Assembly: GCF_003977755.1 (NCBI RefSeq) | Contig: NZ_RQWN01000001.1 | Coordinates: 698,995 to 762,994 of the forward strand | Source: Haloterrigena salifodinae | GTDB lineage: Archaea > Halobacteriota > Halobacteria > Halobacteriales > Natrialbaceae | Direction: 5' to 3' | DNA: 64,000 bases | Part shown: positions 1 through 64,000 of the stretch, piece after piece | How positions within the stretch are numbered: the first letter of the stretch is position 1 | Layout of the letters: each line of letters opens with the position of its first letter | Made by a program: the position numbers and the translations under genes | The notes under the pieces: generated by a model | Databases searched by the model: none | The model's input: only the letters and a program-made list of their open reading frames with translations | Told to the model about the DNA's origin: nothing

Positions 1-464
1 AGACACGCCGTTCCCCGAATCCGCGCGTTCGGATCGTCGAGGCAGGCCCGGAACGCGTGGGTTGCGCCACCGATCGCGTACGGCATCCGGACGGCGAGGT
101 GGTAGAGACAGCGAAGGGACAGCCCTCGTTTGAGGTCGTTTCCGCTGGTCAGCAAGGCGAGCAGGTCGTCGACGCGATCCGCGAAGGCCTCGGGCGGCTC
201 CTCGGCGACCGCGCTAAACGTGATCAGCGTTCCCTCCGCGAACTCGTCCGACGTACGCAGTTCGTGGAAGAACGCTGCCGGATCGTCGACGAACAACGCC
301 GGATCGTCCTCGAGGAACCTGTAGACGGCCAGCGTGAGTCGTTGGTGTAGTTCGTCGTCGTCGACCGCGTCGGCCAATTCCTCCAGTTCTTCGAGGAGTT
401 CGCGCGTTCGCTCCCCGTCCGCGGCGCGTTCGAGCGCCGCTTCCGCGCGCTTGCGAGTGGGCAT
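1..464 (-). CDS. HEAT-repeat-like protein, C-terminus beyond window edge
   Basis: Open reading frame from an ATG at 464 that continues off the left edge (about 154 codons visible, no stop). The N-terminus is a charged helix (MPTRKRAEAALERAA), followed by alternating amphipathic helices. Each unit looks like the repeat of an alpha-solenoid (for example LTLAVYRFLEDDPALF and LSLRCLYHLAVRMP), which is the appearance of HEAT/ARM-type scaffolds. No catalytic motif is visible. The specific role is unknown; such proteins usually mediate protein contacts. The gene points away from the acyl-CoA dehydrogenase gene's 3' end with an 82-nt gap, so the two could be co-transcribed on the minus strand. The coding call is supported by strong G/C at third codon positions. 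Confidence 0.75.
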   Translation of the reverse strand, partial: MPTRKRAEAALERAADGERTRELLEELEELADAVDDDELHQRLTLAVYRFLEDDPALFVDDPAAFFHELRTSDEFAEGTLITFSAVAEEPPEAFADRVDDLLALLTSGNDLKRGLSLRCLYHLAVRMPYAIGGATHAFRACLDDPNARIRGTAC

Positions 465-546
465 TCATCCGCAATCGTCGCCGAAGGTGAAAGAAGGCCG
501 CGTCTCGCCCGTAGCGCAGTCCGTTCCGTCCCGGTCACGGATTAGC

Positions 547-1677
<1,131 letters not shown>

Positions 1678-1823
1678 ACGGGCCGGACGACCGCCGGACA
1701 CATAGTCTCCCCCGTCGGTCCATCGACGGGCGCCACAGATTTGTTATAGGCGTGATAGGTAAACAAGAGATAAATAAAAGCGAACCAGAAATACTATTTG
1801 GAGTTACTGTATCTGATGGTGTA

Positions 1824-2975
1824 ATGTCTGAGGACATCACCAGACGGAACTTCCTACGAACTAGCAGTGCGGGCGCGGCCGCGGTCGGTCTCGGGGGACT
1901 GGCCGGGTGTACGAGTAGCCTCCCGTTCGTCGGCGACGGCGGCGCGTCGAGCGCCGACGTCGACTCGTGGCTCGTCGACCCCTCGTTCACGGACCTCTTC
2001 CAAGACGACGAACTGTCGAACGATTACCAGAGCGCCGAACTACAGAGCAACGAGCAGCGAAACCGAACGTTCAACGGCGTCGTCCCCCAGGCCATCTTCG
2101 ACAACGAGGAGGAACTCATCACCTACTGGCCGCTCCAGCAAGGGTCCGACCGGCGGAGCAGAGTCGGTGTGAGCGCGAGCGACCTCGATTGGCAGCTCTC
2201 CCAGCGCGTGAACTACGAGTTCACGTACTCCTACAGCACGGGATACAGCGACAGGGAACGGACGAAACGGCAGTCGCTCACTGTCGTCACGTTTGCGGGG
2301 TCGTTCGACCCTGCGACCATCGAGGAGAATCTGAACGACTGGGCCGACGATCAATTCCCCGAGGACAGCGACAACGGCCTCGAGAGCGCCGGCGAACGCG
2401 AGGGGTTCGATCTCTACGAGACCGATGGACGAGCCTTCGGCGTCAGCGACGAGTACGTCGTTGAAGCGGACGGCGACGGCTATCTCGATGCGACCGCCGC
2501 GCTCGAGGCGGCGATCGACGCCCACGCGAACGCGGACGGGCGCTGGTCCGAGACGGACGACGGCGAGACGTTGCTGTCGTCGTTCGATAACGGACATATG
2601 GACGACTCGACCGTTCACGAGTCGGCCGAGTCGCGGTTGAAGACGCAGTTGGGGCTGCCCAGTGACACCGACCTCGGCGACCTGTCCGACGAGGAACTCG
2701 CCAATCGGAAGAAGGCCAACGACTTCGGCGACTGGGAGGAGGGGTTGGTCGGGACGGCGACCGCGCACGAGTTCGACGGCGACTCGACCGATCTCCGCAA
2801 GGTCTACCTGTACGAGAGCGAGGGCGCCGCCGACGCGGACACCCTCGACGACTACGTCGATTCGAACCGCGACATCGGCGATGAGTTCGCGACGCTCGAG
2901 GACTACTCGATCGACACGGACGGCCGGACGCTACTGCTCACCGGAACCGTTCGAACGAGAGCGCTCATCATGTAA
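1824..2975 (+). CDS. Tat-exported lipoprotein of unknown function
   Basis: 383-aa protein with a twin-arginine signal (TRRNFLR at residues 6-12) and a lipobox ending LAGC near residue 30, so it is probably exported folded and lipid-anchored on the outer face of the membrane. The mature part is acidic, with no motif I recognise. It has alternating beta-like segments and a repeated theme of short hydrophobic strands (SLTVVTFAG, GLVGTATAHEF). The start at 1824 puts the RR motif at the usual distance from the N-terminus; an upstream in-frame ATG at 1752 would add 24 non-signal residues. The 3' end overlaps the convergent aldolase gene by 45 bp. Confidence 0.85.
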   Translation: MSEDITRRNFLRTSSAGAAAVGLGGLAGCTSSLPFVGDGGASSADVDSWLVDPSFTDLFQDDELSNDYQSAELQSNEQRNRTFNGVVPQAIFDNEEELITYWPLQQGSDRRSRVGVSASDLDWQLSQRVNYEFTYSYSTGYSDRERTKRQSLTVVTFAGSFDPATIEENLNDWADDQFPEDSDNGLESAGEREGFDLYETDGRAFGVSDEYVVEADGDGYLDATAALEAAIDAHANADGRWSETDDGETLLSSFDNGHMDDSTVHESAESRLKTQLGLPSDTDLGDLSDEELANRKKANDFGDWEEGLVGTATAHEFDGDSTDLRKVYLYESEGAADADTLDDYVDSNRDIGDEFATLEDYSIDTDGRTLLLTGTVRTRALIM

Positions 2976-3878
2976 CTCGAGCGCCTCGAGTCGCTCGCGC
3001 AGTTCGTCGGCCGACGCCTCGTCTTTCAACCGGAGCGGGCTTCGGAGCGGCCCGGCGTCGAATCCCCGGAACCGCAGAGCGGTCTTGACGCCGGACATGT
3101 ACCCGCCGCCGTGTTTGAACGCGTCGCGGACGTCGAACACCCGGCTCTGCAGTTCGCGGGCGCGCTCCTCGTCGCCGTCGTCGTAGGCTTCGTAGACGTC
3201 GACGACGAGTTCCGGGAAGACGTTCGCGACGGCGCTGACGAGACCGGAACAGCCGATCTCCAGCCCCGTAAACAGCAGCGAATCCGACCCCGCGAGGAAG
3301 GTCAGGTCGGGGTGGGCATCGATCGCCTGGGCGAGCCAGGGGACGTTCTTGCTCGAATCCTTGACGCCCGCGAGGTTATCGATCTCGGCGAGTTCGTCGA
3401 GCGTCTCGAGGGCGAGTTCGTTGCCGGTCTTGCTGGGGATGTGGTAGACGTAGACCGGCAGGGAGACGGCCTCGGCGACGCGCCGGTAGTGGGTGAGCGC
3501 GGCCTCGTGGTCGACCGGATAGTAGTAGGGCGTGACGACGACGATGCCGTCGGCGCCGACGGATTCGGCGTGTTCGGCGTGGGTGATGGTCTCGTAGGTG
3601 CTCGGCGCGCCGACGCCGGCGATGACGGGAACCTCACCGCCGACTTCGTCGACGACGGCCTCGACGACGCCCTGCCGTTCCTCGCCGGTCAGCAGCGGGA
3701 ACTCGCCGTTGGTGCCCAGCGGGAAGACGCCGTGAACGTCCCGGTCGACGACGAAGCGGGCGTGTTCAGCCGTCGTCTCGTAGTCGACCGATTCGTCTTC
3801 GTGGAACGCGGTGATCGTCGGCGGGACGACGCCGTGGAGGCCCAGCGGGTCGCCGGCTCCGGGTTCGTGGTGTGACAT
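2931..3878 (-). CDS. DapA/DHDPS-superfamily aldolase (candidate 2-keto-3-deoxy sugar acid aldolase)
   Basis: 315-aa class I aldolase of the dihydrodipicolinate synthase superfamily. Key elements are all present: GTNGE (residues 55-59), a conserved Tyr in VYVYHIPSK (Tyr145), and the Schiff-base Lys in AGVKDSS (Lys173). The family includes DHDPS, N-acetylneuraminate lyase and KDG aldolase. The Tyr motif is YHIP rather than the YNxP typical of lysine biosynthesis, and gdh-gfcR lies 2.6 kb away, so a keto-deoxy-gluconate type aldolase is my preferred but unproven reading. A TATA box sits 25-31 nt before the ATG, with an inverted repeat between the two. The 3' end overlaps the convergent lipoprotein gene. 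Confidence 0.88.
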   Translation of the reverse strand: MSHHEPGAGDPLGLHGVVPPTITAFHEDESVDYETTAEHARFVVDRDVHGVFPLGTNGEFPLLTGEERQGVVEAVVDEVGGEVPVIAGVGAPSTYETITHAEHAESVGADGIVVVTPYYYPVDHEAALTHYRRVAEAVSLPVYVYHIPSKTGNELALETLDELAEIDNLAGVKDSSKNVPWLAQAIDAHPDLTFLAGSDSLLFTGLEIGCSGLVSAVANVFPELVVDVYEAYDDGDEERARELQSRVFDVRDAFKHGGGYMSGVKTALRFRGFDAGPLRSPLRLKDEASADELRERLEALELHDERSRSNGSGEQ

Positions 3879-3909
3879 AGCCGTTCGTCCGCCGTGAACG
3901 GCTATAAAA
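3879..3909 (-). promoter_or_regulatory. TATA box plus 8-bp inverted repeat before the aldolase gene
   Basis: On the minus strand TTTTATA (3903-3909) lies 25-31 nt before the ATG at 3878, the spacing of a leaderless haloarchaeal transcript. A perfect inverted repeat, AGCCGTTC (3879-3886) and GAACGGCT (3896-3903), fills the space between TATA box and start codon and touches the TATA box. That is a position where a bound regulator would block initiation. The operator role is inference. Confidence 0.6.
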
Positions 3910-4018
3910 GACAGCCTTACGGCACGTTCGATCGACGGGATGGTTCTGGGCGTTAGAATCAGCGATCTCGCGTTCTGACGCCGTTCGGCGCGATCCGCAC
4001 GCCGATTCGACCGGACCG

Positions 4019-4696
4019 CTACTCGGTCGCCAGTTCGCCCGTTGGTTCGTCGAGTTGCTCGCTGGCGAGCACGCGGTTGGCCCGACGGAGCCGCTCGGAC
4101 AACGCCTGGTGAGAGATATCGAGTTCGTTGGCCAACTCCTCGAGCGAAATCTCCCGCGGGACGTCGTAGTAGCCCTGGCGGTAGGCTTCGGCGATCGCCT
4201 CCTGCTGGGGCTCGGTCAGCGCCGCGGTCGTCTCGAGGTCCTCGTCCTGGCCGGCTTCGACCATCCGGCGGACGTCGACGCGAGCGCCTTGTTCCTCGAT
4301 GGCCGAGACGGCGTCGGAGAGTTCCTCGCGCTCGGGGAAGAGCAGTCGGAGCGTCCACTGACCCTCGCTGACCTGCGCGTCGAGTAGCGTGCCGCCGTTG
4401 GAGTAGACCGCACAACAGACGGAACCGACGTCCTCGCCGTACTGGAGGCGGTAGAACCACTCGTCGTCGTCGGTGTTCTCGAGGAGTTGCTGGTAGTCGG
4501 CGACGGTGGGATCGTCCTCGAGGGCCTCGTCGATCACGTCGGGATCGACGTTCGAGAACCAGACGAGAGGCGTCGTCCGCACCGGGCCCTCGGCGACGAC
4601 GCTTTCGACGCGGACTTCCATCTCCGGCAGTTGCTGTAACGTCTCGGCGAGCGCGAACTCGTCGGTCGAAAGCGTGAGCTCTGCGATCGTCGTCAT
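4019..4696 (-). CDS. Bat-type helix-turn-helix transcriptional regulator
   Basis: 225-aa regulator of the haloarchaeal bacterio-opsin-activator (Bat/HTH_10) type. The first 150 residues form a sensor-like beta-rich domain (WTLRLLFPEREEL and similar segments). The C-terminus carries the characteristic pattern LTEPQQEAIAEAYRQGYYDVP, then an HTH with LEELANELDISHQALSERLR. It should bind DNA and tune transcription with TFB/TBP; target genes are unknown. The start at 4696 (MTTIAEL) is the first Met consistent with the family. It is flanked by a 360-nt gap that contains a nested inverted repeat. Confidence 0.88.
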   Translation of the reverse strand: MTTIAELTLSTDEFALAETLQQLPEMEVRVESVVAEGPVRTTPLVWFSNVDPDVIDEALEDDPTVADYQQLLENTDDDEWFYRLQYGEDVGSVCCAVYSNGGTLLDAQVSEGQWTLRLLFPEREELSDAVSAIEEQGARVDVRRMVEAGQDEDLETTAALTEPQQEAIAEAYRQGYYDVPREISLEELANELDISHQALSERLRRANRVLASEQLDEPTGELATE

Positions 4697-5058
4697 CGGT
4701 CGATCACCCCGTCGGTAGAGCTCGAGTCCGGTCGATGAACGATGCCGCTGTCGTACGTGTGTGGGGACCCGAATCGTCTCATAATTATCTCGCCGATCCA
4801 CGTCAGGGGTGGCGAGAGCGCCTGTCGGCACTCGGCGATGCCGGCGTGCTCGTCGGCGCCACACCCGCTCGGATCGTGCTATCACTCGATAGCGCTCCCG
4901 TCCGGTTGATGAGCAGGCTTTTGTCTTCCAGCCGTTTAAGACAGCTGCTCACCATCGATGACGGTCAGCACGTCGGAGCTGTTAGGGCGGCAGAACGATC
5001 GGTCGCATCCGTCCGACGCGAGCCACGAGAGACGAATACGTCGACTTCCGCTCCCGAC
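4697..5058. other. intergenic region with nested inverted repeat
   Basis: No convincing gene: reading frames across it lack family resemblance and start sites. It contains TGAGCAG (4910-4916) pairing with CTGCTCA (4945-4951), and inside that GTCTT (4923-4927) pairing with AAGAC (4938-4942), so a branched or interrupted hairpin is possible. A shorter repeat GCTATC/GATAGC lies near 4878-4893. It is upstream of the Bat-type regulator and downstream of the HAD gene on the minus strand. Confidence 0.5.
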
Positions 5059-6330
5059 TCAATCGAGTCGCGCCAGTCTGTTCATCGCATATATCGTCCG
5101 CAGCACGTCCACGCTCTTCCCGCGGTCGAAGACGAGTTCGTCGGTCTCGAGGACGTGCTCTAAGGTGTCCTGGGAGGCGTGTTCGGGCGCCGCGGCGATC
5201 CCCGCGTCGTGTTCGTCGGCCCACTTCATCACGCGCAGGTCGCTCTTCGAGTCGCCCATCACGAGCGAGAACGGATCGTCGACGCCCAACACGTCCAGCG
5301 CGCGTTCGACGCCGACGACCTTGTTCAACTCGAGGCTGCCGATCTCGGCCGCGTCGGCCTCGTAGTAGGCGACGTCGATCCGGTCGAGGACGGCAGTCAG
5401 CGGCTCGGGGACGGCGTCGCCATCGATGTCGGGATAGCCGCCCTCGCTCTCGAGGACGCTCCTGATCTCGGGGTCCTGATCGGCGTAGAAGGCCCGCGTC
5501 CAGTCGGTGACCGTCTCGCCCGCGAGCTCGATCTCTCCGTCGTCGCGCGACGCCTCGAGGGCGGTGCCGACGGCGTCGGCCAGCAGGTCGATCAGGTAGA
5601 CCAGCGCCGCGTCGATGGTCTCCCGGGCCTTCGCGGAGCCGGTCTCGTAGTTGGGCTTCATCGTGATGTTGAACTCGTTGCCCTGCAGGTGACAGCCCCG
5701 CCGGAGGCCCTCGGGAGCCTCGGGAAGCACCCGCGCGCGAACGTCGTCGAAGACGTCCCGGATCTCGGCGTCTAACTCCTCGTAGAGCAGTTGCTTCGTG
5801 TCGGCGCCGTGGCCCGGCGTGAACACGCCCGTCCCAGCCTCGTAGACGATCGAGAGGTTCCCCGAGTGGACGATTTCGCTGCCCAGCCCCTGGATGGCAA
5901 ACCCCTTGACGTTCTCCAAGGTCTGGCCGGTACAGATGACGATCGGAACGCCCGCCTCGTGGAACTCCGTCAGGACGTGAAGCGTGTCGCGGGGAATCTC
6001 GTTGTCCGTTCCCCCCGCGGAGCGCAACGTCTCGTCGACGTCCAACACGAGGACGTTGACCGCGCGGCCGTACTTGGCCTCGAGGTCCAGCGCGGTGAAG
6101 GCCTGATCGCGGTCGGCGCGGGCGGCGACCTCCGCGAACGTCTCGCCGGCCGCGAAGTCGCCACGGATCTCGTCCTTCCGCCGCTCGAGTTCCTCGTTGG
6201 CGCCCTGCCAGTGCTCGAGTGCGACGCGGGAGTCGATCGCCGGGAAGACGTCGACGAACGCCTGGTACTCCCGCAGCCGGTCCGTGTCGTACTCGTCGTA
6301 GAGCCGATAGACGAGATCGTATCGTTCCAT
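5059..6330 (-). CDS. HAD-superfamily phosphatase-like protein
   Basis: 423-aa protein. The first 90 residues are helical and specific to this family. The HAD core follows: motif I VLDVDET (Asp97 nucleophile, Asp99 acid/base), motif II VICTGQT, and motif IV VMGDSKSD near residue 370. A large cap is inserted between motifs II and IV, as in type II (Cof-like) HADs that act on phosphorylated small molecules. The substrate is unknown; proximity to gdh and gfcR is suggestive of a sugar phosphate, but this is only inference. Start ATG at 6330 (MERYDLVYRL). It is divergent from gdh across a 125-bp promoter region. Confidence 0.85.
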   Translation of the reverse strand: MERYDLVYRLYDEYDTDRLREYQAFVDVFPAIDSRVALEHWQGANEELERRKDEIRGDFAAGETFAEVAARADRDQAFTALDLEAKYGRAVNVLVLDVDETLRSAGGTDNEIPRDTLHVLTEFHEAGVPIVICTGQTLENVKGFAIQGLGSEIVHSGNLSIVYEAGTGVFTPGHGADTKQLLYEELDAEIRDVFDDVRARVLPEAPEGLRRGCHLQGNEFNITMKPNYETGSAKARETIDAALVYLIDLLADAVGTALEASRDDGEIELAGETVTDWTRAFYADQDPEIRSVLESEGGYPDIDGDAVPEPLTAVLDRIDVAYYEADAAEIGSLELNKVVGVERALDVLGVDDPFSLVMGDSKSDLRVMKWADEHDAGIAAAPEHASQDTLEHVLETDELVFDRGKSVDVLRTIYAMNRLARLD

Positions 6331-6406
6331 GGGAGCTACTGACAGGAGCAGCCGGATAATCGTTTTCAGTGCCGGCGACGACGCGCGAGAGAGGCCGCTG
6401 TGTTTT

Positions 6407-6428
6407 TACTCGAATAGGAATAAATACT
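6407..6428 (+). promoter_or_regulatory. gdh promoter: TATA box and TrmB-like site
   Basis: TAAATACT (6421-6428) is centred about 31 nt before the gdh ATG at 6456, fitting leaderless initiation. Directly upstream and overlapping the BRE/TATA is TACT-N7-GAATA (6407-6422). This differs by one base from TACT-N7/8-GAGTA, the motif I recall for TrmB of Halobacterium. A trmB gene is present at 59695-60753 in this window. The site assignment is inference. Confidence 0.5.
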
Positions 6429-6455
6429 TAATCCTGCGGTGCGTAGGCAGTTCGC

Positions 6456-7553
6456 ATGAAAGCTATCGCAGTTGAGCCCGGGGCGGGGACGCCGTCGTTG
6501 ATCGACCTACCCGTTCCCGAACCAGCACCCGGCGAAGCCCTCGTTCGGACGCTCCGCGTCGGCGTCGACGGCACCGACGACGAGGTCATCGCCGGCAGTC
6601 ACGGCGGCGTCCCCGACGGCGACGACCGCCTCGTCCTCGGTCACGAGGCCGTCGGCGTCGTTGAAGATCCCAACGGCACCGACCTCGAGGAGGGACAGTA
6701 CGTCGTCCCAACGGTGCGTCGACCGCCGGCGGGAGTAGAGACGAACGACTACTTCGAGCGCGGCGAGCCCGACATGGCGCCCGAGGGAGCGTACGTCGAG
6801 CGCGGAATCGTCGGCGCCCACGGCTTCATGGCCGAATACTTCACGAGTCCCGCCGACTGCCTCGTACCGATCTCCGCCGACCTCGCACCGGTCGGCTTCC
6901 TCGTCGAGCCGATCAGCATCACCGAGAAGGCCATCGAACACGCCGCAGCGGCGCGGTCAGCGTTCGACTGGCAGCCTGAATCCGTGCTCGTCCTCGGTAA
7001 CGGCTCGTTGGGCCTGTTGACGGCGGCGATGTTCCGGACGACAATGGGGTACGACCGGGTCTACTGTCTGGGCCGGCGCGACCGACCCCACCCGTCGATC
7101 GCCATCCTCGACGAACTCGACGTGACGTACATCGACTCCCGCGAGACGTCGGTCCCGGAGATTCCGGAGGTTTACGAGCCGATGGACGTCGTCTACGAGG
7201 CCACCGGCTACGCGAAACACGCGTTCGAGTCAATCGAGGCGCTCGCACCCAACGGCGTCGCCGCCCTGCTGGGCGTCCCCGGCGACTGGAGCTTTGAAGT
7301 CGAGGGCGGTCGCCTCCACCGCGAGCTGGTCTTGCACAACAAGGCCGTCGTCGGCAGTGTCAACTCGAACCGCGACCACTTCGCGTCGGCCATCGATACG
7401 ATGGCCGGCCTGCCGTCGTGGGTCATCGAAGACGTCGTGAGCGGTGTCTACGGCCTCGAGGAGTACGAACGGGCGTTTGCGGACCCGACCGACGACGCGA
7501 CTGCCGACGACGACACGACTATAAAAACGGCCGTCGAATTCAGTCACATATGA
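6456..7553 (+). CDS. gdh: glucose 1-dehydrogenase (Zn-dependent, haloarchaeal type)
   Basis: 365-aa medium-chain dehydrogenase closely resembling the Haloferax mediterranei enzyme in many stretches (MKAIAV, ALVRTLRVGVDGTD, LVLGHEAVGVV, VVPTVRRPPA, FVEPISITEKA-like). It oxidises beta-D-glucose to gluconolactone with NAD(P)+, the first step of the semiphosphorylative Entner-Doudoroff pathway. Zinc ligands of the haloarchaeal type are present: Asp38 (in place of the usual Cys) and His63, with Glu64 following; the later Glu is in LVEPISI. The Rossmann motif is VLGNGSLGLL. The stop codon overlaps the gfcR start (ATGA), so the two are translationally coupled. Confidence 0.96.
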   Translation: MKAIAVEPGAGTPSLIDLPVPEPAPGEALVRTLRVGVDGTDDEVIAGSHGGVPDGDDRLVLGHEAVGVVEDPNGTDLEEGQYVVPTVRRPPAGVETNDYFERGEPDMAPEGAYVERGIVGAHGFMAEYFTSPADCLVPISADLAPVGFLVEPISITEKAIEHAAAARSAFDWQPESVLVLGNGSLGLLTAAMFRTTMGYDRVYCLGRRDRPHPSIAILDELDVTYIDSRETSVPEIPEVYEPMDVVYEATGYAKHAFESIEALAPNGVAALLGVPGDWSFEVEGGRLHRELVLHNKAVVGSVNSNRDHFASAIDTMAGLPSWVIEDVVSGVYGLEEYERAFADPTDDATADDDTTIKTAVEFSHI

Positions 7554-8200
7554 AAAACGTCGACGACCTCATCGAGAGCGCGGCCGAGCTCGCAGCCCGG
7601 GGCCTCTCGAAGGGAGAGATCGCGGACGAACTGAACGTCTCCCGGGAGACGGCGAGCTGGCTCGTCGAGCGCAGCGACGCGACGACACAGCCAAGCGACC
7701 GACCGCAGAACGGCACCGCGAGCCCCAGCGGCCCCCAGGACATCCACGTCGATTGGTCGGCTATCGGCCGGGACAGCAAACGCATGAGCGCGATCGCGGA
7801 GGCGATGGCCGACATGCTCGCCAAACACGGCGAGGACGTCGATCTGACGATCGGCATCGAGAAGGCCGGCGGCCCCATCGCGACGCTGGTCGCCCGGGAA
7901 CTCGAGACCGACCTGGGAACGTACACTCCCGCGAAACACCAGTGGGAGGAGGGCGACATCGATGAGTTAGGCGGCACGTTCAGCCGGAACTTCGCGGGCA
8001 TCCGCGACCGCGAGTGCTACATCGTCGACGACACGATCACCAGCGGCACGACGATGCGCGAGACCATCGAGGCCATCCGCGCGGAGGGTGGCGAGCCGCT
8101 GGCCTGCGTGGTCCTCGCGGACAAGCAGGGCGTCGAGGAACTCGAGGGCGTTCCCGTCTACTCGCTGTTGCAGGTCATCAGCGTCGGGAAGGAGGAGTGA
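7550..8200 (+). CDS. gfcR: sugar-sensing PRTase-like regulator GfcR
   Basis: 216-aa protein with an N-terminal helix-turn-helix (residues 5-42: LSKGEIADELNVSRETASWL) joined by a Pro/Ser-rich linker to a phosphoribosyltransferase domain. The PRPP-binding loop is VDDTITSGTT (159-168). It resembles orotate phosphoribosyltransferase but is the GfcR-type regulator known in Haloferax volcanii as activator of glucose-degrading (semiphosphorylative Entner-Doudoroff) genes. In that organism it also neighbours gdh. The start ATG at 7550 overlaps the gdh stop by 4 nt. It may sense a phosphorylated sugar metabolite through the PRTase fold. Confidence 0.93.
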   Translation: MKNVDDLIESAAELAARGLSKGEIADELNVSRETASWLVERSDATTQPSDRPQNGTASPSGPQDIHVDWSAIGRDSKRMSAIAEAMADMLAKHGEDVDLTIGIEKAGGPIATLVARELETDLGTYTPAKHQWEEGDIDELGGTFSRNFAGIRDRECYIVDDTITSGTTMRETIEAIRAEGGEPLACVVLADKQGVEELEGVPVYSLLQVISVGKEE

Positions 8201-8311
8201 CGGGCGACGGTCGCGGTCACCGCGCCGTCGCAACTTGGAAGCGGGAGCAGCCGCCGGCTCAGTAACGATTCGTTTTCCGATTCGACGTCGCCGAGTCGGT
8301 GTACCGGTTTC

Positions 8312-8355
8312 GCCCGTAACCGTCGCCTCGGTTGCCCGTAACCGTCGCCCCGATC
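8312..8355. repeat. two-copy 22-bp tandem repeat
   Basis: Two adjacent 22-nt units (8312-8333 and 8334-8355) both begin GCCCGTAACCGTCGCC and match at 19 of 22 positions. They lie in the 280-bp gap between gfcR and a small lipoprotein gene. No function is evident. Confidence 0.7.
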
Positions 8356-8480
8356 GACCGATACCGGACCGTCGGTCGCACCTCGATCCGGACGACGTAA
8401 ACACGCGTTGGCGTCGGCGCCTCGCGGCTAAGCTCCGAATTCTCTTGGCACTCACTCGCCGGCGGTCTAGCGAAGCCACA

Positions 8481-8777
8481 ATGGCGATCCAACCTACTCG
8501 CAGACGATTGATCGCACTGAGCAGTACGATCGGTCTCGCGGCGCTGGCCGGCTGTGGTGATGGTGGTGGCGGTAACGGTGAAGACCAGGAGGGACCGGAG
8601 GAAGAACCGGCGGCGCCGGAAGACAACGAATCGGAGACGCCGGAAGAAAACGAAAGCGAGGAGGAGAACGGTTTCGCGACCAACGAGACCGAAGACAACG
8701 AAACAAACGAGACTGACGGCAACGAGAGCGACGGCAACGACTCCGAAGAAAACGAAACGAACGGCGGCGGCGAATAA
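8481..8777 (+). CDS. small sequon-rich acidic lipoprotein
   Basis: 98-aa predicted lipoprotein. The Tat-like N-terminus (TRRRLIALSS) and lipobox LAGC (Cys at about residue 25) are followed by a disordered, very acidic tail. The tail has about eight N-x-S/T sequons (NES, NET, NDS), so heavy N-glycosylation at the cell surface is possible. There is no folded domain. The tail type is shared with the lipoproteins at 9081 and 20398. Start ATG at 8481 directly precedes the signal peptide. Function unknown; the visible features fit a surface stalk or spacer. Confidence 0.75.
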   Translation: MAIQPTRRRLIALSSTIGLAALAGCGDGGGGNGEDQEGPEEEPAAPEDNESETPEENESEEENGFATNETEDNETNETDGNESDGNDSEENETNGGGE

Positions 8778-9080
8778 CGTCGTCGAGGTGCGTCTCCGTC
8801 CCGAATCGGATCGCACCGCGCACGGACTTCGCCGCAGGATACCGGTTGCGCTTGGATCGGGACGGTGCGTGTTCCCCTCGAGCGCCGGGACGGGCTGGCT
8901 CCGTAGCGAACGCAGGGCGTGGGTTTTTCGCCGTGAAGCCGCCAAATTGGATACAGATTGCCGTCTCCGTGAGTCGACGGCGTGCTCCGCCGGCCGGCCG
9001 CAGTTTGGCGTTAAGCGGCCGCCGGGAACGCCGCCGATCGATCGAACTCGATCACCGTACCGCCGCATTATCGATCTCCA
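8778..9080. other. intergenic region, no gene seen
   Basis: 303 nt between two same-strand lipoprotein genes. It is GC-rich with several GGCCGCC-type runs. No ORF with a credible start or family resemblance and no clear TATA box at leaderless spacing before 9081. Confidence 0.5.
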
Positions 9081-9659
9081 ATGACACGAACACCGACGCG
9101 ACGCCAGTACCTCACCGCAAGCGCTGTGGCCGGAGTCGCCGCGATCGCCGGCTGTGGCGGCGACTCAAACGAAGACGAAGGACCCGACGAGAACGAGACC
9201 GACGACGAACCCGTCGAGAACGTCAACTACTCGGATCCGGAGGGCGAGCTCGCGTTCGTCGACCCGCAAGACGGCGCCGAGGTCTCGAACCCCGTCGGAA
9301 TCGAAATGGAGGTCGAGAACTTCGAACTACAGCCGGTTGGCGAGGATACGACGCCCGAGAACGGGGCCGGACACCTCCACGTGATCGTCGACGAAGGCTG
9401 TGTCGAACCGGAGTACGTGATTCCCCTGGAAGACGGCTTTTACCACCTCTCGGACGGCGAACTCGAGACCGAACTCGAACTCGAGCCGGGGGATCACGAC
9501 CTCTGTGCCCAGGCCGGTGACGCCCAGCACAACGCCTACGACATGACCGACGAGATCTCGATCACGGTCACCGAGGGCGACGGCGGGGAGAGCGGAAACG
9601 AGAGCGCGGACGGTAACGGGAACGAATCCGACGGCGAGAGCAACTCGAGCGACGAGTAA
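9081..9659 (+). CDS. lipoprotein with DUF4399-like domain
   Basis: 192-aa lipoprotein: Tat-like start (PTRRQYLTASAV), lipobox IAGC at about residue 25, acidic linker, then a domain of about 100 residues beginning LAFVDPQDGAEV. It has the hallmarks of DUF4399: GAGHLHVIVD, the segment YHLSDGELETELEL and the ending HDLCAQAGDAQHNAY. The domain is a small beta-sandwich of unknown function in bacteria and archaea. The C-terminal tail is Ser/Asn/Glu-rich with N-x-S sequons. It follows another lipoprotein on the same strand with a 303-nt gap, so probably has its own promoter. Confidence 0.82.
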   Translation: MTRTPTRRQYLTASAVAGVAAIAGCGGDSNEDEGPDENETDDEPVENVNYSDPEGELAFVDPQDGAEVSNPVGIEMEVENFELQPVGEDTTPENGAGHLHVIVDEGCVEPEYVIPLEDGFYHLSDGELETELELEPGDHDLCAQAGDAQHNAYDMTDEISITVTEGDGGESGNESADGNGNESDGESNSSDE

Positions 9660-9730
9660 TCGCCTTCGGAGCGTTGTGCAGTCGCTGGTGATGGGTAGCG
9701 CCGATAAAAGACGGGACAGTCGTGGACGAG

Positions 9731-10693
9731 TTAGCCGTGGATTCCCATCGCTTCAATCTGTTCCTGGTACCGATTCCGGATGGTCACTTCCGTGACCTGC
9801 GCGACGTCGGCGACCTCTCGCTGGGTCTTCTTCTCGTTACAGAGCAGCGAGGCGGCGTAGATCGCGGCGGCCGCGTAGCCGGTGGGCGACTTGCCCGAGA
9901 GGAGTCCTTCCTCGGCGGTCTTCTCGATGATCTCGTTGGCCTTGGTCTGGACTTCCTCGGAGAGTTCGAGTTCGGAACAGAAGCGGGGGACGTACTTTTT
10001 CGGGTCGACGGGGCGCATCTCGAGACCGAGTTCCTGCGAGATGTACCGATACGTGCGACCGATCTCTTTGCGTTCGACGCGAGAGACTTCCGAGATTTCC
10101 TCGAGGGAGCGCGGGATGCCTTCCTTCCGACAGGCGGCGTACAGCGCGGAGGTGGCCACGCCTTCGATCGAGCGGCCACGGATGAGGTCTTCTTTCAGTG
10201 CACGGCGATAGATGACTGAGGCGACCTCGCGGACGGACCGAGGGACCCCGAGCGCGGAGGCCATCCGGTCGATCTCGCTGAGCGCGAACTGTAGATTCCG
10301 CTCCCCGGCGTCTTTGGTACGGATGCGTTCCTGCCACTTGCGCAGTCGGTGCATCTGACTGCGCTTCTTCGAGGAGATGGAGCGACCGTAGGCGTCTTTG
10401 TCCTTCCAGTCGATGGTCGTCGTCAGTCCCTTGTCGTGCATCGTCTGGGTCGTCGGCGCGCCGACGCGGGACTTCTCCTGTCGCTCCTGATGATTGAACG
10501 CCCGCCACTCCGGGCCGGGGTCAATTTTTTCCTCCTCCACGACGAGCCCACAGTCTTCACAGATGAGCTCACCCCGGTCGGAGTCCTTTACGAGATTGTC
10601 CGATTCACACTCGGGGCAAGCGCGTACCCCTTCCTGATCCTCGGTCTCGTCCGTCTCACGCGTTCGCTCCCGCTGGCGGGTGGACCGTGTCAT
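9731..10693 (-). CDS. tfb: transcription initiation factor IIB (TFB)
   Basis: 320-aa archaeal TFB, which bridges TBP at the TATA box to RNA polymerase. The N-terminal zinc ribbon has CPEC (Cys26, Cys29) and CEDC (Cys45, Cys48). The B-reader/linker region includes [15 protein letters not shown] and [11 protein letters not shown]. Two cyclin-like repeats follow (about 115-205 and 215-305), the second with the HTH contacting BRE. Haloarchaea carry several tfb paralogues, so the number cannot be assigned. A TATA element at 10722-10729 fits its promoter. It is divergent from rnhA. Confidence 0.97.
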
Positions 10694-10721
10694 CGCACTT
10701 TTATAGTAGTATCACCATCGC

Positions 10722-10729
10722 ATATAAAT
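10722..10729 (-). promoter_or_regulatory. TATA box of the tfb gene
   Basis: ATTTATAT on the minus strand lies about 33 nt before the tfb ATG at 10693, implying a leader of a few nucleotides. A second TATA-like element (10700-10707) is too close to the start to initiate upstream of it. Confidence 0.5.
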
Positions 10730-10855
10730 CCTTGGACGGTGTTTTCCGCCACTGAGGAATATCTGTCGATATCGGGGACTACAGCGCTTCAGAAGCGATG
10801 TTTACGATTTGATACCGGAAAGACTTTATCCGATTCCAGCGGACATCGGCAACGA

Positions 10856-11449
10856 ATGCCGGTCATCGAGTGCGACGTCGAGACGGCTCGAGCACGACTC
10901 GAGGAAGCAGGGGTGTCGGTCGAGTCCGGAAACACGGATCACGAGCGTTGGCGGGCGAGCCGCGGCTCTGCGACGGCCGTTGCCTACGACGAGAAGGTCG
11001 TCATCCAGGGATCGAACCCGCGGGATCTCGAGGCGCTGTTGCGCGAGAGCAGCGGTCGCGCGCACGTCTACTTCGACGGCGGCTCGCGCGGGAACCCCGG
11101 CCCGGCCGCGATCGGCTGGGTGATCGTCACCGGCGACGGGATCGTCGCCGAGGACGGCGAGACGATCGGAACGGCGACCAACAATCAGGCCGAGTACGAG
11201 GCGCTGATCGCGGGCCTCGAGGCCGCTCGCGACTACGGCTACGACGAGGTCCACGTCCGCGGCGACTCCGAACTAATCGTCAAGCAGGTCCGCGGCGAGT
11301 ACGACACCAACAATCCCGAACTCCGCGAAAAGCGCGTCACCGTTCACGAACTGCTCGGCCCATTCGACGAATGGACTCTCGAGTACGTCCCGCGCGAGGT
11401 CAACGACCGCGCGGACGGGCTCGTGAACGAGGCCCTCGACGAGGCCTGA
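10856..11449 (+). CDS. rnhA: ribonuclease HI
   Basis: 197-aa RNase HI that cleaves RNA in RNA-DNA hybrids. After an N-terminal extension of about 65 residues typical of haloarchaeal versions comes the catalytic fold: VYFDGGSRGNPGP (Asp74), NNQAEYEAL (Glu113), RGDSEL (Asp137) and NDRAD (Asp187), a complete DEDD set. It belongs to the archaeal/reverse-transcriptase-like type lacking the basic protrusion. A TATA element (CTTTATC, 10824-10830) at leaderless spacing supports the ATG at 10856. The next gene downstream is the usual haloarchaeal RnhA operon protein. Confidence 0.95.
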   Translation: MPVIECDVETARARLEEAGVSVESGNTDHERWRASRGSATAVAYDEKVVIQGSNPRDLEALLRESSGRAHVYFDGGSRGNPGPAAIGWVIVTGDGIVAEDGETIGTATNNQAEYEALIAGLEAARDYGYDEVHVRGDSELIVKQVRGEYDTNNPELREKRVTVHELLGPFDEWTLEYVPREVNDRADGLVNEALDEA

Positions 11450-11516
11450 GCCGGCCCGTCCGGCCGGCCGGCGCGGATCGGCAAGGGAAAAAGTCCTCGA
11501 GGCCGTACGGATCGGT

Positions 11517-12155
11517 ATGACTGACTCGAACGAATCGCTTGCCGAAACCGGCGCCGACTCCGAGGACGGAGCCGGCGACCTTGAGACCACGGAACTTCCT
11601 GCTGACATCGTCGACGAGGCCGAACGGCTCACGCGGATCGCACGCGAGACGCCCGACGAGAACGAGGCCGAAGCGCGCAGGGAGCGGCGCGCGACGCTTC
11701 TCTCCGAGTACAATTTCACCGCCCGGGTTCGCGACGACGACGGCGGCGACACCCTCGTCCTCCATCCCGCGGAGTGGCACGACAGTGAACAGGGCGTCAT
11801 CCGGACCGACCGAATCGCCGACCTCTCGCGCGCGGTCGAAATCCCCCTCGAGGGAACGGGCGATCCGGACGATTGGAACGACGTCGCGGCGCGCAACCGG
11901 GAACTTGTCGAGCGCGTCCGCGAGAACCACGGCGACGTCCACGGTGACAACGCCGCGACGCTCGCCGATTTCGCGAGCAACCACTACGCGAAGCCGATCG
12001 AGGAGCTCACGGACGCGGAGCTCCGGGAGTTCCGTACCGAGTACTTCGTGAGAAATGCGTGGCCGTCCGCCGAACAGCGGGACGCGATCGCGGAATCGAT
12101 CGAGCTGATCTCCGAGACGGCCGATCGTTCGGTCCCCGACCGTCGGGGCCGATAA
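11517..12155 (+). CDS. RnhA operon protein (conserved haloarchaeal, DUF7108-like)
   Basis: 212-aa acidic, helical soluble protein 67 nt downstream of rnhA on the same strand. I recognise it as the conserved protein that commonly follows rnhA in haloarchaea. There is a charged N-terminus, a central strand-rich part (TLVLHPAEWHD) and a C-terminal segment with ADFASNHYAKPIEELT and EYFVRNAWPSAEQR. No catalytic motif is evident. The gene neighbourhood suggests a link to RNA/DNA-hybrid metabolism, but nothing in the sequence proves it. Confidence 0.85.
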   Translation: MTDSNESLAETGADSEDGAGDLETTELPADIVDEAERLTRIARETPDENEAEARRERRATLLSEYNFTARVRDDDGGDTLVLHPAEWHDSEQGVIRTDRIADLSRAVEIPLEGTGDPDDWNDVAARNRELVERVRENHGDVHGDNAATLADFASNHYAKPIEELTDAELREFRTEYFVRNAWPSAEQRDAIAESIELISETADRSVPDRRGR

Positions 12156-12194
12156 CCGCAACGAGTGGTTCTGGTGGAATCGCAGCCGCGGTCG

Positions 12195-12554
12195 TTAGTA
12201 GCTGTTCTCGACGATGTCGCGGATCTCGTCGGCGCGCTCGTCGTCAGTGACGATCTTCGAGAGCGACCACTGGACGCCGTCAAGGACGGCGTCGTAGCCG
12301 TCGTCGGTCAGCGAGTACTGGTTGGTTCGCTTGTCGAGTTCGCTCTTCTCGACCAGCCCGAGGTCGACGAGTTCGTCGAGGTTCGGGTAGAGACGCCCGT
12401 GGTTTACTTCCGTTCCGTAGTAGTCCTCGAGTTCGCGCTTGATCGCCAGGCCGTACATCGGCTCTTTGGCCAGGATCGTGAGGATGTTGGTCTGGAACGC
12501 GGTGAGTTCGCGTGCAATACTCTGTTCGCCGGTGATTGATTGTGCCTCTGACAT
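12195..12554 (-). CDS. PadR-family transcriptional regulator
   Basis: 119-aa winged-helix protein of the PadR type: FQTNILTILAKEPMYGLAIKRELE, then NHGRLYPNLDELVDLGLVEK and the wing NQYSLTDDGYDAV. It binds DNA as a dimer, usually as a repressor. The ATG at 12554 is embedded in an inverted repeat (TGACAT-N10-ATGTCA, 12549-12570) located between its TATA box and coding region, so it probably represses itself. It is divergent from pyrophosphatase ppa, which might be another target. The inducing signal is unknown. Confidence 0.93.
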   Translation of the reverse strand: MSEAQSITGEQSIARELTAFQTNILTILAKEPMYGLAIKRELEDYYGTEVNHGRLYPNLDELVDLGLVEKSELDKRTNQYSLTDDGYDAVLDGVQWSLSKIVTDDERADEIRDIVENSY

Positions 12555-12583
12555 ACTTGTGCAAATGTCACCAGACTATTTAA
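12549..12583 (-). promoter_or_regulatory. padR promoter with start-overlapping inverted repeat
   Basis: TTAAATAG on the minus strand (12576-12583) is 22-29 nt before the ATG. TGACAT (12549-12554) and ATGTCA (12565-12570) form a perfect 6-bp inverted repeat with a 10-nt spacer that includes the start codon. This is the expected layout for an autorepressor site. Confidence 0.6.
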
Positions 12584-12758
12584 GACTTGTCAACTAATCC
12601 CTCGTATGCGCGATCGGCAGCTAGCCGATCGACTCTGCGACCGCCGGACACTGGTGGGTCTTGTCCGGATCTCATGTCGTGTATCTGGCAACCGTCGTCT
12701 ACAATGTGACACTCGATTACGAAAGTACTTTTTGATCCACCGATGGAGTCTCCGGTAC

Positions 12759-13289
12759 ATGGTCAACCTCTGGGAAGACCTCGAGACCGGACCGAATCCG
12801 CCAGAAGAGATCTACGCCGTCGTGGAGTGTCTCAAGGGCGAGCGAAACAAGTACGAGTACGAGAAGGACATCCCGGGCGTCGTCCTCGACCGCGTGCTCC
12901 ACAGTAACGTCCACTATCCGAGTGACTACGGCTTCATCCCGCAGTCGTACTACGACGACGAGGACCCCTTCGACGTGCTCGTCCTCGTCGAGGATCAGAC
13001 GTTCCCCGGCTGCGTCATCGAAGCTCGCCCCGTCGCACTGATGAAGATGGACGACGACGGCGAGCAGGACGACAAGGTCATCGCGGTCCCCAGCGAGGAT
13101 CCGCGCTACGACCACATCGAAAATCTCGACGACATCCCCCAGCAGCAACTCGACGAGATCGACGAGTTCTTCGCGACCTACAAGAACTTGGAGGAAGGCA
13201 AGGAAGTCGAGACGCAGGGCTGGGAGGACAAGCAGGCCGCCTACGACGCGATCGAACACGCACAGGAGCTCTACGAGGAGAACTTCTAG
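12759..13289 (+). CDS. ppa: inorganic pyrophosphatase (family I)
   Basis: 176-aa soluble pyrophosphatase that hydrolyses PPi to phosphate and so drives biosynthetic reactions. Family I motifs are clear: ERNKYEYEKD near the N-terminus, HYPSDYGFIPQSY, the metal-binding DEDPFDVLVL, and a C-terminal helix with GWEDKQAA. Length matches hexameric archaeal/bacterial enzymes. The ATG at 12759 has a TATA-like AGTACTTTTT about 25-34 nt upstream. Many upstream in-frame codons read through, but they lack family similarity. Confidence 0.97.
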   Translation: MVNLWEDLETGPNPPEEIYAVVECLKGERNKYEYEKDIPGVVLDRVLHSNVHYPSDYGFIPQSYYDDEDPFDVLVLVEDQTFPGCVIEARPVALMKMDDDGEQDDKVIAVPSEDPRYDHIENLDDIPQQQLDEIDEFFATYKNLEEGKEVETQGWEDKQAAYDAIEHAQELYEENF

Positions 13290-13445
13290 TCGTTCCCGCG
13301 GCTCGCCACGCCGTTTTTTCGCGCTGCCAACGACAGTTCCACCAGCGGTCGCTCCCGGATTCGCGCGAGTTATGTTCGTCCGCGCGGCTCATGCATTATG
13401 AGCATGGGTAATTTTATCCCCCTCGCAGCGGTACGTCTATTCGTC

Positions 13446-13577
13446 ATGGCAGCCACCAACCCGTCCGCGCGAACGTCCGACGACGACGCCGACGTCCCCG
13501 AGTCCGGCGTCGGTATGGCCCACCTGACGGTCGTTCCCGAGAACTTCGATCCGGCCGAGAGCGACGAGGACGAGTAA
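13446..13577 (+). CDS. 43-aa hypothetical acidic microprotein
   Basis: Short frame from ATG 13446 to TAA 13577, encoding an N-terminal Ser/Asp-rich stretch and the ordered-looking segment VGMAHLTVVPENFDPAE. Codon third positions are G/C-rich like those of real genes here. A second in-frame ATG at 13398 would give 59 residues, but that added part covers an AT-rich TAATTTTAT element about 35 nt before 13446 that looks like a promoter. No known domain. It lies between ppa and the phosphodiesterase-like gene. Confidence 0.5.
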   Translation: MAATNPSARTSDDDADVPESGVGMAHLTVVPENFDPAESDEDE

Positions 13578-13754
13578 GCCGCCGCGCTCGTCGCAGGCCT
13601 CGAGTCAGTCGTTCGAGCGGTCGTTACATCGTCGTCCGGGACCGAAGCCGTCCCGCCGTCGGTGCCGTACGGTCCCACGTGAACTAGTGTCAGTTCTTCT
13701 CAACACAGTGTCTCGAAACGAAGGTTCTTGTATGCGGTCGAACTACCCACGCCT

Positions 13755-15098
13755 ATGGGTCTGTTCGATCGACTGCGGGGCGACGATGCCCCCCGTGTCG
13801 CGTTTATTGGGGTCGATGGCGTGCCGTATAGTCTCCTCTCGGAGAACGAAGAACTGTTCCCGAACTTCGCCGCGATCGCCGACGAAGGGACGGCCGGCGA
13901 GATCTCGAGCATCGTTCCGCCCGAGTCCAGCGCCTGCTGGCCGTCGCTGACGACCGGGGTCAACCCCGGAGAGACCGGCGTCTACGGCTTTCAGGACCGC
14001 GAGGTCGGCACCTACGACACCTACGTCCCGATGGGACGTGAGGTCCAGGCCGACCGCGTCTGGGACCGCGTCCAGGAGGACGGCCGTAAGGCGACGGTGA
14101 TGAACGTTCCCGTCACCTTCCCGCCCCAGCGCAACGTCCAGCGGATGGTCTCCGGATTCCTCTCGCCCGGGCTGGAGAAGGCGGCCTACCCTGACGACGT
14201 CCGCGACTATCTCGAGACGCTGGACTACCGGATCGACGTCAATCCGAAACTCGGCCACCAAGAGGACAAATCGGAGTTCATCGAGGACGCCCACGCGACG
14301 GTCGACGCGCGCTTCGAGGCCTTCAAACACTACATCGAGGAGGACGACTGGGACCTCTTCTTCGGCGTCTTCATGACGACCGACCGGGTCAACCACTTCC
14401 TCTTTAAGGACTACGAGCGCGACGGCGAGTACAAGGACGAGTTCATCGAGTTCTACCAGAAGGTCGACGACTACATCGGTCGACTCCGCGACGCGCTGCC
14501 CGAGGACGTCACCATGATCGTCGCCTCCGACCACGGCTTCACCAGCCTCGACTACGAGGTGCACTTCAACGAGTGGCTCCGGGAGGAGGGCTGGCTCTCC
14601 TTCAAGACCGACGACCCCGAGGAACTGGGCGATATCGCCGACGATACCAAGGCCTACTCGTTCATCCCGGGTCGGTTCTACATCAACCTCGAGGGCCGGG
14701 AACCGCGCGGTTCCGTCCCCGAGGACGAGTACGACGAGGTTCGCGACCAGCTCAAGGCCGATCTGGAAGCGCTCGAGGGCCCCAACGGCAACAAGGTCGT
14801 CGAACGCGTCGTCGAGAAGGAGGAAGCCTTCCGCGGCGACCACGACGACATCGCGCCGGACCTGGTCGCGATCCCGAACAAAGGCTTCGACCTGAAGTCC
14901 GGTTTCAAGGCCGATTCGGACATCTTCACGAGCGGTCCGCGAAACGGCATGCACAGCTTCGACAACACGTCGCTGTACATGGACACGCCCGAAGCCACGA
15001 TCGGCGACGCCGACCTCTTCGACATCACGCCGACCATCCTCGACCTCCTCGAGGTCGACTACGGCCGCGGCGAGTTTGACGGCGCGAGCCTGCTGTAG
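13755..15098 (+). CDS. alkaline-phosphatase-superfamily phosphodiesterase/nucleotide pyrophosphatase-like protein
   Basis: 447-aa metal-dependent hydrolase of the type I phosphodiesterase/nucleotide pyrophosphatase group. Visible elements are AFIGVDGVPYSLL (first metal Asp), the nucleophile region PPESSACWPSLTTG, the helix MTTDRVNHFLF with a metal-type Asp/His, MIVASDHGFT (Asp-His metal pair), and a C-terminal NGMHSFDNTSLY His. There is no signal peptide, so it is probably cytoplasmic. The substrate is unknown; related archaeal proteins hydrolyse phosphodiester or phosphonate bonds. The start at 13755 (MGLFDRL) follows the family; an upstream ATG at 13728 adds nine residues. Confidence 0.88.
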   Translation: MGLFDRLRGDDAPRVAFIGVDGVPYSLLSENEELFPNFAAIADEGTAGEISSIVPPESSACWPSLTTGVNPGETGVYGFQDREVGTYDTYVPMGREVQADRVWDRVQEDGRKATVMNVPVTFPPQRNVQRMVSGFLSPGLEKAAYPDDVRDYLETLDYRIDVNPKLGHQEDKSEFIEDAHATVDARFEAFKHYIEEDDWDLFFGVFMTTDRVNHFLFKDYERDGEYKDEFIEFYQKVDDYIGRLRDALPEDVTMIVASDHGFTSLDYEVHFNEWLREEGWLSFKTDDPEELGDIADDTKAYSFIPGRFYINLEGREPRGSVPEDEYDEVRDQLKADLEALEGPNGNKVVERVVEKEEAFRGDHDDIAPDLVAIPNKGFDLKSGFKADSDIFTSGPRNGMHSFDNTSLYMDTPEATIGDADLFDITPTILDLLEVDYGRGEFDGASLL

Positions 15099-15179
15099 GT
15101 CCGCGGCGTCGCGCTCGAGTCCGTCCGGATTCCGAACCCAATTCGAGGCCGTTTTCTGCCCGGCAACGAACCGACGGGC

Positions 15180-15593
15180 ATGGAAGAAGTCATCCGCGCC
15201 AGCGGTCACGAGAACGTCTCCGCGGAGCACGCGAGCACGTTCGAGGTAACGACCGACGACTATCTCACTCCCGCTGGGGACTGCATCCTCGCCGTTGAGG
15301 CCGACCGTGCGCCCGCTGACTTCGATCCCGAGTTCGTCGAGGCCTGCCGGGACCGCGAGGCCACGATCGCGTTCACGATCGACGCAGGCGGCTGTACGGA
15401 GACCGTCGAGGGGCGCGGCGATCCCGACCTCGAATTCACCAACGAGCGCAGCGCAGTCGGACGGACGAGCGACTACGCCGACGACCGGACGATCATGAAC
15501 GGCGCCGAGTTCGCGGCCGAGGGGTTCGACCGCGAACTCGTCGACGCGCTGGCCGACGGCGCCGAGGTAACGGTGACGATCAGCGTCGAGTGA
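15180..15593 (+). CDS. DUF371 family protein
   Basis: 137-aa archaeal protein of DUF371, recognised by its opening ASGHENVSAEHASTFEVTTD, followed by YLTPAGDCILAV and the closing FAAEGFDRELVDAL. It is a compact beta-rich cytoplasmic protein found widely in Euryarchaeota. Function is not known. The gene is a probable single transcription unit 81 nt after the phosphodiesterase-like gene. Confidence 0.87.
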   Translation: MEEVIRASGHENVSAEHASTFEVTTDDYLTPAGDCILAVEADRAPADFDPEFVEACRDREATIAFTIDAGGCTETVEGRGDPDLEFTNERSAVGRTSDYADDRTIMNGAEFAAEGFDRELVDALADGAEVTVTISVE

Positions 15594-15665
15594 GTCGGTC
15601 GCGATAGCGTCTCGGAAGGCACCGGTATAGTTATAATGGCTTGACACTATCTCGCAGACGAACGA

Positions 15666-16151
15666 ATGCCGGATTTCCTTCCGATCGCTTTCGCGCTGCT
15701 TTTCGCATACGTGGTGCTCGTTCCCGCTCTCGTTCTGGCACACGAACTCGCTCACGCCGCGATGGGACTCGCATTGCTTCCGGGGGAGCTGCGGGTCACG
15801 ATCGGCACCGACCCTCGCTGGGAGGCGACCCTCGGCCGACTCGAGATCAGGGTCGATCCCGCCGGCTGGCGATCGTGGTGGCCCGGGTTCTATCGATCGG
15901 CGGCGACGCCCGCGGGATACAGAGGCGCGGCGATCGCGCTGATCGGACCGATCAGTTCGCTCGGCTTCGCAGCGGGCTTGCTCGGTACCGCGTCGATAGC
16001 GACCGACGCGGTCGTCTGTCGAGCCGGGGTGTACTGGGCGTTCGTTCAGGCCGTGGCGACGGCCGTTCCGGTGACCTATCCCGACTGGCTGCCGGCCTAC
16101 AGTGGTCATCCCAGCGACGGGAAGCGAACGATCCGTTATTTGCGGGAATGA
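15666..16151 (+). CDS. M50-like intramembrane metalloprotease candidate
   Basis: 161-aa integral membrane protein with an HExxH motif inside the first hydrophobic helix (LAHELAHAAMG, about residues 24-34), as in site-2 proteases of family M50. Two more hydrophobic segments follow (AAIALIGPISSLGFAAG and AGVYWAFVQAVATAVPV), and near the end HPSDGKRTIRYL resembles the Asp-Gly motif that supplies the third zinc ligand. It is much shorter than classical S2P and has no PDZ domain, resembling minimal M50-type proteins. Proteolytic function and substrate remain inference. Confidence 0.75.
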   Translation: MPDFLPIAFALLFAYVVLVPALVLAHELAHAAMGLALLPGELRVTIGTDPRWEATLGRLEIRVDPAGWRSWWPGFYRSAATPAGYRGAAIALIGPISSLGFAAGLLGTASIATDAVVCRAGVYWAFVQAVATAVPVTYPDWLPAYSGHPSDGKRTIRYLRE

Positions 16152-16230
16152 ACCGACGGGCCATGTCACGATTGATCTCGAGCGTCGCGAATCCGGTATG
16201 TAAACGTATCGCCGGAACGTACCCAGGCGT

Positions 16231-17043
16231 ATGAGCGAGGACGACGAGCCCGCCGTCAACATCAGCGGCGGCGTCGAGGGCGGCGGCGCTGCGACCGAGT
16301 TCGACCCGGCGACGGCCGACACCCGCGCGGAGGAAATCGTCGACCGTCTTGGAGAACTGTATTGGCAGAAAACGTATGGCGGACAGGACGCTTTCACCTG
16401 CCTCGTCCGCACGATCCTGAGTCAGAACACCAGCGACAAGGCGAGCCAGCCGGCTCACGACGCGCTGATCGACAGGTATGACGGGCCTGCTGTTGACCTC
16501 GCCGAGTCGCTTGCAGCGGCCGAGCAGTCTCGCCTCGCGGAGACGATCAGTTCCGCGGGCCTCTACAACCAGAAATCGGAGGTGCTGATCCGAACCGCCG
16601 AGTGGGTCCTCGAGAAGTTCGGCTCCGCCGCGGCGTTCGACGCGTTCGTCAAGGACAAGGAGCCCGCCGAGGTCCGCGACACGCTCCTTTCGGTTCGCGG
16701 CGTCGGGCCGAAGACCGCCGACTGCGTCCTGCTGTTCGCGGGCGGCCGCAGCGGCGTTTTCCCCGTTGACACGCACGTCCACCGGATCTACCGCCGCACG
16801 GGCATCGCGCCCGCGGACGCCGACCACGAGGGCGTTCGCGCGGTGCTCGAGCGCGAGGTGCCCGCCGCCAAGTGCGGCTTCGGCCACACCGCGACGATCC
16901 AGTTCGGTCGGGAGTACTGCACGGCGCGCAAGCCAGCCTGTCTCGAGGATCCCGACGCCTGCCCGATGGCCGACGTGTGCGATCAGGTGGGCGTCTACCC
17001 CGCGACGAGCGAGGTCGTCGATCCCGCAGCGACGCTCGAGTAA
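16231..17043 (+). CDS. nth: endonuclease III (DNA glycosylase/AP lyase)
   Basis: 270-aa base-excision repair enzyme that removes oxidised pyrimidines and nicks AP sites. Helix-hairpin-helix LLSVRGVGPKTADCVLL contains the catalytic Lys, and VFPVDTHVHRI the catalytic Asp. The C-terminal iron-sulphur cluster Cys residues follow CTARKPAC, then C and CPMADVC. Spacing is C-x6-C-x6-C-x5-C, whereas the classical pattern is C-x6-C-x2-C-x5-C, so there is a four-residue insertion in the cluster loop. The N-terminal acidic extension of about 35 residues is a halophilic addition. Confidence 0.94.
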   Translation: MSEDDEPAVNISGGVEGGGAATEFDPATADTRAEEIVDRLGELYWQKTYGGQDAFTCLVRTILSQNTSDKASQPAHDALIDRYDGPAVDLAESLAAAEQSRLAETISSAGLYNQKSEVLIRTAEWVLEKFGSAAAFDAFVKDKEPAEVRDTLLSVRGVGPKTADCVLLFAGGRSGVFPVDTHVHRIYRRTGIAPADADHEGVRAVLEREVPAAKCGFGHTATIQFGREYCTARKPACLEDPDACPMADVCDQVGVYPATSEVVDPAATLE

Positions 17044-17119
17044 CGACCCGCGACGATCCGCTTCGCGTCAGCGTCTTCCGGTCGTCGCGTGGACGGCGCT
17101 GCGCCAATCGCTCGATTCG

Positions 17120-17215
17120 ATGGTGAGCGTCGTCTCGATGTTCCTCGTTCTGATTTCGATCGTCGCGATCATCGCGGCGACCGTCGCGACGAACCTCGAG
17201 TGGCTCTCGAAATAG
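17120..17215 (+). CDS. 31-aa single-span membrane microprotein (tentative)
   Basis: ATG at 17120 to TAG at 17215 encodes a near-continuous hydrophobic helix (FLVLISIVAIIAATVATN) capped by a short polar end (LEWLSK). That is the layout of a one-span membrane microprotein. It begins 76 nt after nth on the same strand. Codons have normal G/C-rich third positions. The antisense frame in this stretch has no family resemblance. It is short enough that chance cannot be excluded. Confidence 0.42.
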   Translation: MVSVVSMFLVLISIVAIIAATVATNLEWLSK

Positions 17216-17344
17216 CTCTCCTGATCGACTCCCGCGGCTCGCGATTTCTTGCGATTCGGACGGGCTTGAGGAGTCATTACTGAACCTACTGAACCGAAAC
17301 AGCCGCCGGAATCTCGCGAAAACAGCCGGTAGCAGTGCGGCGGC

Positions 17345-17388
17345 CGACTCGAGCGCTCGCCGTTTTTTCGAGGCGAGCGCTCGAGTCG
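17345..17388. repeat. 17-bp perfect inverted repeat with T-rich loop
   Basis: Arms 17345-17361 (CGACTCGAGCGCTCGCC) and 17372-17388 are exact reverse complements. The 10-nt loop contains six consecutive T. This is the longest perfect stem I found in the window. It could be a terminator, a structured RNA or a protein-binding site. Confidence 0.75.
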
Positions 17389-17488
17389 ACGGGGAATGGC
17401 AGGCCCTCGAGCGGCCCGCAAACCCGCGCGCCGCGAATAGATGCGCCTGACGGACTGAAAGGGCGAAGCGCGCCCGCCAGGGTGTCGT

Positions 17489-17537
17489 GGGAGAATCTCC
17501 GATTCTCCCGATGCCGAAAACGCCAACGGCGTTTTCG
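17489..17537. terminator. tandem hairpins at the fttA 3' end
   Basis: Two perfect stems in a row: GGGAGAAT/ATTCTCCC with a CTCCG loop (17489-17509), and CGAAAACGCC/GGCGTTTTCG with an AAC loop (17515-17537). They lie 16-64 nt beyond the stop codon of fttA (17553, minus strand). On the minus strand no long T run follows, so factor-independent termination is uncertain; 3' end protection is an alternative. Confidence 0.45.
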
Positions 17538-17552
17538 AGCACGCTGAGGGCT

Positions 17553-19487
17553 TTACAAGAACCTGAAGGTCTCGAGGTTCTTCGGCGCGAACGTCCGCAT
17601 GTCGTAGTTGTGGTACAGCGCCGAGGAGAGGTCCTGCGTCGACCGCTCGTCGCCGTGGACACAGAGCACCTTCTCGGGGCGCGGGTTCATCGTCTTGACG
17701 AAGTTCTCGAGGCCGGCGCGGTCGGCGTGGCCGGAGAAGCCGTCGACGGTCTCGACGTCGACGTTCAGATCGAGGGTGCCGCGGCCGCCGCCGTTGCCCA
17801 TGGCACCGACTTCGCTGGTCGGAATCTCGTCCCACCCCTTCTGGATGCGGCTCCCGAGGGTTCCCTGGGCCTGGTAGCCGACGAAGACCAGTGTCGAGTC
17901 CGGATCGGGGCCGATGTGGGACAGCCACGACATGATCGGACCGCCGGTGACCATCCCGGACGTCGAGAGGATGATACAGGGCTCGCCGTCGGCGACGTCC
18001 TGGCGCTCCTCCTCGCCGCCGTCGATGTGGTTGAACTCGTCGGCGAGGAAGGGGTTCTCGTCGTCGTGGAAGATGCGGTCGCGCAGGTCGTCGCGAAGGT
18101 ACTCGGGGTAAGTTGTGTGGATCGCCGTCGCCTCCCAGATCATCCCGTCCAAGTGGACCGGCATCTCGGGGATGTCTCCGCTGCGCATCGCCTCCTCGAG
18201 GACGAGCATGAGCTCCTGTGACCGGCCGACCGCGAAAGCGGGGATGAGGACCTTGCCGCCCTCCTCGTAGGTCTCGTTGATGACCTCCTTGAGGTTCTCC
18301 TCGGAGTCCTCCTGGTCGGTCTGGTAGTCGTTGCGACCGCCGTAGGTCGACTCCATCACCAGCGTCTCGACGCGCGGGAAGTCGTTCGTCGCTCCGTTGA
18401 ACAGGCGGGTGTCCTCGTAGTGGATGTCGCCGGAGAACGCGACGTTGTAGAGGCCGTCGCCGATGTGGAAGTGCGAGACGGCCGAGCCGAGGATGTGGCC
18501 GGCGTTGTGGAAGGTGAGTTTGACGTCCGGCGCGATGTCCGTGACGTCGCCGTACTCGAGCGGGATGCAGTGTTTGATCGCCTCGCGGACCTGCTCGGAC
18601 TCGTACGGCGGGGCGCGTCCCTCCTTGGCGGCGACGTCCAGGTAGTCAAGCGTCAGCAGCCCCATCAGGTCCCGGGTGGGCTCCGTGCAGTAGATCGGCC
18701 CGTCGTAGCCGTACTTAAACAGCAGCGGGATCAGCGCGGAGTGGTCGAGGTGGGCGTGGGTGAGGACAACGGCGTCGATTGTCTGCGGACCGGCGCCGAG
18801 CGCCTCGGGCGCGTGGAGGTAGGGCACTTCACCCTCCGCGCCGGGTTTGTCGCCGCAGTCGATGAGGATCCGGGTTTCGGGCGTCGAGAGGATGAACGAG
18901 GCCCGGCCGACCTCGCGACAGCAGCCCAGCGTCGTGATGCGGACGTACTCGTCGTCGGACATCTCCTCGCGGTGGATCTGTCGGCCGACCTTCTCTAAGA
19001 TATCCCGTCGCTCGTCGCGTTCCTGTTTGAGGAAACTACGGACGTTCGAGACGGTCGAGGACTCGATCGGCGGCGTGCGGACGACTTCGGGCGTCCAACC
19101 GACGTTTTTGGTGATCTCGCGGAGCGTCGAGCCGTGGCGGCCGATGACCATGCCCGGCTTTTCGGCCTCGATGACGACCTCGCCGGTGTCGGCGTGGAAG
19201 TCGAGGTCTGTGACGCCGGCCTCTTCGGGGATGACGCTCATGATCTCCTCGCGGGCCTCTTCGGGTCGCGAGAGAACGCTCGGATCGGGGCGGACGGTGA
19301 TGCGCTTGCGAAGTTTGCTCGCGAGTTGCCGGATGAGATCGCCCTGTTGAGCGAACTTCTTCGGATCGCGCGTGTAGACCACCACTTCGGGGCCTTCGTA
19401 TTTCACCGAGGAGACCGAGATATCGCTCGGTAACTCGCTCGTGATCTCTGCTTTCAGATCGTCGAGTTGCTGCTCTACAGTACTCAT
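17553..19487 (-). CDS. fttA: transcription termination factor FttA / aCPSF1 (KH + metallo-beta-lactamase/beta-CASP ribonuclease)
   Basis: 644-aa archaeal CPSF73-like protein. Two N-terminal KH-type domains (about 1-140; GMVIGRHGSTL) bind RNA. A metallo-beta-lactamase fold with the zinc motif THAHLDHSALIP and NAGHILGSA follows, then the beta-CASP insertion and C-terminal VDGFSGHADR and VLCVHGD. The protein cleaves nascent RNA behind RNA polymerase and, with Spt4/5, terminates transcription; spt5 is also in this window (56468). Start ATG 19487 (MSTVEQQ). There is no obvious TATA box close to the start, so a longer leader is likely. Confidence 0.97.
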   Translation of the reverse strand: MSTVEQQLDDLKAEITSELPSDISVSSVKYEGPEVVVYTRDPKKFAQQGDLIRQLASKLRKRITVRPDPSVLSRPEEAREEIMSVIPEEAGVTDLDFHADTGEVVIEAEKPGMVIGRHGSTLREITKNVGWTPEVVRTPPIESSTVSNVRSFLKQERDERRDILEKVGRQIHREEMSDDEYVRITTLGCCREVGRASFILSTPETRILIDCGDKPGAEGEVPYLHAPEALGAGPQTIDAVVLTHAHLDHSALIPLLFKYGYDGPIYCTEPTRDLMGLLTLDYLDVAAKEGRAPPYESEQVREAIKHCIPLEYGDVTDIAPDVKLTFHNAGHILGSAVSHFHIGDGLYNVAFSGDIHYEDTRLFNGATNDFPRVETLVMESTYGGRNDYQTDQEDSEENLKEVINETYEEGGKVLIPAFAVGRSQELMLVLEEAMRSGDIPEMPVHLDGMIWEATAIHTTYPEYLRDDLRDRIFHDDENPFLADEFNHIDGGEEERQDVADGEPCIILSTSGMVTGGPIMSWLSHIGPDPDSTLVFVGYQAQGTLGSRIQKGWDEIPTSEVGAMGNGGGRGTLDLNVDVETVDGFSGHADRAGLENFVKTMNPRPEKVLCVHGDERSTQDLSSALYHNYDMRTFAPKNLETFRFL

Positions 19488-19817
19488 AATCGCCGATTGT
19501 GGATTGCGTGAACTCGCCGCCGGGGAGCGAACCGCTCAGGTCGATGTTGTCGGATTCCGGGATGTGGTGACGGTCTACCGACCGCCCGAACTGTATCGTA
19601 CCGGCGATACCGTTGCGTCACACCGTCTACGTCGGACGGTGCAGTACGCCTCGCATCCCGGATCATCCGTCTGACACCTGCCGTGACGAACGCGCTCCCA
19701 GGTCGGTTGTCCTGGGTTGCGGGAAGATTCCAGGGAGAACCCGCTTATTCGACGCTATTCTTTGCGTAGTATAAAAGCCTTCGCAAAAACCAGGGCCGTT
19801 CGGTACGTATCGGAGGT
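19488..19817. other. divergent promoter region between fttA and the next gene
   Basis: 330 nt without a credible gene. It contains short hairpins: CACCGTC/GACGGTG (around 19621-19641) and CCCAGG/CCTGGG (around 19698-19717). For the plus-strand gene, TATA-like AGTATAAAA (about 19767-19775) lies 45 nt before the ATG, and GGAGGT directly abuts the start codon, so that transcript may carry a short leader with a ribosome-binding site. No TATA box is obvious for fttA. Confidence 0.5.
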
Positions 19818-20303
19818 ATGCACCTGACAGCCGACCGCGTCGTACGGGAGCGAAACTGGGTCGCAAACCGCGCCGAAACCGTCGTTCCGCTCATCAACGA
19901 CGTCCGGGACGACCTCGGGGACATCTTCGACACCGACGTCGATCACGTCACCGAGGCGCAGTATCTCGAGGCCGTCGACGACGTCTTCGCCGACGGCGAT
20001 CTGGGGGTCAACGTCGCCGCTATGGTCGCGATCCTCCGCGAACTCGACGTCGAGGGCGACTATCCCGGCTTCGTCGTCGACGAGATCCTCGGTCGGGAAC
20101 TGGCCGCGACCGTCGCCGGCCGCCAGCCGCTGCGGACCCTCGGTGAGGCGACGTTCCACTACGCCGACCTGCGGGTCCACGGCGAGGCCGACGAGAACGC
20201 GGGCGTCGACGACTGCGAGGCGGCGCTGGCGGCTGGGTTCCAGGAGCGACTGCCAGGCTGGAACTGGACCGAGCGCTCGAGTCCGTTCAGTATCGAGCGG
20301 TAA
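19818..20303 (+). CDS. conserved haloarchaeal protein of unknown function
   Basis: 161-aa acidic soluble protein, helical throughout (WVANRAETVVPLINDVRDDL, AAMVAILRELDVEGDYP). No known catalytic motif. The C-terminus ends in an aromatic patch (LPGWNWTERSSPF). The translation start is supported by GGAGGT immediately before ATG and by a TATA-like element 45 nt upstream, an unusual combination here where most genes look leaderless. I do not recognise a function. Confidence 0.82.
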   Translation: MHLTADRVVRERNWVANRAETVVPLINDVRDDLGDIFDTDVDHVTEAQYLEAVDDVFADGDLGVNVAAMVAILRELDVEGDYPGFVVDEILGRELAATVAGRQPLRTLGEATFHYADLRVHGEADENAGVDDCEAALAAGFQERLPGWNWTERSSPFSIER

Positions 20304-20397
20304 CCGGCGGCCCGCCCGGCGTAGACCGGTAAGCGGCCGCCGAACCGTTGTGAACCGGTGACCGGCGGCCAAACCGTCATCAGAACGAGGTCTCGAG

Positions 20398-21024
20398 TTA
20401 CTCGTCGGTTTCGTTTCCGGCGTCCGACTCGTTTTCGGCGGTCTGATTCCCGTCGTCGGACCCGTCCGTGTCGGTTCCGACGTCCGTTTCGTTGCTAGCG
20501 TCGGACTCGTTTTCGGCGCTGTCGTTCTGTTGTTCTTCCCGCTGTCGCCGGAGCATCTCCTGTTGTTGGGCCTGTTGTTGCTGTTGCTGGACGAACGCGT
20601 CGTACTGGTCGCCGGGATAGATGCCGCTGATCTCGCCCTCCCGAAGCGCGCTCATGATCGCCTCGTCGGAGCCGGTGACGCGGAGGAGACCGAACTCGGG
20701 TGCGGACTCCTCGACCGTGATCTCGCTGTCGCCGACCGAGTCCTCGAACTCAGTCGCGGCCTCCTCGGTCAGGTTGCGCTGTTCCTCCCGCGCGCGCTGT
20801 CCGGCCTCCTGCTGAGACATATTGCCGCTCTGAACGGCCGACTGGAGCTCCTCGTTGAGCTGCTCGAGCTTCTTCCGGTCCGGCGACACCGCGACGGTGA
20901 CCGCGTCGCTCGAGCCCTCGTCGGACTGTGTCAATGCCTCGAGTTGGGAGCACCCGGCGAGCGATGCGGCGACGCCGGTGCCGGCGATGCCGAGAAATTC
21001 GCGGCGGGGATGGCCGTCTGTCAT
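20398..21024 (-). CDS. Tat lipoprotein with glutamine-rich and sequon-rich tail
   Basis: 208-aa predicted lipoprotein. PRREFLGIAG is the Tat motif and LAGC (about residue 24) the lipobox. The mature protein has a coiled-coil-like stretch (KKLEQLNEELQSAVQSG), a small alpha/beta unit (residues about 85-140), a Gln run (QQQQQQAQQQ), and a tail with several N-x-S/T sequons in which the motif ENESDA-NETD occurs twice. It is probably anchored outside the membrane and possibly glycosylated. Start ATG at 21024 (MTDGHPRREF) is preferred over 21039. Function unknown. Confidence 0.8.
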   Translation of the reverse strand: MTDGHPRREFLGIAGTGVAASLAGCSQLEALTQSDEGSSDAVTVAVSPDRKKLEQLNEELQSAVQSGNMSQQEAGQRAREEQRNLTEEAATEFEDSVGDSEITVEESAPEFGLLRVTGSDEAIMSALREGEISGIYPGDQYDAFVQQQQQQAQQQEMLRRQREEQQNDSAENESDASNETDVGTDTDGSDDGNQTAENESDAGNETDE

Positions 21025-21212
21025 TCGACTCGAGACCATCGACGGGCGGAAATAAGGGTTTTTGACAGCGCGACGAACTCTCGTCGGTGAGGGGAGGCGT
21101 TGGGCGGCAGCGATCGGTCGACCATCGATCGGCCGTGAACGTCACGGAACGATGCACGCTGTCCGTACGCGGTCCGGGCTCCTTTTATTCGCCCGACGGC
21201 TATACCGTTCCA

Positions 21213-22007
21213 GTGACTTCCGAGCCATCGACCGCGCGGTCGCCGCGAGCAGTGACCCTCGAGCAGCCGTCGCTGTCGGCCGCCTGCGAGGCCGTCGCCG
21301 ACGGCATCGAGCGCGAGGCGCTCGTCACCGTCTTCGGTCGCTGTTCCGTCGACTACGAGGGTCGCGCCTCGAGCGTGCTCGAGGCGGGCGACCGCCACGT
21401 CATGCTCAAACCGGACGGCGCGGCGCTGGTCCACACCGACGAGGGCCAGCAGCCGGTCAACTGGCAGCCTCCGGGCTGCGAGCACGACGTCTACTGCGAC
21501 GACGGGGACGCCAACGGAAGCGGCGTTGAGGCGGACGCCGACCCCGACGCACTCGTCCTCGAGAGCCTCCGGTCGAATCCCGACGAGCGGCTGCTGGTGC
21601 GATTCCAGCGGGTCCTGCAGGTCTCGGCTTTCTCGGGAACCGACGAGAACGAACTCGCCCTCTCCGGGACCGAGGAGGACCTCCGCCAGCGCATTCTCGA
21701 GGAACCCGACCTGCTCGAGACCGGGTTCACGCCGCTGGCGACCGAGCGCGCGACGCCGGCCGGCGCCGTCGACATCTACGGCGAGGATTCGGCGGGCCGG
21801 ACGGTCGTCGTCGAACTCAAGCGCCGCCGCGTCGGGCCGGACGCGGTCGGCCAACTGCGCCGGTACGTCGACGCCCTCGAGCGCGATCTCCACGCCGACG
21901 CCGACGTCCGCGGGGTTCTGGTCGCCCCGTCCGTGACCGACCGAGCCGATCGGTTGCTCGGGGACCACGGCCTCGAGTTCGTCTCGCTGAAACCGACCGG
22001 CGACTGA
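21213..22007 (+). CDS. nucS: endonuclease NucS
   Basis: 264-aa archaeal NucS/EndoMS-type endonuclease, which acts on branched or mismatched DNA and binds PCNA. The N-terminal half is the DNA-binding/dimerisation beta-barrel (ALVTVFGRCSVDYEGRASS). The C-terminal RecB-like nuclease shows EPDLLETGF, AGAVDIYGEDSAGR (Asp) and VVVELKRRRVG (Glu-x-Lys). I chose the GTG at 21213 because a TATA box TTTTATT (21183-21189) lies exactly 24-30 nt before it. An upstream ATG at 21087 would include the promoter in the coding sequence. Confidence 0.92.
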   Translation: MTSEPSTARSPRAVTLEQPSLSAACEAVADGIEREALVTVFGRCSVDYEGRASSVLEAGDRHVMLKPDGAALVHTDEGQQPVNWQPPGCEHDVYCDDGDANGSGVEADADPDALVLESLRSNPDERLLVRFQRVLQVSAFSGTDENELALSGTEEDLRQRILEEPDLLETGFTPLATERATPAGAVDIYGEDSAGRTVVVELKRRRVGPDAVGQLRRYVDALERDLHADADVRGVLVAPSVTDRADRLLGDHGLEFVSLKPTGD

Positions 22008-22135
22008 CGGATGTCTGCGGCTCCCGCCGTGGCATAGCGGTCTCCCGCTGGGGTTGACTCGAGCGGATCGAGGGAACTCGGCTGCCCGGAAGCCGAAACG
22101 GAATTCTCATCGGGCTCCAGCGATAAGGACCGCCA

Positions 22136-22618
22136 ATGCGACTCGAACTTCGCGTCTGTCAGCACTGTCTCAACCGCGACGACGGCCACGGGGGGAAACA
22201 GAAGGCCGAACTGCTACAGGACATGGTCGCCTGCGCCGAAGTGATCCAGGAGTACAAGGACGTCATCGACCTCGAGGACGTCCACATCCGGCGGGTCCAC
22301 GACAACGAAAAGGGGAAACCCGAGGCGCTGCCGGTCGTCGCGGCGACGATACAGAACGACCAGGTCGTCCTTAACGACACGCAACTCGTCGCGGAGGGTC
22401 AGGACGGCACCATGCTGCTGTACGCAAACCCCGACGACATCCTGACGGTGCTCGCGGGCAACGTCGACGAGATCAGCAAGGCGGTTCCCGGCGACGTCAC
22501 GGTCGACCTCTCCGAGACGGGTGCGCGGATCGTCGCCGAGGCCGGCCTCGGCGCCGACCCGGACGATCAGCCCGGTCCCGACGCCGGCCCCGGGCCCGGT
22601 CCCGGCCCCGGCCAGTAA
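22136..22618 (+). CDS. conserved haloarchaeal protein, unknown function
   Basis: 160-aa protein starting MRLELRVCQHCLNR; the CxxC near residues 8-11 has no obvious second metal-binding pair. A central alpha/beta part (VIDLEDVHIRRVHDNE, VAATIQNDQVV) is followed by a disordered tail ending in an alternating Gly-Pro run (GPGPGPGPGQ). It lies 128 nt after nucS on the same strand. I do not recognise its function. Confidence 0.8.
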   Translation: MRLELRVCQHCLNRDDGHGGKQKAELLQDMVACAEVIQEYKDVIDLEDVHIRRVHDNEKGKPEALPVVAATIQNDQVVLNDTQLVAEGQDGTMLLYANPDDILTVLAGNVDEISKAVPGDVTVDLSETGARIVAEAGLGADPDDQPGPDAGPGPGPGPGQ

Positions 22619-22715
22619 CGAGACGCCCCGCCGGTCGTCCCGTCGGTTCGCCCGACGCATCGCCACCGAACCGGGCCGTCTCTCGGCCGACGGCCCGTTT
22701 CTTTTCTCGCGTCGC

Positions 22716-24041
22716 TTATCGTGCGCTCGAGCCCTCGCGCGCCGACGGCGACGAGGAGGTGTCGCGGTCGCGGACGAGGAGCCAACACGAACAGCAAAAG
22801 GCGACGGCGACGGTCCCCGCGAGGATGCCGAAGGCGACCCGGTACCCGTACCGAGTGTAGGCGACGGTGCCGCCGACGGTCTCGCCGGTCCGGTAAGCGT
22901 CCAACACCAGCCCCATGAGCGTCGGGAGAACCGTCGCGCCGACGAACCCCGCTGTGTTCACGGTGGCCGTCGCGACACCGCTGGCCGCGGGCGGGTACCG
23001 GTCCTTCACGGTCGACAGCGACAGCATCGCGGCGCCGAAGAGGACGCCGCAGGCCAGGTACGAGACGGCGATGATCGCCAGCGGGGGGCGCCCGAAGACG
23101 GGGATCACGCTGAACGCGATCGTCAACAGGCCGACTCCCGCCGTCATCGGCAGCACGCGCCGCTCGAGTCGATCGGAGACCCAGCCGATCGCCGGCGGAC
23201 CGACCAGCAGGCCGATCGATCCGAGGAGGGTAAACGAGGACGCGGTCGTCACGTCGAGGCCGTAGACGATCGCGAGGTAGGGAACGCCCCACAGGCCGAT
23301 CAGCGTCAGTATCGCGCCGTTGCCGGCGAAGAAGACGGCCGACAGCAGCCACTGGTCGGGGTCGCGAGCGAGCGTTCGCAGGTGACCGGCGGTCTCCGCG
23401 AGCGTGACCGACGGCTGCTCCGGGACGCCCGCGATGGGTTCGAGGCCTGCCGCGGCCGGCGACTGGCGCGCGACGACAAAGACGGCCCCGGCGGCGACGA
23501 AGCCAACGGCGGCCAGGCCGATCATCGTGGCCCGCCACCCCAGCGCGTCGACGGCGACCGCCAGCGGCGTGGTCGCGAGGATCGCCCCGAGTCCGGCGAC
23601 GCTGCCGGTCAGTCCGGTCATCGTGGCGAACTCGTCGGCGCGGTACCAGTTGGCGCAAAACCGGAGGATCGTGACGAAGATGACGGCACTACCCAGGCCG
23701 ATGAGCGCCCGCGAGGCGACGGCCGCGAGGTAGCTGCCGCTCAGCGCGAAGCCGACGGCGCCGAGGCTCAGGACGAGCCCGCCGATCGAGCCGACGTACC
23801 GGGGGCCGAACCGGTCGGCGAGCACGCCGGTCGGGATCTGAGCGACCGCGTAGATGAGGAAGAAGGCGGCGTGGAGCGTCCCGAGCTGGGCCGCAGTCGT
23901 CCCGAACGCGTCGGTCAGCCGATCCGACAGTACGGCCGTCGACAATCGGTGGAGATTGACGAGCAGGAAGACGGTTGCTAGCGCGGCCCACGCGAGCCAC
24001 CGCCGCCTAGTGGGATCCGACAGCGCGCTCACGCCTGTCAC
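22716..24041 (-). CDS. major facilitator superfamily transporter
   Basis: 441-aa polytopic membrane protein with about 12 hydrophobic segments and the MFS A-motif-like loop GVLADRFGPR after TM2, with a related loop GWVSDRLERR in the second half. The segments YRADEFATMTGLTGSVAGLG and ATVNTAGFVGATVLP are typical of organic-acid or drug-type MFS carriers. The substrate cannot be deduced. A second MFS gene of similar kind is at 41208. Start ATG 24041, with the N-terminal RRRW preceding TM1. Confidence 0.9.
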   Translation of the reverse strand: MTGVSALSDPTRRRWLAWAALATVFLLVNLHRLSTAVLSDRLTDAFGTTAAQLGTLHAAFFLIYAVAQIPTGVLADRFGPRYVGSIGGLVLSLGAVGFALSGSYLAAVASRALIGLGSAVIFVTILRFCANWYRADEFATMTGLTGSVAGLGAILATTPLAVAVDALGWRATMIGLAAVGFVAAGAVFVVARQSPAAAGLEPIAGVPEQPSVTLAETAGHLRTLARDPDQWLLSAVFFAGNGAILTLIGLWGVPYLAIVYGLDVTTASSFTLLGSIGLLVGPPAIGWVSDRLERRVLPMTAGVGLLTIAFSVIPVFGRPPLAIIAVSYLACGVLFGAAMLSLSTVKDRYPPAASGVATATVNTAGFVGATVLPTLMGLVLDAYRTGETVGGTVAYTRYGYRVAFGILAGTVAVAFCCSCWLLVRDRDTSSSPSAREGSSAR

Positions 24042-24164
24042 GTTTCACAGACGGTGTGGTAAAGTTGTGTCCCCGTCGAACATGGACCGTCGAACCGACA
24101 GCCCAGCGGCTCGAGGGACTTCAGCTCTGAGAAACCGAACTCGATCGAGTGCCGATTCAGCGAG

Positions 24165-24431
24165 TTAGATACGGCCGACGTTCTCGACGCCGACGCTCTC
24201 GACGCCCTCGACGTCCGAGAAGCCTTCCTCGACGGCCTCCGTACCGCCCGCGCCGTCAGGGACGATCACGGTCGGGTAGAGTGCGACGAGACCGAACGCG
24301 ACTTCCTCGCGTTCGACGCCGTTGATCTTGGCGCCCTCGGGGAGCGTGCTCTCGAGGCGCTCCTGGAGCGCGTCGAGATCGATTTCAGGGCTGTTCGGCA
24401 TGACCTTGATTTTCGCGGCTACCTTTCCCAT
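24165..24431 (-). CDS. ef1b: translation elongation factor aEF1-beta
   Basis: 88-aa archaeal guanine-nucleotide exchange factor for EF-1alpha. [12 protein letters not shown] at the N-terminus, [10 protein letters not shown] and [17 protein letters not shown] are characteristic; the domain is the small alpha/beta exchange domain only. It lies 7 nt after the zinc-ribbon gene (24439-24618) on the same strand, the conserved archaeal arrangement of these two genes, so they are co-transcribed from the TATA box at 24641-24647. Confidence 0.96.
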
Positions 24432-24438
24432 GGTTCTA

Positions 24439-24618
24439 TTACGGACCGGTGAATCCGCAGTCGGGGCACTCGTAGAGGTTGCTCTGCTTGCGGCACTTGG
24501 CACAGCGGTAGATCTGGGTGCCACAGTCGGGACACTTGAACGCGGCGGCGTTGGTGCCGGCGATGTTGAGCCCACAGGAGACGCACGAGCGCCTCTGGCT
24601 TTCGTCGGTCGTACTCAT
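24439..24618 (-). CDS. double zinc-ribbon microprotein (HVO_2753 family)
   Basis: 59-aa protein with four CxxC pairs: CVSCG, CPDCG, CAKC and CPDCG, enough for two zinc ribbons. It matches the HVO_2753-type haloarchaeal zinc-finger microproteins. Co-transcription with aEF1-beta, 7 nt downstream, hints at a role near translation. The Haloferax homologue has been studied as a small zinc protein, but molecular function is not settled as far as I know. A TATA element (24641-24647) lies 23-29 nt before the ATG, indicating a leaderless transcript. Confidence 0.92.
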
Positions 24619-24902
24619 ACCCCTTCTTTCCCGCCCGGCGTTTTTAACGGTTGTCTTTCGAGGGCTCTCGAGGTCGGCGCCGACCCGAGAGCGGACGCTG
24701 TCGAAACGGATGGGTGTGGACGAAGTCGGCGTCGCGAGACCAGGTGTTTTCGCAGTCAGAAAATCCACGGCTAGATACTTTACTGTCCACTCGAAAGAAG
24801 ATGATGAGGTTCGGTGGGTGCCAAGCCAGACCGGACCTCTGCCTCTGACATTCTGCCCCCGAACTGCAACATTCAAACGGGCTCCGCCCCTACTGCGAGT
24901 GA

Positions 24903-26204
24903 ATGCGCCTCGACGACTACATCGAGGAGTTAGAACCCGATGAGGAGGCGAAGCGACGGCGCCTCGCCAAGGAGAAGTCCTACGAGATCACGGACCACCT
25001 TGAGGAGTTCGAACAGAACTTCGAGCAAGCGCTGTCCGGCGACTCGCTCGTGGGCTCGACGGCTCCCTCGATCTTCGTCGGGCGGTCGAACTACCCGGAC
25101 ATCCCCGTGGGGGTGCTCTCGCCGGTCGGCGACGAGAACGCCGCCGAGGACTATGTCACCGACGGGAACTGGTACCAGCAGGGGTACGACATTCCGGACG
25201 TCCTCCAGCGTCGAACGGGCCTGCTGAACTCCAACAAGCGTGCGAACGTCGACTCGCCGAGCATCGCGAGTCGACTGACGCCCAACGTCCACGACGCCTG
25301 GGACGGTTTCGTCGGCGTCCAGCGCGAGGTCGCCATCGCGGATCGGCCGGTCGACCTCGAGATCGGCCTCGACGACACCCCCGATCTGGGCCTCGACACC
25401 GGCACGGACGTCGCGACGCCCCGCGGCCCCCGCGCCAACGCTCGCAACGCCGAGTTGCGGGAGAACCCTTACGTCCCGAAGCCGATCAAGAAGACCTTAG
25501 AAGACGACGACTGGCAGGCCCAGGGCGCGATGACCTACCTCTATCGTCGGGGGTTCGATGTCTACGACATCAACTCGATCCTCTCGGCGGGCGCGCTCGG
25601 CGAGACCGACCAGCGACGGCTCGTCCCGACGCGGTGGTCGATCACCGCCGTCGACGACACCGTCGGTCAGTTCCTCCGCGGGCGCATCCGCAACGCGCCC
25701 AGCGTCGACGAGGTGCAGGTCTGGGCCAACGAGTACATGGGCAACCGCTACTGGGTGATCCTCGCGCCGGGCAACTGGGAGTTCGAACTCGTCGAGATGA
25801 AGGCGCCCGGCAGCATCTGGAACCCCGATCCCGAGGGTGACACCTGGATGGCCAGCGCCAGCGAGGGATTCGACGGGCGCTCGAGCTACGTCGAGGAGAC
25901 CGCCGGCGCCTACTACGCCGCCCGACTGGCCGCCTTAGAGCACCTCGAGTCGATCGGGCGACAGGCGAAGTGTCTCGTCCTCCGCGAAGTGAGCGACGAC
26001 TACTGGGCGCCCGTCGGCGTCTGGCAGGTCCGCGAGAGCGTGCGCAACGCTTTCGACGGAGAGTACGGCGAGGCCGAGACCTTCCACGACGCCGTCGCCG
26101 AGGTCGCGACGCAGCTTCCGATCTCCCACGCTCGCCTCCGGCGGAAATCCGAACTCGCGGCGGGGCTGCAGTCGAATCTCAGCGCCTTTTCTGCTCGAGA
26201 CTAG
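24903..26204 (+). CDS. nreA: DNA repair protein NreA
   Basis: 433-aa archaeal Nre protein. Recognisable segments are SIFVGRSNYPDIPVGVLSPV near the N-terminus, ENPYVPKPIKKTLEDDDWQAQ in the centre, and RRLVPTRWSITAVDD with YMGNRYWVILAPG. The C-terminal tail QSNLSAF resembles a PCNA-interacting (PIP) motif, as described for Haloferax NreA, which takes part in repair of mitomycin-type DNA damage. Start ATG at 24903 (MRLDDYIEEL). No strong TATA box is seen at leaderless distance. Confidence 0.94.
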   Translation: MRLDDYIEELEPDEEAKRRRLAKEKSYEITDHLEEFEQNFEQALSGDSLVGSTAPSIFVGRSNYPDIPVGVLSPVGDENAAEDYVTDGNWYQQGYDIPDVLQRRTGLLNSNKRANVDSPSIASRLTPNVHDAWDGFVGVQREVAIADRPVDLEIGLDDTPDLGLDTGTDVATPRGPRANARNAELRENPYVPKPIKKTLEDDDWQAQGAMTYLYRRGFDVYDINSILSAGALGETDQRRLVPTRWSITAVDDTVGQFLRGRIRNAPSVDEVQVWANEYMGNRYWVILAPGNWEFELVEMKAPGSIWNPDPEGDTWMASASEGFDGRSSYVEETAGAYYAARLAALEHLESIGRQAKCLVLREVSDDYWAPVGVWQVRESVRNAFDGEYGEAETFHDAVAEVATQLPISHARLRRKSELAAGLQSNLSAFSARD

Positions 26205-26564
26205 TCGACTACGGAGCGCATGTGCTACCGGGTGGGTCGTTATCGTTCCTCGCTCGACTGCTCGCCATGTGGTGGCGCGCGCTGGACTGCGGTGAGAAGG
26301 GCGAGACCGGAACGAAGTGACGGTCTCGGAAAAGCGAATGGGGAGCGAAGCGACCCGTGTGCCACTGACGAACCGCAGTCTGAACCCGTGCGAGGGATGA
26401 GTGACCGGAGGGAACGAATCGGCTGGGGAGGAAGTGGCAACTCCCCGTTGCCACGATAGCAGAACGCTTCGTCTCAGTACGTTCTCCCTCGCACACACCA
26501 CTCGCCGAACCGTGACTAGTAAGCGAACCCGAGTCCCTAAATCGCTCGAGCGCATCCGGTCGGT
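26205..26564. other. intergenic region with haloarchaeal-type small hairpins
   Basis: 360 nt between nreA and a small membrane protein. No credible gene. It carries a perfect 8-bp hairpin with an 11-nt loop (26302-26328) and a second weak hairpin (26340-26356) whose loop is almost the same sequence (GAACGAAGTGA and GAGCGAAGCGA). Such loop-conserved, stem-variable elements are frequent in haloarchaeal intergenic DNA in my recollection. Confidence 0.55.
26302..26328. repeat. 8-bp hairpin with GAACGAAGTGA loop
   Basis: CGAGACCG (26302-26309) and CGGTCTCG (26321-26328) pair perfectly around an 11-nt loop. A related loop (GAGCGAAGCGA) recurs at 26343-26353 between GGG and CCC. Confidence 0.7.
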
Positions 26565-26774
26565 ATGGCTCTGGCGCTCGTCAGCACCGAATTCCTCACC
26601 GCGATGGGACTGCTGGTCGTCCTCGTCGGCGTCCCGCTGTTCGTTCTCGGGGTCATCGCCCTCGTCACGGGGTACATCCAGTACGACGCCGAGCGGTATC
26701 TCGAGGAACTCGAGGCCGCTGAGGCCGCCGAAGTTGCCGAGGTCGCCGAAGACGGTGAGTTGGCGGACGACTGA
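26565..26774 (+). CDS. small membrane protein, unknown
   Basis: 69-aa protein with one long hydrophobic stretch or a helical hairpin (FLTAMGLLVVLVGVPLFVLG, then VIALVTGYIQY) and an acidic, Ala/Glu-rich C-terminal helix (YLEELEAAEAAEVAEVAED) that could form a cytoplasmic coil. No family recognised. It stands alone between nreA and nhaC. Codon use is normal for the genome. Confidence 0.65.
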   Translation: MALALVSTEFLTAMGLLVVLVGVPLFVLGVIALVTGYIQYDAERYLEELEAAEAAEVAEVAEDGELADD

Positions 26775-27105
26775 CGCGAACGAGAACGGGTCCACCGATC
26801 GGTTTCGGTCACTCGAGTTGTATCGGCTCACTCGAGTTCCCCTCGAACGATCCATTCGCTTTCCGCCGAGACCTCGCGTTCCTCGTTCATCGCCGGGCGT
26901 TGCCGGCCACCGACCGGTTCCCTTCTCGCGGACTGACACCGAACGTTTTTGTGCATCTGTAGTCACCGATATTCTCCGGTGTTCACCGCTGTACCCTCTG
27001 GAGGAATTATTCAACAACCTGTAAGACTGCCGTCTACATTCTCCGATGAATTATTATTAATAATAAGGCGCACCTCTTTTATTCCTAAGACGCATACGAC
27101 GGGTG
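26775..27105 (+). other. nhaC upstream region
   Basis: 331 nt, turning AT-rich in the last 70 nt. It holds the 16-bp palindrome at 27051-27066 and the TATA box TTTTATT (27077-27083) placed 23-29 nt before the nhaC ATG. No gene is seen in the GC-rich part. Confidence 0.6.
27051..27083 (+). promoter_or_regulatory. nhaC promoter with 16-bp AT palindrome
   Basis: TTATTATTAATAATAA (27051-27066) is a perfect palindrome 10 nt upstream of the TATA box TTTTATT (27077-27083). The position, just above BRE/TATA, suits an activator or repressor of the antiporter gene. The regulator is unknown. Confidence 0.6.
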
Positions 27106-28542
27106 ATGGCACTCGATTTCACTCCGACGACGGTCGAGGACCTCGAACCGGAGCGACGGCCCTCCGTCGCGCTCGCGTTCGTCCCGGTGCTGGCCGTCGT
27201 CCTCTTCCTCGGCGTGGGATCCGCCGTACTTGGGCTGGACCCCCACGTCCCCCTGCTGTGGAGTATCGTCTTCACGGGCGCCTTCGGGTATTACCTGGGC
27301 TACTCGTGGGAGGACCTCTACGAGGGCGTCGCTAACAGCCTCCTGATGGGACTGCAGGCGCTGTTGATCATCTTCACGATCTACGCGCTGATCGCGACCT
27401 GGGTCGACGCCGGGACGATTCCGGCGATGATGTACTACGGCCTCGAGTTGCTCTCGCCGTCGGTGTTCCTGCCCGTCGCCGCGGTGCTGGCCGCGATCGT
27501 CGCGTTCTCGATCGGGTCCTCGTGGACGACGGTCGGGACGCTGGGCGTCGCCTTCGTCGGCATCGGCGAGGGGCTTGGCGTGCCCGCGACGATGACCGTC
27601 GGCGCGGTCCTCTCGGGGGCCTACGCCGGCGACAAGCAGTCGCCGCTGTCGGACACGACGAACCTCGCGGCCGGCGTGACGAACACGCCGCTGTACGACC
27701 ACATTCGCCGGATGCGAACCGGGACGGTCATCGCCTTCGGGATGGCCGTCGCGATCTTCGCCGTCCTCGGCCTGCAGGCCAGCGGGAGCGTCCCGACCGA
27801 CCGCGTCGCCGAGATACAGACCGCACTGGCCGGATCCTACTCCGTCACGCCGCTGGCGTTCGTCCCGCTCGTGGTCACCTTCGGGCTCGCGCTGCGGGGC
27901 TATCCGGCCCTGCCGACGCTTGTCGGCGGGACCATCGCGGGCGTCCTCACGTCGATCCTCCTCCAGGGGACCGGCTTCGTCCCCGCGTGGGAGATCTTCA
28001 TGGGCGGCACTGCCCCCGAAACGGGATCGGATCTGGTCGACGACTTGCTCGCGACCGGCGGGCTCACCGGTTCGGCCTGGACGATCACGGTGGTCGTCGC
28101 CGCGCTCGTGCTCGGCGGTCTGCTCGAGCGGACCGGCGTGCTCGCGGTGCTCGCCAACCGGCTCTCACAGGGCATCCGGAGCTCCGGCAGCCTGATCGCC
28201 GGCACCGGCGTCTCCGCGATCGCGATCAACGCGCTGACGGCCCAACAGTACATGAGCATCGTCCTCCCCGGGATGACGCTGCGGAACCTCTACGAGGAGT
28301 TCGGACTGGACAGCGACGAACTCTCGCGGGCAGTCGAGGCCGCCGGGACGCCGACCGGCGCGCTCCTTCCGTGGCACGCCGGCGGCGTCTTTATGGCCTC
28401 CGCAACCGGCGTCCCGACTCTCGAGTACGCGCCGTTCTACCTGTTCGGGTTCCTGTCGCCGCTCGTGTTGTTCGCGATGGCCCTGACCGGATTCGGCGTG
28501 CCGACGACCCGCCGAACCGACCGTATCCAGACCGCCGACTGA
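27106..28542 (+). CDS. nhaC: Na+/H+ antiporter, NhaC family
   Basis: 478-aa polytopic membrane protein of the NhaC type. Family landmarks include SIGSSWTTVGTLGVAFVGIG, the conserved VLSGAYAGDKQSPLSDTTNL and AINALTAQQYMSIVLPGM. It exchanges Na+ for protons and helps salt and pH homeostasis. About 11-12 transmembrane segments. The ATG at 27106 is favoured over the adjacent GTG (27103) by the TATA spacing, although the two differ by one codon only. Confidence 0.94.
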   Translation: MALDFTPTTVEDLEPERRPSVALAFVPVLAVVLFLGVGSAVLGLDPHVPLLWSIVFTGAFGYYLGYSWEDLYEGVANSLLMGLQALLIIFTIYALIATWVDAGTIPAMMYYGLELLSPSVFLPVAAVLAAIVAFSIGSSWTTVGTLGVAFVGIGEGLGVPATMTVGAVLSGAYAGDKQSPLSDTTNLAAGVTNTPLYDHIRRMRTGTVIAFGMAVAIFAVLGLQASGSVPTDRVAEIQTALAGSYSVTPLAFVPLVVTFGLALRGYPALPTLVGGTIAGVLTSILLQGTGFVPAWEIFMGGTAPETGSDLVDDLLATGGLTGSAWTITVVVAALVLGGLLERTGVLAVLANRLSQGIRSSGSLIAGTGVSAIAINALTAQQYMSIVLPGMTLRNLYEEFGLDSDELSRAVEAAGTPTGALLPWHAGGVFMASATGVPTLEYAPFYLFGFLSPLVLFAMALTGFGVPTTRRTDRIQTAD

Positions 28543-28585
28543 CGACGGTTCGATCTTTTTCCGAAGGAACATTGGTCCCGAGCGG

Positions 28586-29698
28586 TCAGTCCGCGCCGTC
28601 GGACTCCGAAAGCGGTTTCTCGGCCCCGCTCGCCGCGGGTCCGGGGCTCGCGTCGGGTTCGGGGTCCGTCCACTGGTCGCCGTCTTCGCCGGAGACTCTG
28701 GTGAAGACGCTGACGCCGGCTTTGAACACCGCGAGCAGGACCGGTCCGAGGAACAGCCCCATGATGCCCAGCAGGTAGATCCCGCCGATGACGCCGACGA
28801 TGACGGCGGCCGGGTGGAGACCGGAGCCGCGATCGACGAAGATCGCCCGCAGGTAGTTGTCGATCAGCGCGAGGACCGTGAGGCCGTAGGCGAGGAGAAC
28901 GACGGCGGCGAGCGGATCGCCAACCGTCGCGAGATACCCCGCGGCGGGCCCCCAGACCAGCCAGACGCCGATCGCCGGCAGGAACGAGAGCAAGATCATG
29001 ATCACCGTCCAGAAGGCCGCGTTCGGGACGCCAACCACGGCGAGCCCGATTCCGCCGAGGAGCCCCTGGACGACCGCGACGAGGACGTGACTGTAGATTA
29101 CGGCCCAGGTGACGACGCGGACCTCCGCGAACAGTTCGTCGCGGACGGCGGGGTCGAGCGGGACGACGTCGCCGAGCCAGGCGACGAGATCGTCCCCGTC
29201 GACGAGCAGGTAGTAGAGCAGGAAGACGCAGACGGCCAGTCCGATCGCCATCTCGAGGCTGGCGTTGACCAGCCGAATCAGTTCACCCAGCGCGAGTTCG
29301 ACCGCGCTCGAGAGCGAGGACTCGATCTCGGTGTGAACCGCCGTCTCGATCGCGTCGATCTGCTGGGCCTCGAGACCGAGGTCGGTTTCGGCGATCCCGC
29401 GGGCGCTCTCGACGACGCTCGTTTCGTCGAACTCGTCGAGAAAAGAGACGGCGGTGCCCCAAACGACGGCCGAGATGACCAACAGCGGGACGACGGCGGC
29501 CAGGACGGCGACCCCGGTCAACAGGATCGCCGACGGCCGCGGCCCGAGCTTCGGCTCGAGGCGCTCGTGGGCGGGACGGAGGACGAACGCGAGGAGCCCA
29601 GCGGCCAGCACGTACTGCAATAGTGGGGTGATGACCAGGGCCGAGAGCACCCCGAGAACCACGAGCAGGAGAGCGAAAAACGCGGTGCGGAGGTCCAT
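28586..29698 (-). CDS. AI-2E family transporter
   Basis: 370-aa membrane protein of the AI-2E (PerM/TqsA) family: N-terminal pair of TM helices, an extended soluble helical part (residues about 85-135), then hydrophobic segments with LSFLPAIGVWLVWGPAA and the signature region IYLLGIMGLFLGPVLLAV. Family members export autoinducer-2 in some bacteria or act as Na+(Li+)/H+ antiporters in halophiles. The function here is open; convergent nhaC next door makes ion transport plausible but unproven. The C-terminal tail is acidic and disordered. Confidence 0.88.
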   Translation of the reverse strand: MDLRTAFFALLLVVLGVLSALVITPLLQYVLAAGLLAFVLRPAHERLEPKLGPRPSAILLTGVAVLAAVVPLLVISAVVWGTAVSFLDEFDETSVVESARGIAETDLGLEAQQIDAIETAVHTEIESSLSSAVELALGELIRLVNASLEMAIGLAVCVFLLYYLLVDGDDLVAWLGDVVPLDPAVRDELFAEVRVVTWAVIYSHVLVAVVQGLLGGIGLAVVGVPNAAFWTVIMILLSFLPAIGVWLVWGPAAGYLATVGDPLAAVVLLAYGLTVLALIDNYLRAIFVDRGSGLHPAAVIVGVIGGIYLLGIMGLFLGPVLLAVFKAGVSVFTRVSGEDGDQWTDPEPDASPGPAASGAEKPLSESDGAD

Positions 29699-29844
29699 AC
29701 GAAAACATCATTCGCGACGTACGTAAATGTTGTTGACACCTATTACGGATAATTATGTGGCCATATATAGCTGACAATGCCGGTAGAACGATCGCCGAAG
29801 CGGTCGACGAGGGTCGCTGACGGCGCGTACGCGGCGACGACGCG

Positions 29845-30309
29845 TCAGTCAGAGACGTCGGTCTCGACCGAGTCGAATCGGTCGAACGCTTCCGCGGTGA
29901 GGTCGCCGGTGGTGTCGACGATGTCGGCCCACTCGTCGTTGTCCGGCGCCATCCCGAGCAAGCGTGCGATCTTCATGATCGAGACGTGGTAGACCCGTTG
30001 ACGGCCCGGTTCCTCCTCCCAGACGATCATGTTACAGGGGAAGAGACCACCGATCCGGAGCGTCTCGTCGAGCGCTCGGTCCGCGATTTCCGGGTTGCAG
30101 GCCCCGAGGACGTAGTAGGGATCGCGGTCCGCGTCGACCTTCTCGTTGAGGAGTTCGGCGGGCGAGAACTCGACGGGGATGCCGAAGCCGACGTCCGTAC
30201 AGACCTCGCGGACGTGTTCGATCGCCTCCTCGTGGTCCATCTCGAGGACGGCCTGCTTCTCGCCGAATTCGTCGGGATCGATCGTCTCGGGGTCGATCGG
30301 GAGACTCAT
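29845..30309 (-). CDS. DUF302 domain protein
   Basis: 154-aa protein with the DUF302 fold: DHEEAIEHVREVCTDVGFGI, YVLGACNPEIADRALDET, then GLFPCNMIVWEE. These are the standard blocks of the domain, including a single conserved Cys in the GACNP and LFPCN motifs. Its biochemical role is unknown. Start ATG 30309. It is probably a separate unit from the CPBP gene 60 nt upstream on the same strand, though read-through is possible. Confidence 0.88.
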   Translation of the reverse strand: MSLPIDPETIDPDEFGEKQAVLEMDHEEAIEHVREVCTDVGFGIPVEFSPAELLNEKVDADRDPYYVLGACNPEIADRALDETLRIGGLFPCNMIVWEEEPGRQRVYHVSIMKIARLLGMAPDNDEWADIVDTTGDLTAEAFDRFDSVETDVSD

Positions 30310-30369
30310 ACATGAGCCATCGACCGGCCGTCACAAAAGCGCCCTGCCGCGCGATCGCCGCCGCGGCGT

Positions 30370-31068
30370 TCAGATCGGCACCGGGAGCCACTCGAGGAGT
30401 TCGATCACCAGCGTCGGATCGAACAGCGGGTCGTGGAGGACGAGCCAGTCAAGGAAGACCAGCCCCGCACCGTGGGCGATCACGGACGGCAAGATCGAGT
30501 TCGACTCGTAGTCGACGGTCCCGAAGAGGACATCCGTCGGCCCCGACAGCAGAAACTCGATCGGCGGTTTGCCGGCGTGGTGGAGCATGTAGACGACGGG
30601 GCTGATGAACACCGCCTTGCGGCCGATCTCCCTGACGCCGACACAGAGGAGGCCGCGGTAGTAGGTCTCGGCGGCCAGCGCGAGGCCGAACAGTTGGATC
30701 GCGTGCGGGACGAACTCACCGAGCGCCGCCGACGTCTCCCACATTGGGTAGTAGTCGCGGATCGTCGGCAGCGTCGAGCCGACCAGATAGAAGGGGAGAA
30801 CGAACAGCGAGAGCAGGACGGCGTTTCGGACCGCGACGCGATCGACGTGCCAGCCGAGGTGTCTCCCGTGGGTCAGCCCCAGCGCCAGCGGGCCGCCGAC
30901 GAGCACGACGGTGTCGACGACGAACCGCCGGGAGAGTTCGGGCGGCACGAGGTGCATCCACAGGACCGTCAGCAACGCGCCGGCCAACAGCGACTTCTGG
31001 ACCCACGAGAGGCGATCGAACTGATCGCGAAGCCAGCGACCGCCGCTTCGAGTCCGTTCCGTCGCCAC
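30370..31068 (-). CDS. CPBP-family intramembrane protease-like protein
   Basis: 232-aa membrane protein with about six hydrophobic helices and the three CPBP/Abi blocks in order: AETYYRGLL (ExxxxR), HHAGKPP, and SVIAHGAGL. The usual double Glu of EExxxR is Glu-Thr here, so one family residue differs. Family members are Rce1-like glutamic proteases or modulators of membrane signalling. The start codon is GTG at 31068, only 6 nt after the stop of the upstream gene, so the two form an operon. Confidence 0.83.
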   Translation of the reverse strand: MATERTRSGGRWLRDQFDRLSWVQKSLLAGALLTVLWMHLVPPELSRRFVVDTVVLVGGPLALGLTHGRHLGWHVDRVAVRNAVLLSLFVLPFYLVGSTLPTIRDYYPMWETSAALGEFVPHAIQLFGLALAAETYYRGLLCVGVREIGRKAVFISPVVYMLHHAGKPPIEFLLSGPTDVLFGTVDYESNSILPSVIAHGAGLVFLDWLVLHDPLFDPTLVIELLEWLPVPI

Positions 31069-31074
31069 GGGTCG

Positions 31075-31359
31075 TTACTCGTCCGCGGTCGGGACCGGGC
31101 CGGTGCCGATGACCGCCCGGACGTGCTTTTCGAACTCCTGGTGGCGCTGGAAGTACGTCTCGTCGATCGCCTCGATGACGCTCGACAGCTCCTGGGGGCC
31201 CTCGGGCGTTCGAATGATGCTGTCGCCCTCGAGGCGGTCGATCTCGCTCTTTTCCTTCGGCCAGGTCAGCCGGGAGGTGACGCGGGCGAGCGGTGCGCCC
31301 TCGACGGGCGTTCGGTCGCCGAGTTCGACTGCCGGCTCCTCCTCGTCCTCGTCGCTCAT
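31075..31359 (-). CDS. small conserved protein, possibly DUF5789-like
   Basis: 94-aa acidic protein: disordered acidic N-terminus (SDEDEEEPAVELGD), then a compact alpha/beta part (RLTWPKEKSEIDRLEGD, then GPQELSSVIEAIDETYFQRH). The pattern of a short strand, a helix and a turn resembles haloarchaeal DUF5789 proteins, but I cannot confirm it. ATG 31359 (MSDEDEEEP) is preferred over 31389. It is the first gene of an operon with the CPBP protein 6 nt downstream. Confidence 0.75.
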   Translation of the reverse strand: MSDEDEEEPAVELGDRTPVEGAPLARVTSRLTWPKEKSEIDRLEGDSIIRTPEGPQELSSVIEAIDETYFQRHQEFEKHVRAVIGTGPVPTADE

Positions 31360-31477
31360 AGGCGGCCGTTTGCGTGCCCGTCGATTCAAGCTTTCGTTTC
31401 CGGGGGTTGACTACCTCTCTATCTTGCGAGATGTGTCTGACGTAGCGTTTTGTGGTGGGAGACCGAACCCGTCGGTC

Positions 31478-32449
31478 ATGACAAGCCTGACGGAGGTCTA
31501 CGACGGGACCGCACGGGAGGTGGTCGGTCCCCGCCGGCTGTACGCGGGGACGGCGCTCGTCCTGATCGGCGCGCTCCTGGCCGTCGTGGCCGTGATTATG
31601 GCGACGACCGACCTCTTGGGCGGATACGCGGCCGTGCTGTCGCCGGGTATCGGAACCCACTACGCGTCCATCCGCCTCGCCGGCGTGCTCGCCGGCCTCG
31701 GCGTCCCGATCGCGCTGGTCGGCGTCTTCCTCGTGTTGCCCGCCAGTCGACGCGTCCACGCCGCGGCCGCGATCAGCGTGAGCCTGTGTCTGCTCGGAGT
31801 CGTCCTCTTCTGGGGCGCGTACCCCTACGACTGGCGATTCCACGGTGACGATTACACGCTGCAGGTGTCAGTGGTCTACCTGCTCGGGCTCTTTATCGCT
31901 CTCTGGAGCCTGTTCACCGCCGTTGTCAACTTCAAGACGCGCAACGACCCCGGCGGCGCGCTCGAGATGAACGTCACCCGCCAGAACAAGACGGTCGTCG
32001 AGGTCGCCGAGTCCGAGGACTCGAGCGGACTCGGCGGCATCGGCTTCCTCGGGGGCACCCCCGACGGCGAGGTCGAAACGCAGACGAACGCGGCCGACGA
32101 CGGAGACACGCTCTCGTTCGACGAGACCGCAGCCGGGTCCGGATCGACCCGACAGTCGTCGAGCGCCGGATCCGGAACCGGCGGGGCCGCTCGAGCGCGG
32201 GCGACCAGCGACGGCGGGACGGCCGCCTCGGACATCACCTCGCCGATGGACAGCGATGGCCGCGACGCGGAGATCGTCGAGTCGCCGACGCCTCAAAACC
32301 AGCCCGAGGCGCCGACGGACCGCTACTGCGGCAACTGCGAACACTTCGAGTACGTCCGCTCGTCGGATGGGATGGTCCCCTACTGCGCCCGTCACGACGC
32401 CGCGATGGAGGATATGGACGCCTGCGAGGAGTGGGAGCCGAACCGCTGA
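31478..32449 (+). CDS. membrane protein with C-terminal Cys-rich module (DUF7139-like)
   Basis: 323-aa protein with about four TM helices in the first 150 residues (LYAGTALVLIGALLAVVAVI, AGLGVPIALVGVFLVLPA, VYLLGLFIALWSLFTAVV). A long disordered Ser/Gly/Thr linker follows (about 160-265), then a C-terminal metal-binding-like module with CGNCEHFEY, YCARHDAAM and DACEEW. The soluble end probably lies in the cytoplasm. The layout is conserved in haloarchaea as far as I recall. Function unknown. Confidence 0.85.
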   Translation: MTSLTEVYDGTAREVVGPRRLYAGTALVLIGALLAVVAVIMATTDLLGGYAAVLSPGIGTHYASIRLAGVLAGLGVPIALVGVFLVLPASRRVHAAAAISVSLCLLGVVLFWGAYPYDWRFHGDDYTLQVSVVYLLGLFIALWSLFTAVVNFKTRNDPGGALEMNVTRQNKTVVEVAESEDSSGLGGIGFLGGTPDGEVETQTNAADDGDTLSFDETAAGSGSTRQSSSAGSGTGGAARARATSDGGTAASDITSPMDSDGRDAEIVESPTPQNQPEAPTDRYCGNCEHFEYVRSSDGMVPYCARHDAAMEDMDACEEWEPNR

Positions 32450-32527
32450 CCGACCGCCGCCGTCGGGCCGCGACAATTCCTTCGTCGAAACACATGTTTT
32501 ATTTCCACATACGACTATCTTCAATCA

Positions 32528-33376
32528 ATGGCATTCAACGTAGGTAACACGGTGAGAGAAGCAGTCGATCGGTTAACGACGAGTGCAGCCGCGGTACTGA
32601 TCGCCGCGCTGACGGTCATCGGCGTCGCCCAGACGGCCGCACTCCAAGATATCCTTCGCGGGTTTCTCGAATGGACGGTGGAGATGTTGCACGATCCCGA
32701 AGTCAGCGGGGAACTGAGCGCGTCGGAGATCGAAACGGCCGAGGAGCAGATCAACGCGTACATCGCCGACCTCCCGCTCGCGCTGGGCTTGAGTCCCGGC
32801 GCCGCGGCGGCGCTCTGGTTGGTCGCGTTCGTGGTCTCGCTGGCGGTCGTCGCAATCGCTATCGACGCCTTCGGGGACGAGCGAGACAGCCTCGGCGGCA
32901 TCCCGACCGACGGTCTCGGACGGAAGACCCTCCACCTGTTGCTCGGCTGGATCGCGTACAGTATTCTGGTCGCGATCGGGTTCCTCCTGCTCGTGGTCCC
33001 GGGGCCGCTGGTGGCGTTTCTCCTCATGTTCTTCGTGGCCGCGATCGTGATCGACGACGAGTCGTTCGTCAGCGCGTTCGGGTCGTCGTACAGCGTCGTC
33101 CGCGGTAATCTCCTCGGCACGTTCGCGATCGGCGTGCTCGGTATCGTCGCGTTCGGCGTCTGCTGGTACGTCGGGACGACCGTCGCCGGCATTCTCACGG
33201 GCGCTTCGGGCGCAATCGCCGCCGACTTGATCACTGCCGTCGGTCAGGTGTTCGTTCTGGCCCTCCTTACCCGAACGTACGTCAACGCGACCGCCGACGA
33301 TACCGCCGATTCGGTCAGTAGCGGTTCCGAGTGGGCGGCAGAAACCGAATCGGAATCCCAACGCGGGACGCGCTAG
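32528..33376 (+). CDS. multi-span membrane protein, unknown
   Basis: 282-aa protein with about five or six TM helices (AAAVLIAALTVIGVAQ, AALWLVAFVVSLAVVAIAI, ILVAIGFLLLVVPGPLVAFL, GNLLGTFAIGVLGIVAFGV). The stretch from VPGPLVAFLLMFFVAAIVID to SFVSAFGSSYSVVRGN resembles the stress/secretion-linked multi-pass proteins with a conserved central loop found in many haloarchaea. No catalytic residues. The stop codon TAG overlaps the convergent gene's stop in the palindrome CTAG. An AT-rich promoter region lies upstream (32490-32520). Confidence 0.8.
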   Translation: MAFNVGNTVREAVDRLTTSAAAVLIAALTVIGVAQTAALQDILRGFLEWTVEMLHDPEVSGELSASEIETAEEQINAYIADLPLALGLSPGAAAALWLVAFVVSLAVVAIAIDAFGDERDSLGGIPTDGLGRKTLHLLLGWIAYSILVAIGFLLLVVPGPLVAFLLMFFVAAIVIDDESFVSAFGSSYSVVRGNLLGTFAIGVLGIVAFGVCWYVGTTVAGILTGASGAIAADLITAVGQVFVLALLTRTYVNATADDTADSVSSGSEWAAETESESQRGTR

Positions 33377-33858
33377 AAGCCAAACAGCTGCTGACTCATC
33401 TCGAGGCCCCACTGCGGGAACTGGAAGACGAGCACCGCGACCAGCGCCAGTTCGAGAACCGTCACGGCCACCGTCATTCCGTCCGCGTACTTGCTGCTGA
33501 CCGCGACGCCGACGGGCAGGCCGAACTCCTCCTTCCAGAGCGGGTAGAACAGCGCGATGCCGCGCTTGCTGCCCGCGACGTCGAGGACGTAGTGGGTCAA
33601 CACGCCGAGCCAGACGTACTCGAGGTTCCCGAAGACGTAGGGGAAGGCGACGAAGCCGAGCAGCACCGGCAGATTGTGCAGCGTCTTCCGGTGTTTGCCG
33701 AACGCGGTGTCGACGTCCGGAAACAGCGCCCCCAGCGTCACCGGGACGCCGATCGCAACGATCATCCGGAACGTCTCGAGGTTCCCCGCCGGCTCGAGGA
33801 TGTACCCCAGCCCCAGACTCAGAAGTATCGCGTTGAGAACGTGTCCCTTCTTGTTCAT
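33373..33858 (-). CDS. YdjM/DUF457-type membrane-bound metal-dependent hydrolase
   Basis: 161-aa membrane protein with family signatures: KKGHVLNAI near the N-terminus (His), LGALFPDVDTAFGKHRKTLHN (the Asp-rich and HRxxxH block) and LGVLTHYVLDV (His, Asp). These His/Asp residues form the presumed metal site. The family is annotated from the E. coli LexA-regulated YdjM; enzymatic activity is not well defined. It is convergent with the preceding gene, the two sharing a CTAG at their stops. Confidence 0.88.
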   Translation of the reverse strand: MNKKGHVLNAILLSLGLGYILEPAGNLETFRMIVAIGVPVTLGALFPDVDTAFGKHRKTLHNLPVLLGFVAFPYVFGNLEYVWLGVLTHYVLDVAGSKRGIALFYPLWKEEFGLPVGVAVSSKYADGMTVAVTVLELALVAVLVFQFPQWGLEMSQQLFGF

Positions 33859-33996
33859 CCACCTGCCACTGGGGAAGCGACCGCCGAATAGTTTACTCTC
33901 GAGGACTGTCTTTTGCCCGTTGCTATCGGGTTCGAACGCAGGCTCGGCAGTCGTAACTGGTTGATTTTCGACAGCAGAAGGATCGCACCGCGGTTG

Positions 33997-34515
33997 TCAG
34001 ACGCCGCGGGTCTCGAGCGCCTCAAGGAGGTCCTCGAGCGCCCGATCGACGGTTTTCGCCCGCACGTCGGCGCGGTCGCCGTCGAAGACGTACCGCGAGA
34101 CCGAGGCGAACGAGGATTCGCTGCCCCACGGACCGGCGTAGGAGACGCCGATGTAGACGGTGCCGACGGGATCCTCCTCGGTGCCGCCGGTCGGGCCGGC
34201 GACACCGGTCGTCGCGATTCCCCACGTGACGTCGGCGACGTCGCGAACCCCCTGGGCCATCTGTCGGGCGACGGGTTCCGAGACGGCGCCGTACTCGTCT
34301 AACGCCTCACGGCTAACGCCGAGGTGGCGGCGCTTGGCGTCGTAGGCGTAGGTCGTCAGCCCCGAATCGAAGTAGTCGCTGGCGCCCGGCACGGCGGTGA
34401 TCGCGGCGCCGATCAGCCCCCCGGTACAGGACTCAGCGACGGCCAGCGTCTCCTCGCGGTCCCGGAACGCGTCGGCGATCTCCATCGGCAACTCGCGGTC
34501 GATGTCGTCGTTCAT
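33997..34515 (-). CDS. CinA-family nicotinamide-nucleotide amidase (PncC-like)
   Basis: 172-aa single-domain CinA C-terminal protein: LAVAESCTGGLIGAAITAVPG, the stretch SDYFDSGLTTYAYDAKRRHL, and ATTGVAGPTGGTEEDPVGTVYIG. The domain deamidates nicotinamide mononucleotide in pyridine nucleotide recycling. Length is typical of stand-alone PncC. I chose ATG 34515 (MNDDIDREL); two upstream Met codons (34527, 34548) are less likely. Confidence 0.92.
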   Translation of the reverse strand: MNDDIDRELPMEIADAFRDREETLAVAESCTGGLIGAAITAVPGASDYFDSGLTTYAYDAKRRHLGVSREALDEYGAVSEPVARQMAQGVRDVADVTWGIATTGVAGPTGGTEEDPVGTVYIGVSYAGPWGSESSFASVSRYVFDGDRADVRAKTVDRALEDLLEALETRGV

Positions 34516-34633
34516 CGGTACGCACATAACGAGCCAACGAGTCGTCAAACCACCGGACGAATGGTGACGCGACAGCGGTTCTATGAAATAGAAAATAATT
34601 TGTATTAAGTATTAGAAGAATTGATTGAATTAC

Positions 34634-36061
34634 ATGACGGGACGGTCATCAAGACGGTCAATGCTTAAAAGTATCGCAGGGAGTACGATTTCGGTCGGCG
34701 CACTCGGGACAGCCAGCGCCGACGATCGGGAGGCTACCCAGCGGCAGTTGTACATCGTTCTAGCTGGGGGTAACGGACTTCGGTCGCATATCGAGCGAAC
34801 CGAGTTCGAGGTGTTGCACGAACTCGCCGGCGGATCGGCACTCATCGTCGAGGGACCGAGCGATAAGTCCGATGCGCTCCGGACGAGCGCCGTCGTAGAC
34901 GATATCATTGCGAACGAAACACACGTTGTCGATATCGAACGGTCGGCAACCGAAGGGTCGGCCAGTACTGAACCCCAGCGGGAGAAACAGTGGGACAAAC
35001 AACTGGTGCGCGCGAGGGCTGCTCACGAGCGGGCGACGGGTGCGGAGACGACGATCGCGATCATCGATACCGGCGTCAGTCACTCCCACCCTGCTCTCGC
35101 GTCACGAATCGACGCTGAACGCAGCCGACTCTTCAGGTACGGGCGTGTTCACGCCGGAACTGACGACACGCTCGTCGCCGAGGCGCCGGCAAACTACTAC
35201 CCGTCAATCCGGGAAACCACCCAGCACGTCTCCGATGATGTCCACGGCCACGGAACGCATGTCGCCGGGATCGCGGCCACCGGACGAAATGAGGCTGGCA
35301 TCGTTGGCATGGCACCGGACGCGGAAATCGTCTCCCTACGCTCGTTCTTCTTCGAGCGGATTGCGGACATCAACCCGACGTTCCCGGACGAGACCATCGG
35401 TGTTCTGATGGGATCGATTACGGATATTCTCCTCGCGATCGATTACGCAGCCGAGAACGGCGTCGACGTAATAAATCTCAGCCTTGGACAGACGCTTCCG
35501 CCGGACAGTCGAGCATACGCGGCGTATCGGCGCGTGATCCAGCACGCGGTCAAACAGGGTGTTGTCGTCGTCGTCGCCGCGGAGAACTACGGGTGGAATT
35601 TGGACGACGAATCCGAGTATGTGCTGCCGGCCGACATCCCAGGAGCGTCTACCGTTGCTGCCACCGGCCCGACCGACAAGCGGAGCCACTACTCGAACTA
35701 CGGCGACGGAGCGATCGATGTCGCTGCACCAGGCGGGCGATACGAAACGACGTCGAAAAGCGAAATTACGGATCACAACGAAGTGGCGTATCCGGATCCG
35801 ACGAACGGAATTCTATCGACGGTGCCGGAGTCCATCTACGGGGAGCTGTACGACTACAATTACGGCACTTCGATGGCGGCACCGCAGGTCGCAGGACTCG
35901 CCGCGCTCCTTCGGGAACTCGAGCCAGACCGTCACCCGCGACGGATCCAGCAGGCGATCGCACAGGGTGCGGTCGACCTCTCCGGCGAGTACACCGAGGG
36001 ACTCGGTGCTGGTCGGATCGACGCTCCCAATGCGCTCGATCGGATAACCAACGGACGGTAG
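34634..36061 (+). CDS. secreted subtilisin-like serine protease (S8)
   Basis: 475-aa subtilase. N-terminal SSRRSMLKSIAG is a Tat-type signal ending around ASA; a propeptide-like domain follows (residues about 35-105). The catalytic domain carries the triad: IAIIDTGVS (Asp145), HGHGTHVAG (His206), GTSMAAPQVAG (Ser413). The oxyanion Asn lies in VVAAENYG, where subtilisins usually read AAGN. It is probably a halolysin-like exported protease without the C-terminal extension. The upstream region is AT-rich, with TATTAAGTATT (34603-34613) at leaderless distance. Confidence 0.93.
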   Translation: MTGRSSRRSMLKSIAGSTISVGALGTASADDREATQRQLYIVLAGGNGLRSHIERTEFEVLHELAGGSALIVEGPSDKSDALRTSAVVDDIIANETHVVDIERSATEGSASTEPQREKQWDKQLVRARAAHERATGAETTIAIIDTGVSHSHPALASRIDAERSRLFRYGRVHAGTDDTLVAEAPANYYPSIRETTQHVSDDVHGHGTHVAGIAATGRNEAGIVGMAPDAEIVSLRSFFFERIADINPTFPDETIGVLMGSITDILLAIDYAAENGVDVINLSLGQTLPPDSRAYAAYRRVIQHAVKQGVVVVVAAENYGWNLDDESEYVLPADIPGASTVAATGPTDKRSHYSNYGDGAIDVAAPGGRYETTSKSEITDHNEVAYPDPTNGILSTVPESIYGELYDYNYGTSMAAPQVAGLAALLRELEPDRHPRRIQQAIAQGAVDLSGEYTEGLGAGRIDAPNALDRITNGR

Positions 36062-36143
36062 CCAGTCCTCGCCACAGAGCGAGCGTCACCGACGACCGAG
36101 GCGAGGGGAAGATCGAACGGATTGGTAACCCGGAACGGAAAGA

Positions 36144-37274
36144 ATGACGGTCCGTGCTGCCCCTCTCTCGTGCATGGATTACGAGACGCCGCTGTTCTTC
36201 CACGTCATGGAGTACGCGAATCGTGCGGAGGGCGACGTCATCGACATGGTCAGCGGCAACCCCGACTGGGAGCCTCCCGCGGCGCTCCGGGAGGGGCTGC
36301 GCGACTACGCCGATCTCGAGCCCGACCGGTTCCAGTACGCCCCCAGCGAGGGTCTGCTCGAGCTCCGCGAGGAGATCGCGGCCCGGCGGGGCGTCGACGC
36401 CGACCAGATCGTCGTCACGAACGGCGCGGGCGAGGCCAACTATCTCGCGATGGCCCGCGCGCTCGAGCGCGACCGCGGCGACGAGATCGTGCTGACGGAC
36501 CCGGTCTACCCGTACTATCCGGGGAAGACAACGATGCTCGACGGAACGCAGCGGTTCGTCGCGACGGACGACGAAGGGCAGCTCGATCCGGCCGATGTCC
36601 GGGAGGCGGCGAGCGAGGAGACGGCCGCCATCGTGGTCGCCACGCCGAACAACCCGACCGGCGCGGTCTATCCCGAGTCGACGATGGCGGCCCTCGTCGA
36701 CGTCGCCGAGGAGTACGACGCAATCCTGATCAGCGACGAGGTGTACGATCACTACGACCTCTCGGGCGAGTTCGCCAGCGCGCTGGGGGTCGACTCGAGC
36801 TACCGGATCGTCACCAACGCCTTCTCGAAGTCGATGGCGATCACGGGCGTTCGGGTCGGCTACGCCGTCTTCCCGCCGGAGCTCGTCGAGAACGCCAAGA
36901 GCCGCCACATGCTGGTCAACGTCGCGACGACTCGGCCCGGCCAGTACGCGGTCTTGCGGGCGCTGCGGGAGACGCCCCCCGAGTACTACGAGGCCAACCG
37001 GGAGTTGCTCCGTGAGCGCGTCGCGACCTTCACCGACGCCCTGGACGCCGCGGGCGCCGAGTACACCACTCCGCGGGGCTCGTTCTACGTCATGGCCCGC
37101 TTCGACGGCTATCCGGGGACGCTCGAGAACGTCGAACGGCTGATCGACGAGGCCGGCGTCGCTGGGATGCCCGGCGAAGCCTTCGGCGACTCGCGGTCCG
37201 ACTGGCTCCGCTTCGCGCTCGTCACACCCCGCGTCGAGGAAGCGGCCGCGCGACTCGCGGCGTACTTCGAGTGA
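36144..37274 (+). CDS. pyridoxal-phosphate aminotransferase, class I/II
   Basis: 376-aa fold-type I aminotransferase. Substrate/PLP motifs: MVSGNPDWEPPAALREGL, TNGAGEANYLAM, VVATPNNPTGAVYP, ISDEVYDHY and the PLP lysine in NAFSKSMAITGVRVGY. It transfers amino groups between amino acids and 2-oxo acids; aspartate or aromatic specificity cannot be distinguished. Start 36144 is taken as the longest plausible; an ATG at 36174 (MDYETPLFF) is an alternative and would remove ten residues of weak conservation. Confidence 0.92.
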   Translation: MTVRAAPLSCMDYETPLFFHVMEYANRAEGDVIDMVSGNPDWEPPAALREGLRDYADLEPDRFQYAPSEGLLELREEIAARRGVDADQIVVTNGAGEANYLAMARALERDRGDEIVLTDPVYPYYPGKTTMLDGTQRFVATDDEGQLDPADVREAASEETAAIVVATPNNPTGAVYPESTMAALVDVAEEYDAILISDEVYDHYDLSGEFASALGVDSSYRIVTNAFSKSMAITGVRVGYAVFPPELVENAKSRHMLVNVATTRPGQYAVLRALRETPPEYYEANRELLRERVATFTDALDAAGAEYTTPRGSFYVMARFDGYPGTLENVERLIDEAGVAGMPGEAFGDSRSDWLRFALVTPRVEEAAARLAAYFE

Positions 37275-37371
37275 GGCTCGCGTCGACCACCGATCGTCGA
37301 GGGTGACGCCGACTGCTGCCCGCCGCCGGCCGCAATACAGATACGGGGCGACGCGAGTTGTGTAGTGAGTG

Positions 37372-38784
37372 ATGGCCCTCGAGGTCCTCGTCGCCGCGTT
37401 CGTCCTGACCCAGCTCTGTTACGCCGTCGTCAACTGCGGCCTGCTGGCGCTGTTCCTGCGCCGACCCGCGAACGTCGTCGACGAGCGGACGCTCGGACGA
37501 GTTCTCGAGGCCAACGGCGGCCAAATCGGTCGCGAAGACGGACAGTCCAGCCGAGTCGCTATCCAGACTGACGGCGGTTCTCTCAAGGGCGAACGTGGTT
37601 CACCTGGGCGCAAACGCAGTCTCGGCCCAGACTGTCGGCTACCGTCCCCCCTCCGCCGGCGAATCCACGTCTTCGTGCCGCTGGTCCATGGCCGCTGGCG
37701 GGGCCTCGAGTCGACGCTCGCGAGCATCGCCGCCCAGAGCTATCCGACGTCGCTGGTTTCGGTCACCGTCGTTTACGAGCCTCGCGAGACGGACGCGATC
37801 GCACTCGAGGGCGCGATCGACGCCGAGCGGCCGCCGGGGCTCGAGGTCGAGACACTCTCACTCGACGCTGCGGCCCGTACGACCGACCGATCGAACGACG
37901 ACGGCGCGTGGTGGGCTACTGGAACGGGAACGTCGCCGACGGCGGCGACCATGCTGACCGCCGCCTTCGAGTCCCGCTCGGTCGCGGCCGACGACCTCGT
38001 CGCCGTCTTCGAGGCCGGAAGCTGGCTGCCGGTCGATGCGTTCGAACTCGCCGTCGCCGGCCTCGAGGAGTACGACATCGTCCAGACCAAACACACGGTG
38101 CGCGACGTCGACGCGGGGATCCTCCCGCTGCTCGACTCGATGGCGACGGCGGCGTGGTCGGATCTGGGCCACCGCTCGAGTACGGGGCCGTACCACCTGC
38201 TGGGTTCGGGCTATCTCGCGACCGGGCGCGTACTCGAGGACGTCGCGGCGTGGCGGCGCCGGACGGGCGACGACGTCCCGCTCGGCCTGGCCGCCTCCCA
38301 CCGGGGCGACACGCTCGGCGTCGTCGATCGGTATGTCCGACTCGACTGCCCACCTGGGCTCGAGGCATGGCTCGACCGGCAGCGAGCGTGGACGCGCGAC
38401 CTGTACCGACGGGTCTTCGCAAAGAGCTGGAGCGGCCTCGACGACCTTCGGTGTTGGTCCGGGACGCTGCTGTTGCAGTCGCTGGCGCTGCTCTCCGCCG
38501 TCGGGGTGCCTGCTGCGGCGCTCGTCGCGGTGCTGTCCACCAGCGGCGCGTCGGTGACACTCCCGCTGACGGTGCGGCTGCTCGTCGGCTTCAACGTCCT
38601 CGTCTGGACGTACTACTGCCTGCGGGCCTACCGAGCCGCCTGGGACGCGGTTCCGTTCCGCTCGTGGCCCCACAGAGTCGCGTACTCGGTTCTCGTGAAT
38701 CCGCTCTCGCAGGCGCTGTATGCGACGCTGTGGGCGGCCCCGATCTGTCTGGGGCTCGTCGACCTCGCTCGCGGCGATGCGTGA
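37372..38784 (+). CDS. degenerate family-2 glycosyltransferase-like membrane protein
   Basis: 470-aa protein with one N-terminal TM helix, a soluble GT2-like domain (about 95-370) and three or four C-terminal TM helices. The opening fits GT2 (HVFVPLVHGRWRGLESTLAS, IAAQSYP), and GSGYLATGRVLEDVA and the QRAW segment match later blocks. However, the metal-binding DxD position reads VFEAGSW and the catalytic ED block reads DDVPLG. It may be an inactive or divergent glycosyltransferase. A low-complexity insertion lies at residues 45-95. ATG 37372 is chosen over the neighbouring GTG. Confidence 0.78.
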   Translation: MALEVLVAAFVLTQLCYAVVNCGLLALFLRRPANVVDERTLGRVLEANGGQIGREDGQSSRVAIQTDGGSLKGERGSPGRKRSLGPDCRLPSPLRRRIHVFVPLVHGRWRGLESTLASIAAQSYPTSLVSVTVVYEPRETDAIALEGAIDAERPPGLEVETLSLDAAARTTDRSNDDGAWWATGTGTSPTAATMLTAAFESRSVAADDLVAVFEAGSWLPVDAFELAVAGLEEYDIVQTKHTVRDVDAGILPLLDSMATAAWSDLGHRSSTGPYHLLGSGYLATGRVLEDVAAWRRRTGDDVPLGLAASHRGDTLGVVDRYVRLDCPPGLEAWLDRQRAWTRDLYRRVFAKSWSGLDDLRCWSGTLLLQSLALLSAVGVPAAALVAVLSTSGASVTLPLTVRLLVGFNVLVWTYYCLRAYRAAWDAVPFRSWPHRVAYSVLVNPLSQALYATLWAAPICLGLVDLARGDA

Positions 38785-38901
38785 CCCCCGAGCCGTCGGA
38801 TCGAGAGATCTGTGGCTCCACCGGCGTCGATTCCGATCGCGACTCGAACGGAGTCGCTCGAGACCGACGAATACTCGTGACAGGGTAGCGAATCGATCGC
38901 T

Positions 38902-40146
38902 ATGAGCGGAATCGACGCCGAGCGGGTCGACGAGGAGGCCGAGACGGCGGACGAGACCGACGACGCCCACACCATCGAGGTGACGCCGACAGACTCCCTC
39001 GAGGACGACGAACGGGAAACCATCGACGTGGAGCCGTCTGACGAACCCGTCGACGGCCCGGACTACGTGCTCTACGGTGGGAAAGGTGGCGTCGGAAAGA
39101 CGACGATGGCCGCCGCGACCGCGCTGGACAGCGCCCGCGGCGGCACGTCGACGCTGGTCGTCTCGACGGATCCGGCCCACTCGCTGTCGGACACCTTCGA
39201 GACCGACGTGCCGGCCGAACCGGCCCGCATCCGCGACGATATCCCCCTCTACGCGGCCGAGATCGACCCCGAGTCCGCGATGGAGGCGGGCGAGGTCGCC
39301 TTCCCCGGTGCCGGCGGTCCCGACGACGCGGCGAACGCGGACGACGGAACCGCGGGGTCGTTCGGCGGCGGTTCCGATGGCGGTGCGGGCCCCTTCGGCG
39401 GGGGCGACGGCGCGGGCGATATGGGCGGCATGGGAGGGCTCGGCGACCTGCTCGGCGGCGGCGACGGATCGCCGATGGAGGCGCTGTTCGGCGGCGCGAT
39501 GCCCGGCGCCGACGAGGCCGCCGCGATGCAACTGCTGCTCGAGTACATGGACGACCCCCGATTCGAGCGGGTCGTCATCGACACCGCGCCGACGGGCCAC
39601 ACCCTCCGGCTCCTGAAGCTCCCGGAACTGATGGACACCATGATGGGTCGGATGATGAAGATGCGCCAGCGCATCAGCGGCATGCTCGAGGGGATGAAAG
39701 GGATGTTCCCCGGCCAGGAGGCGCCCGAGGAGGACGACCTCGAGGACCTGGACGAACTCCGTGAGCGCATCGAGCGCCTACGAGCGGCCCTGCAGGATCC
39801 CGCGCGGACGGACTTCCGGATCGTCATGGTCCCCGAGGAAATGAGCGTCTTCGAGTCCAAACGCCTGCGCGGGCAACTCGAGGAGTTCCAGATTCCGGTC
39901 GGTACGGTCGTCGTCAACCGCGTCATGGAGCCCCTCTCGGACGTCACCGACGACGTTCGGGGCGAGTTCCTTCAGCCGAACCTCGAGGACTGCGAGTTCT
40001 GCCAGCGCCGGTGGGACGTCCAGCAGGGCGCCCTTGCCGAAGCGCAGGAACTGTTCCGCGGCACCGAGGTGCGGCGCGTCCCGCTGTTCGCCGACGAAGT
40101 AAGAGGTGAGGGGATGCTCGAGGTCGTCGCGGCCTGTCTGCGGTGA
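38902..40146 (+). CDS. get3: Get3/ArsA-family ATPase
   Basis: 414-aa P-loop ATPase of the ArsA/TRC40 class. It has the deviant Walker A GKGGVGKTT (60-68), VSTDPAHSLSDTF, the switch II DTAPTGHTLRLL (about 227-238) and the zinc-type CxxC in EDCEFC (Cys364, Cys367) that joins the dimer in Get3 proteins. The CxxC favours a tail-anchored-protein targeting factor over an arsenite pump. Unusual additions are a 52-residue acidic N-terminal extension and a Gly/Met-rich insertion (about 135-200). No arsenic genes lie nearby. Confidence 0.9.
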   Translation: MSGIDAERVDEEAETADETDDAHTIEVTPTDSLEDDERETIDVEPSDEPVDGPDYVLYGGKGGVGKTTMAAATALDSARGGTSTLVVSTDPAHSLSDTFETDVPAEPARIRDDIPLYAAEIDPESAMEAGEVAFPGAGGPDDAANADDGTAGSFGGGSDGGAGPFGGGDGAGDMGGMGGLGDLLGGGDGSPMEALFGGAMPGADEAAAMQLLLEYMDDPRFERVVIDTAPTGHTLRLLKLPELMDTMMGRMMKMRQRISGMLEGMKGMFPGQEAPEEDDLEDLDELRERIERLRAALQDPARTDFRIVMVPEEMSVFESKRLRGQLEEFQIPVGTVVVNRVMEPLSDVTDDVRGEFLQPNLEDCEFCQRRWDVQQGALAEAQELFRGTEVRRVPLFADEVRGEGMLEVVAACLR

Positions 40147-40159
40147 TTGGCGCGTTGAT

Positions 40160-40231
40160 TTAGTGATTTCAACCGGTCCGTTGGAATCGCTTGCAGTCCT
40201 CGTGAACTCGTTCGTTATATAAAATCACTAA
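40160..40231. repeat. 10-bp inverted repeat pair after get3
   Basis: TTAGTGATTT (40160-40169) and AAATCACTAA (40222-40231) are perfect reverse complements 52 nt apart, starting 13 nt after the get3 stop. The second arm abuts a TATA-like ATATAAA (40217-40223). It marks the left border of an AT-rich patch. Confidence 0.6.
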
Positions 40232-40305
40232 TGGAACTGTCCGGACTATATTCTAATTGTCCCTCCAAAGAAAAATATTTAGAACATGGTGACATAAAAA
40301 CAGGT

Positions 40306-40548
40306 ATGAGCGAGGGACAATTTGAATTCCTCTACAGCGTAAATATCGTGGTAATTTTAGCTCTTCTCTCCTCTGCGATCGGTTTATATATGTATTTTTA
40401 TGAAGGGAGAGATCGCGTTGGGCTAGTTATGTCTGTCACAGCGCTCCTTCTAGTTGGTATCTATATGTACACTATCAGCAATTACTTGGTAGTATCTATA
40501 TTAGTCCTCACAGCCATTTCTATGGTTGTCTCTTCATTGAGGTATTGA
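40306..40548 (+). CDS. AT-rich orphan membrane protein (three TM helices)
   Basis: 80-aa protein with three predicted TM helices (VNIVVILALLSSAIGLYMYF, VGLVMSVTALLLVGIYMY, LVVSILVLTAISMVVSS). Its DNA is far more AT-rich than neighbours and uses A/T-ending codons (ATA, TTA, AGA), so it is a likely recent acquisition. ATG 40306 is preferred because AAATATTTA (40273-40281) sits 25-33 nt upstream; the longer frame from 40231 would start only about 10 nt after another TATA element. No family recognised. Similar small helix bundles occur in prophage or toxin-type cargo, but that is speculation. Confidence 0.68.
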   Translation: MSEGQFEFLYSVNIVVILALLSSAIGLYMYFYEGRDRVGLVMSVTALLLVGIYMYTISNYLVVSILVLTAISMVVSSLRY

Positions 40549-40655
40549 GTACGATCAGATAGCGAATTCCGTAACGTGCAGTCGAGGACCCCACAACTCG
40601 TTCTAAATAGCGAAATCGTGCACAATCTACTGACAGTGAAGCCGATCCACTGGCG

Positions 40656-41138
40656 TTACGCTGACTCGCCGTCGCCATCCTCCTCGGCGGAGACGACCGT
40701 CACCGGGCGATCACTCTCGAGGATCACCGCCTGCACGACGCTGCCGAACAGGACCTTGCCGACCGGCGAGCGCTCGCCGACGCCGAGGACGATCGCGTCG
40801 TTGTCGAGTTCCGACGCGGCCTCGAGGATCATCTCGGGTGCTTCGCCCGTCGTCTCGTGGATCGCGTACTCGACGCCGGCCGCCTCGAGGACGTCGGCGG
40901 CGGTCTCGACGGAGGCGGGCAGCCGCTGGACGTTCCTGAGGTTGTCGGCCATCTCCTCGGCGTACTCGTCGGAGAAGCCGCCGGCCGCCCACTCGGCGTC
41001 GGGTGCCGTCACCTCCTCGTGGACGTGGAGGACATCGACGCGGATCTCCGCGGCGGCCGCCGGCAGGTCGCCGACCGCCTCGGCCTGGGCGCGCGCTCGC
41101 GATTCGTCGTCGTCGACCGGGAGCAGGACGCGATACAT
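40656..41138 (-). CDS. universal stress protein (UspA family)
   Basis: 160-aa single UspA domain: MYRVLLPVDDDESRARAQ opening with the ATP-contacting Asp, VDVLHVHEEV, AIVLGVGERSP and VGKVLFGSVVQAV, the haloarchaeal form of the nucleotide-binding Gly/Ser loop. The role is in stress or energy sensing, with targets unknown. A disordered acidic C-terminus follows. It is transcribed convergently to the AT-rich orphan. Confidence 0.92.
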   Translation of the reverse strand: MYRVLLPVDDDESRARAQAEAVGDLPAAAAEIRVDVLHVHEEVTAPDAEWAAGGFSDEYAEEMADNLRNVQRLPASVETAADVLEAAGVEYAIHETTGEAPEMILEAASELDNDAIVLGVGERSPVGKVLFGSVVQAVILESDRPVTVVSAEEDGDGESA

Positions 41139-41207
41139 GTGCTACCGTACGTCGTGTGAGTCCTAAAGTCGTCCTCCGATTCGCGCCCGAGTGCCGCCGC
41201 CGAACCG

Positions 41208-42404
41208 TCACTCCCGCATCGCCGGCTCGTCGACCGGCGGCTCGAGGCAGACGGCGTAGGCCAGCAGGCCGGCGGCAAGGGCGGTGCCGGCGGCGAGCAG
41301 CCACCACGAGGCGCGGTAGCCGACGACGTCGGCGAGGTATCCGAACGCGGGCGGGGCGACGACGGAGCCGGCGACCAGGGAGAGCTGGCCGGCGGCGGTC
41401 GCGCCGCCCATCTCGTCGGCGGTGACCAGCGTCGCCATGTAGGAGTAGTAGACGCCCGTGTTCCCGAGGACGAAGAACCCCAGCACGGAGAAGGCGACGG
41501 CGGCCGCGACGGGCGTCGCAGTCGCGGCGACGACGACGAACAGGGCCGCGCCCGCGAGCGCCTGCACGATCAGGATCGCGCCGATCCGAACGTGGGGTTC
41601 GCCGGGGAGATTGTCGCTCAGCCAGCCGCCGGCGAGGCGACCGACGCTGCCGAACAGCTGGACCAGCGCGAGGACGATCCCGCCGCCGACGACCGAGGCG
41701 CCGATCGATTCCTCGAGGTACAACACCGTGTAGCCCGTCGTGGTGAACAGCGCCGCGCCGAGGAAGAAGCCGGCCGCGACGAGCACGCGGTAGGGGCGGT
41801 TGCGAGACAGCGCCCGGAAGTCCGGATACTCCGCTCGCCCGCCCTCGCCTGCGCTGCGATAGCAGACGGCGAAGACGCTGGCGACGACGAGGGCGGTCCC
41901 GGCGGCGATCAGGAAGCCGGCCTGCCAGAAGAGCGCGCCCGCCAATCCGGTCACGAGGAGGGCGCTGACGCCGCTGCCGGCGGTGACGCCGACCTGTTTG
42001 ATCCCCAGCGCGAGGTTCTGGCGGCCCGCCGCGATGGCGCCGTAGATCGCCTTGTTTGTCCCTGGAATCGCCGTCGCGTACGTCGAACCGAGGACGAACG
42101 CCGCCGCGAGCAGGAGGGGGTACGTGGGTGCGCTGGCGACCAGCACGGCGCCGATCCCGAGCCCGACGAGGCCGACCGTCAGCGTCCGTCCCTCGCCGAA
42201 GCGGTCGATGACCGCCCCGACCGGCAGGAGCCAGACCGCATAGCCCAGGGTGAGCGCCGTCACGACGAGGCCGACGGTGAACCGGGAGAGGCCGAACTCG
42301 TCGCGGAAGAACGGCGTCACCGCGAAGACCGTGTAGTAACAGACGCTCGCCGACACCTGCCACAGCGTCACGAGCGAGACCGTCCGCCAGTACGACCGGT
42401 CCAT
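41208..42404 (-). CDS. major facilitator superfamily transporter
   Basis: 398-aa protein with about 12 TM helices and MFS loops (VGAVIDRFGEGR after TM2). The N-terminal SYWRTVSLVTLWQVSASVCYY and FRDEFGLSRFTVGLVVTAL fit the oxalate/formate-like or nitrate-like MFS groups; the substrate is unknown. It lies 69 nt upstream of the UspA start on the same strand, so they might be co-transcribed. No ligand-specific motif is visible. Confidence 0.9.
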   Translation of the reverse strand: MDRSYWRTVSLVTLWQVSASVCYYTVFAVTPFFRDEFGLSRFTVGLVVTALTLGYAVWLLPVGAVIDRFGEGRTLTVGLVGLGIGAVLVASAPTYPLLLAAAFVLGSTYATAIPGTNKAIYGAIAAGRQNLALGIKQVGVTAGSGVSALLVTGLAGALFWQAGFLIAAGTALVVASVFAVCYRSAGEGGRAEYPDFRALSRNRPYRVLVAAGFFLGAALFTTTGYTVLYLEESIGASVVGGGIVLALVQLFGSVGRLAGGWLSDNLPGEPHVRIGAILIVQALAGAALFVVVAATATPVAAAVAFSVLGFFVLGNTGVYYSYMATLVTADEMGGATAAGQLSLVAGSVVAPPAFGYLADVVGYRASWWLLAAGTALAAGLLAYAVCLEPPVDEPAMRE

Positions 42405-42478
42405 CGGACGTCACGGCCTTGCCCGAGGACGCGCTTGCCTGTCCCGGTAGCGAAGACGGGCTCCGGGTCGCGCCGGCG

Positions 42479-42856
42479 CTACTCCTCGCCGTCCCACTCG
42501 CCGCCGACACGGTCGACGCCCATCATGTGCTCCCCGGGGTGTTCGGTGAAGACGACCTTCGCGTTCGCTTCGGGGACGTCGAACGTCTCGCAGACGTACG
42601 CCATTGTCTCGAGCGCGAACGCGCGCTTGCGCTCGAACGGTCGGCCGCGCCGGATCTCGGCGTCGAGGAAGACGATCGGCCCGTCGACCGCGCGTCCGAG
42701 GTGGAGGTCGGCCGGGTCGCGCTCGCGGATCGTCACCGCGACGTGGCCCGCCGTCGTCTCCATCTCCGCCGTGTAGAGGTCCGTCACCCGGTCGGCCAGC
42801 GCCGTCTTTTCCTCGGCCGACGGCGACAGCGTCGTGTCGAACTGTAAGAGAGGCAC
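42479..42856 (-). CDS. tautomerase-superfamily protein
   Basis: 125-aa protein of the 4-oxalocrotonate tautomerase/MIF superfamily. The start codon is decided by chemistry: the GTG at 42856 is followed directly by Pro (GTG-CCT-CTC), and the family uses an N-terminal Pro after Met removal as catalytic base. Then come FDTTLSPSAEEKTALADRV and HVAVTIRERD. The frame is open further upstream, but those residues are not family-like. It probably acts as a keto-enol tautomerase on an unknown small molecule. It lies 74 nt upstream of the MFS gene on the same strand. Confidence 0.8.
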   Translation of the reverse strand: MPLLQFDTTLSPSAEEKTALADRVTDLYTAEMETTAGHVAVTIRERDPADLHLGRAVDGPIVFLDAEIRRGRPFERKRAFALETMAYVCETFDVPEANAKVVFTEHPGEHMMGVDRVGGEWDGEE

Positions 42857-43153
42857 ACCTCGAGTAGAGCGCCCGGGGAGTTGGCGATTTCGCCGCTCCC
42901 TACCGGAAGCGACGAGCGAGGGCCGAGCGGCGGCGCGGCAACGGCGCGCGACTGCGTGGAGACCGTGATCGACCGAACGCGCGGTAATCCGACGCGGAGC
43001 AACCGAGCGCGGTTCCGACGTGGTGTCGATCACAGGAATACAACTCCAGTCGTGTTGGCTACCGCTCGAATCCACTGTCTTATCTCCGTGATATTCTTCA
43101 ATAGGTGGTGAAATCGGTACCGTTTACACCTTCTACCTGGAACCGCTAGAAAA

Positions 43154-44980
43154 ATGGTGCGGAACTCTCGGAAAACGATTCAAAAGTTCACCCGTGTGCT
43201 CTGGGCGTCGCTGTGGACACTCAACGCCCAGACGAAAGCGTACCTCACGCTCGACGCACCGCTAATCCTCGAGGACATGGACGGCGTCTCCGAGGAGGAG
43301 AAACGCCTCGCGCGGCAGGTCTTTCCGGACGGGGGCCGCGATCCGGGCGACGCCACTGCGGCCGAAAACCGGACCGCCGAAGGCGGTCCCGGAAGCGGCG
43401 ACGATCCCGGCGGTAGCGGCGGCGACCGGGGCGACGATGGGAACTCCCCGTTCGACGTCGGCGGGACGTACGATCTGCGCCAGCGGATCGGGTTCGTCCT
43501 CGGGCCGCTCCTGTTCGCCCTGATCTTTCTCTCGCCGACGCCCGACGGTCTGTCGGCCGCTGGGAAGGCCGTCGCCGCGGTCACCGCGTGGGTCGCCGTC
43601 TGGTGGATGTCCGAGGCGATCCCGATCCCGGCGACCTCGCTGTTGCCGATCGTCCTCTTTCCGCTGACCGGCGCGCTCCCGGTCGCGGACACGACGCCGT
43701 CCTACGGTCACCCGCTGATCTTCCTCTTCATGGGCGGGTTCTTCCTCGCGATGGCGATGCAGCGGTGGGGTCTCCACCGCCGGATCGCCCTGCGGACGAT
43801 CAAGGCCGTCGGCACCGAGCCCTCGCGGCTCATCCTCGGGTTCATGCTCGCGACCGCGTTTCTCTCGATGTGGGTCTCGAACAGCGCGACCGTTATGATG
43901 ATGGTCCCCATCGCGCTGGCGGTCATCTACCAGACTGCCGATCTGGTCGACGAAACCGGGCTCGACGTCGACACGAGCGAGGGCAACTTCTCCTTCGGCA
44001 TCGCCCTGATGCTCTGTATCGCCTACGGCGCGTCCGTCGGCGGCGTCTCGACGCTCATCGGGACCCCGCCGAATGTGCTCTTTGCGGGACAGGCCGACGC
44101 ACTCTTCGATCAGTCGGTTTCCTTCGCCGAGTGGATGCTCTACGGCGTCCCCATCTCGGCGATCGGTCTCGTCGCCGTCTACATCTACGTCACCCGCGCG
44201 GTGTCGCCGCAGTTCGACGAACTCCCCGCCGGCGCGGACACGATCGATCGGGAACTCGAGAAACTTGGGCCGATGAACAGGCAGGAAAAACTGGTCGCGA
44301 TCGTCTTCGCCGGGATGGCCGTCAGCTGGATCGGGGCCAGCCTGATCGGGCCGCTCTTCGGCGTCGCGCCGCCGGAGGACGCCGACACCATTGTGGCGAT
44401 CGGCGGCGCGATGGTCCTGTTTACGCTGCCGACGACGGTCGAGGGCAATCGCACCTTCCTGCTCGACTGGACGAACGCCGTCGACATCCCGTGGGGGGTC
44501 ATCCTCCTGTTCGGCGGCGGGCTCGCGATCGCCTCCGGCTTCGGCGACACCGGTCTCGCGGCCTGGATCGGCGAACAGCTCCAGGCCCTCGAGGGCGTTT
44601 CGATGATCGTCGTCCTGTTCGCCGTCGTCTCCATGACGATCTTCCTAACGGAGGTCACCTCGAACACGGCGACGACGGCGATGCTGATGCCCATTCTGGC
44701 CGGCGTCGCGGTCGGCATCGGCGTCCACCCCTTCGGGCTAATGATCGCCGGGGCGACCGCTGCATCGTTCGCGTTCATGCTGCCCGTCGCGACCCCGCCG
44801 AACGCGATCGTTTTCGGCAGCGGCTACATCTCGCTGCCCCAGATGGCTCGCATCGGCGCCGGCCTCAACATCATCGGCATCGCGTTGATCACGCTCGTCG
44901 CCTTCGCGTGGCTGCCGATCGCCTGGGGGATCGACATCACGACGTTGCCGACCGAGTTCGTCGAGGCCTGGGAGGCCTAA
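43154..44980 (+). CDS. SLC13/DASS-family sodium:anion symporter
   Basis: 608-aa transporter. The DASS signatures are present: WWMSEAIPIPATSLLPIVLFP, and the two substrate-site motifs SNSATVMMM and SNTATTAMLMPI, with NPP-like TPPNVLF and TPPNAIVFG. It imports dicarboxylates, sulfate or related anions with Na+. The first 105 residues precede TM1 and contain a Gly/Asp-rich linker plus a helical opening (TRVLWASLWTLNAQTKAYLTL). The true start may be 43154 or ATG 43277; codon bias upstream of 43277 looks coding, so I keep 43154. Confidence 0.9.
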   Translation: MVRNSRKTIQKFTRVLWASLWTLNAQTKAYLTLDAPLILEDMDGVSEEEKRLARQVFPDGGRDPGDATAAENRTAEGGPGSGDDPGGSGGDRGDDGNSPFDVGGTYDLRQRIGFVLGPLLFALIFLSPTPDGLSAAGKAVAAVTAWVAVWWMSEAIPIPATSLLPIVLFPLTGALPVADTTPSYGHPLIFLFMGGFFLAMAMQRWGLHRRIALRTIKAVGTEPSRLILGFMLATAFLSMWVSNSATVMMMVPIALAVIYQTADLVDETGLDVDTSEGNFSFGIALMLCIAYGASVGGVSTLIGTPPNVLFAGQADALFDQSVSFAEWMLYGVPISAIGLVAVYIYVTRAVSPQFDELPAGADTIDRELEKLGPMNRQEKLVAIVFAGMAVSWIGASLIGPLFGVAPPEDADTIVAIGGAMVLFTLPTTVEGNRTFLLDWTNAVDIPWGVILLFGGGLAIASGFGDTGLAAWIGEQLQALEGVSMIVVLFAVVSMTIFLTEVTSNTATTAMLMPILAGVAVGIGVHPFGLMIAGATAASFAFMLPVATPPNAIVFGSGYISLPQMARIGAGLNIIGIALITLVAFAWLPIAWGIDITTLPTEFVEAWEA

Positions 44981-45077
44981 GACGCGACTAAATTTCCATT
45001 GGTAATCGGATTCCGAGCGGCTGGGAACCGGGTGTGAGGTTCATACGGTCGGCGGCAGTTCGTTCGTGTGAGACGGT

Positions 45078-45353
45078 ATGCCAGGCCGCGAGTTCACACA
45101 GCAAGAGCGGGCCCGAGGGATCCTCAAGGCGCTCGCAGAGACGAGTCAAGCGACGACCACCGAACTAGCGACGGCCCTCGAGACGCATCCACTCACCGTC
45201 GAGCGCCACTGCCGGGCGCTCCAGCGGGCCGGATACGTCCGTCGCTGTACGGGCGGCGCGTACGCGCTCGTCGAGACCGACCTCGACTCGAGCGCGCCGT
45301 CGCCCGACGATGCGACCGTCGGCCGGCAGCGGTCGACGAACCCTGCCGACTGA
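45078..45353 (+). CDS. small winged-helix DNA-binding protein
   Basis: 91-aa protein: FTQQERARGILKALAETSQAT, then the HTH TTELATALETHPLTVERHCRAL and wing GYVRRCTGGAYAL; the C-terminal 25 residues are disordered. It resembles the IclR/MarR-like minimal HTH proteins common in haloarchaea. Target genes are unknown; no inverted repeat is obvious in the short upstream gap. The SLC13 gene ends 97 nt before it on the same strand. Confidence 0.8.
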   Translation: MPGREFTQQERARGILKALAETSQATTTELATALETHPLTVERHCRALQRAGYVRRCTGGAYALVETDLDSSAPSPDDATVGRQRSTNPAD

Positions 45354-45691
45354 TCGGACACCCTCGAGCGGCGAGCGACGTCCCATAGCTCATCGCACAA
45401 CCCCGTGGCATCCAGTCGCTCACCGACCGTACTCGATTCCCGCGTCTCGCCGTTCGAACGGGCGTCCACCGCGCGGTCGAGTTCCGCTCGTCGTGGCTGG
45501 CTGCCGGCTCACCCGGTACTTCGATTCTTCCTGACTCGCACGCACATATTCGGTTGACCGGTCTGTTTCGTCGATATCGTTCGAATGTCAACACATTTAC
45601 CGACAAATTGAACGGCGCAGTTTCGAGAATTGTTAGCGATAATATCATTTAACACTGGTGACGTGATGGTCCCGCACGAGGCGATACTCAA
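45354..45691. other. intergenic region, becomes AT-rich toward 3' end
   Basis: 338 nt between the winged-helix gene and a zinc-ribbon microprotein. Frames on both strands lack credible products. From about 45540 base composition shifts to AT-rich with ATATTC, AATATCATTT and similar elements; AATATCATTT (about 45641-45650) may be the promoter for the zinc-ribbon gene. Confidence 0.5.
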
Positions 45692-45832
45692 GTGGGGGAC
45701 ACGGCCACGACCGACGCGATTAGGGAGATCGACCTGGTCTTCGAATGGCGGCGGCTCTGCCACGCCTGCGGGGAACGGAAGCGGTTTAAGAGGCTGATCT
45801 GTGACGACTGTCGCGAGCGCTACAACGTGTGA
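45692..45832 (+). CDS. 46-aa zinc-ribbon microprotein
   Basis: GTG at 45692 to TGA at 45832. Four Cys in two CxxC pairs 11 residues apart (CHAC at 23-26 and CDDC at 37-40) with a basic loop between them (GERKRFKRLI), a classic small zinc ribbon. The N-terminus IREIDLVFEWRRL forms a short amphipathic stretch. The frame is closed by a stop 31 nt upstream, so GTG is the natural start. It is convergent with a second zinc-ribbon microprotein 60 nt away. Haloarchaea encode many such zinc-finger microproteins, mostly unstudied. Confidence 0.62.
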   Translation: MGDTATTDAIREIDLVFEWRRLCHACGERKRFKRLICDDCRERYNV

Positions 45833-45891
45833 CTACCGCGGGAGCGGTTAGTCCACGGCACCCTACCTGCGCTCCGACGACTCGATGTTCT

Positions 45892-46014
45892 CTAGATCCT
45901 GCCGCCCTCCATACGCCGGAGTTGTTCACAGTTTGGGCACCGAGTAGAGCCGTCAATCTGAGTAAACTTCCGCTCCCCACAGTCAGAACAGCTACCATCA
46001 GGATACCGAACCAT
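45892..46014 (-). CDS. 40-aa zinc-ribbon microprotein
   Basis: ATG at 46014 to TAG at 45892. It has CSDC (residues 9-12) and CPNC (27-30) spaced by 14 residues, with GERKFTQIDGSTR between and a basic Arg-rich end (EQLRRMEGGR), the CPxCG-like zinc ribbon pattern. A TATA box (46039-46044) lies 25-30 nt before the ATG and is itself framed by an inverted repeat, strongly supporting a real leaderless gene. It faces the zinc-ribbon gene at 45692-45832, with the sequence C-G-E-R-K shared after the second Cys in both. Confidence 0.7.
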   Translation of the reverse strand: MVRYPDGSCSDCGERKFTQIDGSTRCPNCEQLRRMEGGRI

Positions 46015-46031
46015 ACTAGCTTGTGATCAGA

Positions 46032-46048
46032 AAGACTGTATAAGTCTT
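46032..46048 (-). promoter_or_regulatory. TATA box embedded in inverted repeat
   Basis: AAGACT (46032-46037) and AGTCTT (46043-46048) pair around GTATA. The TATA element of the 40-aa zinc-ribbon gene sits in the spacer at 25-30 nt from its ATG. A protein bound here would compete with TBP. Confidence 0.6.
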
Positions 46049-46062
46049 CTGCTGACACCCTT

Positions 46063-46130
46063 CCCGCGCTGGAGCACGGGGATACCCGCGTGGAGCGGGT
46101 TAGAATTGTAGCTCCCCGTCGGATAGCTAC
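46063..46130. repeat. three-hairpin cluster resembling an IS200/IS605-type end
   Basis: Consecutive stems: CCCGCGCT/AGCACGGG with one mismatch (46063-46080), ACCCGC/GCGGGT with a GTGGA loop (46084-46100), and GTAGCT/AGCTAC (46108-46130). The first two share the core TGGAGC. Subterminal hairpins with this look flank haloarchaeal IS200/IS605 (TnpB) elements as I remember them, but no transposase remains beside it. A solo end or unrelated structured RNA is possible. Confidence 0.4.
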
Positions 46131-46348
46131 TGAGTATGTCTCGGATAGTTATTCAGGTAATGTGACACCGGTAACTCAGTTTGTCACTCCGAGTGGGGTT
46201 GTGTCGCCATCCGGCAGATGCATCCCCGTCCGCAAAAGCGCAGTTGTTCAGTTGTAGCGGAAGAGCAACGCTTTCGCCGTTTATCGACGGTTGAAGGAAT
46301 CCATCGATCGCACGGACGCCACACAACTGAACTCGAGTACTGAGCGTT

Positions 46349-47302
46349 TCAAACCAGTTTTCGGAGGAGCTTGTAGCCCGCATCGCGCAGCGGGTCCGGC
46401 AGGAATCGCGCGTAGACGCCGTACTGGGCCAGCGGCCCGACCGGATACCGCGCGGGCGGTTCGGGTGTCGTAGCGGACTCGAGGATCGCCGCGGCGACGT
46501 CTTCGGGGCTGGAGGCGAAGGGGCCGCCGTTCCCGCCGCCGATCAGTTGCATCTCGCCATAGATCTCATACAGCGACTCGTAGGCGGGCGTCCGCTCCGA
46601 TTCGGGCAGTTCCTCGTCGACGCGGTCGCTGAAGTTCGTGTTGACCGGACCGGGCTCGATCACGGTGACGTCGATGCCGAACTCCTCGACCTCCGCGCGC
46701 AGGGAGTCGCTCATCGCCTCGAGGGCGTGTTTCGACCCCGAGTAGGCGCCCGAACCGGGGAACGAGACCCGGCCGACGACGCTCGAGACGTTGATAATTC
46801 GGCCGGCGCCCTGGGCGCGCATGTGGGGGAGGACGGCTCGGGCGAGCCGGTGGGGGCCGTAGACATTGACGTCGAACTGGCGGTGAAGATCCGACGTCGC
46901 GACGTCTTCTATCGGCCCCATCTGGGCGTAGCCCGCGTTGTTGACCAGACAGTCGATCGCGCCGGCGACGTCGACAACCCGCTCGACCGCCCGCGCGACC
47001 TGGTCGGGATCGGTGACATCCAACGCGAAGGTCGTACAGCCCGCGTCCTCGAGATCCGCGATGTCTTCGGGATCGCGCGCGGTCGCGAACACTTGCCAGT
47101 CCTCGCGCAGGAACGCGGCCGCGGTGGCGCGTCCGATGCCGGACGAACAGCCGGTGATCAGGACGGACTTCTTGCGGGTGTAGCGGTCGTCCTCGTCGCC
47201 GACGGGTTCGCCGCCGTCCCGTGCCGTCTCGCGATCCTCCTCGACGACGGTGCCTTCCGGCCCGTCCTCGTCGGTTCCCTCGACGTCCTCAGCGGTGGCC
47301 AT
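46349..47302 (-). CDS. short-chain dehydrogenase/reductase
   Basis: 317-aa SDR. An acidic 43-residue N-terminal extension precedes the cofactor motif TGCSSGIGRA, then LVNNAGYAQ, INVSSVVG and the catalytic YSGSK (Tyr-xxx-Lys). The Gly-rich pattern and ATARD following strand 2 fit classical NADP(H)-type SDRs. The substrate is unknown; the C-terminal part (YPVGPLAQYGVYARFLPD) resembles SDRs acting on retinol/steroid-like or other lipophilic alcohols. Start ATG 47302. It is divergent from the tandem UspA gene. Confidence 0.92.
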   Translation of the reverse strand: MATAEDVEGTDEDGPEGTVVEEDRETARDGGEPVGDEDDRYTRKKSVLITGCSSGIGRATAAAFLREDWQVFATARDPEDIADLEDAGCTTFALDVTDPDQVARAVERVVDVAGAIDCLVNNAGYAQMGPIEDVATSDLHRQFDVNVYGPHRLARAVLPHMRAQGAGRIINVSSVVGRVSFPGSGAYSGSKHALEAMSDSLRAEVEEFGIDVTVIEPGPVNTNFSDRVDEELPESERTPAYESLYEIYGEMQLIGGGNGGPFASSPEDVAAAILESATTPEPPARYPVGPLAQYGVYARFLPDPLRDAGYKLLRKLV

Positions 47303-47457
47303 ACGCGACAGGTTCGAGAGCCGATACCTAAGTAGCGACGGTTTGTCGCGCAGATCGTACTGTTCGATCGAGACGAAAACCTCGAATTCGTTCCGAGCGC
47401 TGACTGTCACGGAATCGGACCGAGAACTATTCACTCCCGTGGCGTGATGTAGCACAC

Positions 47458-48354
47458 ATGACCGGCGCGACGGCGGAACACCCGATACTGGTCGCGGTCG
47501 CGAATCCCGAGCACGCCACCCAGTTAGTCCGAACGGCCGGCGACCTCGCTCGAGCGAGCGGTAGCGCGGTCCGGATCGTCTCGATCGTCGTCAAGTCCCG
47601 CGACTCGCCCTTCTCCGTCTACTCGGACGAGGCGATCATCGAACGGTACTCGGGACGCAGTCGGGACATCGTCGATCGCGCGGTCGACGTCGCACCCGAC
47701 GACGTCGCGGTTTCCGGCGAACTGGTCGTCAGCCGATCCGTCGCGGACGGTATCCTCACGGCGGTCGAACGGACCGATCCGCGAGCGCTCGTCGTCGGCT
47801 GGGAGGATCAGACGCGTCGCACGAACGCCGTCCTCGGGACGACGGTCGATCGCCTCCTCGAGCGGGCCCCGTGCGACCTCTACGTCGAGCGTATCGGCAC
47901 TGAGGCCGACGGCGTCGACTCGATCTTGGTCCCGGTCGCGGGCGGTCCGCACGTCGGTCCGGCAGTCGGCGTGGCGAAAGCGATCGCCGCGCGCAACGAC
48001 GCGACCGTGGTCCTCCGGTCGGTCGTCGATCCCGACACCGACTCGGCTACGGCGCACGAGTTCCTCGCGGACGCGGCGGCGTCCCTCGAGGCGGCACCGG
48101 GCCCGAGCGTTCGGACGGAGTCGCTGGTCGACGAGGGCGACGATGTCGCCGAACGACTGCTCGAGGTCGCAGACGACCACGACGTACTCGTCTTCGGCGC
48201 GACGCGCCAGGGAGCGATTCACCGTCGCCTCGTCGGGTCGATCGCGCGGACGGTGGCGCGTCGAACCGATCGAACCGTGATCCTCGCCCGCGACGGCGAA
48301 ACCGTCGGCGGACCGATTCGGCGACGGATTCGGCGGCTCCTGCCGACGGCGTAG
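47458..48354 (+). CDS. tandem UspA-domain protein
   Basis: 298-aa protein with two Usp folds. The first covers residues about 8-145 (ILVAVANPEHATQLVRTA, LVVGWEDQTRR) and the second about 150-285 (ILVPVAGGPHVGPAVGVAKA, VLVFGATRQGAIHRRLVGS). The second keeps a fuller nucleotide-binding loop, the first is more degenerate. The C-terminus is strongly basic (PIRRRIRRLLP), unusual in this acidic proteome and possibly membrane- or nucleic-acid-facing. Role in stress response is by family only. Confidence 0.88.
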   Translation: MTGATAEHPILVAVANPEHATQLVRTAGDLARASGSAVRIVSIVVKSRDSPFSVYSDEAIIERYSGRSRDIVDRAVDVAPDDVAVSGELVVSRSVADGILTAVERTDPRALVVGWEDQTRRTNAVLGTTVDRLLERAPCDLYVERIGTEADGVDSILVPVAGGPHVGPAVGVAKAIAARNDATVVLRSVVDPDTDSATAHEFLADAAASLEAAPGPSVRTESLVDEGDDVAERLLEVADDHDVLVFGATRQGAIHRRLVGSIARTVARRTDRTVILARDGETVGGPIRRRIRRLLPTA

Positions 48355-48390
48355 CGACGCGAATCGACGGCCCGGACCCGCCCTTTCCCG

Positions 48391-49188
48391 TCAGGTGCCC
48401 TCGTCGAGGTTCCGCTTCGCCTCGTCCGCGTAGTTGTCGGCGAGGCGGACGGGTTCGGGGAGTTTGTACGACGAGGCGAGCGCGAGCGCAGCGTCGGCCG
48501 CCGTTTCGGGACCGACGCGGTGGCCGGGGCTGACGTACAGGGGGTTGATGTACCGGTTCGGCGAGTCGTACTGGCGCGTCTGGACCGCGTAGCCCAGCAG
48601 CGTGCCGTCGGGCGCGTCGACCCTCGAGTTCGCCTCGATCGGTATCCGGGTCCCTTCGGAGCGGTTCTCGGTGTCTTCCGTCGGGGAGCCACAGAGCAGG
48701 CTCTTCGCGACGCCGATGCTCGGCACATCGCGGACGACGCCCATGTGGGTCGCGATGCCCGCCTGCCGGAAGTGGATGCGGCCGCTGCCGTCGAAGAGGA
48801 ACAGATCGGGTTCGACCGAGAGTTCCTCGAGCGCTGCGAGGATCGGCTGTCCCTCGCGGAAGGAGAGCAGTCCCGGAATGTAGGGGATCTCGAGGGGCGT
48901 CACCGCATGGACGCGTTCGATCACCTCGCCGCCGCGCATGGCGACGACGGCGGAAAGCGCCCGGTCCTGATCGCCCGCCTCGTTCGTGAGAAACGACTGG
49001 TCGACGCCGACGACGGTGGGCGGGTCCGCGCCGCTCGAGGCCGCCGCGAGCGGATCGCCGAGCGTCGCGGGATCGAAGTCGAAGTCGTCCTCGAACGCCG
49101 CGGCGTCGGCGATTTCACGCTGCATGGCTTCCATGTCGTCGCGCTCGAGCGAGGCGTCGGGAACGAGGTCAGGGCGGACCGTTGGCAT
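48391..49188 (-). CDS. nfi: endonuclease V
   Basis: 265-aa endonuclease V, which nicks DNA (or RNA) next to deoxyinosine. Family blocks: VVGVDQSF (Asp63), IPYIPGLLSFREG (Glu112), FLFDGSGRIHFRQAGIA (Asp133) and IGVAKSLLCG, followed by YVSPGHRV. All catalytic acidic residues are present. The N-terminal helix carries the acidic extension typical of halophiles. It ends convergently with the tandem UspA gene, 36 nt apart. Confidence 0.95.
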   Translation of the reverse strand: MPTVRPDLVPDASLERDDMEAMQREIADAAAFEDDFDFDPATLGDPLAAASSGADPPTVVGVDQSFLTNEAGDQDRALSAVVAMRGGEVIERVHAVTPLEIPYIPGLLSFREGQPILAALEELSVEPDLFLFDGSGRIHFRQAGIATHMGVVRDVPSIGVAKSLLCGSPTEDTENRSEGTRIPIEANSRVDAPDGTLLGYAVQTRQYDSPNRYINPLYVSPGHRVGPETAADAALALASSYKLPEPVRLADNYADEAKRNLDEGT

Positions 49189-49259
49189 CGATACGCGGAC
49201 GTTGGCAGCGGGCGAAAATCAGTGTCCGGGTTGCACGACGCGAGACGGTTGGCGAGCGG

Positions 49260-50180
49260 TTAGAACCGACGGCGACCGCCGGGGCCGCCGGGACCGCCAC
49301 CGCCCCCGAACTCGAGGCGGTTCGGTGCGCTAACGTTCCGGTTTTGCTTGATGTACTGGCCGTAGGCGAGGCCGATCACGAGGCCGACGAGGTGAGCGCC
49401 GTGTGCAATCCCGCCGCCGCCGCCGATCACGCCGGAGAGGAAGGTGATGCTGATGAGGGCGTAGCCGGCCGTGAGGAGCCAAATCGGAACTGGAAGGATG
49501 AAGTACAGGTAGACCTTGAGGTCCGGGTTAAGGACGGTCAAGACGCCCAGGATAGCGAGTGCCGCGCCGCTGGCTCCGAGGACGGCGGTCGGATACCCCT
49601 GAAAGACTGAAATAGCGACTTGACTGAGTCCGGCGAGGACGCCGCTGACGACGAACAGGATCGCAAAATCCCGCGACCCGACGTAGCGCTCGACCAGCGG
49701 GCCGAAGAAGAATATCACGATGCTATTTCCGACGATGTGCATCAAATTGTTCGTGCTGTGGGAGAAGATAGACGTGACCCACGTCCAGACGTATTCGACG
49801 TTCCACGACGTCAGCAGGAACAGCGATTCGTAGAGGGAGCGGCTCCCGAACAGCTCCACGACCAACTGAGCGAGGAACGTGAGCCAGATCAGCGCGAGGA
49901 ACGTGTAGGTCATGTTCCCGCGGAAGTAGGCTAACGGTCCGCCGGCACCCGTATTTATCGGGATCTTGTCAGCGAGACTCGAGGCTTTCGAGGTCCCCCC
50001 ACCGCCGTTGACGGATTCGTCGAACCCGCTGTCGAAGACTCCCTGCGGGTCGTTCCAGTCCTGGAGCCCGGTGCAGTCGTGGTTCTCCGGCAGCCGGTGG
50101 TCGGCACAGAAGGTTCCCCCGCAGTGCCGACAGTTGTAGGGCATGCTTTCGTCTTTCCCACACACGTCGCACTTGGCCAT
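49260..50180 (-). CDS. AN1-type zinc finger fused to rhomboid protease
   Basis: 306-aa protein. Residues 1-40 form an AN1-like zinc finger (CDVC, CRHCGGTFC, HRLPENHDC), then a flexible linker, then a rhomboid intramembrane serine protease with six or more TM helices. Catalytic Ser204 lies in VLGASGAAL and His263 in AHGAHLVGLVIG; NLMHIVGN supplies the TM2 His/Asn. The protease should cut substrates within the membrane, with the zinc finger in the cytoplasm recruiting a partner or substrate. The tail is Gly/Arg-rich. Confidence 0.92.
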   Translation of the reverse strand: MAKCDVCGKDESMPYNCRHCGGTFCADHRLPENHDCTGLQDWNDPQGVFDSGFDESVNGGGGTSKASSLADKIPINTGAGGPLAYFRGNMTYTFLALIWLTFLAQLVVELFGSRSLYESLFLLTSWNVEYVWTWVTSIFSHSTNNLMHIVGNSIVIFFFGPLVERYVGSRDFAILFVVSGVLAGLSQVAISVFQGYPTAVLGASGAALAILGVLTVLNPDLKVYLYFILPVPIWLLTAGYALISITFLSGVIGGGGGIAHGAHLVGLVIGLAYGQYIKQNRNVSAPNRLEFGGGGGPGGPGGRRRF

Positions 50181-50472
50181 TGACCGGGGGTATGTGTGGC
50201 ACCGCTAAGGGATTTGGGGTTCGTTCCTCGCACCGCACGCCGGCAGCAGGCGCGGTGATTCGCCGCCGTATGCTCGGGTTTCGATTCGCTGATCAGTAAT
50301 TCCCGTCTGGTAGTCTGGTCGTACGAACCGTTACGGTCAGTGATGCGACGCCGCAGTGGCGCGTTAGCTCTCCTTCGGCGGTCGACTACCGGCTACCGGC
50401 CACCGATCGACGCTGCCGATCGCTCCGGCGTCGGACTGTACATTTTTGCTCCCGGAACCCCCATATCGAAGC

Positions 50473-50913
50473 GTGCAAGAGTACGAGCGCAAGCAGTTGC
50501 TCGAGCGCGTCGAGCGCGAGGGGGCGACCGTCGGCGCGGACATTCCGGAGACGATCACGGTACAAGGCGAGGAGATCGACCTCCGAACCTTCGTCTTCGA
50601 GATCAAGCGCCGCGAGACGATTCCCTCGGGCGAGCGCGACCGCGTCGAGCAGGCCAAACGGAACTTGCGGCGGGAACGCCTCGAGCGCCTCGAGGCCATT
50701 GAGGAGGGCGACATCTCCCGCGAGGAGGGCGAGGAGCTCGCGGGGAGCATCATCGGCATCGACCGCGCGTTGAACGCCCTCGAGAGCCTCGGCCCGACGG
50801 ATCTCGAGCGCGAACAGCAAGCCCAGAAGGCCCAGGATCGCAAGCGCTGGATGTCGTTCCTGAAGAAGGCGCTCGGAGAGGACGAGGGAGGCGCCTCCCG
50901 GAGGGGTCGGTAG
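50473..50913 (+). CDS. DUF5788 family protein
   Basis: 146-aa basic/acidic helical protein: YERKQLLERVEREGATVGAD, then ETITVQGEEIDLRTFVFEIK and a long coiled helix rich in Arg/Glu. I recognise the haloarchaeal DUF5788 type. GTG at 50473 is favoured by a TATA-like ACATTTTT about 28-35 nt upstream. The stop TAG is directly followed by the polX ATG (0-nt gap), indicating an operon and a possible functional link with DNA repair synthesis. Confidence 0.85.
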   Translation: MQEYERKQLLERVEREGATVGADIPETITVQGEEIDLRTFVFEIKRRETIPSGERDRVEQAKRNLRRERLERLEAIEEGDISREEGEELAGSIIGIDRALNALESLGPTDLEREQQAQKAQDRKRWMSFLKKALGEDEGGASRRGR

Positions 50914-52665
50914 ATGGCGACCAACGCCGAAATCGCCGGCCGGTTCGAGGAGTTCGCCGACCTGCTCGAGGCCAACGACGTCGAGTACAAGCCCCGCGCG
51001 TACCGGCGCGCGGCCGAGAACATCGGCGCCCATCCCGTCCCGATCGCCGACCGCGTCGAGGACGGCGACGAAGAAATCTTGGAGGAGATCGACGGCGTCG
51101 GCGACGCCATCGCCTCGAAGGTCATCGAGTACGTCGAAACCGGCGAGATCGAGGAACTCGAGGAGCTCCGCGCGGAACTGCCGATCGACATCGCCGACAT
51201 CACACGGATCGAGGGCGTCGGCCCCAAGACCGCGGGCAAACTCTACCGCGAACTGGGGATTGAGACGCTGGACGATCTCGAGGAAGCCGCCGAGAACAAC
51301 GAAATTCAGGAGGTCAAGGGGTTCGGCCCGAAGACCGAGCAGAACATCCGCGAGAACATCGACTTCGCGCGGGAGGTCGGCCAACGGCAGTTGCTGGGCG
51401 AGGCCCGGCCCCTCGCCGACGACGTCCTTGACTTTCTCGAGGGACTCGAGGCGGTCGAGCGCTGCGAGGTCGCCGGCTCGATCCGGCGCTGGCGCGAGAC
51501 GATCGGCGACGTGGACGCCCTCGTCGCGACCGAGGACGGCGAGGCCGTAATCGAGGCGTTCGTTGACTGGGACTCGGTCGACAGCGAGATCGAGTCCGGC
51601 CCGGAGAAGGCCAGCGTCCGGGTCGGCGAAATCCGGGTCGATCTGCGCGTGGTCGTCCCCGAGGAGTTCGGCTCCGCGCTGCAGTACTTCACCGGGAGCA
51701 AGGACCATAACGTCACGCTTCGCAACTACGCGATCGACCGCGGGATGAAATTGAACGAGTACGGCGCCTTCGACGTCTCGGACGTCGAGGACCACGAAGC
51801 GGGGCAGCGCGTCGGCGAGCGCGTCGCCGGCGAGACCGAGGAGGGGATGTACGAGGCCCTCGGCCTGCCGTGGATCCCGCCGGAACTCCGCGAGGATCGC
51901 GGCGAGATCGCTGCCGCCGAGAACGGCGACCTGCCGGATTTGCTCGAGCGCGACGATATCCGCGGCGACCTCCACACCCACACCGAGTGGTCCGACGGGA
52001 ACACCCCGATCGAGGCGATGGTCGACGCCGCCGCGGAGCTGGGCTACGACTACTATGGCGTCGCCGACCACGCCGAAGGCCCCGGCATCGTCGGCGGGAT
52101 GGGCCTCTCGGACACCGAAATCTTAGAACAGGTCGAGGCGATCCGCGAGGTCGCCGCTGCCGCTGACGTCGAGGTCCTCGCCGGCATCGAAGCTAATGTC
52201 GACGCCGACGGCGAGATCGGTCTCACCGAGGAGGTGATCGAGGCGCTGGACGTGATCGTCGCCTCGACCCACAGCGCGCTCAGCCAGGACGCGGAGACGG
52301 CAACCGAGCGGCTCGTCCGCGCCGCCGAGAACCCGGCGATCGACGTCCTCGGCCATCCCAGCGGTCGCCTGCTCAACGAGCGCTCGGGACTGGAGTTCGA
52401 CGCCGCCGCGCTCGGCGCGGCCGCGGCCGAACACGGGACCGCCCTCGAGGTCAACGCGAACCCGCGCCGGCTCGACCTCTGGGGCAGCGCCGTTCAGGCA
52501 GCCCTCGAGGAGGGCGCCCCGATCGCCGTCAACACCGACGCCCACCAACCGTCGACGCTCGAGTACATGCGCTGGGGCGTCCACACCGCCCGGCGCGGCT
52601 GGGCCGAGCCCGAGGACGTGATCAACACCTGGGAACTCGAGGAGCTGCGCGAGTTCCTGCACTGA
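50914..52665 (+). CDS. polX: family X DNA polymerase with PHP domain (PolX)
   Basis: 583-aa repair polymerase. The N-terminal 8-kDa-like and HhH region has EIDGVGDAIASKV and IEGVGPKTAGKL (about 58-110). The nucleotidyltransferase core AGSIRRWRETIGDVDAL carries Asp199/Asp201 and VDLRVV carries Asp243. From about 350 comes a PHP phosphoesterase domain (GDLHTHTEWSDG, YGVADHAEG, ASTHSAL, VNTDAHQP) with a complete His/Asp metal set. In bacteria this fusion gives gap-filling polymerase with 3'-5' exonuclease/AP activity. Translation is probably coupled to DUF5788. Confidence 0.95.
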   Translation: MATNAEIAGRFEEFADLLEANDVEYKPRAYRRAAENIGAHPVPIADRVEDGDEEILEEIDGVGDAIASKVIEYVETGEIEELEELRAELPIDIADITRIEGVGPKTAGKLYRELGIETLDDLEEAAENNEIQEVKGFGPKTEQNIRENIDFAREVGQRQLLGEARPLADDVLDFLEGLEAVERCEVAGSIRRWRETIGDVDALVATEDGEAVIEAFVDWDSVDSEIESGPEKASVRVGEIRVDLRVVVPEEFGSALQYFTGSKDHNVTLRNYAIDRGMKLNEYGAFDVSDVEDHEAGQRVGERVAGETEEGMYEALGLPWIPPELREDRGEIAAAENGDLPDLLERDDIRGDLHTHTEWSDGNTPIEAMVDAAAELGYDYYGVADHAEGPGIVGGMGLSDTEILEQVEAIREVAAAADVEVLAGIEANVDADGEIGLTEEVIEALDVIVASTHSALSQDAETATERLVRAAENPAIDVLGHPSGRLLNERSGLEFDAAALGAAAAEHGTALEVNANPRRLDLWGSAVQAALEEGAPIAVNTDAHQPSTLEYMRWGVHTARRGWAEPEDVINTWELEELREFLH

Positions 52666-52708
52666 CCGCTTGGCGGCTCGCTGCGCTTCTTCCGATACCA
52701 CGACCACG

Positions 52709-53185
52709 ATGCAACTACTCCTCGACGTCATGTGCGGCGGCCTCGACGCCTACCTCCGGATGTGCGACCACGACACCGTCTACGCCGGCGACCGCGGACT
52801 CGAGGCCGACGACGCGCTGCTCGCGCTCGCTCGAGACGAAGACCGAATCCTGGTCACGCGGGACGTCGCCCTCGCGGCCCGCGCCGACGATTCGATCCTG
52901 CTCGAGTCCCGCGACGTGGAGGAGCAGTTGTCGGAGCTCGCCGTCGCGGGAGTCGACCTGACGCTCGCTGCCGAACCGCGGTTCTGCGGGCGCTGTAACG
53001 GTCACCTCGAGCGTGTCGAATCGGCGGCGACGACGCCCGAGTACGCGCCCGACCCCGCCGAGACCGCCGTCTGGCGCTGTCGGGACTGCGGCCAACACTT
53101 CTGGCGAGGCAGTCACTGGGACCGCGTCGCGCGAACGCTCTCGAAAATCGGGGGGAACGGTGACGACCCGAACGAAGACGGATAG
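52709..53185 (+). CDS. Mut7-C RNase-domain protein
   Basis: 158-aa protein of the Mut7-C family: a PIN-like fold with LLLDVMCGGLDAYLRMC (first Asp), DRGLEADDALLALA, and DRILVTRD (acidic active site), then a C-terminal zinc ribbon with CGRC and CRDCGQHFWRGSHW. The combination is typical of the family, predicted to be an RNA nuclease. It follows polX by 43 nt on the same strand and may be in its operon. Start ATG 52709 aligns with family N-termini; the frame runs further upstream without similarity. Confidence 0.9.
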   Translation: MQLLLDVMCGGLDAYLRMCDHDTVYAGDRGLEADDALLALARDEDRILVTRDVALAARADDSILLESRDVEEQLSELAVAGVDLTLAAEPRFCGRCNGHLERVESAATTPEYAPDPAETAVWRCRDCGQHFWRGSHWDRVARTLSKIGGNGDDPNEDG

Positions 53186-53273
53186 TCCGACTGCGCCGGG
53201 TCTCGAGCCACCTCGGATTTCGATCCGGTTCCACTCGGTCCCGCTCTCCTGGCTGGGTCCAACTGAGTCGCTC

Positions 53274-53483
53274 CTATCGTCCCTCAGGGACGAAGGCCAC
53301 GTCGAGGGTCGTCCGGTACCGCTCGATCGTCCCGTCCTCGACCTCCGCGGTCTGCGATTCGATCTCGATCCCGCTGATGTTCTCGAGGGTCTCGTCGGCG
53401 TCGTCGAGGGCGTTCTGTGCTGCGTCTTCCCACGACTCGGTCGAGTTTCCGGGCAGCTGGATGACCTTGACTGTCTCTCCCAC
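53274..53483 (-). CDS. dodecin-family flavin-binding protein
   Basis: 69-aa protein with the dodecin pattern: VKVIQLPGNSTESWEDAAQN, then AVEEAxxT-like DADETLENISGIEIESQ and YRTTLDVAFVPEG. Dodecins assemble as dodecamers that store or sequester riboflavin/FMN. The start is a GTG at 53483 with no ATG in frame. It is convergent with the Mut7-C gene. The canonical flavin-stacking Trp of the haloarchaeal protein is not clearly present (the only Trp is in SWEDAA), so binding should be tested. Confidence 0.82.
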   Translation of the reverse strand: MGETVKVIQLPGNSTESWEDAAQNALDDADETLENISGIEIESQTAEVEDGTIERYRTTLDVAFVPEGR

Positions 53484-53579
53484 GGTCGTCGGAGAAAACC
53501 CCGTCCAGCGGCGTAGTGGTTCGGCGTGAGAATGCTACCACGCCACAATATCCGCGGTCGGCGGTCCGCGCTCGGCCGC

Positions 53580-54350
53580 TCAGTAGACGGAGACGTCGTC
53601 GAACCGACCGTCGTAGGCGATGTGGCGGGGATGGGTCGGCTCCGTCCCAGAGAGGAAGAGTCGGTCGACCTTCTCCCAGGTGTTCTCGTACCCGAGATGG
53701 GCGAGTTCGGCGGCCATCGTTTTCCACCGCCGACCGCCATTCCGGTAGACGACCCGCCTCGAGACGTCGCCCTCGAGCGCGTCGACGAGATCGGCCTCGG
53801 AATCGATTGCCGCGTCGAACGTGGTGTAGGCGACGCCGACCGATCCCGTGAGGTGTGCGTACGACGACGCAAACGGCGCGATATCGAGCGTTTCGGAGAG
53901 CTCTCGGGCGCGCCGATTGTTCGACGGGAAGTGCTTCGGATTGAAGATTTCGACGGCGTCGACGAGATCCCGGTACCGTCGCAGGTCCGCCTCGGTCAGG
54001 CCCACGGTCGCGAACTCGGGGTGGGGCGCCAGCACGGCGGCGTCTTGGCGCTCGAACTCGTCCATCGCCGTCTCGAGCGGGATGAAGTCCGGTACCGGCT
54101 CCTCGAGACCGATCGCCAGCACGTGTTTGCGCTCGTGCCACGATCCAGTGAACACCTCGCGACCGGGGATGACGTGGAGCCGGTCGGTGGAGTACGTGGC
54201 CGCCTCGCGACGGATCTCGGGAACCCGCGTGAAGTGGGGCGCGTACACGATCGCGTCGAGCCCGGCGTCGATGGCTCGCTCGACGACCCGGTCGTCGAGC
54301 ACCTTCACGTGACAGTCGATTCGCGTCTCCGCTGGCGCTCGCTCGCTCAC
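53580..54350 (-). CDS. PHP-domain protein with altered metal motif
   Basis: 256-aa TIM-barrel PHP-type protein: RIDCHVKVLDDRVV, IVYAPHFTRVPEI, PGREVFTGSW, LAPHPEFATVG, VEIFNPKH and FASSYAHLTGSVG. Positions typical of PHP metal ligands are partly changed: motif I is DCHVK instead of DxHxH, and the late motif has Ser-Tyr-Ala-His where Asp-Ala-His is usual. It could be a divergent phosphoesterase using fewer metals. The start is GTG at 54350. The next gene upstream on the same strand ends 25 nt away. Confidence 0.85.
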   Translation of the reverse strand: MSERAPAETRIDCHVKVLDDRVVERAIDAGLDAIVYAPHFTRVPEIRREAATYSTDRLHVIPGREVFTGSWHERKHVLAIGLEEPVPDFIPLETAMDEFERQDAAVLAPHPEFATVGLTEADLRRYRDLVDAVEIFNPKHFPSNNRRARELSETLDIAPFASSYAHLTGSVGVAYTTFDAAIDSEADLVDALEGDVSRRVVYRNGGRRWKTMAAELAHLGYENTWEKVDRLFLSGTEPTHPRHIAYDGRFDDVSVY

Positions 54351-54375
54351 GTCATCCTCTTTCGAGACGGGAGAG

Positions 54376-54804
54376 TTATGAATTCTGATTTTCCGGCCAC
54401 GCGACGGTCTCCTTGATCGCGTCGACGATCGGCTCGACCGGTTCGTCGGGTTCGACCGAGATGAACAGGCCGTCGTCGCCGACGTAGACGCGGAGGATCT
54501 TCAGGAAGTCCATCGCCGTTGCGATGTACTCGACGCGGTCGGCGTCCGGAAACAGCGTGTTGCGGAAGAGTTCGATCTGCATGAAGTCCATGTGGACGTT
54601 CGTGTGGATCCGTTCGAAGTGCTCGAGCATCGCGTCCTTGCTCTCGTACATCGCGATTGTCTCGTCGGCGATGTACAGCGGGCGAAACGACTCCGTATCG
54701 TACTCGCAGAACGCGTAGAGGGGCCCGGAAACCGTGTTCTGGACGACCTGCCGAACGCGGTCGGCGTCGAACGAGCACAGCTGCGAGCGGTTCGTCGCGG
54801 GCAT
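54376..54804 (-). CDS. conserved haloarchaeal protein, unknown function
   Basis: 142-aa soluble alpha/beta protein: SFDADRVRQVVQNTVSGPL, FCEYDTESFRPLYIADETIA, then FMQIELFRNTLFPDADRVEY and the closing GLFISVEPDEPVEPIVDAI. The length, acidic character and regular strand-helix alternation suggest a roadblock-like or sensor fold, but I do not recognise a family. It lies 25 nt upstream of the PHP gene on the same strand, so they probably share a transcript. Confidence 0.8.
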   Translation of the reverse strand: MPATNRSQLCSFDADRVRQVVQNTVSGPLYAFCEYDTESFRPLYIADETIAMYESKDAMLEHFERIHTNVHMDFMQIELFRNTLFPDADRVEYIATAMDFLKILRVYVGDDGLFISVEPDEPVEPIVDAIKETVAWPENQNS

Positions 54805-54925
54805 AGCCGATCGTCGGCGGCCAGCGGTGAATCCCTGTCGGACGGTACACGACTCGAGTCGCGACTCGAGGCGGTGGCTGCGAAAGGATCATTAGGCCGG
54901 CTGCTCGATACATCAGTGATAGTGA

Positions 54926-55213
54926 ATGCCCTGGGAATGCGGAATCGACGGCTGCGGTGCGGTGTTCGAGGACGTCGAGGCGACCGTCGTCCATCAGGCG
55001 ACGGAACATGAACGGCGGGAGTGTAAGGTCTGTGGCACCGTCGTCCCCGACGGCTACCTCGCGATTCGACACGCCTTCACCGAACACAGCCGGGCCGAGT
55101 ACGTCCGCGCCTACGGCGCGAGTTCCGAGGCGGTCCGCGAGCGCGAAGAGTTGCTCGAGGAGATCGAATCGGTCGCGGACATGCAGGCAATCGCCACGGA
55201 GCTGAAACGGTAG
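54926..55213 (+). CDS. tandem C2H2-type zinc finger protein
   Basis: 95-aa protein with two consecutive C2H2-like fingers: Cys5-x4-Cys10-x12-His23-x4-His28 and Cys33-x2-Cys36-x12-His49-x4-His54, separated by only four residues. A helical, charged C-terminus follows (EAVREREELLEEIESVADM) that could dimerise. The arrangement suggests DNA, RNA or protein binding. It resembles haloarchaeal DUF7565-type zinc proteins, but I am not certain. It stands alone, divergent from the gene at 54376-54804 with a 121-bp gap. Confidence 0.82.
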   Translation: MPWECGIDGCGAVFEDVEATVVHQATEHERRECKVCGTVVPDGYLAIRHAFTEHSRAEYVRAYGASSEAVREREELLEEIESVADMQAIATELKR

Positions 55214-55333
55214 ACGACCGTACCGACGGGATTTTCGCCTTTTCTCCGCCGAGCACCGTCTCGTCGCTTCCGAAGCTCGTCTCCTCCGGGCAGTTCGGAG
55301 ATATCGAAATAGCGGTATCCGGCCGGCTCGCCG

Positions 55334-56146
55334 TCAGTAGTTGTCGACGATCGCCGCCACGCAGCCGGTTGCCTCCCTGTAGGCGGAGTGGTCCGAGACC
55401 GAATCGCTCACGTCGACGTCGGCGTAGTTGTCCGGCGTGGTGCCGTCGCCGAACCAGCCGCCGCAGTCCGCCGGGCCGCTCCCCAGCCTGGCGACAGCGT
55501 CGTTCGTCGAGTAGTAGTTGTGGACCGCTTCGGCCGAGGTCTGGATTGCGTCGAAGAAGTCGCTGTCCTCGCAGGGCGCGTTGGACGCCTCGTACGAACC
55601 GATGCCGTCGGCCGTCGCGACCGTGAACTCGCCGTCGATAGCCGCGAGCGTTTCCATCTGGACGATCCCGCCCATGGAGTGGCCGAGGATCCGGATCGTC
55701 GTCGACGGATTCGCGTCGACGTAGTCGGCCAGCCAGGCGGCGAACAGGTCGCCGGTGTCCCTCGCGCTCTGGATCGCCGTCGTCGGCAGGCCGCCGTCGT
55801 CCCAGGTGACCGCCGCGACGAGCTCGTCGTAGCCGACGGCCCTCGCCGTGTCCCGGAACGTCGCGGCCCGCTCGACGCTGGCCGACGAGCTCGTGTAGCC
55901 GTGGATCTTGAACACGATCTCCGCCTCGTCTTGCGGTGCATCGGTGACGGCCGGAACGCCGTCTCGAAAGTCGAGCTCCGCGATTCCGTCGGTGTCGGCC
56001 GCGACCGATCCCGACGCGACGCTCACCCCGGCACCTGCGACGATAGTCGTCGCCGCGGTCCCGAGGAGCCGTCGCCGCGAGACCGAACCGTCGCTCGTCG
56101 GTGCGCTGTTCTTCGCCGTCGAATTCGAGTGTCCCTTCGATGGCAT
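55334..56146 (-). CDS. Tat-exported lipase/esterase-like alpha/beta hydrolase
   Basis: 270-aa protein with a Tat signal (SVSRRRLLGTAATT, cleavage near VAA around residue 50) and an alpha/beta-hydrolase domain: VFKIHGYTSSSASVE (oxyanion HGxT), ILGHSMGGIVQM (nucleophile elbow Ser) and a C-terminal SDHSAYR His. It is secreted into the hypersaline medium; four Cys in the mature part may form disulphides. The upstream region is AT-rich with a hairpin between promoter and ATG. Substrate type (lipid, ester) is not visible. Confidence 0.9.
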   Translation of the reverse strand: MPSKGHSNSTAKNSAPTSDGSVSRRRLLGTAATTIVAGAGVSVASGSVAADTDGIAELDFRDGVPAVTDAPQDEAEIVFKIHGYTSSSASVERAATFRDTARAVGYDELVAAVTWDDGGLPTTAIQSARDTGDLFAAWLADYVDANPSTTIRILGHSMGGIVQMETLAAIDGEFTVATADGIGSYEASNAPCEDSDFFDAIQTSAEAVHNYYSTNDAVARLGSGPADCGGWFGDGTTPDNYADVDVSDSVSDHSAYREATGCVAAIVDNY

Positions 56147-56153
56147 CGTCGAT

Positions 56154-56175
56154 CGTTCGCACTGTGATGCGAACG
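56154..56175 (-). promoter_or_regulatory. hairpin in the lipase leader
   Basis: CGTTCGCA (56154-56161) and TGCGAACG (56168-56175) pair perfectly around a 6-nt loop. The stem lies between the AT-rich promoter (about 56200-56235) and the lipase ATG at 56146, starting 8 nt upstream of the start codon. It could be an operator or an mRNA element that hides the start region. Confidence 0.5.
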
Positions 56176-56428
56176 GAAGATCGTTTCACGAACGCACGTA
56201 TAATATTTATTTTCGTATATATACTGTGTAGTAAATAGCCGGGCCGTCAGAGACGGAGGGTGCTCGAGCGACGACGGAGGCTGCATCTGGTGTCCGCGAC
56301 GCCAACGGTCGGACGCACCGGTGGGCGAGGACGTGAAACCGCGGAGAAACCGTTCGTCGCGAGCGTGAACGGTGGAGCGACGCGGCGATCGGTCGCGGTC
56401 GGCGGCGACCTACCGACCGTCGGAGTAT

Positions 56429-56451
56429 TCAGCGCGGCTTCACCGCGCTGA
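56429..56451 (-). terminator. hairpin downstream of spt5
   Basis: TCAGCGCGG (56429-56437) and CCGCGCTGA (56443-56451) form a perfect 9-bp stem with a 5-nt loop, ending 16 nt beyond the spt5 stop on the minus strand. No strong T run follows, so it may mark or protect the 3' end rather than terminate by itself. Confidence 0.45.
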
Positions 56452-56467
56452 CTGCTTGATGAGCGCC

Positions 56468-56905
56468 TTAGCGCTCGTCGCTATCGAGCACGCGAATCTG
56501 GTCGCCCCGAACCGTAACCGGAATCGGAACCGTGGCCTCGTACAGTTCGACCGTAACCTGATCCTTGCCTTCGTCGATGCGCTGGACCTGTGCCTTCTCG
56601 CCCTTGAACGGACCGGCGATGAGTTCGACGATGTCGCCCTCGGCGATCCCCTCGACGTCCGGCTTCGGCGAGAGGAAGTGCTCGACCTCCGAGATGTCGG
56701 AGGTGCCGGGGACGATACTGCGCGCGTGCGGGATGTCCTCGAGGACGCGGTTCAGGGCCGCGTTTCCCTCGGCTTCGACCATCACGTAGGAGGTCAGCGA
56801 GTCAGGCGCGAGCGCGGCGTGGATCTCCGGCTCTTCGCGGTTGATGATCATGTCAGCGACGGTGCGCTCCTGACTGGCCGTGGTCTTGACGGCGTAGATA
56901 CCCAT
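56468..56905 (-). CDS. spt5: transcription elongation factor Spt5
   Basis: 145-aa archaeal Spt5 (NusG homologue): NGN domain ([53 protein letters not shown]) plus one KOW domain ([20 protein letters not shown]). With Spt4 it clamps RNA polymerase for processivity and cooperates with FttA in termination. Its ATG overlaps the secE stop by one base (TGATG), so translation is coupled. Start ATG 56905. Confidence 0.97.
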
Positions 56906-57081
56906 CAGAAACCACCGCCGGTCAGGAACAGCATGATCCCACCGATGATGAAGCCCATCAGCCCGATCAGTAGGACACCTGCGCCAGCGATCTTCGATAC
57001 CTGGAGGAATTCCTCAGTCGTGGGTGTCGTCGCCATCTTCAACACCCGAACGTACGAGGTCAGGTCGTACGGAACGTCCAT
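56905..57081 (-). CDS. secE: preprotein translocase subunit SecE (Sec61 gamma)
   Basis: 58-aa single-span membrane protein: amphipathic N-terminal helix ([20 protein letters not shown], then [10 protein letters not shown]) and a C-terminal TM helix ([20 protein letters not shown]), the archaeal Sec61-gamma layout. It clamps SecY in the protein-conducting channel. The gene precedes spt5 with a one-base overlap, the conserved archaeal secE-spt5 pair. A TATA element TTTTAT (57107-57112; ATAAAA on the minus strand) lies 26-31 nt before the ATG. ftsZ, which often precedes this pair in Euryarchaeota, is absent here. Confidence 0.95.
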
Positions 57082-57212
57082 ATCTATTCGTTCACAGCGC
57101 GGCGCCTTTTATCTGTCTTTCGCGTCCTCCGACTGTTCGGTTCGTTGATACCCCATGACGTTGCACTCGACGGCCCGGCGACCAAACCGCTCGAGCGCGA
57201 ACTCCGACTGTC

Positions 57213-57404
57213 ATGGCCGAAGACGATTCCGACCGCGCAAACGAGTACGAGGCGGAACGAGAGGCCGAAATTGAGGACGAGATGGAACGCGTCGATCAGG
57301 ACCCGGACCAGGTCGACGAGGGCGACGACGACCTCGGCAAGCAGAACGCCCCCCGCGAGGACGCGGAGGACCTCGAGGACCTAGAAGAGGCCGAAGAGTC
57401 CTGA
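57213..57404 (+). CDS. small highly acidic protein
   Basis: 63-aa protein composed almost wholly of Asp, Glu, Arg and Gln (for example REAEIEDEMERVDQDPDQVD), probably disordered or a single charged helix. No domain. It is divergent from secE with 131 bp between. Codon bias is like its neighbours, so it is probably translated, but low complexity makes it hard to judge. Confidence 0.6.
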   Translation: MAEDDSDRANEYEAEREAEIEDEMERVDQDPDQVDEGDDDLGKQNAPREDAEDLEDLEEAEES

Positions 57405-57636
57405 TCGCGCCGTCGGTCCAACTCGGTTCGGCGATCAGACCGGCTTCGATCGGCTCGAGTTCTGTGAGTCGCTTCGAGACGCCTCGAGTCGGGGATGCGT
57501 CCAGCCCTCGCTCGAGGTAGCAATCGGTCGAACCCCGGTAGCACCGCGTCTTCGTCGTCGACGAACTCCGTCTGATTCGGACCGAGGGAGTGGCTTTCGC
57601 CGTCCGCGGCGATCGGGATCGGCGGAAGGCGGTCGA

Positions 57637-58821
57637 TTACGGCCCCGTCGACGGCGGTCGCTCGCTCGGGCCGCTCGGAATCCCGGTTCCCGGTCGTTCG
57701 ATGTTCGGCCGCTCCGCGAGCGTCAACTCCACGGTTTGCTCCTCGCCGTCCCGGACGATCTCGAGTTCGATCGTGTCCCCGGGCGAGGTCTCGAGGGCGA
57801 GATACGCCGAGAGCTGATCTTGATTCGGGATCTCCTCGCCGTCGATGGCGACGATCACGTCGCCGCTTCCCGGACCGCGGCGACCGGCCGGCGTGAGGAC
57901 GCCGTCCGCGGGCGAGTTCGGAACGACCTCGGCGACCAGCACGCCGTTGGCTTCCTCGAGGCCGAGTTCGTCGGCGATCTCCGGCCCGACCGGTTGTACC
58001 CCGACGCCCATGTAGGGGTGTTCGTACGTTCCGTCCTCGATGAGCGCGGGGACGACCCGGTTTGCGAGGCGCGCGGAGATCGCGAAACCGATGGTCTGGG
58101 CGGCCCCGGCGAAGACGACGCCGAGGACGTCGCCCTCGAGGCTCACCAGCGGCCCGCCGCTGTTGCCGGGGTTGACCGGCGCGTCGGTCTGGATCGCGGC
58201 CGGGATCGAGAAGCCGGTGGGGCTGGGGAGCGAGCGGTCGATCCCACTGACGATCCCTTGGGAGACCGACGCGTCGAACCCGAGCGGGTTGCCGATCGCA
58301 AGCACCTCCTGGCCGATCACGGGTTCGGTCTCCGAGAGCGAGAGCCCGTCGGCGATGTCGGGCAGGTCGTCGACGCGCAGGACGGCGAGATCGCTGTAGG
58401 CGTCGGTGCCGACGACCGATGCGGGGCGCCACTCCTGGTTGCTGAACTGGATTTCGATTCCGCCCTCGCTGGCGCTCTGGACGACGTGGTTGTTGGTTAC
58501 GATGTGTTCGTCGTCGATGACGAACCCCGTGCCGAGCCCGCCGCCACCGCCGCCGAGGCTGCTGCCGGAGATGGTGACCAGAACGACGGAATCGATCGTC
58601 TCGCGATACGTGTCCGTGTACGGGCTGTCGACATCGGCGCCGCCGTTCTCCTGGGTCGTCGCGTTCGAACCGTTGGTTTCGTTCTGTGCGGTGCCGCCAC
58701 CGGTAGTGCCGAGACCGACCGCTGCTACGGCCCCGGCCGCGCCGACCGCGCCGAGTAGTCGTCTGCGAGTGCACTGATCGAGGTCTGGCGTCACGCCCGT
58801 TGCCACCCCGACGAGCGGCAT
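57637..58821 (-). CDS. Tat-exported HtrA/DegP-like serine protease with PDZ domain
   Basis: 394-aa protease. Tat signal TRRRLLGAVGAAG (residues 18-30) and an N-x-T/S-rich spacer (NETNGSNATTQ) lead to a trypsin-like domain with the complete triad: TNNHVV (His112), AYSDLAVL (Asp144), GNSGGPL (Ser221). A single PDZ domain (about 265-355; YMGVGVQPVGPEIA, GDVIVAIDGEEI) follows. It is exported to the outer face of the membrane for quality control of secreted proteins. The start at 58821 leaves 17 residues before RRR, slightly long for a Tat signal. Confidence 0.92.
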   Translation of the reverse strand: MPLVGVATGVTPDLDQCTRRRLLGAVGAAGAVAAVGLGTTGGGTAQNETNGSNATTQENGGADVDSPYTDTYRETIDSVVLVTISGSSLGGGGGGLGTGFVIDDEHIVTNNHVVQSASEGGIEIQFSNQEWRPASVVGTDAYSDLAVLRVDDLPDIADGLSLSETEPVIGQEVLAIGNPLGFDASVSQGIVSGIDRSLPSPTGFSIPAAIQTDAPVNPGNSGGPLVSLEGDVLGVVFAGAAQTIGFAISARLANRVVPALIEDGTYEHPYMGVGVQPVGPEIADELGLEEANGVLVAEVVPNSPADGVLTPAGRRGPGSGDVIVAIDGEEIPNQDQLSAYLALETSPGDTIELEIVRDGEEQTVELTLAERPNIERPGTGIPSGPSERPPSTGP

Positions 58822-58897
58822 AAAACAGCCACCAGCAGCAGCCGTCCGAGGGCGAACTCGAGGGACGAACCGATCTCGAGACGAGAGCGACGACGAC

Positions 58898-59551
58898 CTA
58901 CTCGCCGCGCGCCGCCTCGACCGCCTCGACGAACGAGGCGGCGGTCTCGCGAACCCGATCCATGTCGCCGTCGGCGATCGCTTCGTCGTCGACGATGGCG
59001 CCGCCGGCGCCGACGGCCACTGCGCCAGCGTCGAAGAAGTCGGCGACGTTGTCCCGCGAGACGCCGCCCGTCGGAATGATGTCGACGTCGCCCAGCGGCC
59101 CCGCGAGCGCACCGATGTGGCCCGGCCCGACCGTCGACGCGGGGAACATCTTGAGGAGGTCCGCGCCGGCCTCCATCGCCGTCACGGCCTCCGTCGGCGT
59201 CATGACGCCGGGGGCGACGAGGACGCCGCGCCGGTTGCAGGTCCGCACCACGTCCGGTTCGGTGTGGGGTGAGACGACGAACGACGCGCCTGCGTCAATC
59301 GCGGACTGGGCGGTCGGCGCGTCGAGAACGGTCCCAGCGCCGACGACCGCGTCGGTGTCCGCGAGTTCCCGGTCGACGGCCGCGATCTTCTCCGCCGCGC
59401 GCGTCCCGTCCGCCGTGACCTCGAGCGCCTCGACGCCGGCCTCGTGCATCGCCCGCGCGACCGGAACGATCTGCTCCTCGTCGACGCCGCGAAGGACCGC
59501 GACGACGCCGCTCTCGACGAGCCGGTCCCTGACGGTTTGCCGGTCGGTCAT
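58898..59551 (-). CDS. 2-keto-3-deoxy-6-phosphogluconate (KDPG) aldolase
   Basis: 217-aa class I aldolase of the KDPG/KHG family. Motifs: VVAVLRGVDEEQ, EALEVTADGT (Glu general base), GAGTVLDAPTAQ and the Schiff-base Lys in DLLKMFPAS, then IIPTGGVSRDNV. It splits KDPG into pyruvate and glyceraldehyde-3-phosphate, the last step specific to the semiphosphorylative Entner-Doudoroff route begun by gdh (6456). It follows trmB on the same strand by 143 nt. Start ATG 59551. Confidence 0.94.
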   Translation of the reverse strand: MTDRQTVRDRLVESGVVAVLRGVDEEQIVPVARAMHEAGVEALEVTADGTRAAEKIAAVDRELADTDAVVGAGTVLDAPTAQSAIDAGASFVVSPHTEPDVVRTCNRRGVLVAPGVMTPTEAVTAMEAGADLLKMFPASTVGPGHIGALAGPLGDVDIIPTGGVSRDNVADFFDAGAVAVGAGGAIVDDEAIADGDMDRVRETAASFVEAVEAARGE

Positions 59552-59694
59552 CCGCGCAGCCCTCCGGTCGCGTCCGTCGTTCGATACGCGCTCGCAATCC
59601 GTCCGCTAGTGAGACGTTCCATCACAGCGAGCACTGCGTGCCGCGGATGCAAGAAATTTACTCACGGTCGAAATAAGGGGCGTTCGAGCGGTGG

Positions 59695-60753
59695 TCACTC
59701 CTCGAGCGCGCGAATGGTGACCGACTCCGCCTCGTAGTCCTCGAGGAACGCGCCGGTGCCGCCGACGGTGTACCGCTCGCCGTCGACCTCGAGTTCGAAC
59801 GCGTTCTCGATGGGGAGCGTCGAACTGACGGGCCGGACGAGACTCTGTCGGACGTCGACGACCTCGCCGGTGAGCGACGAGGGGAGATCCCGGTCGCCGA
59901 CCGGCGAGCCGGTGACCGACGCCTCGATGCGCGTGTCCGTCGCGCGGTGGAGCGCGATCTGAAAGACGGCGCTCCGGAACCCCTCGTACGTACAGGGGAG
60001 TTCGTTCGGCGTCGTGACGTACCGCTCCTCCGCGGTCGGCCAGTAGTTCGCCAGGAACGAGCCGGCGAGGACGGGCGCGAGTTGCTCCTGGGAGATGGCG
60101 ATCGCCCGCGTGTCGCTCGCCGATGTCGTCAGGATCTGACTCGGCGCGAGCAGCCCGTGGCGACCGTCGACCGTCAGCATCGTCGGCACGAGCGCGTCCC
60201 AGGTCCGGACTGTACTGGCCGTCCCGGCCAGCGACGCGATGTCCTGATCGCCCTCGGTCGCGCCCAACAGGAGGAGGACGAGCACCCCCCGGTCGACCGT
60301 CGCCTCGAGCGTCGAGCGGATCCGCGGGAGCACCTCGGCGGGCAGCGAGAGCGTCACCTCCGTCTCTGCACCGGCCAGCAGGTTCTCGATCCGCTTGATC
60401 ACCGTCTGGCGGGACTTGATCACCTCGAACTGTTCGCCGGAGCGCTCCGTCGCCGTGAACCGCGACTCCAGTTCCGGTTCGATCTCCTCGACGCTGCGCG
60501 TCAGTCGCTCGACGACCGTCTCGGGCTGGACGGGTCGGATCACCGTCGGCACCGCGTGGTCGTCGACCTCGACGAACCCGCGCTCCTCGAGTTCCTCGCA
60601 GATGCTGTAGACGTAGCGCTTGGAGACGTCGGCGGCGTCGGCGATGGCACTCGCTTTCGACTCCCCGCGTTCGAGGATTGCGAGGTAGGTGTCGGTCTCC
60701 TTCTCCGAGAGGCCGAATCGCTCGAGCAGTTCGGCGAGCTCGTCGTCGTCCAT
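59695..60753 (-). CDS. trmB: TrmB-family sugar-responsive transcriptional regulator
   Basis: 352-aa regulator. The N-terminal winged helix (ELLERFGLSEKETDTYLAIL, SAIADAADVSKRYVYSICEE) is the TrmB DNA-binding domain, a coiled linker follows, then the C-terminal TrmB sugar-binding region (about 115-350; LTVDGRHGLLAPSQILT, and a beta-barrel end LPIENAFELEVDGERYTVGG). In Halobacterium and relatives TrmB switches glycolytic and gluconeogenic genes according to sugar. It is divergent from the GH15 gene and next to the KDPG aldolase. Confidence 0.94.
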   Translation of the reverse strand: MDDDELAELLERFGLSEKETDTYLAILERGESKASAIADAADVSKRYVYSICEELEERGFVEVDDHAVPTVIRPVQPETVVERLTRSVEEIEPELESRFTATERSGEQFEVIKSRQTVIKRIENLLAGAETEVTLSLPAEVLPRIRSTLEATVDRGVLVLLLLGATEGDQDIASLAGTASTVRTWDALVPTMLTVDGRHGLLAPSQILTTSASDTRAIAISQEQLAPVLAGSFLANYWPTAEERYVTTPNELPCTYEGFRSAVFQIALHRATDTRIEASVTGSPVGDRDLPSSLTGEVVDVRQSLVRPVSSTLPIENAFELEVDGERYTVGGTGAFLEDYEAESVTIRALEE

Positions 60754-60916
60754 GTATATTCAGTACGTCACAGATTGCAGGGTCAGTGTAAAATATGCTC
60801 GGTCCGGTCATCCCGACCGCTCCAGTTGGTCCGCCCGGTGTCGCGGGACTCGACCGTTCAGGCACAACGCGCTGGCGCCCGATCTTCGAAAAGTGAGAAT
60901 ACATTTTTCAACAAAG

Positions 60917-60922
60917 TTTATT
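60917..60922 (+). promoter_or_regulatory. TATA box of the GH15 gene
   Basis: TTTATT at 26-31 nt before the ATG at 60948, in the 194-bp divergent region shared with trmB; supports leaderless translation from 60948. Confidence 0.6.
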
Positions 60923-60947
60923 GCTCCGGCTGCGAACTGAGAGAACG

Positions 60948-62993
60948 ATGGAACTACACGGCGCGCTCAACGATTTCAAGCGATCGCAGGGGGAGCCGCG
61001 GCGGTTCCCCGGCGAGCGCAGGTCGACGCGGGGGCTCTTCTCCGGCCTCGACGAACGGCTCGTTCACGTCGCCCCCGACGGATCGATCAGGGACTACTCC
61101 TACCCGCTCTCGGGGCTGGCCGGCGTCGAACGCTCCCGGTTCGGCCTCGAGACGGACGGCGACGTGCGGTGGTTCGACGCCGACGACGTCGACCAGCGCT
61201 ACGTCGACGACACCGCGGTCGTCGAGACAACCCACGCCGTCGGCGACGCGACCTGCCTGCAGTACGACGTCACGATCGGTCGGCTCCACCTGACGCACTT
61301 CGAACTCGAGCGGGGGGACGAGCTCTCCGGAAACGTTAGCCTCCACGCCTGCGTCGGCTTCGCTCCGGAGGGACGGGCGGGACGGGTCGGACAGCTCTGG
61401 CACGGCGACGCCGTCGAGGTCCACCACGACGTCGAACGCGACTTCCTCGCGGCCTCGACCGAGCTGTCGGCAACCGGGCAGGTCCCGGAGCGGTTCGCCG
61501 AACTCCTCGCGTCAGAGCCGGCCGACTTCCCGCGGTCGCCGACGGACGACCGCTACGAGGAGGCCCGACTCAGTCCGATCGCGATGTGCGAACTCGAACT
61601 CACCGGGTCGACGCCGAGCGCGACCATCGCGACGCTGCTCTCGGACGACGGCGACCGCGCCGCCACGCTCGAGCACGTCCGGACCGCCGTCGCCGAACAC
61701 GCCGACCGCGAGACGGTCCTCGAGGCCGGACGCGACCAGGCTCGCGACCGGTTGCCCGACCCCGACCGTGTCGGCGACGGCGGGCTCTCGGATCTCCGGG
61801 CGCTCGCGCTATTGCGCGCGTCGACGGGCGCTCGAATCGCCGGCCCCGAATTCGACCCGTTCTACCGGTACTCCGGTGGCTACGGCTACACCTGGTTCCG
61901 GGACGACGCCGAGATCGCCCGCTTCCTGCTCGCGGCCGATCGGCGGCTGGCGCTCGGACTCGAGGAGTGGCACGAACGAAGCGCCCGGTTCTACGCCGAG
62001 ACACAGCTCTCCGACGGCACCTGGCCCCACCGGGTGTGGCCGTACAACGGCGCGCTCGCTCCCGGCTGGGCCCACGGCCGCCTCGAGGGAGGCGAGTCCA
62101 AGGAGTACCAGGCGGATCAGACCGCGAGCGCGGCGGCGTTTCTCGCGACGTACCTCCGGCGCGTTGATCCCGACGACGGGCAGGTTCGGGAGACGCTCGC
62201 GGCCGCGGTCGACGGACTGGACGACTCGCTCGCGGCCGACGGCCTCCCCGAACGAGTCCAGAACGCCTGGGAGAACATGACCGGGCGCTTTGCCCACACC
62301 GCGGCGACGTTCCTCGAGGCCTACGCGGCGGTCGCCAAGGCGCCCGTCGACGACGCGCTCGCGGCGCGAGCGCGGGAGCGAGCGCGAACCGTGTACGACG
62401 CGGTCGACGACCTCTGGGTGCCCGAGCGCGGGATCTACGCGATGCGGACCGACGGCGACGACGTCGACGACCGGCTCGACGGCAGCACGCTCGCGCTCGC
62501 GTCGGCCCACCGGGAGTACGCCGCGCTCGAGGACGTCGACGGCGAGCGACTCGATCGGCTCGTATCTCACGTTGAGACCACGATCGACGGGCTCTACCGG
62601 AACCCCGCGGGGCCCGTCGAGGGGCTCGCGCGCTTCGAGGGCGATCCCTGGCGGGTCCGCGACCAGGACGCTGCGAAGATCTGGACGGTGACGACGGCGT
62701 GGGGCGCACACGCCGCCGTCGAACTCGGCGAGTTACTGGCGGCGAGCGACCGCGAGGAGAGCGCGGCGTTCGACGAACGCGGGCGCGACCTGCTCGCGCT
62801 GGTCGGGCCCGGTGGACCGCTCCGCAGACCCGGCGGCTATCTCCCCGAGCAGGTGTTCGACGACGGCACGCCGGACAGCGCCACGCCGCTGGGCTGGCCC
62901 CACGCTATCCGACTCGCGACGGCGAGTCTCCTCGAGGCGTCCGGATCGCCCGCGCGTGCTGACGCCGAGGACCGCGCGCCGCTGCAGGACTGA
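60948..62993 (+). CDS. glycoside hydrolase family 15 protein (glucoamylase/trehalase-like)
   Basis: 681-aa cytoplasmic protein without signal peptide. The N-terminal beta-rich supersandwich (1-250) is followed by an (alpha/alpha)6 barrel with GH15 blocks: FYRYSGGYGYTWFRDDAEIA, DGTWPHRVWPYNG, GESKEYQADQTA, WENMTGRFAHTAATF and GYLPEQVFDDG (a C-terminal Glu as likely catalytic base). It releases glucose from oligosaccharides such as maltodextrin or trehalose. Regulator trmB is divergent and a MalK-type ATPase is convergent, so it belongs to a sugar-use locus. ATG 60948 is fixed by the TATA spacing. Confidence 0.93.
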   Translation: MELHGALNDFKRSQGEPRRFPGERRSTRGLFSGLDERLVHVAPDGSIRDYSYPLSGLAGVERSRFGLETDGDVRWFDADDVDQRYVDDTAVVETTHAVGDATCLQYDVTIGRLHLTHFELERGDELSGNVSLHACVGFAPEGRAGRVGQLWHGDAVEVHHDVERDFLAASTELSATGQVPERFAELLASEPADFPRSPTDDRYEEARLSPIAMCELELTGSTPSATIATLLSDDGDRAATLEHVRTAVAEHADRETVLEAGRDQARDRLPDPDRVGDGGLSDLRALALLRASTGARIAGPEFDPFYRYSGGYGYTWFRDDAEIARFLLAADRRLALGLEEWHERSARFYAETQLSDGTWPHRVWPYNGALAPGWAHGRLEGGESKEYQADQTASAAAFLATYLRRVDPDDGQVRETLAAAVDGLDDSLAADGLPERVQNAWENMTGRFAHTAATFLEAYAAVAKAPVDDALAARARERARTVYDAVDDLWVPERGIYAMRTDGDDVDDRLDGSTLALASAHREYAALEDVDGERLDRLVSHVETTIDGLYRNPAGPVEGLARFEGDPWRVRDQDAAKIWTVTTAWGAHAAVELGELLAASDREESAAFDERGRDLLALVGPGGPLRRPGGYLPEQVFDDGTPDSATPLGWPHAIRLATASLLEASGSPARADAEDRAPLQD

Positions 62994-63059
62994 GTCTCCG
63001 CCTCGCGAGCGACGGTTTTCACGATATCGAACGGACCGCGGCGCGTACGGTCTCGAAAA

Positions 63060-64000
63060 TCAGGACGTGACGGTCGGCGCCTCTCGTTCGCGGGTGAGGA
63101 CGTTCCGACCCGTTTCGGCGTCGAACAGGTGGACGTCCGACTCGTCGAACGCGATCGTCACCCGATCACCCGACTCGAGGCGCACGTCCGAGTCGACGCG
63201 GGCGATGAACTCGTCGCTCAGCCCGAGGTGCAGGAAGTTGTCGGAGCCGACGGGTTCGACGACGTCGATGGTGGTCGCGATCGCGTTGGCCGCACCGTCG
63301 TCGGCGACGGTGACGTTCTCCGGCCGCACGCCGAGCGTGTACCGGCTCGACTCGAGGTCGTCCGCGTGACGGTCGACGTACGCCGCCGAGAGGTCGTACG
63401 CGAACTCGCCGTCGGGACCGATCAGCTGAAGTCGATCGCCGTTGGGCTCGACGGCGACGTCGACGAAGTTCATTGACGGCGAGCCGATGAAGCCGCCGAC
63501 GAACCCGTTGACCGGCCGCTCGTAGACGTCGGTCGGCTTCCCCTGCTGCTGGAGTTCGCCGCCGTCGAGGATGACGATCCGGTCGCCCATCGTCATCGCC
63601 TCGTGCTGGTCGTGCGTGACGTAGACGGCCGTGATCTCGAGTTCGTTCTGGAGCCGCTGGATCTCCGCGCGCATGGTCGTCCGGAGCTTGGCGTCGAGAT
63701 TGCTGAGCGGTTCGTCGAACAGGAACAGATCGGGTTCCCTGACGATCGCGCGGCCGAGGGCAACGCGCTGTTTCTGGCCGCCGGAGAGCTCGTCGGGCTT
63801 GTCCTCGAGGAGGTCCGCGATGTCCATCATCTCGGCCGTTTCGACCACCTGCGCTTCGCGCTCGGCCTCGGTCAGCTCGGTGCTCATCCGGAGCCCGAAC
63901 GCCATGTTCTCGAAGACGGTCTTGTGAGGATACAGCGCGTAGTTCTGGAACACCATCGCGACGTCCCGGTTTTTCGCGTGGACGTCCGTGACGTCCTCGC
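63060..64000 (-). CDS. sugar ABC transporter ATP-binding protein (MalK/UgpC type), N-terminus outside window
   Basis: At least 313 residues visible, reading in from the right edge (EDVTDVHAKNRDVAMVFQN...). ABC features are the Q-loop VFQNYALYPH, signature LSGGQKQRVALGRA, Walker B LFLFDEPLSNLDAKLR and H-loop VYVTHDQHEAMTM. The C-terminal regulatory OB-type domain is MalK-like (GFIGSPSMNF, LGVRPENVTV). It energises import of an oligosaccharide or polyol. Walker A and the start codon lie beyond base 64000. It is convergent with the GH15 gene, 66 nt apart. Confidence 0.94.
   Translation of the reverse strand, partial: EDVTDVHAKNRDVAMVFQNYALYPHKTVFENMAFGLRMSTELTEAEREAQVVETAEMMDIADLLEDKPDELSGGQKQRVALGRAIVREPDLFLFDEPLSNLDAKLRTTMRAEIQRLQNELEITAVYVTHDQHEAMTMGDRIVILDGGELQQQGKPTDVYERPVNGFVGGFIGSPSMNFVDVAVEPNGDRLQLIGPDGEFAYDLSAAYVDRHADDLESSRYTLGVRPENVTVADDGAANAIATTIDVVEPVGSDNFLHLGLSDEFIARVDSDVRLESGDRVTIAFDESDVHLFDAETGRNVLTREREAPTVTS

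Follow-up and report, generated by a model that had tools for sequence, protein, structure and literature searches.

The window analysed here is a stretch of 64,000 nt from a member of the Natrialbaceae, whose closest named relatives are Haloterrigena salina and H. alkaliphila (NZ_CP084319.1). It contains two short genes for zinc-ribbon microproteins. ORF+ (45692..45832, plus strand) begins with GTG and encodes 46 residues with the arrangement CX2C-X10-CX2C. ORF- (46014..45892 on the minus strand, i.e. 45892..46014) begins with ATG and encodes 40 residues with the arrangement CX2C-X13-CX2C. The two are convergent, with 59 nt from stop codon to stop codon, and these coordinates bear out a preliminary description of the locus that reported two facing frames, each with two CxxC pairs. 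Both lie within a lineage-specific insert (45540..46300, edges approximate), which also contains a relic insertion-sequence end. Nearby, at 45078-45353, a gene for a 91-aa winged-helix protein (IclR/ArsR-type HTH) adjoins the gene of a large transporter-like membrane protein; it is also found in genomes without the pair at this site. At the orthologous site of N. texcoconense (G009, L071; L141 ~8169-8944) other sequence lies between the HTH and SDR genes, in which a Cys-rich frame was noticed by eye.

Are these genes at all? Frames that run from stop to stop and hold two CxxC pairs turn up roughly every 9 kb in the window DNA, so that conservation, rather than the motif, carries the case for ORF+ and ORF-. 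The check proposed in the preliminary description, conservation of the frames and their cysteines, came out in favour of both: intact homologues are present in all six Haloterrigena species examined, and 22 of 23 ORF+ family members keep all four Cys, the exception being ISEAC in L010/L077. When codons are compared between members of the genus, dN/dS comes to ~0.1-0.3 for each frame, and the differences fall mainly at third positions. By these comparisons ORF+ and ORF- are genuine genes under purifying selection. Reading them as chance frames that yield no product could appeal to their shortness and to the H. alkaliphila plasmid, whose gene table (stated to be incomplete) lists neither; set against conservation, codon-level selection and the kept start regions and promoters, this is extremely improbable, and the codon-level evidence excludes it for practical purposes. 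The same table fits the earlier remark that both genes fall below usual annotation cut-offs. Neither ORF reaches the Pfam or NCBIfam cut-offs, and both are probably without annotation so far.

The two families differ in reach. They were searched for in sets of 100 and 392 genomes, the latter being genomes of the order. Beyond the six Haloterrigena species, ORF+ is found in a minority of Natrialbaceae: at E 1e-3 it has matches in 18 of the 392 genomes, two of which are weak and come from other families. In Natrialbaceae 23 distinct homologues were collected, and the family pattern is D-x-x-FEW-x2-[LMI]CHxC-x3-KxF-x3-IC-x2-C[RQ]. The GTG start of the window is ATG in the relative G003. Upstream, at 45643..45682 on the plus strand, lie a ACATTTAACACT-like TATA region and a Shine-Dalgarno-like GAGG ~10 nt before the start codon. 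Both elements are common to the five genomes with a convergent pair, including G002 despite its unrelated flanks, and this segment would serve ORF+ as promoter and leader. No recurrent neighbour common to the ORF+ relatives outside the genus was found, their contexts being stable within small groups of genomes. Relatives in other genera (L059, L060, L061, L062, L073, L075) often lie in frames of 75–118 codons, which matched no family either; by eye these longer forms have in common a W-x-D-P-D-like stretch upstream, and the Haloterrigena form is shorter.

The ORF- family occurs in 89 of the 392 genomes, almost exclusively in Natrialbaceae, and each carrier genome has one to four copies. The family pattern is M-x-[RH]YPDGxCxxCGERxF-x7-CxNC, and the Cys arrangement is fixed among the 46 members collected. 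Members of a core subgroup have ~42 aa (MNYPYGRC...) and at almost every collected locus of this kind adjoin a DUF309 gene, and the window genome has such a core copy of its own next to a DUF309 gene (G000:C1:432801-432917). This core paralogue and the DUF309 gene (L123:9692-10612, L027-L043) form a conserved gene pair in their own right. The ORF- of the window belongs to a dispersed subgroup, M-x-RYPDG.... Its leaderless promoter (46030..46048, minus strand) has a TATA box, TTATAC (46043-46038), whose centre is ~27 nt from the ATG, the distance required of a leaderless gene. The preliminary description had pointed out this box, and most of the 46 family members likewise have a TATA-like box, 26-32 nt upstream of their ATG. 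The box of the window gene lies within the palindrome AAGACT-TATAC-AGTCTT, which is exact in G000, G001 and G003, has one mismatch in G004 and is absent from G002; the palindrome is a possible operator. Near other ORF- relatives, a few second zinc-finger genes were found within 1.2 kb, and these belong to different families, none of them ORF+-like.

Both proteins read CGERK from the second Cys, as had been stated before. The common origin suggested on that basis is not supported: CGERK is no trait of either family, and the similarity of the two proteins is marginal. In the ORF- family CGER is followed by K, L, E, T or V, and among ORF+ relatives GER is replaced by GQQ, GKW, GEQ, SER, TER or NER; even within the genus the ER of ORF+ varies (GQQK, GKWK). 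The Cys pairs are spaced X10 in ORF+ as against X13 in ORF-, and CGER also occurs in three of 32 unrelated small two-CxxC frames. Profile-profile comparison of the two families gave a probability of 62-71%, a score equalled by 2 of 120 column shuffles with Cys fixed and by 7 of 120 with Cys and Gly fixed.

Two hairpins (46051..46106, minus strand) abut the ORF- promoter, a cluster which the preliminary description had mentioned alongside the pair. By sequence similarity the hairpins are a relic, the right end of an IS605/IS1341-type (TnpB) insertion sequence that is found only at the window's site and lies outside the pair. When 46087-46051 is compared with intact TnpB elements of a sister species, 27 of 37 positions agree with their right ends; nowhere else in the 64-kb window, on either strand, is the match better, and the corresponding match in three relatives is 27-28 of 37. 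The stems pair in four genomes despite sequence changes, as judged by eye. The likeness to such elements is confined to this right end, a complete element not being present: no tnpB was found upstream, and ~250 nt without a long frame separate the hairpins from the SDR gene. Two other identities for the hairpins were rejected. Rfam gave no match near the gathering score that would indicate a structured RNA, and a repeat family within the genus does not fit a region that is single-copy, at this site. Between the relic end and the SDR gene an inverted repeat, GTTCAGTTGT / ACAACTGAAC (46244-46253 and 46326-46335, ~70 nt apart), was noticed by eye.

The relic raises the question of whether the pair is passenger DNA, moved by an IS605/TnpB element and linked mechanically, with no shared function. 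In four genomes the right end directly adjoins the ORF- promoter, and it is within the same lineage-specific insert as the pair. However, the hairpin region is absent from G002, no such end was seen at the pair there, and homology of G002 to the window site sets in immediately beyond the IS end; perhaps the element merely landed beside the pair. Moreover, both frames are under purifying selection and so are not inert. We give this possibility limited credence.

The preliminary description spoke of paired microproteins, and the pairing indeed extends across the genus: ORF+ and ORF- are adjacent in six of six Haloterrigena species, at three genomic sites. The pair occupies the same site in G000, G001, G003 and G004. 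In G002 it lies ~450 kb from the orthologous site and is convergent as well, and in H. alkaliphila (G005) it is found on a 285-kb plasmid in divergent orientation; it is thus convergent at two sites and divergent at the third. Where the pair is missing from the window site, the flanking matches are separated by 131 nt in G002, 168 nt in G005 and 251 nt in G025, and the 131 nt of G002 compare with ~810 nt at orthologous sites that have the pair. As G005 and G025 also are without it there, insertion is the simpler reading. The reciprocal comparison can be made from the G002 site, whose right flank also exists in G000, G001, G003 and G004, with no pair beside it; the left flank is kept beside the right one only in G004, with 274 nt of other sequence between them. 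In genomes of other genera the two families do not adjoin each other. From this comparison of sites, only within the genus are the two linked, and there the linkage has survived changes of site. What is new is a pair that remains together at three sites, with reciprocal sites that are without it. A virus origin of the pair was also considered and rejected, as no relatives were found in viral contigs and PHROGs matches were only weak.

What kind of proteins are these? CPxCG-related proteins are defined by a length of <100 aa and two Cys/His patterns 7-40 residues apart, with at least one CPxCG, CPxCx or CxxCG (PMC2253796). At 46 and 40 aa, ORF+ and ORF- fall within this size; ORF+ has CHACG and CDDC, 10 apart, and ORF- has CSDCG and CPNCE, 13 apart. 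By these motifs, they are members of the haloarchaeal CPxCG-related zinc-finger microprotein class. AlphaFold models are zinc-ribbon-like, with pLDDT values of 88-89 for ORF+ (residues 21-46) and 84-85 for ORF- (residues 11-30). Searches of the PDB gave no significant match by profile for ORF+ and none by fold for either protein, and the best profile match of ORF- is the RNA polymerase subunit Rpb12 (E 0.013). Acidic and basic residues nearly balance: D+E 9 against K+R 10 in ORF+, and D+E 6 against K+R 7 in ORF-.

Taken together, we consider it rather probable that both short genes of the locus are genuine and encode single-domain zinc-finger microproteins of the CPxCG class, small regulators of expression, and that the genes were joined in the ancestor of the genus. 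Each protein would fold around one zinc ion and would consist of two zinc knuckles plus a short helix at the C-terminus. Because they are near charge-neutral among acidic haloarchaeal proteins, they may bind nucleic acid or a partner in the transcription or translation machinery. Such binding could tune gene expression, by analogy with Brz acting on bop (PMC2253796) and, judging by phenotypes (PMC6562870), with many Haloferax members. ORF- probably arose as an additional, relocated copy of a gene widespread in the Natrialbaceae, and ORF+ is a shortened member of a rarer family; the two would have been joined in the ancestor of Haloterrigena and have stayed together since. Their linkage probably stems from joint movement as a small unit, and a role in one pathway may have contributed. 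Since the families are not neighbours outside the genus, a joint function is not required. Part of the insert in this lineage is the relic IS605 element.

Adjacency in all six species despite three sites, two convergent and the plasmid one divergent, could also be taken as the mark of selection for linkage, if the proteins formed one functional module such as a zinc-ribbon heterodimer or a controller and its neutraliser. Against this, each family is widespread without the other, a single ancestral joining followed by joint moves accounts for the linkage without interaction, and no toxin-like or antitoxin-like feature was seen. We regard such a module as unlikely. Quite improbable to us is the further step, in which a relocating two-gene module of ~400 bp moves between chromosome and plasmid within the genus and encodes zinc ribbons that work together, e.g. 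by forming a heterodimer, or with one as regulator and the other as counter-regulator.

The favoured reading, two microprotein genes joined in the genus ancestor, extends the haloarchaeal zinc-finger microproteins, a large class with few members of known function, by two conserved families that have probably been overlooked. For most such proteins no partner is known, and a pair kept through changes of site offers a concrete partner hypothesis. A fixed TATA distance in leaderless promoters can also help to validate short genes from their DNA alone.

The preliminary description knew of no obvious precedent for such paired microproteins next to a hairpin cluster, which is wrong for the kind of protein: they belong to a recognised haloarchaeal class (PMC2253796, PMC6562870, PMC11241148). 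As with ORF+ and ORF-, genes of the CPxCG-related class are short and often overlooked in annotation (PMC2253796). One member, Brz (OE3104F) of Halobacterium salinarum, controls bop (PMC2253796). Brz is a C3H finger encoded beside its target, whereas ORF+ and ORF- are putative regulators, and their likeness to Brz and other CPxCG-related proteins is limited to the Cys patterns. The genes adjoining the pair differ among the three sites, which speaks against a fixed neighbour as target, as in Brz-like control. Another comparison is DZR_2 (PF18912), a double zinc ribbon, part of whose profile resembles ORF+ residues 14-44 (E 3.5e-4); the 20.8 bits scored lie below the curated cut-off of 27 bits for membership, and ORF+, unlike a double zinc ribbon, has only one predicted zinc site.

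A close setting is Haloferax volcanii, for which three reports (PMC6562870, PMC11241148, PMC10716476) give 43-49 zinc-finger microproteins and NMR structures of HVO_2753 and HVO_0758. Deletion of class members caused phenotypes in 12 of 16 Haloferax mutants (PMC6562870), and PMC11241148 states that zinc was absent from five of 14 purified class proteins and that metal occupancy is beyond what AlphaFold can tell. A genomic pair conserved throughout a genus is not described for the H. volcanii microproteins in the accessible parts of the same three reports. These proteins are of the same size class as ORF+ and ORF- and likewise have two CxxCG or CPxC motifs; unlike them, the ORF+ and ORF- families are essentially limited to the Natrialbaceae.
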